Of a stretch of DNA of 32,053 nt, positions 1-32,053 are shown piece by piece (position 1 is the first letter of the stretch; each line of letters opens with the position of its first letter). Where the stretch lies: positions 1-32,053 of IMG/VR virus record IMGVR_UViG_3300033388_001409; one strand, 5' to 3'. The position numbers and the translations under genes were made by a program. The notes under the pieces were generated by a model. That model was not told where the DNA came from, searched no databases, and was given only the letters and a program-made list of their open reading frames with translations. The DNA is from a virus.

Positions 1-51
1 AGTGGTGCTTGTGGTAAAAAAATACTAACACCAAAGGACTTTGAATTATGA
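1..51 (+). CDS. C-terminal end of an upstream gene (partial)
   Basis: An open frame runs from the first base to a TGA at 49-51 and gives a 16-residue tail with a Cys-Gly-Lys-Lys segment. It shares ATGA with the start of the next gene at 48, the translational-coupling overlap used repeatedly in this operon. That makes it likely to be the 3' end of a real gene lying mostly outside the window. Nothing more can be said about function. Confidence 0.5.
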   Translation, partial: SGACGKKILTPKDFEL

Positions 52-245
52 GTAAAATGCCAAACTTAGATAACAAACCAAGAATAAAACTTTTAGAAGA
101 GAAAGTATCAAATCTATCTAATGAATTATGGAAAATGAATAACAGGCTTGAAAAACAAACAGACAGAATATCTGAACTAGAAGTAGAGCTACGAAGATAT
201 ACTATAAATGCTCAAGGAGATATCGTAGATTCAAGTACTCACTAG
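48..245 (+). CDS. Small coiled-coil protein, unknown function
   Basis: This 65-aa protein is dominated by a heptad-rich, charged helix (roughly residues 12-52, with regularly spaced Leu, Val and Ile) and is predicted to be a coiled coil. It starts in an ATGA overlap with the preceding partial gene, after a purine-rich AAAGGA site. The composition resembles SlyX-like or other short phage coiled-coil proteins, but no signature allows a name. It sits at the head of the visible rightward early operon, so an early cytoplasmic role is likely. Function not recognised. Confidence 0.65.
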   Translation: MSKMPNLDNKPRIKLLEEKVSNLSNELWKMNNRLEKQTDRISELEVELRRYTINAQGDIVDSSTH

Positions 246-257
246 GGAGCAACTAAA

Positions 258-326
258 ATGAACATAACACTAAAACAACTAACATTACTAGGCATAATAT
301 CACTTTATATGCTGATATGGGGGTAG
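258..326 (+). CDS. 22-aa single-span membrane micropeptide
   Basis: ATG at 258 follows an AGGGAGC ribosome-binding site at 243-249 and opens a 22-codon frame ending at TAG 324-326. The peptide is almost entirely one hydrophobic helix (residues about 8-21, rich in Leu and Ile with one Trp), long enough to cross a membrane once. It fills the gap between its neighbours and is followed two bases later by another membrane-type start. A real translated micropeptide is plausible from the site and packing, but composition in AT-rich DNA can mimic this. Confidence 0.45.
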   Translation: MNITLKQLTLLGIISLYMLIWG

Positions 327-328
327 AG

Positions 329-481
329 ATGATTTATATATTAATAATACTGTCTTTATATGCAATTATAGAGTTAGTGTTCAAATACAAAGAGATAAAA
401 TTAAATAAAACAAGCATTGAGGTTAATGAACAAATTCTAATGGAGCTACAAGAATTAAATATATATCACAGACAAAACTAA
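329..481 (+). CDS. 50-aa small membrane protein
   Basis: ATG at 329 lies two bases after the previous stop, with GGGG/AGAG upstream serving as a weak ribosome-binding site, and the frame ends at TAA 479-481. Residues 2-18 are a hydrophobic N-terminal anchor (Ile/Leu/Tyr-rich). Residues 19-50 are polar and charged, with heptad spacing of hydrophobics, so the protein should sit in the inner membrane with a short helical cytoplasmic or periplasmic tail. The architecture is like small phage membrane anchors or superinfection/lysis modulators, but no family is recognised. Packing in the operon supports it being a gene. Confidence 0.5.
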   Translation: MIYILIILSLYAIIELVFKYKEIKLNKTSIEVNEQILMELQELNIYHRQN

Positions 482-508
482 CAACCCAAGCTAAAGGAGA
501 ATAGAGAG

Positions 509-1093
509 ATGAAAGACTATTTTTTAGAAATTAAAATTAAGAATAACCATCTACTTAGTAGAATGCAGAACAACGGTATATATACTCTTGTTGAACTTTC
601 AAAATTAAGTAATGTGCCTTATGGAAGTATAGTAAATCTATCAAACCTAAAAGAAAGTATATATCAGAAGAACGGCGGATTTTATAAACACATAGTTAAT
701 CTAGCTAAATTCTTTAATTGTAATGAACTTGACCTAGTACCTGTGCAACATATATATAAAGGACTTGAAAGAAACAAAGCGACTGCGGAAGTTGATTTAA
801 TAGATCTAGAGCAAATAACATCAAGACCATCAGAATTTAGTTTATTAGAAAATTATTCAAATAAAGAATGTAACAAAAACATAAATGAAATATTAAAAGA
901 CTTTAACGAAAGAGAGCAATATATTATTAAAGCAAGATTTGGAATAGACGGAGTTGAAGAAAAAACATATAGAGCTATTGGAAAAGAATTAGGGGTAACA
1001 CAAGAGCGAATAAGACAGATAGAGGGTAGAGTAATTAGATTAATGAAACACCCAAGTAGAGCAAGTATATTAAGAAGTTTTTTAACCCCTTGA
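509..1093 (+). CDS. XRE-like HTH fused to sigma-70 region 4; phage transcription factor
   Basis: This 194-aa protein starts at ATG 509 after an AAAGGAG site. Residues about 127-192 match region 4 of primary sigma factors: an REQYIIKARFG helix, then TYRAIGKELGVTQERIRQIE as the -35-binding helix-turn-helix, and the closing HPSRASILRSFL that is typical of RpoD. Residues about 20-75 look like a Cro/C1-type helix-turn-helix. Sigma regions 1-3, including the -10-melting region 2, are absent, so it cannot be a complete sigma factor. I infer that it docks on the host RNA polymerase beta flap and recruits or redirects it to phage promoters, or competes with host sigma. It is an early gene. A strong promoter begins inside its last codons. 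Confidence 0.85.
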   Translation: MKDYFLEIKIKNNHLLSRMQNNGIYTLVELSKLSNVPYGSIVNLSNLKESIYQKNGGFYKHIVNLAKFFNCNELDLVPVQHIYKGLERNKATAEVDLIDLEQITSRPSEFSLLENYSNKECNKNINEILKDFNEREQYIIKARFGIDGVEEKTYRAIGKELGVTQERIRQIEGRVIRLMKHPSRASILRSFLTP

Positions 1094-1118
1094 CATAACC
1101 ACAAATATCTACTAGAAT
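1090..1118 (+). promoter_or_regulatory. Sigma-70 promoter TTGACA-17-TAGAAT
   Basis: A perfect -35 TTGACA at 1090-1095 is followed, after a 17-base spacer, by TAGAAT at 1113-1118. The -35 overlaps the stop codon of the sigma-4 gene, so a start near 1125 would uncouple the replication genes from the upstream unit. A TTG at 1126 would then be practically leaderless, which supports using the ATG at 1162 for the next gene. Confidence 0.75.
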
Positions 1119-1161
1119 TAACCCGTTGAGCAATTCAGCACAAAATAAAGGACTAAGCAAG

Positions 1162-1365
1162 ATGCAAGAAACAAAGCTAGAAGCTCTTAACCGACTTCAT
1201 AATAGAAACTTTGCCAAGATAATGGACTTCTTAGATGAATCCAATTGTCCAGCTATATGTAAAATAGCAGTAAAGCAACAGTTAAACTTTTATGTAAATG
1301 ATGTCAAAGAGCAAGTAATTAAGCAAGGAGCAAGACAAAATGGCAATGCGAAACCAAACTTCTAA
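1162..1365 (+). CDS. Small protein of unknown function, head of replication block
   Basis: This is 67 aa from ATG 1162, chosen because AAAGGA at 1148-1153 is well spaced and because the longer TTG start at 1126 coincides with the predicted transcription start. The sequence is helical and polar, with two Cys in an SNCPAICK segment (centre about residue 30), and ends in a Lys/Asn-rich tail. It overlaps the next gene by 26 bases, which implies coupled translation with the replisome-organiser-like protein. No family recognised; a role in replication is inferred from position only. Confidence 0.65.
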   Translation: MQETKLEALNRLHNRNFAKIMDFLDESNCPAICKIAVKQQLNFYVNDVKEQVIKQGARQNGNAKPNF

Positions 1366-1993
1366 TGTCTATACAGAGTGGCAACCTCTTATAGATTCTT
1401 TACCTGATAAAAATGCGGGTATTATATTTAAGAACTTATTAAACTATCAAAACGGTGATGATATTACTGACACTAATCCTATATGGATTTTTATAAAAGC
1501 TAAGCTAGATGAATATAACTTAAAGGGCGAAAATATAAGTAAATCAAGGGCTGAGATAGGTAGATTAGGTGGTCTAGCAAAAGCTAGCAAAAGCAAGCAA
1601 ACGGTAGCAAACGATGGCAAACCTAGCAATAAAAGAAAAGAAAAGAAAATAAAACAAAACAAAATAGAAGAAAATAGAATAAAAGATATTAATGTTCCAT
1701 ATTTAGGAATAGTGGAACGATATAAGACTTTAATAGAGTCGTATTTAGGTAAAGATATTAAGGTCAATAAAAACGAATGGGCTAAAGAGTTTAGATTATG
1801 TGAAAAAGAGCAAGGCATAACAGAGTTTCAATTTATGTTAGATTGGTATGCTAAAAACATAAGCAAGGAATATATACCCGAGTGTTATTCAGCTAAAACC
1901 TTTAGAGATAAGTTCGCTGATAAATTAATACCAGCAGTAAAAAGAAACCAAAGTAAAGATAACACAAGTGCAATTATGGATATGGAGCTATAA
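1340..1993 (+). CDS. DUF6291-like phage replication (replisome organiser) protein
   Basis: This 217-aa protein starts at ATG 1340, preceded by GGAGC at 1326-1330. The N-terminal domain (residues about 10-75) has the layout I associate with DUF6291 phage replication proteins: a W-x-P-L-I start, an LPDKNAGIIFKNLLNYQNG segment, and an F-I-K-A-K-L-D helix followed by K-S-R-A-E-I-G-R-L-G-G. A Lys/Asn-rich linker (about 80-115) leads to a second helical domain, seen in replication organisers, that ends in a K-x-F-R-D-K-F motif. In related phages such proteins bind the origin and load helicase. It is followed two bases later by the next gene. The family match is from memory of motifs; the replication role is reasonable but inferred. 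Confidence 0.65.
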   Translation: MAMRNQTSNVYTEWQPLIDSLPDKNAGIIFKNLLNYQNGDDITDTNPIWIFIKAKLDEYNLKGENISKSRAEIGRLGGLAKASKSKQTVANDGKPSNKRKEKKIKQNKIEENRIKDINVPYLGIVERYKTLIESYLGKDIKVNKNEWAKEFRLCEKEQGITEFQFMLDWYAKNISKEYIPECYSAKTFRDKFADKLIPAVKRNQSKDNTSAIMDMEL

Positions 1994-1995
1994 AA

Positions 1996-2562
1996 ATGAA
2001 TAAAGATGAATTTAAAAAAAATATAACTGGTTTTGCAAAGGTTAGAGGTCTTAAATTAGAGCCTGAATATGTGAAATTTATTTATGACAACTTATTGAAT
2101 AAAGTTAATGATGAAAGTTTTAGAAATGCTTGTGGTAAAATATCTTTCTTAGGTAATGAAGAGTATTTTAACAAATATAAAGGTAAATTACCAGCTATAA
2201 ACGATTGGTTAGAGGTCTGTGGATATAGGGAATTGACTGATGATGATATTATGGTAAGAGCTAAAAATGTTTTTATTGAGAAGTGTATTGATTATATCGA
2301 TATTGAATGTCCAGTAATAATGTATCCCGATTTTAATAAAAATCTTACAGAGAATGAAGTACAAGCTTTAAATATGAGCGGGGGAATATCAGCTCTTTGG
2401 AGTTCTCATAGAAACGGTGATTATTCAAGAAACTTAAATACTATCACTAAAGAATTATCAGTAAACTTTATGGACTCTTATAAACAAGAAAGAAATGAAA
2501 AAATGATAGAGCAATCAGCAGAGGTTAAAAAGCTAGTTAGCGGGCTATTTAAGATGGATTAA
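1996..2562 (+). CDS. Hypothetical protein next to the replisome organiser; possible helicase-loading partner
   Basis: This 188-aa soluble, mostly helical, acidic protein begins two bases after the preceding stop, where the closest upstream purines are TATGGAGC at 1980-1987. It has no visible ATP-binding loop, so it is not a DnaC-type ATPase. Position directly after the DUF6291-like gene is where many phages encode a helicase loader or a lambda-P-like adaptor, and the size is compatible, but I see no signature. An alternative is a DNA-binding accessory of unknown type. The 60 bases after the stop contain an open frame with no start codon, considered below and rejected. Confidence 0.7.
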   Translation: MNKDEFKKNITGFAKVRGLKLEPEYVKFIYDNLLNKVNDESFRNACGKISFLGNEEYFNKYKGKLPAINDWLEVCGYRELTDDDIMVRAKNVFIEKCIDYIDIECPVIMYPDFNKNLTENEVQALNMSGGISALWSSHRNGDYSRNLNTITKELSVNFMDSYKQERNEKMIEQSAEVKKLVSGLFKMD

Positions 2563-2622
2563 ATAATTTATACGATAGGTTTAACGAATTACTGGAATTA
2601 GAAATAGCGAAAGGATAGGATT

Positions 2623-2847
2623 ATGGAAAAGCCATTAGAAGTAGATAAGTTTTACAAAGCTGAAGCTAGAGGTGAAATTTATATTCATTTTTGCACTGAA
2701 AAGTTATGCTGGGGTGTTGTTGCTACTAAAGAAACAACAGGTAATTCAAGTAGTTGTTATATACGAAAAACTGGTAAATTATTTAATAAAGGTGGTAATA
2801 AGGATTATTGGGATAGATTTGATATAATTAGAAAGTTAGATAGATAG
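2623..2847 (+). CDS. Hypothetical 74-aa early protein
   Basis: ATG 2623 follows an AAAGGATAGG site. The 74-residue product is compact, basic and aromatic, with three Cys (residues about 25, 30 and 46), and looks like a small beta-rich domain; no membrane segment is seen. It is followed nine bases later by the first DnaA-domain-IV-like gene, so it is part of the replication block by position. Function not recognised. Confidence 0.65.
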   Translation: MEKPLEVDKFYKAEARGEIYIHFCTEKLCWGVVATKETTGNSSSCYIRKTGKLFNKGGNKDYWDRFDIIRKLDR

Positions 2848-2856
2848 GAGCTAACA

Positions 2857-3051
2857 ATGTTCACACTAACACTAGACAGACAACTACTAAACAACATCAG
2901 GTCGCATAGAATAAGCAATGATATACTAGCTAAACGATACGACTTGTATAAATATTTAAGAGCTGGTGGACTAAGCTACCCACAAATAGGCAAGCTATGT
3001 AACAGACACCATACAGGGATAATGAACTTACTAAGAAAGGATAGATTATGA
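2857..3051 (+). CDS. Mini-protein resembling DnaA domain IV (DNA-binding helix)
   Basis: This is 64 aa from ATG 2857 after a TAGGAG site. Residues about 27-61 read as the C-terminal half of DnaA domain IV: a helix (RYDLYKYLR), then GLSYPQIGKLCNRHHTGIM, the counterpart of the LSLPEIGRxFxxRDHTTVLHA signature that contacts DnaA boxes. The ATPase and the first part of domain IV are missing. It could bind DnaA-box-like sites or compete with host DnaA. It shares ATGA with the following gene. Similarity is clear in pattern but short, so a generic helix-turn-helix is the alternative. Confidence 0.65.
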   Translation: MFTLTLDRQLLNNIRSHRISNDILAKRYDLYKYLRAGGLSYPQIGKLCNRHHTGIMNLLRKDRL

Positions 3052-3224
3052 GTGATAAGAAAGATTTAAGTACCATAGACGAAATATTATCAGATAAAGG
3101 CATAAGGTATATAATGGACGAGTATTGCAATATTGTAATACCTAGTAATAACTATAAAACATATAATCCGTTAAAGTTTGAAAGTGAAAAGGCTATGTGT
3201 GATAAAATAAAGGAGGATAGATAA
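3048..3224 (+). CDS. Small acidic protein, 58 aa, unknown function
   Basis: ATG 3048 lies in the ATGA overlap with the preceding stop and is preceded by AAAGGATAG. The 58-residue frame runs exactly to a TAA at 3222-3224 that abuts the ATG of the next gene at 3225. Such seamless packing at both ends argues that it is real. The product is polar, with a charged N-terminus and C-terminus, two Cys and no membrane helix. No family recognised. Confidence 0.65.
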   Translation: MSDKKDLSTIDEILSDKGIRYIMDEYCNIVIPSNNYKTYNPLKFESEKAMCDKIKEDR

Positions 3225-3443
3225 ATGGAAAAAGAACTTAAACAGGTGCAGGCGATATTCCCTTATGCTATTATTGTATGCAACCTAATAGATGTCATTA
3301 TATGTAATGATTGTATATATATCATAAATAACTTTTCTGATAAATATCAAATTATAAATGAAAAAAGGATGCTTGGTAAAGATACCAAAGACTTCACTAA
3401 AATACTAACCGTACTCAAAGCCTTAAAATCACTAGAGGACTAG
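3225..3443 (+). CDS. Hypothetical 72-aa protein
   Basis: It starts at ATG 3225, directly after the preceding stop, with a strong AGGAGG site at 3211-3216. The N-terminus MEKELK is shared with the product at 4406-4618, and both end in a similar helix (T-V-L-K-A-L-K-S-L against V-L-K-T-L-K-E-L) after a beta-rich middle, so the two may be distant paralogues. The middle is hydrophobic and Ile-rich with three Cys, but not long enough for a confident membrane span. Function unknown. Confidence 0.65.
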   Translation: MEKELKQVQAIFPYAIIVCNLIDVIICNDCIYIINNFSDKYQIINEKRMLGKDTKDFTKILTVLKALKSLED

Positions 3444-3447
3444 AACT

Positions 3448-4020
3448 ATGACAAAAAAAGAGAAATTAATGGTGATATTCGAGCTAATAGAAAACAAGTT
3501 CAAGTTTACTAAAGCTCAAATAATTACAAAAGACAGGCATAGACCTTTAGCTGATATTAGGCAAATAGCAATGGTTATCGCTTATAAATGCACTAAGATG
3601 AGTTTACCAGAGCTAGGTAGAGTTTTTAAACGAGATCATAGCACAGTCTTGCACGCAAAGGACAAATATGATAGAAACCTAAGAAAATCCTGTAAGGGTA
3701 GTAGAGTATTTAGTGATGAAATGGTAAGCTTTGTAGATGAGGCAACTGAAATATTACTAAACATAGGCGATAAGAACGACAATCGACTAGAGTTATTTAA
3801 TCGAACTATAAGCGACCGAGAGAGAATGATAATTGAGCTAGGCAGTCAGAAGGGCTTTGTAAACACCGAGATAGCCAAGATGTTAAAAATACCTAGTTGG
3901 ATAGTAGCTGAATATAAGTTTAAGCACAAGATAGACCGAGAGGGTCATAATCACACAAAGAGCCTGATAGTGCCTAATTACAAGAACGGAACATTTGAAA
4001 CAATATGTATGGAGGAATAA
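3448..4020 (+). CDS. DnaA domain IV fused to a second HTH-like domain
   Basis: This is 190 aa. Residues about 12-72 reproduce the DNA-binding domain of DnaA: D-I-R-Q-I-A-M at 36-42, M-S-L-P-E-L-G-R-V-F at 51-60 and the hallmark RDHSTVLHA at 62-70. There is no AAA+ ATPase or DnaB-interaction domain. The C-terminal half (about 120-165) has a second helix-turn-helix-like segment (F-V-N-T-E-I-A-K-M-L-K-I-P). In bacteria this motif reads DnaA boxes at oriC. Here the protein probably recognises phage or host DnaA boxes, as an initiator, a regulator or a blocker of host initiation. It lies a few hundred bases after the mini-DnaA-IV gene. The domain call is firm; the role is inferred. Confidence 0.85.
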   Translation: MTKKEKLMVIFELIENKFKFTKAQIITKDRHRPLADIRQIAMVIAYKCTKMSLPELGRVFKRDHSTVLHAKDKYDRNLRKSCKGSRVFSDEMVSFVDEATEILLNIGDKNDNRLELFNRTISDRERMIIELGSQKGFVNTEIAKMLKIPSWIVAEYKFKHKIDREGHNHTKSLIVPNYKNGTFETICMEE

Positions 4021-4021
4021 A

Positions 4022-4396
4022 ATGACTGACTTAAGAACAGTTGAAGAGTTGGAAGAATATTTAGAATGGGTACAAAAACAATTAAAATGCCCATCTATAA
4101 GCGATGGTGAAGAACATTATTTAGGGGTTTTAGAATATAATATAGAAGGATATATAGAAGCGACCAAAGCTTTAGAGCAAAAAGACAAGCAGATAGAGGA
4201 GTTGGTGAAGTCGCAGTTAGTGTGGTTTGACCCTAAAGAAAAAAGACCAGATATTGATAGGTGTTTTGTTTTCTATGCTGATGATTGTTTATATTTTGAA
4301 CAAATATCTGATTTATACTCTAAAGATGTGATTGAGGCTATTTTTAATAGGTGTGCTTTTTGGGCTTACATCAACAAACCAACACAGGAGGGGTAG
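4022..4396 (+). CDS. DUF551-like hypothetical protein with N-terminal coiled coil
   Basis: ATG 4022 is preferred over an upstream in-frame ATG at 3995 because GGAGG at 4012-4016 is ideally spaced for it and the longer form would overlap the previous gene. The 124-aa product has a helical N-terminal half (about 1-65) ending in a Lys/Glu coiled coil. The C-terminal half opens with a W-F-D-P-K-E-K-R-P-D segment and finishes with an aromatic A-F-W-A-Y-I-N-K-P strand. That is the layout of DUF551 domains, often found at the end of small phage early proteins. Biochemical role unknown. Confidence 0.65.
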   Translation: MTDLRTVEELEEYLEWVQKQLKCPSISDGEEHYLGVLEYNIEGYIEATKALEQKDKQIEELVKSQLVWFDPKEKRPDIDRCFVFYADDCLYFEQISDLYSKDVIEAIFNRCAFWAYINKPTQEG

Positions 4397-4405
4397 TTAT
4401 GAGTG

Positions 4406-4618
4406 ATGGAAAAAGAACTTAAAAAGATAATAGAAATAGATAATACAGCTTATATCCACTATAACGATAAAACACACTCTAAGCGACTTTATTTCAAGGG
4501 TGGTTATGTGGCTAAACACCATAAAGAGTATTTTGTATTTTTAACGCACGGTATAAAGCTTCATTTTTATAAATTTGGAGATGTGCTAAAAACCTTAAAG
4601 GAGCTGAACGATGAGTAA
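4406..4618 (+). CDS. Hypothetical 70-aa protein
   Basis: ATG 4406 and a GTG one codon upstream (4403) are both possible starts behind the AGGAGGGG site at 4386-4393; GTG has the tighter spacing. The product is basic and aromatic with no membrane helix, and its first residues and C-terminal helix resemble the 72-aa product at 3225. It overlaps the next gene by eight bases. No function recognised. Confidence 0.6.
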   Translation: MEKELKKIIEIDNTAYIHYNDKTHSKRLYFKGGYVAKHHKEYFVFLTHGIKLHFYKFGDVLKTLKELNDE

Positions 4619-4976
4619 ACAACCAACTAGCGACAAGCAACAACAAGATGAGGGCGACTATACAGAAGAGCAAATAAAAGAAATGATGAAAGACCCGAAA
4701 TATTGGAGAGACCAAGACCAAGAATATATAAAAATTATTGAAGATGGGTTTAGGAAGTTATACCCAATAGATGATAATAGAACAGGGACTATTGGTGGTG
4801 AAACCTACACCTTTACAGAAGAAGAATTAGCTATTGTAAAGTCAAAAGTATTTGACGAGTGGAGAAATAAATTCAATAGTGATGAAAGACCGCCACTTGA
4901 TAAGATATCATCTATTTTAAGAGTTCTAAGCTTTGTGGTAGATGATGTAGTAACTAAACTAATGGAGGATAAGTAG
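4611..4976 (+). CDS. Hypothetical acidic protein, 121 aa
   Basis: ATG 4611 follows AAAGGAG and overlaps the preceding stop. The N-terminus is Gln/Asp/Glu-rich and disordered (about 1-25), followed by helical segments with an E-E-L-A-I-V-K-S-K core and a hydrophobic C-terminal helix (about 100-118). The stop abuts the ATG of the HAD phosphatase at 4977, so the two are probably translated together. No catalytic motif seen; function unknown. Confidence 0.7.
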   Translation: MSKQPTSDKQQQDEGDYTEEQIKEMMKDPKYWRDQDQEYIKIIEDGFRKLYPIDDNRTGTIGGETYTFTEEELAIVKSKVFDEWRNKFNSDERPPLDKISSILRVLSFVVDDVVTKLMEDK

Positions 4977-5429
4977 ATGAGTAAAAAAATTATATGTGAT
5001 TTAGATGGAACACTATTTAATATCGAAGAAAGAAGAAGGTTTATTGAGAAAGAACCAAAAGATTGGAAATCATTTTCTAACCCTGATAATATCTTAAAAG
5101 ATGAAATAAATAATTGGTGTGTTAAATTATTACAGGCAATGTCAGTTAAAGGTTATACTATATATTTTTTAACAGGAAGAATGAGAAAGACTGGTGTATG
5201 TGAGGCGACTTGTGAGATGATAAGGTTTTGTGATATTGGTGGTAGCTGGACTTTACATATGAGGGAGGATAAAGATTATCGCCCTGATACAGTAATTAAA
5301 AAGGAAATGTTAGATAGGATAGGCGATAAAGAAGATATCTTATTTGCAATAGATGATAGAAAGTCAGTTGTTGATATGTGGAGAGAAAATGGAATAGTGT
5401 GTCTTCAGTGTGCTGAAGGTAATTTTTAA
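4977..5429 (+). CDS. HAD-superfamily phosphatase, polynucleotide-kinase 3'-phosphatase type
   Basis: The 150-aa sequence carries the four HAD motifs. ICDLDGTLF gives nucleophile D8 and acid/base D10. FLTGR has motif II T66. K108/K109 lies in V-I-K-K-E-M. The motif IV acidic pair is D126-D127 in F-A-I-D-D-R. Size and the LTGR motif recall the 3'-phosphatase domain of T4 polynucleotide kinase, which removes 3'-phosphate or 2',3'-cyclic ends during nucleic-acid repair; 5' deoxynucleotidase is the alternative. No kinase or ligase domain is adjacent, so a complete repair pathway is not shown here. It is a cytoplasmic early gene. The family is certain, the substrate is not. Confidence 0.8.
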   Translation: MSKKIICDLDGTLFNIEERRRFIEKEPKDWKSFSNPDNILKDEINNWCVKLLQAMSVKGYTIYFLTGRMRKTGVCEATCEMIRFCDIGGSWTLHMREDKDYRPDTVIKKEMLDRIGDKEDILFAIDDRKSVVDMWRENGIVCLQCAEGNF

Positions 5430-5453
5430 CCAACCAAGATAGGAGATAGAACG

Positions 5454-5756
5454 ATGACTAAAACAGAACTTATAAAAGAACTAACACAAATTAGAACTAA
5501 TCACAGTATAACAAGATTCGAGATGGCAAAGCTAATAACTAAGAATCCAGACAAGGTATTAAAGGTAACTCGTGATTTAGACGATTTAGAGACTCTACAG
5601 CCTGATTGTGATATTTCGGTGGCAAAGTATCAACTCGGATTAAAAGGAGCTATGGGGAGTAGAAAAATAGCACCTAATCAACACGAAAAGGATATACTTA
5701 ATGTTAAACCTAAGATAGTTAAGATGTATCCTGATTATTTACCTTCAAGAGCATAG
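5454..5756 (+). CDS. Last gene of the early operon, unknown, 100 aa
   Basis: ATG 5454 follows an ATAGGAGAT site. The N-terminal 50 residues are helical with an R-F-E-M-A-K-L-I-T-K pattern that could be a helix-turn-helix, then a short segment with two Asp-rich turns and a Lys-rich C-terminus. A DNA-binding role is possible but not demonstrated. It closes the rightward operon: a bidirectional terminator follows within ten bases of its stop. Confidence 0.65.
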   Translation: MTKTELIKELTQIRTNHSITRFEMAKLITKNPDKVLKVTRDLDDLETLQPDCDISVAKYQLGLKGAMGSRKIAPNQHEKDILNVKPKIVKMYPDYLPSRA

Positions 5757-5763
5757 ACCTAAA

Positions 5764-5793
5764 AAAGCCCCTCTTTACGAAGGGCTTTCTTTT
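5764..5793. terminator. Bidirectional rho-independent terminator
   Basis: An AAAGCCC arm at 5764-5770 pairs with GGGCTTT at 5782-5788. It is followed by CTTTTT for the rightward operon and, read on the other strand, by a run of T (A5761-5766 on the plus strand) for the leftward cluster. It lies exactly between two convergent operons. Confidence 0.85.
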
Positions 5794-6044
5794 TATATGT
5801 AATAAACTTTATGTTGTCCTTTGTTATTAGAGTTGGGTTGCCATTTATACCTAATAAGCATAGTCTTGCCAAGTTGTGAGATGATTTTCCTTAACTCCGT
5901 TGTCCTTGTCTTATGCCATTTGCCACAATATTTAACTTCTAAGCCATCGCTAACAGTTGACACTCTAAGTTTCTTGCCTTGCATTAGTGCTAACATAACA
6001 ATCTTCTTGTTGGTTAACCCATTATGATACTTTCTACTAAACAT
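5793..6044 (-). CDS. Small basic protein, probable DNA-binding (HTH-like)
   Basis: The start at 6044 is chosen over an upstream in-frame start at 6077 because GGAGG lies directly before it on the minus strand. The 83-aa product is very basic, with a G-L-T-N-K-K-I-V-M-L-A-L helix near the N-terminus, then R-V-S-T-V-S-D-G-L and T-R-T-T-E-L-R-K-I-I, a winged-helix-like succession of helix, helix and strand. It resembles small phage HTH proteins of unknown target. It is the promoter-distal gene of the leftward cluster and overlaps its upstream neighbour by eight bases. Confidence 0.6.
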   Translation of the reverse strand: MFSRKYHNGLTNKKIVMLALMQGKKLRVSTVSDGLEVKYCGKWHKTRTTELRKIISQLGKTMLIRYKWQPNSNNKGQHKVYYI

Positions 6045-6486
6045 CTGATTCCTCCAGTATATATTGTTTAACTTCATCGGCTGTTAGGGGTTTGCAATAT
6101 TTCCAAAAACCATTCCCTTCTTTATTTACACTGCGAGGTTTAAACATATCACCTTTAATAAATTGAAGTATGCCTATTTGTTCTAGGTTTTTATCAGTTC
6201 CGTTAAAATCTGAAAACCAACACAACTTACCAATCCACTTACTATAATCAACTGGTCGCTCTAATATGCAGTCAACCCAGTTAGTATTGTCAAATTCTTT
6301 TATATAGTTTGTTTCTATATACTTTATCTTAGCAAAATCACCCCTTTGAGCATACCAATAATCACCGAACATCGTATTGCATCTTGGTTTAATATTCCAT
6401 AACGATAAATCGCCATTTTTATTCTGTGTTATCCACTTAGCATCAGGGAAGAAGTCCCATAGTTCTTTTAATGTGTATTCTTTCAT
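6037..6486 (-). CDS. Hypothetical phage protein, 149 aa, Trp/aromatic-rich
   Basis: ATG at 6486 follows an AGGAGG site three bases after the upstream stop. The sequence is rich in Trp, Phe and Tyr, with a WIGKLCWFSDF strand in the middle and a conserved-looking C-terminus of the form F-W-K-Y-C-K-P-L-T-A-D-E-V. I recognise that ending from other small phage early proteins without known function. No catalytic residues, membrane segment or signal peptide. Probably a cytoplasmic early or accessory protein. Confidence 0.65.
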   Translation of the reverse strand: MKEYTLKELWDFFPDAKWITQNKNGDLSLWNIKPRCNTMFGDYWYAQRGDFAKIKYIETNYIKEFDNTNWVDCILERPVDYSKWIGKLCWFSDFNGTDKNLEQIGILQFIKGDMFKPRSVNKEGNGFWKYCKPLTADEVKQYILEESDV

Positions 6487-6489
6487 AAT

Positions 6490-6786
6490 CTATCCTCCTA
6501 AACTATCTAAAAATTTCAACAATCTTACGACATCATCATTAACTATACGATAGTAAACTCTATGCCCCTTCTTAGTCTTTGTAACAGCACCATCGCTTAT
6601 AAGGTCTTTTAGAACTCTTGATGTGTATGATTCTGAATATTCACACTTACTGTTAATTTCTCGCAAATCAATACCTCTGTAGTTTGGATTGATCGTATTA
6701 TTATCTTGATTGATAATATCTAGCACCATTAATCTAGGTACGGTGCTTGTGATATTAGATAGTTTAGCAAATTTATCTGTGTTCAT
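6490..6786 (-). CDS. Winged-helix transcriptional regulator (ArsR/MarR-like)
   Basis: This is 98 aa from ATG 6786. Residues about 38-85 form a classical winged helix: I-D-L-R-E-I-N-S-K as the first HTH helix, S-E-S-Y-T-S-R-V-L-K-D-L as the recognition helix, then G-A-V-T-K-T-K-K-G-H-R-V-Y-Y-R-I as the beta wing. The lack of metal-binding Cys pairs argues against a metal sensor. It may autoregulate the leftward cluster or act on the host. It overlaps the upstream gene by 14 bases. Regulator class is fairly sure; target unknown. Confidence 0.75.
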   Translation of the reverse strand: MNTDKFAKLSNITSTVPRLMVLDIINQDNNTINPNYRGIDLREINSKCEYSESYTSRVLKDLISDGAVTKTKKGHRVYYRIVNDDVVRLLKFLDSLGG

Positions 6787-6967
6787 TTTGTTTCTCCTCT
6801 ATTAATTCTACAATATTTTCTACTTTACCGTTTGCACCACTTGAAATTGTTTTCCAAGAACCATAAATTGCTTCTTGGTCGCCATATACAGCATCTCGTT
6901 CATTTTTAGCATATACCTCATAGCTTTTTATTTCTGTATTCGAGATGGTTACTTTATATTTTTTCAT
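6773..6967 (-). CDS. DpnD/PcfM-like small protein
   Basis: This is 64 aa. The N-terminal pattern M-K-K-Y-K-V-T-I-S, followed by a Y-E-V-Y-A strand and an alanine-bearing helix (A-K-N-E-R-D-A-V), matches the short DpnD/PcfM-like beta-beta-alpha fold common in phages and conjugative elements. Function of that family is unknown. A GGAGAAG site precedes the ATG and lies in the tail of the preceding 47-aa gene. The C-terminal Glu-rich helix overlaps the start of the winged-helix gene. Confidence 0.6.
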   Translation of the reverse strand: MKKYKVTISNTEIKSYEVYAKNERDAVYGDQEAIYGSWKTISSGANGKVENIVELIEEKQNEHR

Positions 6968-6976
6968 AATCTTCTC

Positions 6977-7120
6977 CTATCTATCGTACATTTCAACATT
7001 AATTAATCCGTTCTCTTCATACCACTGCTTCTCTGCTATAGCATCAATCTCGTTTGTAATGCCAAGTGATACCGTTCTTTTAAGTGTGTCTTTATCTAGT
7101 CCTATTACAATCCAAGTCAT
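6977..7120 (-). CDS. 47-aa protein of unknown function
   Basis: ATG at 7120 is preceded on the minus strand by a GGAGGGTGAT site and opens 47 codons to TAG at 6977-6979, nine bases before the next start. The product is acidic and soluble, with a central helix (I-T-N-E-I-D-A-I-A-E-K-Q-W-Y-E). Fit between its neighbours and the strong ribosome-binding site support a real gene. No family recognised. Confidence 0.6.
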   Translation of the reverse strand: MTWIVIGLDKDTLKRTVSLGITNEIDAIAEKQWYEENGLINVEMYDR

Positions 7121-7129
7121 ATCACCCTC

Positions 7130-7315
7130 CTATACTGCTAAACAAAACATAATAAACACTAATACAAACAACCCAAGTAATATAGCTACTGGTACAGCTA
7201 AAACAACCTGCCAATCACTAAGACCGTTGTTATCCATAAACTTACGGTATTTAGAACGGCTTTTTAGTTTCTGGTTGTGAAACGCTATTTTATCTCCTAG
7301 TTCCCAATTATTCAT
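7130..7315 (-). CDS. Small inner-membrane protein with C-terminal anchor
   Basis: ATG 7315 is chosen: TAGGAGAG is 5-7 bases upstream, while the alternative GTG at 7321 would sit inside that site. The 61-aa product has a basic N-terminal half (about 1-35) and one strongly hydrophobic C-terminal helix (V-V-L-A-V-P-V-A-I-L-L-G-L-F-V-L), which gives an N-in tail-anchored topology. Such proteins in phage early clusters are often membrane-acting exclusion or inhibitor factors; that is inference only. Confidence 0.65.
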   Translation of the reverse strand: MNNWELGDKIAFHNQKLKSRSKYRKFMDNNGLSDWQVVLAVPVAILLGLFVLVFIMFCLAV

Positions 7316-7317
7316 AA

Positions 7318-7641
7318 TCACTCTCCTAATAGTTTACAAAAGTCTTTTTTTGATATATAACCATTTTCTGGCAATGAATGATATTTATTCCATAATCTAG
7401 ATTTATACTCTTCGTGTTTAACTGTTTTCTCTGCAACCTCTTTATTGACCCAGTTATGAAAAGAATCTAAAACTCTACTATCCATATCTTGGAATAACCA
7501 AGTATCAATCCAATCTCTAATCTCGCTATCTAAATGTTCTGTTATTTCTTCTGATAAATTAGTTGTTAGTTTTTTCAATCCGTTTAAGTTTTTTAACTTA
7601 TTAGATAATTCTTCGTAGTGGTTTTCTATATCTTTATTCAT
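7318..7641 (-). CDS. Hypothetical helical protein, 107 aa
   Basis: ATG at 7641 follows a TAGGAGAT site. The sequence is almost wholly helical and charged (Leu, Lys and Glu heptads at about 8-40), with a Trp-rich middle (D-W-I-D-T-W-L-F). No catalytic motif or membrane span. It overlaps the downstream start region by a few bases, in line with coupled translation in the leftward cluster. Function unknown. Confidence 0.65.
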   Translation of the reverse strand: MNKDIENHYEELSNKLKNLNGLKKLTTNLSEEITEHLDSEIRDWIDTWLFQDMDSRVLDSFHNWVNKEVAEKTVKHEEYKSRLWNKYHSLPENGYISKKDFCKLLGE

Positions 7642-7652
7642 AATCCTATCTC

Positions 7653-7940
7653 CTAATATTGAGTTGTTAAACCAAGTTCTTTACCTGTTAATCTATGCTC
7701 ATCATCACTATCATCAAGATAATAATCATCAAGGCAACGACTACTACAAAAATCAAGATTGGACTTGTCATCACCAATAATAACATCGTAGTCATCATCA
7801 CTGAATACTTTTTTACACTGCTTACAGTCATAAAGCTTATCACAGTCGTCAATTAGTGTGTTTAGTCTAGTAATACCTCCTGTTGTAATTCCATCAGGGA
7901 AGGCTCTAGCTAGTGTTTCATTGTCATATTTAATAGTCAT
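7653..7940 (-). CDS. Probable zinc-knuckle (treble-clef-like) acidic protein
   Basis: This 95-aa acidic protein has C39-x2-C42 and C65-x3-C69, plus an extra C33, consistent with one zinc site of treble-clef or ribbon type (Y-D-C-K-Q-C-K-K ... L-D-F-C-S-S-R-C-L). It is followed by an Asp-rich tail. The acidic surface suggests interaction with a basic partner or DNA mimicry rather than DNA binding. Its start shares a TAATG overlap with the upstream stop. Metal binding is inferred from spacing. Confidence 0.65.
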   Translation of the reverse strand: MTIKYDNETLARAFPDGITTGGITRLNTLIDDCDKLYDCKQCKKVFSDDDYDVIIGDDKSNLDFCSSRCLDDYYLDDSDDEHRLTGKELGLTTQY

Positions 7941-8146
7941 TAGCTTAACTCCATTATATTGATTATCACCACATTATTAACTGAGTCTAATTCATTAGAT
8001 TTTCTAATTCCTTCTTTTACATATGCAACATCAAACTCCTCATTCTTTTCTTTTCTGTATTCCATATTACCGTCAAATGTTCTAACACCACTTAGGCATC
8101 CCAATCTATATGCTTTATAATATATTAAATATTTATCTTTTTTCAT
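7940..8146 (-). CDS. First gene of the leftward cluster, unknown, 68 aa
   Basis: ATG 8146 is preferred over an upstream in-frame start at 8182 because AGGAGATAAG lies 6-15 bases before it. The product starts M-K-K-D-K-Y-L-I-Y-Y-K-A-Y and ends with a beta-like V-V-I-I-N-I strand, so it is a compact small soluble protein. It is promoter-proximal, with the putative leftward promoter about 30 bases upstream, so it is likely the most highly expressed of the cluster. Function unknown. Confidence 0.65.
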   Translation of the reverse strand: MKKDKYLIYYKAYRLGCLSGVRTFDGNMEYRKEKNEEFDVAYVKEGIRKSNELDSVNNVVIINIMELS

Positions 8147-8180
8147 AATCTTATCTCCTGTTTGGTTAATCTCTATTATC

Positions 8181-8208
8181 ATATTACTACATTGTATTAA
8201 TGTTGCAA
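8181..8208 (-). promoter_or_regulatory. Candidate leftward promoter for the accessory cluster
   Basis: On the minus strand TTGCAA (8203-8208) and TAATAT (8181-8186) are separated by 16 bases, 4/6 and 4/6 matches to sigma-70 boxes. It is the best placed candidate upstream of the leftward cluster, but the boxes are weak and the DNA is AT-rich. Confidence 0.3.
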
Positions 8209-8307
8209 GTGTTATTTACCATTATTTGTGAATTATTTTATAAGTCATTGAAATTAAACGAAAGATTTATTGTATTATTTTGGCTGTGTAGTATATATAT
8301 TATATAA
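8209..8307. other. AT-rich gene-free divergent spacer
   Basis: No gene is visible between the leftward cluster and the rightward promoter at 8308. The stretch is almost pure A/T toward its right end (alternating TA at about 8290-8306). It could host operators or an unwinding element, but I see no repeated box that would prove an origin. Confidence 0.4.
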
Positions 8308-8335
8308 TTGACTTTTAGTGAGAATTGTGTATAGT
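8308..8335 (+). promoter_or_regulatory. Sigma-70 promoter TTGACT-16-TATAGT for the tRNA-like RNA
   Basis: TTGACT at 8308-8313 and TATAGT at 8330-8335 are separated by 16 bases. The expected start, six or seven bases after the -10, is about 8342, exactly the first base of the tRNA-like acceptor stem. The string GTGTATAGT recurs in the promoter at 30433. Confidence 0.75.
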
Positions 8336-8341
8336 GGTTAT

Positions 8342-8544
8342 TGAGATGTGGTGGAAAAGGTAAACACATACGGACGCATTGGTAGTCGACAATAAAAATA
8401 TAAATCCAATGGAGTTAGGTTAGCCGAACTTAGCCAATAACATAGTCAGGGTGACTGTAAGTGTTATTTAGTAGTAAAATTATAGGCGGTCATTCCCTCG
8501 CAAGGTTTTGATTACATATAGAGTGCAAATCTCTATCATCTCAC
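8342..8544 (+). ncRNA. Interrupted tRNA-Leu-like RNA
   Basis: The ends look like tRNA-Leu. TGAGATG (8342-8348) pairs perfectly with CATCTCA (8537-8543). TG follows at positions 8-9. A Leu-type D arm comes next (GTGG, A-rich loop with GGTAA, then CAC, 8351-8367). A T arm has ATAGAG/CTCTAT stems around the loop TGCAAAT (8524-8530). Between them, instead of a normal anticodon and variable arm, lie about 150 bases with their own stems: CATTGG 8377-8382 with CCAATG 8406-8411, AATAACA 8436-8442 with TGTTATT 8462-8468, and inner AGTCA/TGACT 8444-8456. No proper anticodon loop is found and CCA is not encoded. It may be an interrupted or decayed tRNA or a tRNA mimic; it is too short for a typical group I intron. 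Confidence 0.55.
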
Positions 8545-8545
8545 A

Positions 8546-8780
8546 GAGTAAGTTTGACTATGGTCTATAGTTGTAGATATAGATTATACTTGCTAGCTAG
8601 CTGTCTAGTGGTCAATACAGCTATTTAACTTGCTGATAATTGTTGTAATTAGTGTAGTATACGGTTTTTTAAGGTTTTTACAGGTGATATAAAACATCGC
8701 AGCTATTAATCGCAATAATAAAGTTTATTGCTCCCGCTCGACAATGTGTTGGGCAACTTAGATAGATAGGAAGATAGATA
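8546..8780 (+). other. Gene-free leader with hairpins before the first rightward late gene
   Basis: No gene is visible. Two clear stems occur: TAGCTGT 8598-8604 with ACAGCTA 8617-8623, and GCAATAA 8712-8718 with TTATTGC 8725-8731. Neither is followed by a T run, so they are not convincing terminators, and the transcript from 8342 may continue into the gene at 8781. GATAGGAAGATAGAT just before 8781 supplies that gene's ribosome-binding site. Confidence 0.4.
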
Positions 8781-9035
8781 ATGATATTAAAAATATTACA
8801 CTGGGAACAAGAAGGTTTACCAGCAAGCGAATTAACACTTGAAGATAATAATTTCTTAATTAGAGGTTATAAAAAGCACGACCCTATTGAGTGTGATTGT
8901 AAATATCTACCAAAATATAAAGATTGCGAGTCAGATGGTGTGTTTTTATCTGTCACTCACAAGGGTCAGCAATATGTTTTCCAAGAAGCGTATTTAATGA
9001 ACAATGACGGTAAAACAATTCAGAAATACGGCTAG
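8781..9035 (+). CDS. Hypothetical protein, 84 aa
   Basis: ATG 8781 is preceded by TAGGAAGA. The product is a small, mostly beta, acidic protein with two close Cys (E-C-D-C-K at about residues 38-42) and another Cys near residue 50, which could bind a metal. It is the first gene of the rightward late transcription unit and lies downstream of the structured RNA region. No family recognised. Confidence 0.65.
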   Translation: MILKILHWEQEGLPASELTLEDNNFLIRGYKKHDPIECDCKYLPKYKDCESDGVFLSVTHKGQQYVFQEAYLMNNDGKTIQKYG

Positions 9036-9057
9036 GCTTTAACTAGGAGATAGTAAA

Positions 9058-9183
9058 ATGACTAATTGGTTAAGAACTATATTGTTAAAGAGGAATCTTA
9101 GAAAAATCCTAAAGATTATGCAATCACCAGAAGGCGAAGCTTGGTATAATGACCAATGGGATAGTAATCAGGTTAACAAATGA
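9058..9183 (+). CDS. 41-aa basic protein
   Basis: ATG 9058 follows TAGGAGAT with good spacing, and the frame ends in a TGA that shares ATGA with the next start at 9180. The N-terminal half (W-L-R-T-I-L-L-K-R-N-L-R-K-I-L-K) is an amphipathic, highly basic helix that could contact membrane or nucleic acid; the C-terminal half is acidic. Packing at both ends supports the gene. Function unknown. Confidence 0.55.
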   Translation: MTNWLRTILLKRNLRKILKIMQSPEGEAWYNDQWDSNQVNK

Positions 9184-9365
9184 TTGAGATATCTAAAAAC
9201 AACTTACAAGACCTAACAGATAGATATAACCTTGATCTAAACATTAACTCTATCGACTACATAGAAACCAACAACCACAAATACAGAATAGTAGATGACG
9301 AACACAACAAGCATATTTTAAGCGATATTGATATTTTTACATTAGAGGTGTATTATGCCAATTAA
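9180..9365 (+). CDS. 61-aa hypothetical protein
   Basis: It starts in the ATGA overlap with the previous gene and overlaps the next start by 11 bases. The product is Asn/Asp-rich, with a beta-strand-like middle (H-K-Y-R-I-V-D-D-E), and no membrane helix. No recognisable family; part of a run of very small genes just before the terminase. Confidence 0.55.
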   Translation: MIEISKNNLQDLTDRYNLDLNINSIDYIETNNHKYRIVDDEHNKHILSDIDIFTLEVYYAN

Positions 9366-9525
9366 ATATATGATAATGAAAGAAGCTATTAAAACAATGT
9401 TACCAAAAGAGGGTAGTGAGCATTGGGATATAATGTTTACAAAAAAAGAACTACCTATTATTACTTGGGCTAAAAAGCAAGCAGAGTTAAATTCGAATAA
9501 GGTCACTAAAGATAGAGGTATATGA
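9355..9525 (+). CDS. 56-aa hypothetical protein
   Basis: ATG 9355 lies inside the end of the preceding gene, with TAGAGGTG as ribosome-binding site at 9343-9350. The product is basic, with an H-W-D-I-M-F-T-K-K-E-L-P-I-I-T-W core suggestive of a small alpha/beta fold. It stops four bases before the next ATG. Real by packing; function unknown. Confidence 0.55.
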   Translation: MPIKYMIMKEAIKTMLPKEGSEHWDIMFTKKELPIITWAKKQAELNSNKVTKDRGI

Positions 9526-9528
9526 GAA

Positions 9529-9681
9529 ATGACAACATTTTTAGTAATATTAATATGTTTAAGCATTATAGGTGAATTTTACTCGCAGTATGAAAAGATG
9601 ATTAAACAAAAGCAACACGATGCAGACTGTGATAGATTTAATCTAATAGAAGCTAGAAGGAATAGTAAATATAATGGCTAG
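9529..9681 (+). CDS. 50-aa N-terminally anchored membrane protein
   Basis: ATG 9529 is preceded by AGAGGTATATGAG. Residues 2-16 are a hydrophobic anchor (T-F-L-V-I-L-I-C-L-S-I-I-G); the rest is a polar, charged helix. It overlaps the terminase small subunit start by eight bases. The form (short anchor plus coiled tail) is like small holin/spanin-type or exclusion proteins, but the position before terminase does not single out a role. Confidence 0.5.
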   Translation: MTTFLVILICLSIIGEFYSQYEKMIKQKQHDADCDRFNLIEARRNSKYNG

Positions 9682-10099
9682 ACTAACTAACAACCAAGAG
9701 AACTTCTGCCAAGAGATATTCAAAGGTAATTCTCAATACAATGCCTATTGCACAGCTTATCCAAGCCAAGTTAAATCAAGTAAAAGAGATAGTATAGACC
9801 AGTTAGCCTCTAGGTTAATGGCTAATATCAAGATAGTGTCAAGGCTAAAGGAACTAAGAGAACCTATACTACAAGAGCTTAAATATGGTGTAATAGATGC
9901 TTTTAATGAATTTAATGATGTTAGAAAGCAAGCTAAGACTTTAAAGGACATATCAGGACAGAATAAAGCGATAGAGAATAAAGCAAAGTTATTCGGTCTT
10001 TACGAGAAAGATAATAGCCAGAAAGATACCAATATTACAGTAAAAATGCCAAGTGTTAAGATAAATGGCGAAGAATTAAAGATAGAAATAGGGGATTAA
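9674..10099 (+). CDS. terS: Terminase small subunit
   Basis: This is 141 aa. The N-terminal part reads as a terminase-small-subunit HTH domain: L-T-N-N-Q-E-N-F-C-Q-E-I-F, N-A-Y-C-T-A-Y-P, then a helix with A-S-R-L-M-A-N-I-K-I-V-S-R-L-K-E-L. Such proteins bind pac or cos sites and hand DNA to the large subunit. The C-terminal third is a polar tail. Placement directly before the large subunit supports it. The intergenic stretch to the large subunit (91 bases) is the usual type of place for a packaging site, though no repeat is seen. Confidence 0.8.
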   Translation: MARLTNNQENFCQEIFKGNSQYNAYCTAYPSQVKSSKRDSIDQLASRLMANIKIVSRLKELREPILQELKYGVIDAFNEFNDVRKQAKTLKDISGQNKAIENKAKLFGLYEKDNSQKDTNITVKMPSVKINGEELKIEIGD

Positions 10100-10190
10100 T
10101 CAATATTCCACTAAAAATAAAACCTAAATAAACCAATAACTTAGTTAACATCGCCCACCGTAGAGTATAAATAAAAAGACAGGCTAACAA

Positions 10191-11525
10191 ATGACCATAG
10201 AACTACCCAATATATTAAATTGCCCACCCAAGCTATTGCCTGTTATCACAGATATAAATAGATATCGTAGTGTTTTGCTTACTGGTGGTCGTGGTGGTGG
10301 TAAAACTGAAACCATAGCAAGGAACTGTTTATATTGGGGTGAGCAGAAGTCATTAAAAATATGTTGTGGTCGTGAAACCCAAAAAACAATTGAAGAATCA
10401 GTTCACTCAACATTATCTAGGTTAATAACCCAATACAAATTAAATTACACAGTTTACAAAACATACATAGTTCATAATGTTACAGGCTCTAAGTTTATTT
10501 TTATGGGATTTAAGGAGCAAGGTCGTTCAAATATCAAGGGTCTTGATGATATCGATATCTTATGGATTGATGAAGCTGAAGCAATTACCAAAGATACTTT
10601 AGACATAATCGTCCCTACTATCCGTAAAAACAATTCTAAAATCATATTTACAATGAATAGAAAGACAAGGCATGATGCTGTATGGAAAAGATATGTTAAT
10701 GATCCTGATTGTTTAAGAATACATATAAACTATAATGAAAACCCTTTTTGTCCTCAAATATTAATAGATGAAGCATTAAAAGACTTAGCAAGAGATGAAG
10801 ACGAATACAATCATATCTGGTTAGGACTTCCTAAATCACAAACAGACGACTATCTATTCGATACTAAGAAACTAGATGAAATGCTTACTAATAAGCCTTA
10901 TGGTGATGTTCTAAAGCATCAGAGAGTAATAGGATTTGACTTTGCTGCTCAAGGTGGTGATTTATGTTCTGCCTGTATAATGGATAGGAAAAGCCCTTAT
11001 CATTGGGAAATTATCAATGTTATTACTTGGTCTGACCCTGACCCTGACATAAGCAAGGGTAAAATCATATCAATCATAGCTGAATATCAACCTGACTTAT
11101 CTGTAATGGATATAGGAGGCTCTGGTTATGTGGTATTTGCTAGTCTAAGTAAAACAGGATTACCAATCTATTCGTTTAATGGTGGAGAGAAGGCAAGAGA
11201 TAACTATACATTTGCTAATACTAGAGCTGAAGGTTATTACTTACTAAAAGAATGGGTAGATAGTAAATATCTAATCCTTAATCCTAAATTTAGTGTGTTG
11301 ATAGAGCAGATGGAGAATATCAAGTTCAGAAACCATAAGACAACTGGTAGAAGATTAATACAGCCTAAAGAAGAAATGAAGAAGGACGGAATGAAAAGCC
11401 CAGATGAAACCGATAGTTTAATGATGGCAACTTATGGTGCAGTTCATTACTTAGGTAAGACAAAAGAATCTGATATTATGGAGAAGTCAACAATTAAAAG
11501 GGTAAGTGCGAGAAGATTGAGATGA
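10191..11525 (+). CDS. terL: Terminase large subunit (PBSX/Terminase_3-type packaging ATPase-nuclease)
   Basis: This is 444 aa, a normal size for this class. Walker A is GGRGGGKT at 32-39 and Walker B is D-I-L-W-I-D-E-A at 122-129. The coupling segment I-I-F-T-M-N follows at 151-156. The nuclease half has the RuvC/RNase H-like acidic residues D250 (G-F-D-F), D307 (V-M-D-I-G-G) and D405/D408 (P-D-E-T-D-S-L). It powers DNA translocation through the portal and cuts concatemers. The stop codon shares ATGA with the next gene. Highly confident; whether it acts by headful or site-specific cutting is not visible. Confidence 0.95.
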   Translation: MTIELPNILNCPPKLLPVITDINRYRSVLLTGGRGGGKTETIARNCLYWGEQKSLKICCGRETQKTIEESVHSTLSRLITQYKLNYTVYKTYIVHNVTGSKFIFMGFKEQGRSNIKGLDDIDILWIDEAEAITKDTLDIIVPTIRKNNSKIIFTMNRKTRHDAVWKRYVNDPDCLRIHINYNENPFCPQILIDEALKDLARDEDEYNHIWLGLPKSQTDDYLFDTKKLDEMLTNKPYGDVLKHQRVIGFDFAAQGGDLCSACIMDRKSPYHWEIINVITWSDPDPDISKGKIISIIAEYQPDLSVMDIGGSGYVVFASLSKTGLPIYSFNGGEKARDNYTFANTRAEGYYLLKEWVDSKYLILNPKFSVLIEQMENIKFRNHKTTGRRLIQPKEEMKKDGMKSPDETDSLMMATYGAVHYLGKTKESDIMEKSTIKRVSARRLR

Positions 11526-11851
11526 TAATTGGTTTTCAACATAGAAAAAGAAGATATGTATGGGACTTATTCACAAGCAATCCTCTTCATTGTTTCATAG
11601 TTTACAACATCAAAGGTAAGTTGTTTAAACTAGAATACAGCTTTAATCGTGTAGTTCTTTGCGGTTTAAGTGAATACGATATTAAAGGAACAGAGTTTTA
11701 CGATATTGGCTATGGTAAGGCTCATTATAGATTGATATTGACTTGTGCAGACTTTTGTGCGAGCATATTAGGAATTAAAGGCATTATAATAACACCAAAC
11801 ACATTAAAAAGGAAAATTAAAAATGGGAAATATGTTCGGGTCAGCTCCTAA
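11522..11851 (+). CDS. TerL-adjacent conserved phage protein, possible cysteine-peptidase-like fold
   Basis: This is 109 aa, beginning in the ATGA overlap with terL. A basic start is followed by beta-rich sequence. L-I-L-T-C-A-D-F-C-A with C75, then G-I-x-I-x-T-P-N-T-L-K, resembles small proteins that follow TerL in many phages, with a TCxxFC...TPxxL pattern reminiscent of an NlpC/transglutaminase-like fold. A catalytic triad cannot be traced: His near residue 68 precedes the Cys. Role unknown, possibly virion maturation; stated as inference. Confidence 0.6.
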   Translation: MIIGFQHRKRRYVWDLFTSNPLHCFIVYNIKGKLFKLEYSFNRVVLCGLSEYDIKGTEFYDIGYGKAHYRLILTCADFCASILGIKGIIITPNTLKRKIKNGKYVRVSS

Positions 11852-11996
11852 AGTTGAAACAGGAGCAGTTGAAGATTTAGAGGAAGGAAAGGACAAAAGT
11901 AAAAATGTTCGTTCAGCTCTATTAGCAACAGAAGGCGGTATTTTGGGTGAAGAAGTCCAAGATGTTAAAAAAAGAGAAACATTACTAGGAAATTAA
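11823..11996 (+). CDS. 57-aa conserved small virion-cluster protein
   Basis: ATG 11823 lies in the tail of the previous gene; the frame of 57 codons ends one base before the portal start. The core N-V-R-S-A-L-L-A-T-E-G-G-I-L-G-E-E followed by R-E-T-L-L-G-N matches the 'R-LL-TEGG-LG ... LLG' signature I know from tiny proteins preceding T7-type portals. Probably a virion or head-completion protein of unknown role. The in-register signature strongly supports a real gene. Confidence 0.75.
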   Translation: MGNMFGSAPKVETGAVEDLEEGKDKSKNVRSALLATEGGILGEEVQDVKKRETLLGN

Positions 11997-11997
11997 T

Positions 11998-13779
11998 ATG
12001 AGTGAATATAGTGGTATCATTAAACGATACGAAAATGCTATATCTGTAAGGTCTGAATATACTCCTTTATGGAATAGCATAAGTAGATATGTAGGCATTA
12101 AACTTGATGAAACATATTTTGATTCTCCAAATGATAATAAAGCTAATCAGCTAGATGAGTTTGTAGATGACCCAACGAGTGCAATATCTGTAAATCAGTT
12201 TGGTGATTACTTAGTCGGTGTAATGTGGGGCTCTGGTGATGATGCTTTCTCACTTAAACCACATAAAAACCTATTAAATATGGTAGCTCCTGAAACGGTT
12301 CAAGAGTTTTTTGATTACGCAACGGATAACACATTATATCAAATGAACCATAATAGAAGTGGTTTATCAAATTGCTTGAGTAGTCATTCATATTCACAAG
12401 GTTCTTTCGGTACTTCTGGTATTGGTGCATATCCTAATCAAGCATTTCTAAAAGGTATAGATGAGAATTGTATTGTTTATCGTGATTATGGTGTTGATAA
12501 TATAGCAATTGGAGAAGGTGCTAGTGGTTTAGTCGATTATGTCTATATTAAATATAATTGGACAGCAACAAGAATAGTAAATGAGTTTTGTTTTGAAAAA
12601 GGTGCTATCTCTAATATGCTAGTTGGTAAATTACCTAGAGCAATTCAAGATGCTTGGAAGACTCAAGACGAGCAAAAAGAATTTGTATTAGTTTGTTGTG
12701 TATTCCCTCGTGATGATTACGACCCTAGACTAAAAGGTAAGAAGGGTGCTAGATATAAAGCTATCTGGTTCTTAGATAACGAGAGAGAAAACATATTCCA
12801 CGAAGACGATTTCAAAGAGAATCCTATTGCTATTGCTAGAGCAAGCAAAGTAAGAGGCGAAATATATGGTCGTTCAAGTGCAACATTATTACTATCATCT
12901 ATTAGAGCATTAAACTATATCATAGGTAATACTATTGAGATATTAGAGAAAATGTCTGACCCATCAATGGGAATGTATAGTGGTGCTGTAGCTGGTGATA
13001 ATGTAGTTGATACATCGTCAAGAGGGTTAACAATATTTAATCCATCTTTATCTGGTGGACAAGCTCCAATGTTTCCTTTATATGATGTAGGTGATCCATC
13101 GGCTATTATAAACTTCTTAGTGCCATATCTAAAAGACCATATAACAACAGCAAGTAAGGTTGATGCTTTATTAGACTTTAATTCAGCTAAGGAAATGACA
13201 GCAACGGAGAGTTTACAAAGATATGCTATTCGTGGTAAGTCATTAAGTGGGTTATTAATTAGACAAAAGAATGAATTATTAATACCATTAGTAAAAAGAA
13301 GTGTAAGTATTCTATATGATTTAGGTGAATTGGGTGCATTACCTGATACAGAAGAATCAGAACAACTAAGAGAGAAATATCCTGAAAGAATTATACCTGA
13401 TGAGATATTAGAGCTAGTTAAACAGGGTAAGCCTTGGTATACAATCGAGTTTAACAATGAGCTTGAGATGTTAACAAGAACTAAGAACTTAGAAAGCTTA
13501 TTACAACTAGTTCAAGCAATACAAGTAGCTTCAACAATAGACCCTTCACAATTAAAAAGCACAGATATGTATAAATGGTTGCAAGCCATCTATGATAACT
13601 TAGGAATTAATCAAAGCTTAATGATTGGCAATAAGAATATGAAGGAAATTAAAGCAAGAGATCAGCAAATACAAGATGCTGCTTTAACAATGGAAGCTGG
13701 TGCTAAGAGTGCAGGAATGCAAAAAGACTCTGCACAAGCTAATAAGAATAATCAGGAGGCTGATAATGTCGGAAAGTGA
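11998..13779 (+). CDS. Portal protein (T7 gp8-type head-tail connector)
   Basis: At 593 aa it has the typical length for this portal class (Head-tail_con family). The N-terminal clip/wing regions include S-G-D-D-A-F-S-L, a P-F-x-x-x-R-A-S-K-V-R-G-E-I-Y-G-R-S segment (about 275-296), and the long stem-helix area E-M-T-A-T-E-S-L-Q-R, which is well conserved in podovirus portals. The C-terminal tail is Gln/Ala/Lys-rich and disordered. It forms the dodecameric ring at the packaging vertex. Its end overlaps the next gene by 14 bases. Confidence 0.92.
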   Translation: MSEYSGIIKRYENAISVRSEYTPLWNSISRYVGIKLDETYFDSPNDNKANQLDEFVDDPTSAISVNQFGDYLVGVMWGSGDDAFSLKPHKNLLNMVAPETVQEFFDYATDNTLYQMNHNRSGLSNCLSSHSYSQGSFGTSGIGAYPNQAFLKGIDENCIVYRDYGVDNIAIGEGASGLVDYVYIKYNWTATRIVNEFCFEKGAISNMLVGKLPRAIQDAWKTQDEQKEFVLVCCVFPRDDYDPRLKGKKGARYKAIWFLDNERENIFHEDDFKENPIAIARASKVRGEIYGRSSATLLLSSIRALNYIIGNTIEILEKMSDPSMGMYSGAVAGDNVVDTSSRGLTIFNPSLSGGQAPMFPLYDVGDPSAIINFLVPYLKDHITTASKVDALLDFNSAKEMTATESLQRYAIRGKSLSGLLIRQKNELLIPLVKRSVSILYDLGELGALPDTEESEQLREKYPERIIPDEILELVKQGKPWYTIEFNNELEMLTRTKNLESLLQLVQAIQVASTIDPSQLKSTDMYKWLQAIYDNLGINQSLMIGNKNMKEIKARDQQIQDAALTMEAGAKSAGMQKDSAQANKNNQEADNVGK

Positions 13780-14074
13780 TGTAGTTAGTTCAATAGTTGA
13801 TAAGATACAAGCTAAGAAGGAAAATATAAGACAAGCTAAGTTCAAGAATAAAGAACTTGAGGAAGAGTATAATAAAGCTATCAAACTATTAAGCAATAAC
13901 AAAGAGTTTAACCTTTTTCTAAAAACAATAGTAGGTAATATAAACCTATTTAGTTCAAGAGAAAGCTTAGAGCCTAGGGATATGTTTTTATCTATGGGTA
14001 AAAAGTGGGTTTATTTAGAGTTAATTAGACCTTATTTATTAACAGAAACTAGAAAGGAAATCGAAAATGAGTGA
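13766..14074 (+). CDS. Conserved hypothetical protein between portal and scaffold
   Basis: ATG 13766 is used since CAGGAGG immediately precedes it; a longer form from 13700 would lie deep in the portal gene. The 102-aa product has a charged coiled-coil N-terminal half (about 12-48) and a hydrophobic helical C-terminal part (F-N-L-F-L-K-T-I-V, then W-V-Y-L-E-L-I-R). It overlaps the scaffold start by eight bases. Position suggests a head-assembly accessory; function unknown. Confidence 0.65.
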   Translation: MSESDVVSSIVDKIQAKKENIRQAKFKNKELEEEYNKAIKLLSNNKEFNLFLKTIVGNINLFSSRESLEPRDMFLSMGKKWVYLELIRPYLLTETRKEIENE

Positions 14075-14858
14075 TATTGAAGAAGGCGGAGCAGTTGCTT
14101 CACAACCTACTGACAATCAAACACCAACACAACCAGTACAAACCGAATCTTGGAATAGTGGATTTTCAGAAGACTTAAAAGGAAATCAATCACTAGATAA
14201 GTTTAAGAGTTCAGAAGACTTAGCAAAGAGTTATTTAGAGTTAGAGAAGTCTTATAGTTCAAAATCAAAAGGTATTGATATGCCTTCAGATTGGGAAAAC
14301 AAAGAATCAGTAGATAAGTTTTATTCTAATTTCAGACCAGAAAGCAAAGATAAATATGATTTTGGCTCTTTAACAGATGAAGAAAAGGGTGCTTATCAAG
14401 ATGCTTTCTATGATAACGGTTTAAGTGAACGACAAGCTAATAACATATTAAAAACTCATAATGATAATATGACAAAGCAAACAGAAGCTTTAATGTCTAA
14501 AGATGGTTACGATAATATGATTAAAGATACTTTCAATGGTGATGAAAACTCAATGAAGGGTGTTCAAGCACATTTAAGGGAAACATTATCAGAAACAGAC
14601 CAAGCAGTATTAGAGAAGTTGCCTAATGAAATTGTAGGTCTTGTTTACAGGTCAACTAAAACAAACCTAGAAAAGTTTGGAGCTAGTGAGGGTGGAGCTA
14701 TTAATAACACTTCAAGTTCGCAAAACCTAAGCAAAGAACAAACAGCAGCATCAAGAAAAGCAATTAGAGCTGAACTTACAGCATTAACTGGTAAGCCACA
14801 TAGAGCTGAACATAAAGCTGAACTAATGGCTAAACTAACAAAAACTTATGGAGCTTAA
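14067..14858 (+). CDS. Scaffold / capsid assembly protein
   Basis: This 263-aa, acidic, Ser/Gln/Glu-rich helical protein sits between portal and major capsid protein, the standard place of scaffold in podoviruses. The N-terminal 35 residues are disordered (Gln/Pro/Thr). A W-x-x-G-F-x-x-D-L-K-G segment and K-S-S-E-D-L-A-K-S-Y-L-E-L-E-K-S-Y are motifs common to gp9-like scaffolds. The C-terminus has a repeated A-L-T-G-K-P-H-R-A helix that may contact capsid. It directs shell assembly and is lost on maturation. Confidence 0.85.
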   Translation: MSDIEEGGAVASQPTDNQTPTQPVQTESWNSGFSEDLKGNQSLDKFKSSEDLAKSYLELEKSYSSKSKGIDMPSDWENKESVDKFYSNFRPESKDKYDFGSLTDEEKGAYQDAFYDNGLSERQANNILKTHNDNMTKQTEALMSKDGYDNMIKDTFNGDENSMKGVQAHLRETLSETDQAVLEKLPNEIVGLVYRSTKTNLEKFGASEGGAINNTSSSQNLSKEQTAASRKAIRAELTALTGKPHRAEHKAELMAKLTKTYGA

Positions 14859-14859
14859 A

Positions 14860-15519
14860 ATGAAATTATTAAAATGTAAAATATCAGGAACTTATCTTAA
14901 TTCTAAAAAAGAGAGAATGGACTATGAAAGCATCGAGGGTATTATTCCCTTTGTAGATGAAGGATTAGCCCACCAAGCACTTAAAAATAGATATGCTAGC
15001 CTATGGTTAGAAAAGAAACTAGGTTCAAGACCTGTAAAGGTTAGAGAAGTTTACCTTGACTATTGTAAAGAAGTTGAAGGTGAAAAACTTAGCTTTATTG
15101 GTAAGAACATTAAAGATATGGATTATAAAGAGTTACAAGATTTGGCAGTTTATTGTGGATTAAAAACCCCACTTTATAAACAGGAATCATTAAGAAACTC
15201 AAGAGTTAAAGCAATCAAAGAATATATGATGGTTGTAACTGGTATTCCAAAAGAAAAAGCCTTAAAGGTTATTGATTTACCTTATGATAACTTACCTAAT
15301 ATGATTGTTAAGGAAAAGAAAGAGGTTGAAGTTGAAGTTAAAACTGAAACTCAATCACTTAATGAAGAATTAGCAGAGTATGGAGTTGAAATAGTAGAAG
15401 AAGACGAAAGACAAGAATACACTATGGAAACTTTGAAAGACTTAGCTAAAGCTAAAGGAGTTAAGCACAACCCTAATATCGGTTATGACAAGCTCTATAA
15501 GAGAGTATTTGAAGGTTAA
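14860..15519 (+). CDS. Virion-cluster protein with C-terminal HeH/SAP-like helix pairs
   Basis: ATG 14860 is chosen: GGAG at 14850-14853 is six bases upstream, while ATG 14848 would overlap scaffold by eleven bases with no site. The 219-aa product has an N-terminal K-C-K-I-S-G-T-Y beta segment. Two helix-extension-helix motifs follow: Y-K-E-L-Q-D-L-A-V-Y-C-G-L (about 90-103) and M-E-T-L-K-D-L-A-K-A-K-G-V-K (about 189-202), typical of SAP/HeH DNA-binding. A Glu/Val-rich linker lies between. It could bind DNA in the head or be a structural accessory. It ends at a terminator. Confidence 0.6.
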   Translation: MKLLKCKISGTYLNSKKERMDYESIEGIIPFVDEGLAHQALKNRYASLWLEKKLGSRPVKVREVYLDYCKEVEGEKLSFIGKNIKDMDYKELQDLAVYCGLKTPLYKQESLRNSRVKAIKEYMMVVTGIPKEKALKVIDLPYDNLPNMIVKEKKEVEVEVKTETQSLNEELAEYGVEIVEEDERQEYTMETLKDLAKAKGVKHNPNIGYDKLYKRVFEG

Positions 15520-15524
15520 TTATT

Positions 15525-15556
15525 AAGAGCTTCTTCACAGGGGCTCTTTTTTTATT
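15525..15556 (+). terminator. Rho-independent terminator after the scaffold block
   Basis: AAGAGC (15525-15530) pairs with GCTCTT (15543-15548), followed by a run of seven or more T. The T run touches the -35 of the next promoter (15556), making a compact stop-and-restart junction before the capsid gene. Confidence 0.75.
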
Positions 15557-15583
15557 TGACTTATATTAATTAATAGTTATAAT
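15556..15583 (+). promoter_or_regulatory. Sigma-70 promoter TTGACT-16-TATAAT for the capsid gene
   Basis: TTGACT at 15556-15561 and a perfect TATAAT at 15578-15583 with a 16-base spacer. It gives the capsid gene and downstream late genes their own start at about 15590, probably for high capsid expression. Confidence 0.8.
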
Positions 15584-15725
15584 GATTTTTAAGTGCATAG
15601 ATAATCAATTCTGACCTTAGCCCTTAACAAGATAAGACGAAGTCTTGTAAAAAATGTTCGTAAGGGATACCCCTAATCTAGGGATAATATACCGTTTATT
15701 GTAAAAAATTAAACGGAGAAGACAA
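15584..15725 (+). promoter_or_regulatory. Structured 5' leader of the capsid gene
   Basis: The leader of about 135 bases contains an AAGAC/GTCTT hairpin (15634-15646), a CCCTA/TAGGG stem near 15671-15683, and CCGTTTA 15692-15698 pairing with TAAACGG 15710-15716. The last overlaps the first two G of the ribosome-binding site GGAG (15715-15718), so it could tune translation or stabilise the mRNA. No gene in this 200-base gap. Confidence 0.5.
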
Positions 15726-16652
15726 ATGACTTCAACAACAATTAATCCAAGCATTGACCAAGCCCAGTTGCAGATGTTTAGAGATAACTTTTACGAGTTA
15801 ACTCAACAAACAAACTCTCGACTAGTAGGGGCAGGTTGTGCTCAATTTATGTCATCAGATGGTAAAACTCATAACTTCGCAAGAATGGGAAGATTAGAAT
15901 TAGACCAAGTTGACGGAAGAAACCCAGACAAGCAATTCGAAGATTATTCAGTTGACAATCGTCAATTCACAAAATTAAGATTCACAAAAACAATCCAAAT
16001 TGATGAAAAAGACGATATCAATGAGCTTTTAGCTGATCCTACATCTAATTTAATTAGTATGTTAAACAAAGCTAAAGAAAGAGTAATTGATAGAATTATT
16101 GTTCAAGCAGCAGTTGGCGATGTTAAAGTTGGTGCTCCAGATACAGCCCCAACAACAAAAACAGCAGCTCAAGATGGTGTTGTAACAGTAGATGCTACAT
16201 CTGGCGTTACATACGAAAAAATCCAAGAAATTACTGAAAACTTTATTAACAACGATTTTGACTATAAAGATTTCCAAGGCTCAACAATTGCAATTTCAGG
16301 TGCTGAAAATACAGACCTTATGGGTGAAATAGAATTTATTTCTAGTGATTATATCACCTCAAGACCTGTTGAAGAAGGTGTAATGAAAGACACAGGAACT
16401 TATATGACAGCAATGTTTGCAGGTTCTAACTCTACAATTACAGCTTTAAACCCAGTACTACCAGAAGCTTCAACAACTCGTAAATGTGTTGTTTTAGCTC
16501 CACAAGCTATTGCGGTTGCTATGGAATTGGCAGACTTAAGAGTTGAGAAATCAGCTAATAAAGTAAACTCTAGAGATATCACAGTAGATTTCTGGATTGG
16601 TGCAATGAGAACTGAAGGCGTTAAGGTACAAATCCTTAGCACCACTATATAG
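15726..16652 (+). CDS. Major capsid protein (HK97-fold, predicted)
   Basis: This is 308 aa. The composition and segments are those of podovirus-type capsid proteins. N-terminal Q-Q-T-N-S-R-L is followed by a helix and a strand region. A long D-E-K-D-D-I-N-E-L-L-A-D-P spine-helix entry leads to a helix M-L-N-K-A-K-E-R-V-I-D-R (about 112-123). The tail is V-E-K-S-A-N-K-V-N-S-R-D-I-T-V-D-F-W-I-G-A with a C-terminal beta strand, seen in Phage_capsid-type proteins. It has its own promoter and the strongest ribosome-binding arrangement. High confidence from motif and gene order. Confidence 0.88.
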   Translation: MTSTTINPSIDQAQLQMFRDNFYELTQQTNSRLVGAGCAQFMSSDGKTHNFARMGRLELDQVDGRNPDKQFEDYSVDNRQFTKLRFTKTIQIDEKDDINELLADPTSNLISMLNKAKERVIDRIIVQAAVGDVKVGAPDTAPTTKTAAQDGVVTVDATSGVTYEKIQEITENFINNDFDYKDFQGSTIAISGAENTDLMGEIEFISSDYITSRPVEEGVMKDTGTYMTAMFAGSNSTITALNPVLPEASTTRKCVVLAPQAIAVAMELADLRVEKSANKVNSRDITVDFWIGAMRTEGVKVQILSTTI

Positions 16653-16664
16653 GAGGATTATAAA

Positions 16665-17168
16665 ATGACTGTATTTAATTCATTAGGATACGAAGCCAAA
16701 GCAAGTAATCCTTTTTATAGAACAGGTAAATGCTTGAGAACTGTAAACTCTCAATTTACTATTACAGCAGCAGCAGCCACAGATGGTGATGTTTATGTAT
16801 TGGCAGGTGGTTTAACAACTAACTGTCGAATCCATAGAATCAATGCACCATTTGGAAGCCCTGCCTTAACTTCAGCAGATGATTGCGACTTCGGTTTCTA
16901 TTATTCTAAAGCTGGTGTTATGACAGCGGTTGATGCTGATATTTTAGTAGATGGCGGAGATTTATCTTCTGCATTAAGCACTAGAGATTTATTATCTCTA
17001 AATGCTTCTCTTGCTAAGACATCAACTATTGGTGAGTTACTAAGTCTATCATCTGATAATACTTATGCTAACGGTTTATTTTTGTGTTTAACTATTAATA
17101 CAAAATCAACTGCTACAACAGTAAATTTAGATTTAGACATCGTAATTGAGCAACCAACAGCTAACTAA
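16665..17168 (+). CDS. Virion protein after major capsid, possibly decoration
   Basis: This is 167 aa from ATG 16665 after TAGGAGGA. It is a Thr/Ala/Asp-rich, beta-dominated protein without membrane segments. It co-transcribes with capsid and is followed by a G/C hairpin before the tail genes. The position is typical for a head decoration or minor capsid protein, but no family signature is recognised. Confidence 0.6.
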   Translation: MTVFNSLGYEAKASNPFYRTGKCLRTVNSQFTITAAAATDGDVYVLAGGLTTNCRIHRINAPFGSPALTSADDCDFGFYYSKAGVMTAVDADILVDGGDLSSALSTRDLLSLNASLAKTSTIGELLSLSSDNTYANGLFLCLTINTKSTATTVNLDLDIVIEQPTAN

Positions 17169-17174
17169 CGGTAA

Positions 17175-17192
17175 TGGGGGAGAAATCCCCCA
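17175..17192 (+). terminator. GC hairpin without T-run between head and tail genes
   Basis: TGGGGG (17175-17180) pairs with CCCCCA (17187-17192) around an AGAAAT loop, strikingly G/C in AT-rich surroundings. There is no T tract after it, so it probably stabilises or processes the capsid mRNA, or attenuates rather than terminates. Confidence 0.5.
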
Positions 17193-17213
17193 CTATCTAA
17201 GAGAGGGTATGTA

Positions 17214-17828
17214 ATGGCAATATCTGATATAGATATCTGTAATATGGCTCTAAGTCATTTAGGTGATTATGGTTCAGTTACAAACATAGAGCAACCAGAA
17301 GATTCAAATGAGATACTATTTAGTGTTTGGTATGATAATTCAAGAGAAACACTACTAAGAAACACAATGCCTAATTTTTCACTAAAGAGAAAGCTCGTAG
17401 CTAAGTTGGCTATTGAGCCTATTTTTGGTTATGCGTATGGATATGAATATCCTAAAGACTGTATTAAATTACTAGGTATAAATAACATAGACTTAAAAAG
17501 AACAAATTATGCCGTAGAAGGCAATGTAATATATTTAGACGATGATTACGAAGATGGTTTACCAATAAGATATATAGAGAATGTAAAAGATGTAACTAAA
17601 TTCACTTCTGATTGGTCTGAATTATTAAGTTGGTATTTAGCAAGTAATGTTTGCTTACCAATAACACAAGATAATAATAGAAAAGCATACATAGATAATA
17701 TGCTCCCTACCAAGATGACAATAGTAGCATCAGTAGCTTCACAAGAAAACCCACCAATAAGAGTATCAAGAAGTCGCTTTAAGGCAGCTAGAAACTCTGA
17801 TTATCCAAGTAGTGTGAATAAAAAATGA
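17214..17828 (+). CDS. Tail adaptor (T7 gp11 / tail tubular A-like)
   Basis: This is 204 aa. It begins with I-C-N-M-A-L-S-H-L-G, the M-A-L-x-x-L-G pattern of gp11-like adaptors, followed by W-Y-D-N-S-R-E-T-L-L-R and Y-P-x-D-C-I-K-L-L, and a C-terminal helical segment with S-R-F-K-A-A-R. The ring joins portal to nozzle. It overlaps the next gene start by four bases, as usual for gp11-gp12 pairs. Confidence 0.85.
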   Translation: MAISDIDICNMALSHLGDYGSVTNIEQPEDSNEILFSVWYDNSRETLLRNTMPNFSLKRKLVAKLAIEPIFGYAYGYEYPKDCIKLLGINNIDLKRTNYAVEGNVIYLDDDYEDGLPIRYIENVKDVTKFTSDWSELLSWYLASNVCLPITQDNNRKAYIDNMLPTKMTIVASVASQENPPIRVSRSRFKAARNSDYPSSVNKK

Positions 17829-19849
17829 CAAAAATTGCAACAACTTATAATAATTTTTCAAGAGCTAAACTTGACCATGATTTAGATGGTCGATTTGATT
17901 TATCATTATATGGAACAGGTGCAGATGTATTTAGCAACTTTATAAGTAATTTTAAGGGTAATGCTATTTATAGAGCTGGTTTATTATTAGAGCAAGTCTT
18001 TGAGGATTGTGCTTTTGTAGAGTTTAAGTTTTCTAAAGAGCAGAATTACTTATGTTTGTTTTATGAATTAAAAGTTAAATTCCTTACTTATGATGTAAAT
18101 GGTAACTTTGGGTTTGTGCAAAATGGTGGCGGGGATTATGAATTAACAAGCCCATATACATTAGAGCAAGCAAAAGAACTAAAGTATGACCAGAACGCAG
18201 ATGTAATGAAGATGGTTCACCCAGATGTAGCCCCTCAAGACTTTGAGAGAACATCAGCAACAACCTTTACATTTACTCCGTCAACTACTACAGGTTCTTT
18301 GTTTGATGATCCTGATGTTGGCACAGTTGGTTATCCAGCAACAACATTATTTAAAGATGGTAGATTATATTATGGTGGTACTTCGTTATTACCTACTAAA
18401 CTATGGATATCAGAAGCGGGTGATTATACGCAATTTACAATCCCTGCGACAATATTAGATGATTCACCAATACAAACAACAATAGCAGATTTAACAGAGC
18501 CTATTGAATGGTTAATGTCTAATGAACGATCAGTTATGATTGGTAACAACAAAAACCCAGCTATATTAAATGGTGGTGATGTGAATACCCCATTAACAGC
18601 CTCTAATTATTCTATAAATGTAACTGGTTCGGAGGGTAGCGATAATAGTCAACCACTAAGAAAAGACGGTTTAGTATTCTATATAAACAATACCTCAAGA
18701 GCTGTTTATTACTTTAGATATGATATTCTAGGAGAATCGTTTAAGTCTGATGATTCTAATTTTGTTAGTTATGATATAACAAAAGGTAACATTAAAAAAC
18801 TAAGATATAAAAAAGATAGAGATGATTTAATCTATACATTAAGGGAAGATGGTAAATTGCTATCTCTAAACTTTAATGAAGCTGAAAAAGTAGTAGGTTG
18901 GAGTATTCAAGAAACAGCAGGCGAAATAAAAGACATAGCCGTAATTAGTGATAATGATGGTAACCCTAAATTATTCTGCTTAGTATTAAGAGATGATGCT
19001 TATTATATAGAAAGACTAGGCGACTTTATAGAGTTTTCAAGGAATGAAGACTTTTTCACTAATGATAAAGCTGCAGATTCAGAGGCTTATAATAGAAAAC
19101 TATCAGAGGAATTAAAACAAGCAATATATTTAGATAATTCAGATTGCTTTAATGACTTAAAAGAAATAGAAATAACCTATTTGGCTGGTACAATAACTGC
19201 TGCAAGTCCTGTATTTGCAAGTGGTGATGTTGGTAAATTCATAGTATATAAAACAAAAACAGGTTACGAAAAGGGCAGATTTGAAATAACAGGGTTTACT
19301 TCTACTACGGTTGTAGATGTTGATGTGATAATCGAGCCTTCACAAAATACCTATGATGAATGGTACTTAACCTTTACTGAATTATCAGGATTAGATAGAT
19401 TTGATGGTAAAGAGGTTTCTATCGTTGCAGATGGTGGATATATCGGCGATTTTGAGGTCGCTAGTGGTGCAATTACATTAAATAGAGCTGTTACTAGTGT
19501 TTGTGTTGGAATCGGCTATACAGGGGTTATAAAAACCTTCCCTTTAGGCTTTGCAGTTCAAGGTGAAAACACTCAAAAGAATCAAAAAAATATATTCCAG
19601 TTCGGAATTAGAGTTGTTGATTCTGCTGGTGGATTAGTTGGAACAAGTAGATATAGATTACACGAAGTTCAGGATCTATCGCAAAACGACTTAAACTACT
19701 TAGCCCCTCAATTGATTGATAAAACTAAATTGATTTCTTATAATGATAAATCAGATGTTGATAAATCTATGTATATAGCACAAGATAAACCTTTACCATT
19801 TAAGATTACTGCTGTTATTATAGACACAAAATATGGAGTAACAAGATGA
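17825..19849 (+). CDS. Tail nozzle (T7 gp12 / tail tubular B-like)
   Basis: This is 674 aa, somewhat shorter than T7 gp12. It is beta-rich with R-L-Y-Y-G-G-T and L-W-I-S-E-A-G-D-Y features, a phage nozzle propeller hallmark of the form 'RLxFxGs...vwxSxxgdy', and Y-R-A-G-L-L-L near residue 50. It forms the hexameric nozzle with the adaptor and binds fibres. It starts ATGAC, sharing ATGA with the adaptor stop. Identification comes from motif pattern, order and size together. Confidence 0.85.
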   Translation: MTKIATTYNNFSRAKLDHDLDGRFDLSLYGTGADVFSNFISNFKGNAIYRAGLLLEQVFEDCAFVEFKFSKEQNYLCLFYELKVKFLTYDVNGNFGFVQNGGGDYELTSPYTLEQAKELKYDQNADVMKMVHPDVAPQDFERTSATTFTFTPSTTTGSLFDDPDVGTVGYPATTLFKDGRLYYGGTSLLPTKLWISEAGDYTQFTIPATILDDSPIQTTIADLTEPIEWLMSNERSVMIGNNKNPAILNGGDVNTPLTASNYSINVTGSEGSDNSQPLRKDGLVFYINNTSRAVYYFRYDILGESFKSDDSNFVSYDITKGNIKKLRYKKDRDDLIYTLREDGKLLSLNFNEAEKVVGWSIQETAGEIKDIAVISDNDGNPKLFCLVLRDDAYYIERLGDFIEFSRNEDFFTNDKAADSEAYNRKLSEELKQAIYLDNSDCFNDLKEIEITYLAGTITAASPVFASGDVGKFIVYKTKTGYEKGRFEITGFTSTTVVDVDVIIEPSQNTYDEWYLTFTELSGLDRFDGKEVSIVADGGYIGDFEVASGAITLNRAVTSVCVGIGYTGVIKTFPLGFAVQGENTQKNQKNIFQFGIRVVDSAGGLVGTSRYRLHEVQDLSQNDLNYLAPQLIDKTKLISYNDKSDVDKSMYIAQDKPLPFKITAVIIDTKYGVTR

Positions 19850-20244
19850 TTAGAGCATTTAGACCAGATGATTACAAATTAAAACCTAATGAGTTTACAA
19901 AAGACTACTTGGATAATTACAGGGAGTTTATTGCTAGTTGGGATAAAAGAACTTTTGATGTTGATGGTGCGAAGGCTATTATCGGTTTTTTGAATTATAA
20001 CGAGAATAACTATAAAGGTTTTTTTGTAATAAGTGAAGACTTCAAACCTACTCATCTAAAAGAATTAAAAAAAGGTGTAGAGGGTTTATTTAAGGAACTG
20101 AACTTAAAAAGATTAGAAACAGAAAGTTTAGATTGTGAAGAATTAAATAGATGGCACGAGTTTTTAGGCTTTAAGTTAGAAGGCACTAAAAGAAAATGCC
20201 TTAATGGTAATGATTATAATGTTTGGGGGTTGTTGTGGGATTAG
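19846..20244 (+). CDS. GNAT-like protein (T7 gp13-like, head-tail region)
   Basis: This is 132 aa. The C-terminal part, N-R-W-H-E-F-L-G-F-K-L-E-G-T-K-R-K with a following N-D-Y-N-V-W strand, is the end of a GNAT acetyltransferase fold (the 'FLGF-EGT-R' motif). The acetyl-CoA loop (Q/R-x-x-G-x-G/A) is not obvious, so catalysis is doubtful. Such proteins sit at the start of internal-protein operons in T7-like phages. It overlaps the nozzle stop by four bases. Confidence 0.75.
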   Translation: MIRAFRPDDYKLKPNEFTKDYLDNYREFIASWDKRTFDVDGAKAIIGFLNYNENNYKGFFVISEDFKPTHLKELKKGVEGLFKELNLKRLETESLDCEELNRWHEFLGFKLEGTKRKCLNGNDYNVWGLLWD

Positions 20245-20684
20245 AAGTTGCTGTTGCTCTAGCTATTGCTGGAGCTATACAAACAATAAATCAAGGTAAA
20301 AGTAATGCTAGAGGTATTGCTCATCAAGGTCGTATTGAAGCGGAGAAAACTGCGACTAGAACCAAAGCAAGAGCTGCACAGCAAAAATCATCATTCCTTG
20401 CCTCTGGTGTTACATTAGAAGGCACACCGATGGCTGCTTTAGATTCTACCTTTACAATGGGTATTGCTGACACTAATCAAGTTATAGCAAATGCAAATAG
20501 AAGTTCTAGGAATGTATTAGGCAGAGCATATAGTACAGCATTTAAAGACTTAGCGATGACTGGTGCAACTGTTGGAATGGCTGGTGGATTTGGTGCTAGT
20601 ACTGGAGCTGGGACAAGTACAGGTGGTTCTTTTGTAACAGGTAGTTCATCAGGTGCTTCACCTGCATCTTATGGGGGTTCGTAA
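20235..20684 (+). CDS. Internal virion protein B-like, Ala/Gly-rich
   Basis: A GTG at 20235 is used: GGGGG at 20225-20229 is well spaced, and the upstream in-frame TTG at 20223 lies before that site. The 149-aa protein has an Ala-rich N-terminal helix (V-A-V-A-L-A-I-A-G-A-I, possibly membrane-interacting), a basic Arg/Lys/Ala helix, a S-F-L-A-S-G-V-T-L-E-G-T motif typical of gp14-like ejection proteins, and a Gly/Ser-rich tail. It probably forms part of the ejected channel in the host envelope. Confidence 0.75.
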   Translation: MGLEVAVALAIAGAIQTINQGKSNARGIAHQGRIEAEKTATRTKARAAQQKSSFLASGVTLEGTPMAALDSTFTMGIADTNQVIANANRSSRNVLGRAYSTAFKDLAMTGATVGMAGGFGASTGAGTSTGGSFVTGSSSGASPASYGGS

Positions 20685-20685
20685 T

Positions 20686-22323
20686 ATGTTAAGACCAGTA
20701 GCAACCGAAAGACAAGTAACAAATATAACTCCTAAGCAAGACCCTAATTATTTTAATCAGGCTGCTGGAATTGCAATGAATGTTGCTAAAAAGAAAAGCG
20801 AATCAAATACTCTAAATAATGTTAGCCAAGCTAATTTAGAAATGAACCAACTTGTAAACCAATATAAGATAGATAATCAATCTAATCCTATGGGTAATAT
20901 AAAAGACTTAAAAGTTAGTATGCAAGAAATAGCTGGTAAATACGGCGAGAATATAGATTCTTTATCTAAAGGCTCTTGGAATGATTCTATGAGAAGTATA
21001 GAAAACCAAACTTTTGAGAGTTTACAGGGTTGGGGATTTAAGCAATCACAATTAAACATAGTATCAGATGTTAATTCTACTATAGAAACTAATATGCAGA
21101 CCGCTTTTATGGACGGTGAGAGCTTTGGTGCTGGTGATACTGATAGTAATGCTATATTTAACTTTGCGGGCTCTAAGAACCAATTAATGAAAATGGGTGA
21201 TGGATTAGGCGAGAGAGATTTAAATAAACTAATATCAGATTATGATAAAGACTATGTTTCTAATTATCTACAAGGTGTAGCAAATGTTAACCCTGTTGAG
21301 GCTGAAAAGTTACTAGAGGATAAAAAAGTAAAAGATAAACTAACCCCAGCTAGTAGACAGAATATAGAATCTTTAATTAAAAGAAATACAACTCAATTTA
21401 ACACACAAAAAGAAGATAGTTATAAATTTGAAGCCGATAATGTGTTTAATCAAAACCCTTATAAGTTTTTAGAATCTGCTAATTATATTCAGGATAATAA
21501 GCAAAAGTTTATGGAAGAAAACGGATATAACGAGGACAATTATAAAGAAATAGACAAATACAATAAAACTCTTGCTAAACAATTCTATGCAAAAGAGGGC
21601 ATTGTTAACGAGAAAACTGGTGAAATTTACACTAATGAAGAAATAAGCGAGATAGCTATTAAGGCGAATGATGCTATATCATCTTATGATTCTATGAAAA
21701 TAGGAACTGCAAAATTAACTGGTAAATCCACTATAAAAAATAGAGAAATGGATAGTGTAAGTTCATTAATAAGTACAAGAAATAAAATTCAAGATGCTAA
21801 AAATAGTGGTGCAAATATAAGTAGTGCTAAATATAGTTCTATGATGAGTAAGACCTCTGGTGTATTAATGCAGAAAATCAGGGATAAAGATATAGACAAT
21901 AAAGAAATTAACTTATTTGGTTATGGTAATGTAGATGAAAAACTAAACGGTTTAGTATTGGATAATATGAGTGGTAGTGATTTTGACCGCTCTGCTGTAT
22001 ATGAGAGAGTTTATAATTCACTGGAAAACAATCAAATACCTATTGATAGCTCATCAGATGAAAACTTAGATAAAGTTGAAGATATATTCTTGAGAGAAAA
22101 ATATAGATATACAAAGTCTAAATATCCTAAATATGCAGGTAGTGATTCTAAAAATATATTAACCGCTATTGATATGGATTTATCAAATACATCTGGATCT
22201 GATACTAACGGAACTCAAATAGATGATTTCGGTAGTTACCTGTTAGAACGGATTGATGGAACTTGGTATAATGTATTAAAAGATAGTGCAGGTAACATTA
22301 CAGATTTAAGTGAGGCTTTATGA
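20686..22323 (+). CDS. Internal virion protein C-like (ejection protein)
   Basis: ATG 20686 is taken (TATGGGGG before it) rather than the ATG 33 bases upstream. The 545-aa product is polar and helical, with coiled segments and Asn/Asp/Ser/Lys-rich character. It begins with R-P-V-A-T-E-R-Q and contains W-G-F-K-Q-S-Q-L-N and D-K-D-Y-V-S-N-Y-L patterns typical of gp15-like proteins. In T7 these stack in the core of the head and are ejected with DNA. The end overlaps the next start by four bases. No enzymatic motif visible. Confidence 0.75.
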   Translation: MLRPVATERQVTNITPKQDPNYFNQAAGIAMNVAKKKSESNTLNNVSQANLEMNQLVNQYKIDNQSNPMGNIKDLKVSMQEIAGKYGENIDSLSKGSWNDSMRSIENQTFESLQGWGFKQSQLNIVSDVNSTIETNMQTAFMDGESFGAGDTDSNAIFNFAGSKNQLMKMGDGLGERDLNKLISDYDKDYVSNYLQGVANVNPVEAEKLLEDKKVKDKLTPASRQNIESLIKRNTTQFNTQKEDSYKFEADNVFNQNPYKFLESANYIQDNKQKFMEENGYNEDNYKEIDKYNKTLAKQFYAKEGIVNEKTGEIYTNEEISEIAIKANDAISSYDSMKIGTAKLTGKSTIKNREMDSVSSLISTRNKIQDAKNSGANISSAKYSSMMSKTSGVLMQKIRDKDIDNKEINLFGYGNVDEKLNGLVLDNMSGSDFDRSAVYERVYNSLENNQIPIDSSSDENLDKVEDIFLREKYRYTKSKYPKYAGSDSKNILTAIDMDLSNTSGSDTNGTQIDDFGSYLLERIDGTWYNVLKDSAGNITDLSEAL

Positions 22324-25300
22324 GCAGGATAAATACATCAGTATTCGATACAGAAACCAATCAAGATGTTAATACATCTATGAAAGACCATCAAGCTATA
22401 AGGTATCGCCAAGCCGTAAAAGATAATTACAGAGGCGACTTCTTTGCTATGCAACCTACAAAAATAGATAATGATTGGGAAGTGCCAAAAGCATTAGGGA
22501 GGGCGGTAATTGGGTTTGGTCAAACATTAAAAGATTTTGGAACTAGAGAGTTCAAAAGAACCTCTGCTGCTGCTGAACAAAAAACTACCGCAGAATTAAA
22601 GCTAGGCGAACAATTAAAGGCTGGCTCAATATCTAAGCAAGAGTATGATGATGAAATAAGCAAAGTATCTAATCTTTTTAGTATTACTAGAGATGAAGAG
22701 GGCATAACATTAGATGAGCCTTTTAAGGTGGACTATACAGAAGTTAATAAACAAATGCTTGCTATCGGCGAGAGTAACCAAAGATTTATGACTGGATTAG
22801 GTATTGAGAGAACAGGCGAAGAGGGTTTTGCTATTGATATTGTAGAAGGTGTTGGTAGTTTATTCACATCAATTGGAATTAGTGCATTATTTAAAAATCC
22901 TAAAGCTGCTGGACTGGCTTTTGGTATGTCTGCTAGTGAAACGGCAGCAAAAGAATTAACAGGTTTAGGCATAGATGATGCAAAAGCTAGAAGGTTTAGC
23001 TTAGTCGCTGGTACGGTTGAGGCTTCTCTTGAATATGTAGGCTTACAATCATTCTTAAAAGGTATTAAAGGTAATAAAGTTATATCAAGAATTATAAACG
23101 GTATGAAAGTTGAATCAATACAAGAGGCATCACAAAGTGTAGGCTATGATTTAACCTTGCAAATGGCAGGTAAAGAAAAAGAAGTTATCGATATAGTATC
23201 AGATGCTGGTTATAGTGCAGTTATAGGCTCGCTTGTCGGTGGTGGCTCTTCTGCTTTACTTGGTGTTAATAAAGAAGATGTAACAGACTTAGCCGAAAAA
23301 CTAAAAAGAATTGGCTTAAAAGACGGAGAGGCTAAAGCATTAGCAAATACAACACTACAAAAATTTGAAGCTAATCAAGAAGTAGTTGATGAAGTTTCTA
23401 ATATGCTAAAAAGACAAAACTCAAACTTATCTTATAAAGGTAGTAATATTAAAACTGCACAGGATTATTTCAAAGAGGTTGCCGAAGACCCTGAACAAAT
23501 AAAAGCTGTATTTGATATAAGAGAGAGTGTAACTAAAAAAGCACTAGAAGCAGGCTCTACACAAGAAGAAGCAACAATATTAGCAAGTTCAGCCCAAGCA
23601 TTAGGAGCGATAGCTTTTAATGAAGGCTTAATCACTCCTCAAGAATTTGAAACGGTAACTCCTGAAATTATAAGAGTTGATGATAAAATTGATGGTAAAA
23701 AAGGAGCTTTTAGAACTTCTGGCAATGTAATAGAATTATTAAACAAAGCCGATAAGACTACCTTACTACACGAAGGCTCGCATCACTTTATGAATCAATT
23801 AATATCTTTGAATAAACTTTATCAAGGTAAAAACGAAGGTCAAGACTTAGGTATATATAAAGAAATGTCTAAGCTGGTCGGTCAACCAGAGGCGGGCGGA
23901 TTTACAGTTGAACAAAATGAATTATTTGCTAGAGGATTTGAGCAGTTTATAAGAACTGGTGAAGTTGATAATCCTAAACTTAAAAATGTATTCCAAAGAC
24001 TAGCTGAATGGTTTAGAGCTGTTTATAAGTCTGCAAGCGATTTGAAAGTTAATCTAAGCAAACAAGCTAACGAGTTCTACAATGATATATTGAGTTCACC
24101 TTTTGTGAATGAAGATGTATTTTTCCAAGAAAGCCTAGCTGCTGTAAAAGATATAGTGCAAAAAGTTAAACAAGGTATAGATATAACCCAAGATGAAATA
24201 AATAAACTTAAAAACATTAAAGAATTTATCAAGAGTTCTAAAAAGGCTATGCCTAAATTAAAAGACTTACCAGATGACTTCCTTACTTTTGTTAGAAAAA
24301 GAGGTGGTTACTCAATAGAAAAAATGAAGGGCTTTGATATACAAGAATTTGCAGGGTTAAAAGATACTGTTGGGTTTAGAGGTGTATTAAAGAAAAAATC
24401 TACTAGAAATGAAACTGATTTAATAGAAGACTATGCTGAATTTATGGGTATTGATAGTTATGGTGAAACTGCCCAAGATGATGCGGAATTACAAGATAAA
24501 GCTTTGGCATTATTAGAAGAGTCCGCTGAAGGTAAGGTTTACCCTCCATCAGATGAAAATGCTTTTGCTAGAGAGCAAGTAATAGATGAAATAGCACAAA
24601 TAGAAAAAGAAATAGATATTGATGTTGCAGGGCTTGGTGATACCATTAAAAGAGCTGATAGATTCCTTAAAAGAAACCAGAAAGAGGCTAAGAAGTTCGC
24701 TAAGGCTGTTTATACACTCGATAATAAGAATCTACCTAAATATATTTTTGATGCTGTAGAACTTATTAATACCTCTGATATGAGCACTAAACAAAAGAAT
24801 TACTTTGTAAGACAACTAAGTGAAGTAAAAGACCAGTTAGAAATGTCTTATTTAATAAGAGATATAGAATTTTCTATGTATCAAGCTAACTCAAAAGCAA
24901 TCAAAGATGATTTGAACAATGTTATAAATGGATACTTAAAAGAATCTCAACCTGTTAAGCAAGGTCAAAGACTAAAGGGCAAGTATGACTACGGCACAAA
25001 TAAAGTTTTTGATAAACTAAGAGAATATAATAATTTCACTCAAGAGCAAGCACAAGAGGAATTAGAAGTATTAACTGGGTTAGATACAGATATAGAGTTA
25101 TCGCCTGTTGATGATATATTGAATAAATTCCTATCTTATAAGGCTAGGGGTAAAAAAGGTGATGTTGAATTATTTAAGCAAGTAGCCGAGGATTTGAGAT
25201 ATTTAACAGAAACAGGTAAAAAAGCCAAGGATCAAGCAGAGTTTGATTATATAGTAGAACAAAAAGATAGAGTTGATGAAGCTTTATTTGCAATGACTAA

Positions 25301-27185
25301 AACAAAGGGCGATAAAGATAGTGTTAAAACTAAAGCCTCTAATGCTAATCTATCCTCAACTGGTAACTGGGAAGCTTATATCAATGCAATAGGTGGTAAA
25401 GACTTTATGGAAAAAAACACTTTACTTAATGTTGAGAAGAAAGAATTTACAGCTATAAACGAATCAACAGATGAAGTGCTGGAAAATGCTAGACAGATAT
25501 TCGGACTAAAAGACAAAAACCAATTATTACAGCTTATGCAAGATATGGGAAGAGAAACAGGAACTATCCTAAAAGAAAAAGAAGGCATTAAGGTTTATAA
25601 TAAAGAAACTGGCAAGCTTGAATTACAAACAAGTGGTGTTGAATATGATTTATCTAAAATGATGATGTTGGATATCTTTAATGCTATTAAAAACGAAGAT
25701 ATAAGAAATGATTATTACAGGGTTTATGGTAAAGAGCAAATTGATAGTGTATTGCAAGGGCTTAGTGATTCTGAAAAACTATTCGCAAATGAATTAATGC
25801 AAACTCTTAAAAACTATTACAGTAAGATAAATGAAGTATTTATTAAGATGTATAATAGAGATTTACCAAGAGTTAAAAACTACTGGACATCTACTGCTGA
25901 AAATCAATCAATAGAAGATGTATTTAATACATTTATTCCTGAACAAAAAATACCAAGCTTTACTAAGCAAAGAGCTAGAACAAGAATACCAATACCTACA
26001 AACTCTTTTAATAAAGTTATGAAGTATATTGTTAAGGCTGAATATATGGACAAAGTAGCTATAGATTATAGAAACTTACAAAGAACCTTTAAGGATAGAG
26101 CAGTTAAAACTTCCATAGAGAAAAAAAGAGGTAAAGGTTTTTATAATTCTTTATTAAAAAGACTATCTGATAGTTCTATACAGCAATTAGAAAGAGATTT
26201 AGATTCTACTACTAAGTGGTTTGATAAGCTTTTAGGTAATTGGATCACATCAAAAATCGGACTTAATCCTGATGTATTCTTTAAACAGCTTATTTCATCT
26301 GTAAACTATGCAGAGCAAATGCCCTCTAGTGAATGGGTAAAAGGACTTGTCGGAGGATTAGCTAATCCAAAAGAAACATTTGATTTTGTATGGAAAAACA
26401 GCCCTTATCTTAGAGCTAGATTTAATCAAGGTTATTCAGAGGCTTTACAATATGTAATGAATGGTGTTAATCAAATGCCAACGGCTAAGACAAAACTAGA
26501 CAAATTTAAACACTTCTTAACTTTTGTAACTAGAACAGGTGATATGACTGCTATTGTTTACGGTGGTTATCCACTTATAAAATATTATCAAAAACAAGGA
26601 ATGAGTCTTGAAGAAGCCATAGAAAAATTCGAGGTTATAACTTTACGAAGTCAACAATCACCATTAAAATCTTCATTAAGTAGCTGGCAGAATAAAAAAG
26701 ACCCTGTTAGAAGAATGTTATTTAGTTTCTCAAATACACCATCTCAATATGCTAGAAAACTATATCAAGCAACTATGGACTATCAGAATGGCGATATTAG
26801 TGCAACTCAACTTGCCAAGGTATATGTAATATATGCAGGTATAAATGGTGCTATTTACTCATTAGAAGCTGCAATATTTAGTGCTATTGTATTCGGTGAG
26901 CCAATAGAAGAGGACGATATTAAACAAGCTGTATTGCAAGTTGGATTAACTCCTTTCGGTGGTTTACCTCTGATAAAAGATGCAATTAATGCAATGGGTA
27001 GGGCTTCAATGGGATTAAGAGTATGGGATCAAAAAGTGCCTGTATTATCTGACCTTAATGGAATGGCACAGGATTTATCAACAGGCGACTTCTTAGAGGT
27101 GCTTAAAATAGGCGGAGAATTGGGTACTGGAGCACCTATCAAGAAATATGAGCGATATTACGATAAAGCAATAGCAAATTACTAA
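22320..27185 (+). CDS. 1621-aa polyvalent ejection protein with HExxH metallopeptidase-like domain
   Basis: The largest gene of the window. After an N-terminal segment with a hydrophobic stretch (about 170-200), residues about 450-590 contain L-L-H-E-G-S-H-H-F (H484-E485...H488, the HExxH zinc motif) and a downstream N-E-L-F-A-R-G-F-E-Q-F helix giving a possible third ligand. That arrangement is known in phage polyvalent proteins. The middle is coiled and charged. The C-terminal third (about 1310-1540) carries F-S-N-T-P-S-Q-Y-A and a predicted membrane stretch near 1500-1528. The gene fills the T7 gp16 position, where a peptidoglycan-active subunit is usual; no lysozyme motif is seen here. 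Likely ejected to help cross the envelope. Confidence 0.8.
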   Translation: MSRINTSVFDTETNQDVNTSMKDHQAIRYRQAVKDNYRGDFFAMQPTKIDNDWEVPKALGRAVIGFGQTLKDFGTREFKRTSAAAEQKTTAELKLGEQLKAGSISKQEYDDEISKVSNLFSITRDEEGITLDEPFKVDYTEVNKQMLAIGESNQRFMTGLGIERTGEEGFAIDIVEGVGSLFTSIGISALFKNPKAAGLAFGMSASETAAKELTGLGIDDAKARRFSLVAGTVEASLEYVGLQSFLKGIKGNKVISRIINGMKVESIQEASQSVGYDLTLQMAGKEKEVIDIVSDAGYSAVIGSLVGGGSSALLGVNKEDVTDLAEKLKRIGLKDGEAKALANTTLQKFEANQEVVDEVSNMLKRQNSNLSYKGSNIKTAQDYFKEVAEDPEQIKAVFDIRESVTKKALEAGSTQEEATILASSAQALGAIAFNEGLITPQEFETVTPEIIRVDDKIDGKKGAFRTSGNVIELLNKADKTTLLHEGSHHFMNQLISLNKLYQGKNEGQDLGIYKEMSKLVGQPEAGGFTVEQNELFARGFEQFIRTGEVDNPKLKNVFQRLAEWFRAVYKSASDLKVNLSKQANEFYNDILSSPFVNEDVFFQESLAAVKDIVQKVKQGIDITQDEINKLKNIKEFIKSSKKAMPKLKDLPDDFLTFVRKRGGYSIEKMKGFDIQEFAGLKDTVGFRGVLKKKSTRNETDLIEDYAEFMGIDSYGETAQDDAELQDKALALLEESAEGKVYPPSDENAFAREQVIDEIAQIEKEIDIDVAGLGDTIKRADRFLKRNQKEAKKFAKAVYTLDNKNLPKYIFDAVELINTSDMSTKQKNYFVRQLSEVKDQLEMSYLIRDIEFSMYQANSKAIKDDLNNVINGYLKESQPVKQGQRLKGKYDYGTNKVFDKLREYNNFTQEQAQEELEVLTGLDTDIELSPVDDILNKFLSYKARGKKGDVELFKQVAEDLRYLTETGKKAKDQAEFDYIVEQKDRVDEALFAMTKTKGDKDSVKTKASNANLSSTGNWEAYINAIGGKDFMEKNTLLNVEKKEFTAINESTDEVLENARQIFGLKDKNQLLQLMQDMGRETGTILKEKEGIKVYNKETGKLELQTSGVEYDLSKMMMLDIFNAIKNEDIRNDYYRVYGKEQIDSVLQGLSDSEKLFANELMQTLKNYYSKINEVFIKMYNRDLPRVKNYWTSTAENQSIEDVFNTFIPEQKIPSFTKQRARTRIPIPTNSFNKVMKYIVKAEYMDKVAIDYRNLQRTFKDRAVKTSIEKKRGKGFYNSLLKRLSDSSIQQLERDLDSTTKWFDKLLGNWITSKIGLNPDVFFKQLISSVNYAEQMPSSEWVKGLVGGLANPKETFDFVWKNSPYLRARFNQGYSEALQYVMNGVNQMPTAKTKLDKFKHFLTFVTRTGDMTAIVYGGYPLIKYYQKQGMSLEEAIEKFEVITLRSQQSPLKSSLSSWQNKKDPVRRMLFSFSNTPSQYARKLYQATMDYQNGDISATQLAKVYVIYAGINGAIYSLEAAIFSAIVFGEPIEEDDIKQAVLQVGLTPFGGLPLIKDAINAMGRASMGLRVWDQKVPVLSDLNGMAQDLSTGDFLEVLKIGGELGTGAPIKKYERYYDKAIANY

Positions 27186-27219
27186 AAAATGATATATGAT
27201 TTAACAAGGAGAATATAAG

Positions 27220-28584
27220 ATGACTATAGAAAACAATTACGAACCAGAAAAGTACATAGGAACAGGCTCTGTTACTGAATTTTCCTTTGACTGGTATGTT
27301 ATATCTCAAGACTATATAAGAGTATATCTTGAAGATGTAGCGACAGGAGTTCAAGTATTACAAACTTTAGGCTCTGATTTTACATTAGCTTTCGACCAGA
27401 CTGGCGGTATAGTAACATTTTTAACAGCCCCAACATCTGATGATTATGTAATTATAGCTAGAGAAGTTGATATAACCCAAGAAACAAGATACACAACCTC
27501 GCAAGGTTTTCAGGGTAATGTAATAGAAAATGATTCTGACAAAGCTGCTGCTATATCTCAAGATTTAACAGAAATACAATCAAGGACTTTATCTTTTCCT
27601 CTAGGTACAGATTTGAGCGGTATTAGTTCAGATTATCCAACACCTCTTGCAGATGCCTTAGTTGGTTGGAATGCGACAGCCACAGCCTTAGAAAATAGAA
27701 CTACAGCAGAGGGTTATCCTTTGCCTACCCCTGTTCTTAATAGAATGGTTGTTGGAACTGGTGCAGCTTGGGGCTCGTTAGATGTTGATGATTCTACAAT
27801 AGAAATCAACTCTGCCACATTGAGAGTTAAAGACTTAGGCATAACATCTTCGAAAATAACAGCCGATGGTATAACTGATGGCTATGTATTGACTGCTGAC
27901 TCTGATGAGGCTGTATGGGCGGAGGTAAGTTCTGGAATAACACCTAAAAAATATATTAATGGCTTAAAAATTGCATTTGTAAATGTTACCACAGTTTCAG
28001 TAAGTGGTGGTGATAATGACGAATGTATAGGTGATGATGGCTCTACACTACTGGAATTATCCTCAAATACTAATGCTGTTTTATCAAGTGCTAGTAACGA
28101 TACATCTTATTACTTATTTTTAAGTGGGGCTGATACTTTAACTTGGACTTCTGATATAACTGGAGCTGCAATAATTGGTGCTAAAAGAATGATATTTGCC
28201 GTACTTACAGATGGTAGTGGAGATATACAGAGTTTTAATTGTAATTTCTCTAGTGGGTTTTTAGAAGTTTTATACACCGCTCCAGTTTTATCTTTTAGTG
28301 GGACAATAAACACAACCTTTACAAATGTTGTTATGTCAGTACCTTTAATGGACGAATTAGTGGTTAATGCTGCTGTAAATCAAGGGGCAACTGCCGTTGT
28401 TACAACTTGGGTTCTAAAGTCATTATTAACACCAGAAAGAACTTTTATGACCTCTATCGTTGCTTTCTTTTATACAGAAAGAGATGTTACTGTTGGTATA
28501 GACGGTGTTGTATCAGTTAAGAGTGCATCTAGCTCTTTTACTGGTGCTAGTGTAACAACAAACGGTTATTGTATTAGGAGATAA
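27220..28584 (+). CDS. Tail fibre with T7-type N-terminal anchoring domain
   Basis: This is 454 aa. The first about 130 residues follow the T7 gp17 N-terminal domain: Y-x-G-x-G-x-x-x-x-F-x-F-D-W near the start, I-R-V-Y-L-E-D-V, G-S-D-F-T-L, G-G-I-V-T-F-L-T-A-P and I-I-A-R-E. That domain docks on the tail nozzle. The remainder is Thr/Ser/Gly-rich beta, a receptor-binding shaft and tip of unknown target. It is preceded by AAGGAGAAT. The start is unambiguous and the length moderate, so host-range determinants may also lie in the following genes. Confidence 0.87.
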   Translation: MTIENNYEPEKYIGTGSVTEFSFDWYVISQDYIRVYLEDVATGVQVLQTLGSDFTLAFDQTGGIVTFLTAPTSDDYVIIAREVDITQETRYTTSQGFQGNVIENDSDKAAAISQDLTEIQSRTLSFPLGTDLSGISSDYPTPLADALVGWNATATALENRTTAEGYPLPTPVLNRMVVGTGAAWGSLDVDDSTIEINSATLRVKDLGITSSKITADGITDGYVLTADSDEAVWAEVSSGITPKKYINGLKIAFVNVTTVSVSGGDNDECIGDDGSTLLELSSNTNAVLSSASNDTSYYLFLSGADTLTWTSDITGAAIIGAKRMIFAVLTDGSGDIQSFNCNFSSGFLEVLYTAPVLSFSGTINTTFTNVVMSVPLMDELVVNAAVNQGATAVVTTWVLKSLLTPERTFMTSIVAFFYTERDVTVGIDGVVSVKSASSSFTGASVTTNGYCIRR

Positions 28585-28586
28585 AA

Positions 28587-28727
28587 ATGAAAGTATATAT
28601 TAGAAAAGAAGACGGTAAGATAACAGGAGTGTTTAATGTGAAACAAAAAGGTCTTATTGAAGCCGATAATAATGATTTAGAAGTTAAAGAGTTTTTAGAT
28701 TCAATAAAAATGATAAAGGAGAATTAA
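28587..28727 (+). CDS. 46-aa protein between fibre and next virion gene
   Basis: ATG 28587, with TAGGAGAT before it, starts two bases after the fibre stop, and the 46-codon frame ends one base before the next ATG. It is an acidic, soluble mini-protein with K-V-Y-I-R-K-E-D-G-K-I-T-G-V-F, a beta-hairpin-like start. No family recognised. It may be a fibre accessory or chaperone by position. Confidence 0.65.
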   Translation: MKVYIRKEDGKITGVFNVKQKGLIEADNNDLEVKEFLDSIKMIKEN

Positions 28728-28728
28728 A

Positions 28729-29397
28729 ATGACAAATATGAAAAAAAATGTAGGTGTATTTACACAAGACCAAACAACTAAACCGTTTGATTTCTTTTTC
28801 ACTAAAATTATAGGAATACCTAATACAGTTGCCGTAACAACAGCTATTGATGATTTCACTGTAACTGTAACAGATGCAACAGGTATGAGTGAGAGTGATT
28901 ATTTTGGATTATTTAATGCGGACAACCCAAACGATAACAGAGCTTATTTCGGAACTATACTAAGCATATCTGACGATGATATAACATTAGATACCCCACT
29001 TGATTTTGCCTTTCAGGCAGGAGATACAGCAGCGGTATTTAATAAGGATTTGAGTGTTGACGGAAGTTCAACATCTCAAGTGTTTTCAATACAGGTCGGT
29101 AGTGCTGCTACACAGTCTATACATATAAATAGGCTTTTATTTAGTATGTTGACTGATAGTGCAGTTAGTTTAGCTAAGTTTGGTGATTTGACAAAACTAG
29201 TAAAAGGGTGTGTATTAAGAAGAAAAAACGGTATATGTCATAATGTATTTAATATAAAGAATAATAGTGATTTAGCTAATTTATGTTTTGATTACGACCC
29301 TCAAGCTGCTGCTAACCCATCACAAGGTCAAGATGGTGTAACATTTAGATACACTTTCAACGGAAAAGATAAGCACGGTGTTGCTATATTGCACTAG
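28729..29397 (+). CDS. Conserved virion protein, C-terminus apparently truncated
   Basis: This is 222 aa. It reads as the conserved small tail/virion family with I-H-I-N-R-L-L-F-S-M (about 123-132), F-G-D-L-T-K-L-V-K-G-C-V-L-R and N-G-K-D-K-H-G-V-A-I (about 211-220). Family members usually continue after K-H-G-V about 40 more residues to an A-x-G-H-x-V end. Here the frame stops at 29395-29397. The minus-one frame across the stop then encodes A-L-D-N-F-T-I-V-A-E-G-H-Y-V-E-D to 29441, as if a short deletion and frame change removed the middle of the tail. The observed frame is clear; the comparison is from memory of the family. Confidence 0.7.
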   Translation: MTNMKKNVGVFTQDQTTKPFDFFFTKIIGIPNTVAVTTAIDDFTVTVTDATGMSESDYFGLFNADNPNDNRAYFGTILSISDDDITLDTPLDFAFQAGDTAAVFNKDLSVDGSSTSQVFSIQVGSAATQSIHINRLLFSMLTDSAVSLAKFGDLTKLVKGCVLRRKNGICHNVFNIKNNSDLANLCFDYDPQAAANPSQGQDGVTFRYTFNGKDKHGVAILH

Positions 29398-29441
29398 ATA
29401 ATTTCACAATCGTTGCTGAAGGGCATTATGTAGAGGATTAA
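29385..29441 (+). pseudogene. Out-of-frame C-terminal remnant of the preceding virion gene
   Basis: A frame open from 29373 (after a TAA at 29370) to TAA 29439-29441 reads I-A-L-D-N-F-T-I-V-A-E-G-H-Y-V-E-D, like the usual tail of the preceding protein, but without a start codon and in the minus-one frame. It fills exactly the otherwise empty 47 bases before the next gene. Confidence 0.45.
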
Positions 29442-29444
29442 CCA

Positions 29445-29807
29445 ATGACAATACCTTGTGAACAAGAGGCAAAGATAATCAGGATTGATACCGAAATGAT
29501 TGGTATTAAAAAAGAGTTATCTAGTATCAACGGTAAAATAACTTGGGGAATGGGTTCTCTTGTTGTTTTAATGACTGCAATATTGGTGGCTGTTTGTATA
29601 GGTATGTTTAAGCTAGGTGGTATTGTCAATACTATGGACAGTATCCAAAACAGTGTTACAGAATTTAAGGACGATATAAACAAAGATATAAAAGCCTTAT
29701 CAACTGACACTATAATATTAATAGAGAAAATGGCGGCGGTTGAAGATGTCGTCTATGAAAATGGAATTTATCAAACAATAAGGGAGCTAAACAATGGAAA
29801 AAAGTAA
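29445..29807 (+). CDS. XhlA/holin-accessory-like single-span membrane protein
   Basis: This is 120 aa. The N-terminal 30 residues are a charged helix (I-I-R-I-D-T-E-M-I-G-I-K-K-E-L). One strong membrane span covers about 34-58 (W-G-M-G-S-L-V-V-L-M-T-A-I-L-V-A). A long C-terminal coiled region follows (about 62-118). This layout of coil, span and coil is seen in XhlA-like and other lysis-region proteins and in i-spanin-like anchors. Placement just before the lysis genes suggests a lysis accessory. Starts at ATG 29445 after AGAGGAT. Confidence 0.6.
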   Translation: MTIPCEQEAKIIRIDTEMIGIKKELSSINGKITWGMGSLVVLMTAILVAVCIGMFKLGGIVNTMDSIQNSVTEFKDDINKDIKALSTDTIILIEKMAAVEDVVYENGIYQTIRELNNGKK

Positions 29808-29874
29808 TAACGAGAGTAGTTTAAAAAAGGGCGGAAAAAAAGGCGGTCGCAGAGGTGGCGGAAGAGGTAAATGA
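29794..29874 (+). CDS. 26-aa RGG/KGG-rich basic micropeptide
   Basis: ATG 29794, with AGGGAGC upstream, opens 26 codons and ends in an ATGA overlap with the next gene. After a polar start (M-E-K-S-N-N-E) it reads K-K-G-G-K-K-G-G-R-R-G-G-G-R-G-K, a purely basic Gly-rich tract built from repeated GGA/GGC/GGT codons. It probably binds nucleic acid or membranes, or is a virion DNA-condensing peptide. Size makes it uncertain, but the overlaps and site favour a real gene. Confidence 0.55.
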   Translation: MEKSNNESSLKKGGKKGGRRGGGRGK

Positions 29875-30074
29875 ATACAGTAATATATAAATGCGAATTT
29901 TGTGAAGGTTTTCCTACTAAGCTAGAAAAAGTGAAAGAACTGTCGCTTAGTCCATTAAAGAATTACTCCGATAAAGAACTTAGAGGATTAATGGATATAG
30001 AAACAAAAGAAGGTGAGGATTTAATAATGTTCTCATATTTATATATAATTAAAAAATATGGAGTATTAAAATGA
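29871..30074 (+). CDS. 67-aa hypothetical protein with CxxC
   Basis: It starts in the ATGA overlap and shares ATGA with the endolysin start at 30071. The N-terminus has K-C-E-F-C-E-G (CxxC), a possible metal or disulfide pair with no second pair in the protein. The rest is helical with a hydrophobic middle (I-M-F-S-Y-L-Y-I-I-K-K) that is borderline for a membrane span. Function unknown; co-translation with the endolysin suggests lysis-time expression. Confidence 0.6.
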   Translation: MNTVIYKCEFCEGFPTKLEKVKELSLSPLKNYSDKELRGLMDIETKEGEDLIMFSYLYIIKKYGVLK

Positions 30075-30436
30075 TAGTTAAATCTAAATATTTCAAAGAT
30101 GATGAGTTTAAGTGTAGATGCGGTTGTGGATTAGATGTAGTTGATGAGGTCAAATTTATAGCCCATAGAGTAAGGGTAAAGACTAAAAGACCATACATAA
30201 GTAATAGCGGGGCAAGATGCCTATCACACAATCGAAAAATAGGCTCTAAGGACACATCTTCACATATAAAAAGACTAGCTGATGATGTTAGATTCTTTGA
30301 TAGTGTTCATAAGTTCGATTTAATAAAGGCTCTTATCGAAGAGGGTGTTACTAGAATAGGCATTAATGAAAAGAAAAACTTTATTCATTGGGATTTAGAT
30401 AGCGACAAGCCACAAGGTGTAATGTTTGCTTATTGA
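30071..30436 (+). CDS. Endolysin, M15-family (VanY/D-Ala-D-Ala type) peptidase
   Basis: This is 121 aa, a full small M15_3 domain. The signature is S-S-H-I-K-R-L-A-D-D with H65 and D72 (H-x6-D) and F-I-H-W-D with H106-x-D108: zinc ligands and catalytic residues of the M15 fold. The start F-K-D-D-E-F-K-C-R-C-G-C-G is the Cys-bearing beginning typical of phage M15 endolysins. It cleaves peptidoglycan cross-links. No signal peptide, so holin release is required, and a holin gene follows. Confidence 0.9.
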   Translation: MIVKSKYFKDDEFKCRCGCGLDVVDEVKFIAHRVRVKTKRPYISNSGARCLSHNRKIGSKDTSSHIKRLADDVRFFDSVHKFDLIKALIEEGVTRIGINEKKNFIHWDLDSDKPQGVMFAY

Positions 30437-30461
30437 CATAATTATTAAAATAGTGTATAGT
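30433..30461 (+). promoter_or_regulatory. Sigma-70 promoter TTGACA-17-TATAGT before the lysis module
   Basis: A perfect -35 TTGACA (30433-30438) overlaps the endolysin stop region. TATAGT (30456-30461) follows at 17 bases and shares GTGTATAGT with the promoter of the tRNA-like RNA. The start is expected at about 30468. Confidence 0.8.
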
Positions 30462-30640
30462 CTTAGTTAAGTTCATCTATCATAACCATAGAAAGCAGAA
30501 TAGGGATAGACAGAATATCGTTGCCTCGCAGTTCGGAATCCAAAAGAGAGGTACTGCATATTATTATTAATGATCTGCTCGGAGGGGTTAGCGAGCAAGT
30601 AATCTAAAAAAACACCCCACTTAACCTATAGGAGAAGACA
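30462..30640 (+). promoter_or_regulatory. Structured leader with H-type pseudoknot before the holin
   Basis: A gap of 200 bases without a gene. It has a TCTAT/ATAGA hairpin (30476-30492). A pseudoknot is drawn by CCTC 30524-30527 with GAGG 30548-30551, interleaved with GCAGT 30528-30532 and ACTGC 30553-30557. A stable hairpin TGCTCG 30576-30581 with CGAGCA 30592-30597 follows. Its loop contains GGTTA (30586-30590), which can reach TAACC (30622-30626) just before the holin ribosome-binding site. This could time lysis; all pairings are by eye. Confidence 0.5.
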
Positions 30641-30808
30641 ATGAAAATAATTTTAGAATATTTATCACAAGCTAGTACTTGGAGAGGTATTATTACTTTT
30701 CTAGCTGCTTTTGGTGTAGTGGTTAAGCCTGAACTATCAGAAGCAATTGCTGTTGCTGGTGTTGGTTTAATCGGTTTAATAGAAGTGATTAGAAACGAGA
30801 AAAAGTAA
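30641..30808 (+). CDS. Holin-like small membrane protein
   Basis: This is 55 aa from ATG 30641 after TAGGAGAAG. T-W-R-G-I-I-T-F-L-A-A-F-G-V-V-V (about 13-28) and A-I-A-V-A-G-V-G-L-I-G-L-I-E-V-I (about 35-50) give two membrane helices. The STWRG...P-E-x-x-E-A-I-x-x-A-G-x-x-x-x-G-L-I pattern, with a charged C-terminus, matches small phage holins found between endolysin and spanins. It makes the lesion that lets the M15 endolysin out. Confidence 0.8.
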   Translation: MKIILEYLSQASTWRGIITFLAAFGVVVKPELSEAIAVAGVGLIGLIEVIRNEKK

Positions 30809-30809
30809 G

Positions 30810-30968
30810 ATGAGTAAATTAGCAACACAACTGATAGGGATACTTGCAAAGGTACTCCCTATTTTTTTATTGGGTAAATCAAATGAAAAGAATAGCACTA
30901 ATAATTATATTAATAAACGGAATAACCGCTTGCAGTGGTTTAGGAAGCACTCAAAACGCAATAAATAG
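30810..30968 (+). CDS. Short i-spanin (Rz)-like protein
   Basis: ATG 30810 lies one base after the holin stop; 52 codons. A short N-terminal anchor (L-I-G-I-L-A-K-V-L-P-I-F-L-L-G, about 8-22) is followed by a basic, Asn/Lys/Arg-rich tail, similar to small 'AKVLPxxxGK' proteins that accompany holins and spanins. The gene overlaps in another frame the lipoprotein at 30883. It is shorter than a classical Rz, so it may be a reduced or decayed i-spanin. The ribosome-binding site is weak. Confidence 0.5.
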   Translation: MSKLATQLIGILAKVLPIFLLGKSNEKNSTNNYINKRNNRLQWFRKHSKRNK

Positions 30969-31107
30969 CCACATAATGAATTTAGACTGTAAAAGTTTGA
31001 AGTTCGAACAGTGTGATATTAATATGGGTTTATGGGATAGAGTAATTAATCCTTTTATGTGTATTGATAAAGTAGATGCGATGACTGATGAGGAATTGTT
31101 GAAGTGA
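30883..31107 (+). CDS. Outer-membrane lipoprotein, o-spanin (Rz1)-like
   Basis: The 74-aa frame starts at ATG 30883 (a longer in-frame frame from 30844 has a poorer start). M-K-R-I-A-L-I-I-I-L-I-N-G-I-T-A-C is a type II signal peptide with lipobox I-T-A-C and lipidated C17. Three more Cys (36, 44, 60) suggest intra- or intermolecular disulfides. It lies embedded in the second frame of the short Rz-like gene, as Rz1 does in Rz. The acidic, folded C-terminus is longer than a typical proline-rich Rz1. Its role is to fuse inner and outer membranes at lysis. Confidence 0.7.
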   Translation: MKRIALIIILINGITACSGLGSTQNAINSHIMNLDCKSLKFEQCDINMGLWDRVINPFMCIDKVDAMTDEELLK

Positions 31108-31199
31108 TTCTAATAGATTGTAGATAATATTATTTTAATTAATTCTGTATGTGTTGTAATTACTTATATACAGAGCTTAAATTGTAGATGTTGATTCTT
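31108..31199. other. AT-rich intergenic spacer
   Basis: No gene. It contains repeated TTGTAGAT segments (about 31120, 31180 and 31203) before the terminator, with no other feature seen. Confidence 0.4.
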
Positions 31200-31214
31200 G
31201 GTTTTGTAGATAAA
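31200..31214 (+). repeat. 15-base repeat GGTTTTGTAGATAAA, copy 1
   Basis: Identical 15 bases occur here and at 31715-31729, each next to a hairpin terminator. Read on the minus strand it lies directly downstream of both hairpins. Confidence 0.7.
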
Positions 31215-31215
31215 G

Positions 31216-31244
31216 AAAAGAGGTCGCAATCGCCAACCCCTTTT
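31216..31244. terminator. Bidirectional terminator between late operon and leftward gene
   Basis: AAAAGAGGTCG (31216-31226) pairs with CAACCCCTTTT (31234-31244), 11 base pairs including two wobbles, around loop CAATCGC. On the plus strand the T tract is short; on the minus strand CTTTTCTTT follows. It sits between the late operon end (31107) and the convergent gene ending at 31303. Confidence 0.7.
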
Positions 31245-31302
31245 GTGTATCAAATAAACTAAGAGCCTAAAATCTTAATTCAGAAATTATCATATATGGT
31301 TT

Positions 31303-31641
31303 TTAAGTATTAGTCAATAGCGAATCTTCTAAAAGTGCTTTGTGTGACTTTTTATATTCTTTTCTAGCAAACTTTAATAGCTTTCTTTTTTCATCATCTT
31401 TTAATTTTTGAATACTTTCTTCTAGTTTGATATTCTCGTTGCTTTCAATATCTATTTCTATATCTTCAAAATTAGTTGATATATCTATTACTGAAAATAC
31501 AGTTATTGGCTTACCTCTTCTGAAACCAACATCCCTATAAATAAAAGTAAACTCTTCAATGCAGTCAGCAGCCATAAAGTGGTAATCGAAGTCGTCAGAG
31601 TTATAAATTCTGAATTTTAAGTCGTCATAAATTTTTGTCAT
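31303..31641 (-). CDS. Hypothetical leftward protein, 112 aa
   Basis: ATG at 31641 is preceded on the minus strand by AGGAGAATAG. The N-terminal half is beta-rich (F-T-F-I-Y-R-D-V-G-F, I-T-V-F-S-V-I-D-I-S), the C-terminal half a long Lys/Glu coiled helix. No membrane span. It stands alone under its own promoter and before a bidirectional terminator, so it may be an early or lysogeny-related moron-like gene. Function not recognised. Confidence 0.65.
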   Translation of the reverse strand: MTKIYDDLKFRIYNSDDFDYHFMAADCIEEFTFIYRDVGFRRGKPITVFSVIDISTNFEDIEIDIESNENIKLEESIQKLKDDEKRKLLKFARKEYKKSHKALLEDSLLTNT

Positions 31642-31671
31642 TGTCTATTCTCCTATAAGTTAAAATCAGAT

Positions 31672-31698
31672 ATTATACGGGATATAAAGAATTGGCAA
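31672..31698 (-). promoter_or_regulatory. Leftward promoter TTGCCA-15-TATAAT
   Basis: On the minus strand TTGCCA (31693-31698) and a perfect TATAAT (31672-31677) are separated by 15 bases, slightly short, 31 bases upstream of the gene at 31641. It is the natural start for that single gene. Confidence 0.5.
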
Positions 31699-31714
31699 TA
31701 TAGACTTTAGTATA

Positions 31715-31729
31715 GGTTTTGTAGATAAA
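31715..31729 (+). repeat. 15-base repeat GGTTTTGTAGATAAA, copy 2
   Basis: Identical to 31200-31214, again touching a hairpin terminator. This copy follows the terminator of the leftward gene ending at 31792. Confidence 0.7.
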
Positions 31730-31732
31730 AAA

Positions 31733-31758
31733 GGTGGCTACTAATAAAAGCAACCACC
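31733..31758 (-). terminator. Leftward rho-independent terminator
   Basis: On the minus strand GGTGGTTGC and GTAGCCACC form a 9-pair stem (31750-31758 and 31733-31741) with an eight-base loop, followed by six T (31727-31732). It lies 34 bases after the stop of the leftward gene ending at 31792. Confidence 0.85.
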
Positions 31759-31770
31759 ATTCTCAAAACT

Positions 31771-31804
31771 ACTCTAAATTACTCGGGTACTCTAATTACT
31801 CGGG
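31771..31804. repeat. Tandem 16-17-base direct repeat
   Basis: ACTCTAAATTACTCGGG (31771-31787) is repeated as ACTCTAATTACTCGGG (31789-31804), one base apart with one base difference. The second copy contains the stop codon and last codons of the leftward gene, so the first copy looks like a duplication of its end. Confidence 0.7.
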
Positions 31805-32053
31805 GGAATTATTTTCTTTAATTTGCTATATATAAAACCTGTTAAATAGGCTAATACCTCATCTTCATTTGTTGTAGAATAAATTAAACATCTATCAATT
31901 ATAAAGTTAGCCAAGTGGACTGATTCGTGAACTATATCGTCTTCCCTCACATCTCCAATATAAATACACAATCTATCTCTTTTACCATAATAACATAATG
32001 CCTTGAATATATCTAAATCATCACAACCTGAATATTTTTTAGCATCATCCTTA
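31792..32053 (-). CDS. Phage protein with HExxH motif (partial; 5' end beyond window)
   Basis: The leftward frame is open from the window edge to TAG at 31792-31794, about 87 codons. The middle reads D-D-I-V-H-E-S-V-H-L-A-N-F, a zinc-peptidase HExxH motif, followed by N-E-D-E-V-L-A-Y-L-T-G-F-I as the usual helix with an acidic residue. This 'VHESVH...EVLAYL' form is known from small phage proteins of unknown role. The N-terminus is missing, so length and start cannot be given. It has its own terminator at 31733-31758. Confidence 0.65.
   Translation of the reverse strand, partial: KDDAKKYSGCDDLDIFKALCYYGKRDRLCIYIGDVREDDIVHESVHLANFIIDRCLIYSTTNEDEVLAYLTGFIYSKLKKIIPPSN

Follow-up and report, generated by a model that had tools for sequence, protein, structure and literature searches.

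Positions 8342-8543 (+ strand) of the window, by which we mean the whole 32,053-nucleotide viral stretch analysed here (IMG/VR record IMGVR_UViG_3300033388_001409), almost certainly encode a member of a widespread and uncatalogued family of tRNA-like RNAs that lack an anticodon arm. The frame consists of an acceptor stem, U8-G9, a Leu-type D arm, a 150-nt middle, and a T arm. The same frame occurs in more than 200 distinct loci, mostly in Bacillota phages and prophages that are unrelated by protein, and also in plasmids. Members were identified in the phages SPP1, phi3T, phiJL-1, PSA, LP65, and P100.

A tRNA-like frame around a non-tRNA middle

The initial annotation of this region described tRNA-Leu-like ends enclosing a structured, non-tRNA middle, a description that is strongly supported by the retention of the frame, with covariation, in relatives. 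The elements on which it was based, namely seven of seven acceptor pairs, TG at positions 8-9, a Leu-type D arm, and a readable T arm, were all found at the positions given in Table 1, with the further detail that the six pairs of the T stem extend the acceptor into a 13-bp stack. The reported lack of an encoded CCA was confirmed, and no canonical anticodon arm was recognised, again as first described. The account of the middle held in part: an insert of about 150 nt that is not of tRNA type is indeed present, but in place of the three nested stems first described, folding predicts four hairpins side by side. One segment of this domain, AGCCGRACTTAGCNNATAAC, is common only to L002, the single viral contig retrieved by the exact D-arm scan described below. 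Unconstrained folding recovered the frame of the window RNA exactly, with an energy no better than that of shuffled sequences (z -1.06). The fold alone therefore proves nothing, and comparative evidence is needed.

Table 1. Features of the tRNA-like RNA and of its upstream region in the window.
Feature	Position	Strand	Remarks
Promoter-like site TTGGCT-N17-TATAAT	8280-8308		Second site, overlapping the next one; 10/12 matches
Promoter-like site TTGACT-N16-TATAGT	8308-8335	+	10/12 matches
Acceptor stem, 5' strand TGAGATG	8342-8348	+	Complementary to 8537-8543 at 7/7 positions; covariation at every pair across the family
U8-G9 linker (TG)	8349-8350	+	TG in nearly all members and without exception in the 47-member alignment
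D arm GTGGAAAAGGTAAACAC	8351-8367	+	3-bp stem 8351-8353/8365-8367; equivalents of A14, A15, G18, G19, and A21
Middle domain, 150 nt, replacing anticodon and variable arms	8368-8517	+	Assigned from the family frame
Hairpin A of the middle domain, predicted	8373-8416	+	Thermodynamic prediction only
Hairpin B, predicted, over the AGCCG motif common to L002	8418-8435	+	Prediction and sequence sharing with L002
Hairpin C of the middle domain, predicted	8436-8468	+	Prediction only
Hairpin D, predicted; 3' strand abuts the AU preceding the T stem	8471-8515	+	Covarying helix at the same place in other subfamilies
AU preceding the T stem	8516-8517	+	U48-like base invariant in 136/136 members
T arm ATAGAG-TGCAAAT-CTCTAT	8518-8536	+	6-bp stem ATAGAG/CTCTAT; loop U54 G55 C56 A57 A58 A59 U60
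Acceptor stem, 3' strand CATCTCA	8537-8543	+	C8544 at the discriminator position; CCA not encoded

Identification of the family

A blastn search of the window region against phages returned no match, and relatives reached through the terminase or portal protein were too distant to be used. Scanning IMG/VR for the exact D arm led to a single other contig, L002, which carries the same frame directly upstream of terS; neither the terminase nor the portal of that phage resembles its counterpart in the window. With the L002 RNA as query, the D arm was matched in Bacillus nitunaviruses, within the same acceptor/D/T frame and with the loop TGCAAAT. Patterns combining the D arm and the T loop yielded 19 viral contigs and 88 genome stretches, the D arm alone at least 120 contigs, and a later viral scan again at least 120; a regular expression requiring pairing collected 147 members, 136 of them distinct. 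The phylum-wide genome counts are lower bounds, as few candidates were scored per genome. A cyanophage match to the D arm was rejected as a member, since it turned out to be a true tRNA-Leu.

The family is defined by the D arm GNGGAANAGGTANACNC, a 6-bp T stem closed by UGCAAAU, a 7-bp acceptor stem, and an insert between the D and T arms, all of which are present in the window RNA.

Comparative evidence for the RNA structure

The unbiased tests of pairing used genome hits and later viral hits chosen by their D arm and T loop, and never by pairing. All seven acceptor pairs form in 59 of 78 distinct genome frames and in 60 of 79 independent viral frames, compared to 4.9% and 3.5%, respectively, with shuffled partners. 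The outer four pairs of the T stem are complete in 76/78 genome and 73/79 viral frames. In the 47-member alignment, double compensatory changes are seen at 12 of 16 pairs, with a covariation of 0.762 (0.198 when shuffled) and 98.9% of paired cells (72.2% when shuffled); because this alignment was pre-selected for pairing, it is the unbiased tests that carry the argument. Covariation extends to the D arm, whose middle stem pair varies as GCG/CGC, GUG/CAC, and GAG/CUC.

Covariance analysis of the relatives finds both ends conserved. A covariance model built from 47 other members, thus with the window outside the seed, recovers the window RNA at 50.2 bits (E 2.8e-12). The members of SPP1, phi3T, and phiJL-1 score 78.6, 78.2, and 77.1 bits, and those of PSA, D6E, and P100 reach 57.1, 54, and 42.5 bits, while LP65 is matched three times. 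True tRNA-Leu genes obtain 23-34 bits under the same model. The separation is clean for most members and narrow for L002 (33.5), the membership of which is based on its T-loop insert and the middle motif that it shares rather than on the score alone.

A conserved elbow and exchangeable middles

The conserved positions are U8, G9, the 3-bp D stem, A14, A15, G18, G19, A21, U54, C56, and A58, together with the U that precedes the T stem (Table 1). These are the bases that build the tRNA elbow, and the tertiary core is kept. The unusual features of the family are G55 and the sixth T-stem pair, which gives rise to the 13-bp acceptor/T stack.

In contrast to the frame, the middles range from 8 to 192 nt and fall into unrelated subfamilies. 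Internal helices covary within some of these subfamilies. The 3' strand of one such helix runs right up to the AU before the T stem, and it is there that hairpin D is predicted in the window. The middles are structured, divergent, and exchangeable, with domain structure shown only for some subfamilies. A distinct subtype has a T loop interrupted between G55 and C56 by an insert of 42-71 nt. The insert usually starts with ACUAUACGAG, ends with CUCGU or CUCGG, and is bounded by a conserved helix of the ACGAG/CUCGU type. Inserts of 47-71 nt are found in L060, L063, L051, L100, L126, L346, L347, L349, L350, and L351, and related ones in L072 (42 nt) and L002 (25 nt). In addition, a second, canonical T arm (GGTTCGAxTCC) lies in the middle domain of several clostridial-type members (L050, L141, L189, L190, L196, L220, L222, L228, L073, and L163), as if a tRNA-like module were nested there.

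Features that argue against a charged or translating tRNA

ARAGORN at default stringency, with introns up to 3000 nt included, called 0 tRNA or tmRNA genes in the window; at relaxed scores it produced more than 100 spurious tRNAs, which were disregarded. An intron-bearing or decayed tRNA, as first envisaged, is an extremely improbable reading of the region. It would account for the Leu-type D arm, which is nearly identical in the cyanophage tRNA-Leu, and for the sequence ACGGA (8370-8374), readable as the 5' half of a Leu anticodon stem. However, ARAGORN was negative even with long introns, the insert is only 150 nt long and contains no Rfam group I intron, and no canonical anticodon arm is recognised. 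Moreover, the frame is under covarying selection across a family whose middles are unrelated, and the UGCAAAU loop and the 6-bp T stem are absent from ordinary tRNAs of the same loci.

The 3' end of the RNA also differs from that of tRNAs. Of 132 members, a single one has CCA after the acceptor, whereas 119 of the 177 ordinary tRNAs encoded in these loci do. The discriminator is A (35), U (32), G (6), or C (5), the last being the base of the window, and the acceptor sequence is otherwise free to drift across the family. For leucine identity, a tRNA must have A73 together with the G18:U55 and G19-C56 contacts, and charging of a truncated tRNA-Leu is lost when C73 is present (PMC9976931). In the window, C takes the place of A73; C56 is kept in the family, while G55 replaces U55, so that the G18:U55 contact is lost. 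Given the free discriminator, the C of the window, G55, and the drifting acceptor sequence, the RNA is unlikely to be leucylated or to serve as a substrate of LeuRS. Of the functions raised in the initial annotation, that of a substrate for leucyl-tRNA synthetase thus finds no support, and RNase P substrate or mimic and decoy are candidate roles. More generally, the missing anticodon arm and CCA, the free discriminator, G55, and the 13-bp stack suggest that the family RNA would not take part in translation as a tRNA, and that it is probably not charged. In staphylococcal tRNA-Gly, G55 (in a GUGC T loop) is linked to weak EF-Tu binding.

Expression and processing

A promoter had been proposed to place the start of transcription on the first base of the acceptor stem. 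Two sites with 10/12 matches do lie upstream (Table 1), yet the region of the window contains 6 promoter-like sites where 3.8 are expected from shuffles. Across 128 members, 8 adjacent promoters were counted versus 5.8 in shuffles, which is no enrichment, and an adjacent promoter was discarded as a shared feature of the family. The first base is free and is T in 47 of 132 members, T being a poor transcription start. As members begin with any base and most have no promoter of their own, the majority are probably released from longer phage transcripts through the action of host tRNA-maturation enzymes. The stretch of Listeria phage CKA15 that was searched holds no full member, its best match (24.3 bits) being the tRNA-Leu of CKA15, and the transcriptome of this phage (PMC12282133) consequently does not test the family.

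The same features bear on a rather unlikely alternative, in which the tRNA frame is a processing and stability module and the middle is the effector. The frame would allow release by RNase P and RNase Z and, being closed, would protect the RNA, much as a natural tRNA scaffold, and the middle would act as a small RNA, an antisense RNA, or a protein-binding RNA. An invariant frame around unrelated middles is consistent with such a division of labour, as are the free first base and the scarcity of adjacent promoters. It is harder to reconcile with the two shortest middles, those of L120 (8 nt, almost no middle) and L030 (23 nt), and with D- and T-loop bases that are more constrained than processing alone should require.

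Genomic settings

A late-transcription activator (RinA/ArpU/Alt-type; PHROGs 36, 248, and 2198) is the upstream neighbour in about a third of the loci. The window and L002 members are both located upstream of terS, the members of Sha1 and phiFL2A are followed by HNH and terminase genes, and the SPP1 member separates head gene 9 from scaffold gene 11. These positions are compatible with a cis element or a structural RNA of the late/packaging region, either a late-operon leader or antiterminator or a packaging or head RNA resembling phi29 pRNA. Yet this possibility appears improbable for the family when all settings are considered. The LP65 and P100 members sit inside tRNA arrays, tandem pairs occur in L008 and L022, and the phi3T member adjoins yonN/yonO. 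Other members are found on plasmids and at a non-prophage chromosomal site, and the nearest downstream ORF is on the opposite strand in 43 of 131 cases. An operon-leader reading was not supported family-wide.

The plasmid members are those of Enterococcus pheromone plasmids, where the RNA is encoded between sea1/prgA and asa1/prgB (L352:3938-4270, L353:3938-4032). A near-identical member is present in eight Listeria species (L150, L175, L184, L191, L195, L202, L215, and L230). In L150, the one examined among the eight, it occupies a chromosomal site outside any prophage, with azlC-azlD, genes for exporting branched-chain amino acids, ahead of it and a DUF1361 gene behind it. In PSA (L232:3253-3698), the Rfam RNA rli62 precedes the member and mcrA follows it; likewise, in L006 (L006:8509-8559), an mcrA RNA follows the member. 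This variety of settings, from tRNA arrays and tandem copies to plasmids and the chromosomal site of Listeria, suggests that the family RNA acts in trans and moves horizontally.

Several further observations were made in these loci. In the pTEF1 copy, the D loop is degenerate, and about 160 nt past the Enterococcus plasmid member lies another tRNA-like sequence, ending in GTAGGTTCGACTCCTACCACGCC, that is not called by ARAGORN. Unannotated tRNA-like pieces with the T arms CGAGGTTAGATTCCTCG and CGAGGTGCAATTCCTCG are present in a Bacillus nitunavirus (L004:470-546 and L004:1000-1140). In P100 (L258, 119500-131384), GenBank places the tRNAs on the plus strand, while ARAGORN places all of them on the minus strand, like the genes and the new RNA; the tRNA annotation of LP65 (L236) appears to be reversed relative to its members in the same manner. 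An ORF with a weak match to ArdA (antirestriction), below the cut-off, is encoded just upstream of the member of L347 and on the same strand (L347:5416-6195, minus). Finally, the products of the window's phage include a protein of sigma-70 type, a PNKP-type phosphatase domain, and an HTH protein of the DnaA C-terminal kind (509-1093, 4977-5429, 3448-4020).

A possible elbow-binding RNA

Each RNA of the family adopts the class II tRNA fold at its acceptor stem, D and T arms, and tertiary elbow, and an exchangeable domain, structured at least in some subfamilies, stands where the anticodon arm would be. We propose that the RNA acts in trans. Most likely, the elbow would occupy a host protein that grips tRNA by its elbow and acceptor, candidates being RNase P, RNase Z, a tRNA-modifying enzyme, or a tRNA-targeting defence effector. 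The variable domain may then set what the RNA-protein complex does or blocks in each phage. The frame presents the surface that such a protein would recognise, and it is the middle that changes from phage to phage. Taken as a whole, the picture of an uncatalogued family matured by host enzymes, uncharged, and binding proteins in trans through its elbow while carrying a variable domain is our best explanation, which we hold with somewhat less than even confidence. The specific mechanism, in which the RNA would act as a decoy or inhibitor that engages a host tRNA enzyme or a tRNA-targeting defence effector through its elbow, is put forward more tentatively, from the shape of the RNA. Counting against a decoy, the loci downstream of a late activator and some of those upstream of HNH and terminase genes also fit a role in the late operon. 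In addition, strong variation of the middle is also expected for an effector domain and does not single out the decoy. It is doubtful, if conceivable, that these RNAs form a large and so far undescribed class of phage tRNA mimics whose elbow neutralises host tRNA-binding enzymes or tRNA-targeting defence effectors and whose specificity lies in a fast-evolving domain.

A quite different partner would be a ring protein of the Ro60/Rsr type, with the RNA working as a Y RNA-like tether, which we consider highly improbable. Y RNAs mimic the D, T, and acceptor arms of tRNA (PMC8394870), and a Y RNA with an Rsr-like protein has been proposed for abundant RNAs of CKA15, a phage related to P100 (PMC12282133). 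P100 itself has a DUF2828 gene near its tRNA array, and the nested T arm of some clostridial members would also be in line with a Y RNA. However, the ends of a Y RNA form the Ro-binding stem and its tRNA-like part is internal, whereas the ends of the family RNA form the tRNA. No TROVE (Rsr/Ro60) protein was encoded in any of the 20 member-carrying records and DUF2828 was found in 2 of the 20, counts that include fragmentary records and leave room for a host-encoded partner. The RNA-seq of CKA15 is no test of this reading either, as no full member was found in the stretch searched.

A structured and covarying RNA has remained unannotated in the model phages SPP1, phi3T, PSA, LP65, and P100 and in many Bacillota prophages, as well as in Enterococcus plasmids and at one chromosomal site of Listeria. 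The part of tRNA that it mimics is the one recognised by RNase P, RNase Z, CCA-adding and modifying enzymes, the ribosome, and several defence nucleases, and the mimicry avoids the features needed for translation. The covariance model could serve to annotate hundreds of phage genomes. If the decoy mechanism is true, well-studied phages would have concealed a whole family of RNAs serving anti-defence or takeover.

Comparison with known systems

With Rfam 15, no match at the gathering score was obtained over the RNA in the window or in 20-odd member loci, the matches being limited to neighbours such as mcrA and rli62; with a relaxed threshold, only chance matches fell over the RNA. The tRNA, tmRNA, and group I intron families, singled out for comparison in the initial annotation, are among those that do not match the window RNA. 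Annotation is absent over almost all phage matches. Searches of open-licence papers returned no description of the family; an earlier one may exist in subscription papers or preprints.

Non-coding RNAs that mimic tRNA are a known kind, and the present architecture fits no known member of it that could be tested. The closest likeness is to class II tRNA-Leu, which has the 7-bp acceptor, almost letter for letter the same D arm, and U8, A14, A15, G18G19, A21, U48, U54, C56, and A58. The family differs from it by the absence of an anticodon arm and of CCA, the 6-bp T stem, G55, and the free discriminator, and its RNAs do not match the tRNA models of ARAGORN and Rfam. It resembles tmRNA in having tRNA-like ends and a large domain that replaces the anticodon arm. 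Contrary to tmRNA, its D arm is of Leu and not Ala type and no conserved tag reading frame was noted, and neither ARAGORN nor Rfam gave a tmRNA match in the window. Bacterial Y RNA (YrlA) is likewise a modular tRNA mimic with D and T loops, from which the family is set apart by its reversed topology, the lack of an Rfam match, and the TROVE-free records described above. The T loop recalls the staphylococcal non-proteinogenic tRNA-Gly in its G53-U54-G55-C56, but that tRNA has an anticodon and is charged with glycine. Finally, virus-encoded tRNA mimicry is shared with the 3' tRNA-like structures of plant RNA viruses; these are chargeable ends of RNA genomes, whereas the family described here is a small RNA from DNA phages.
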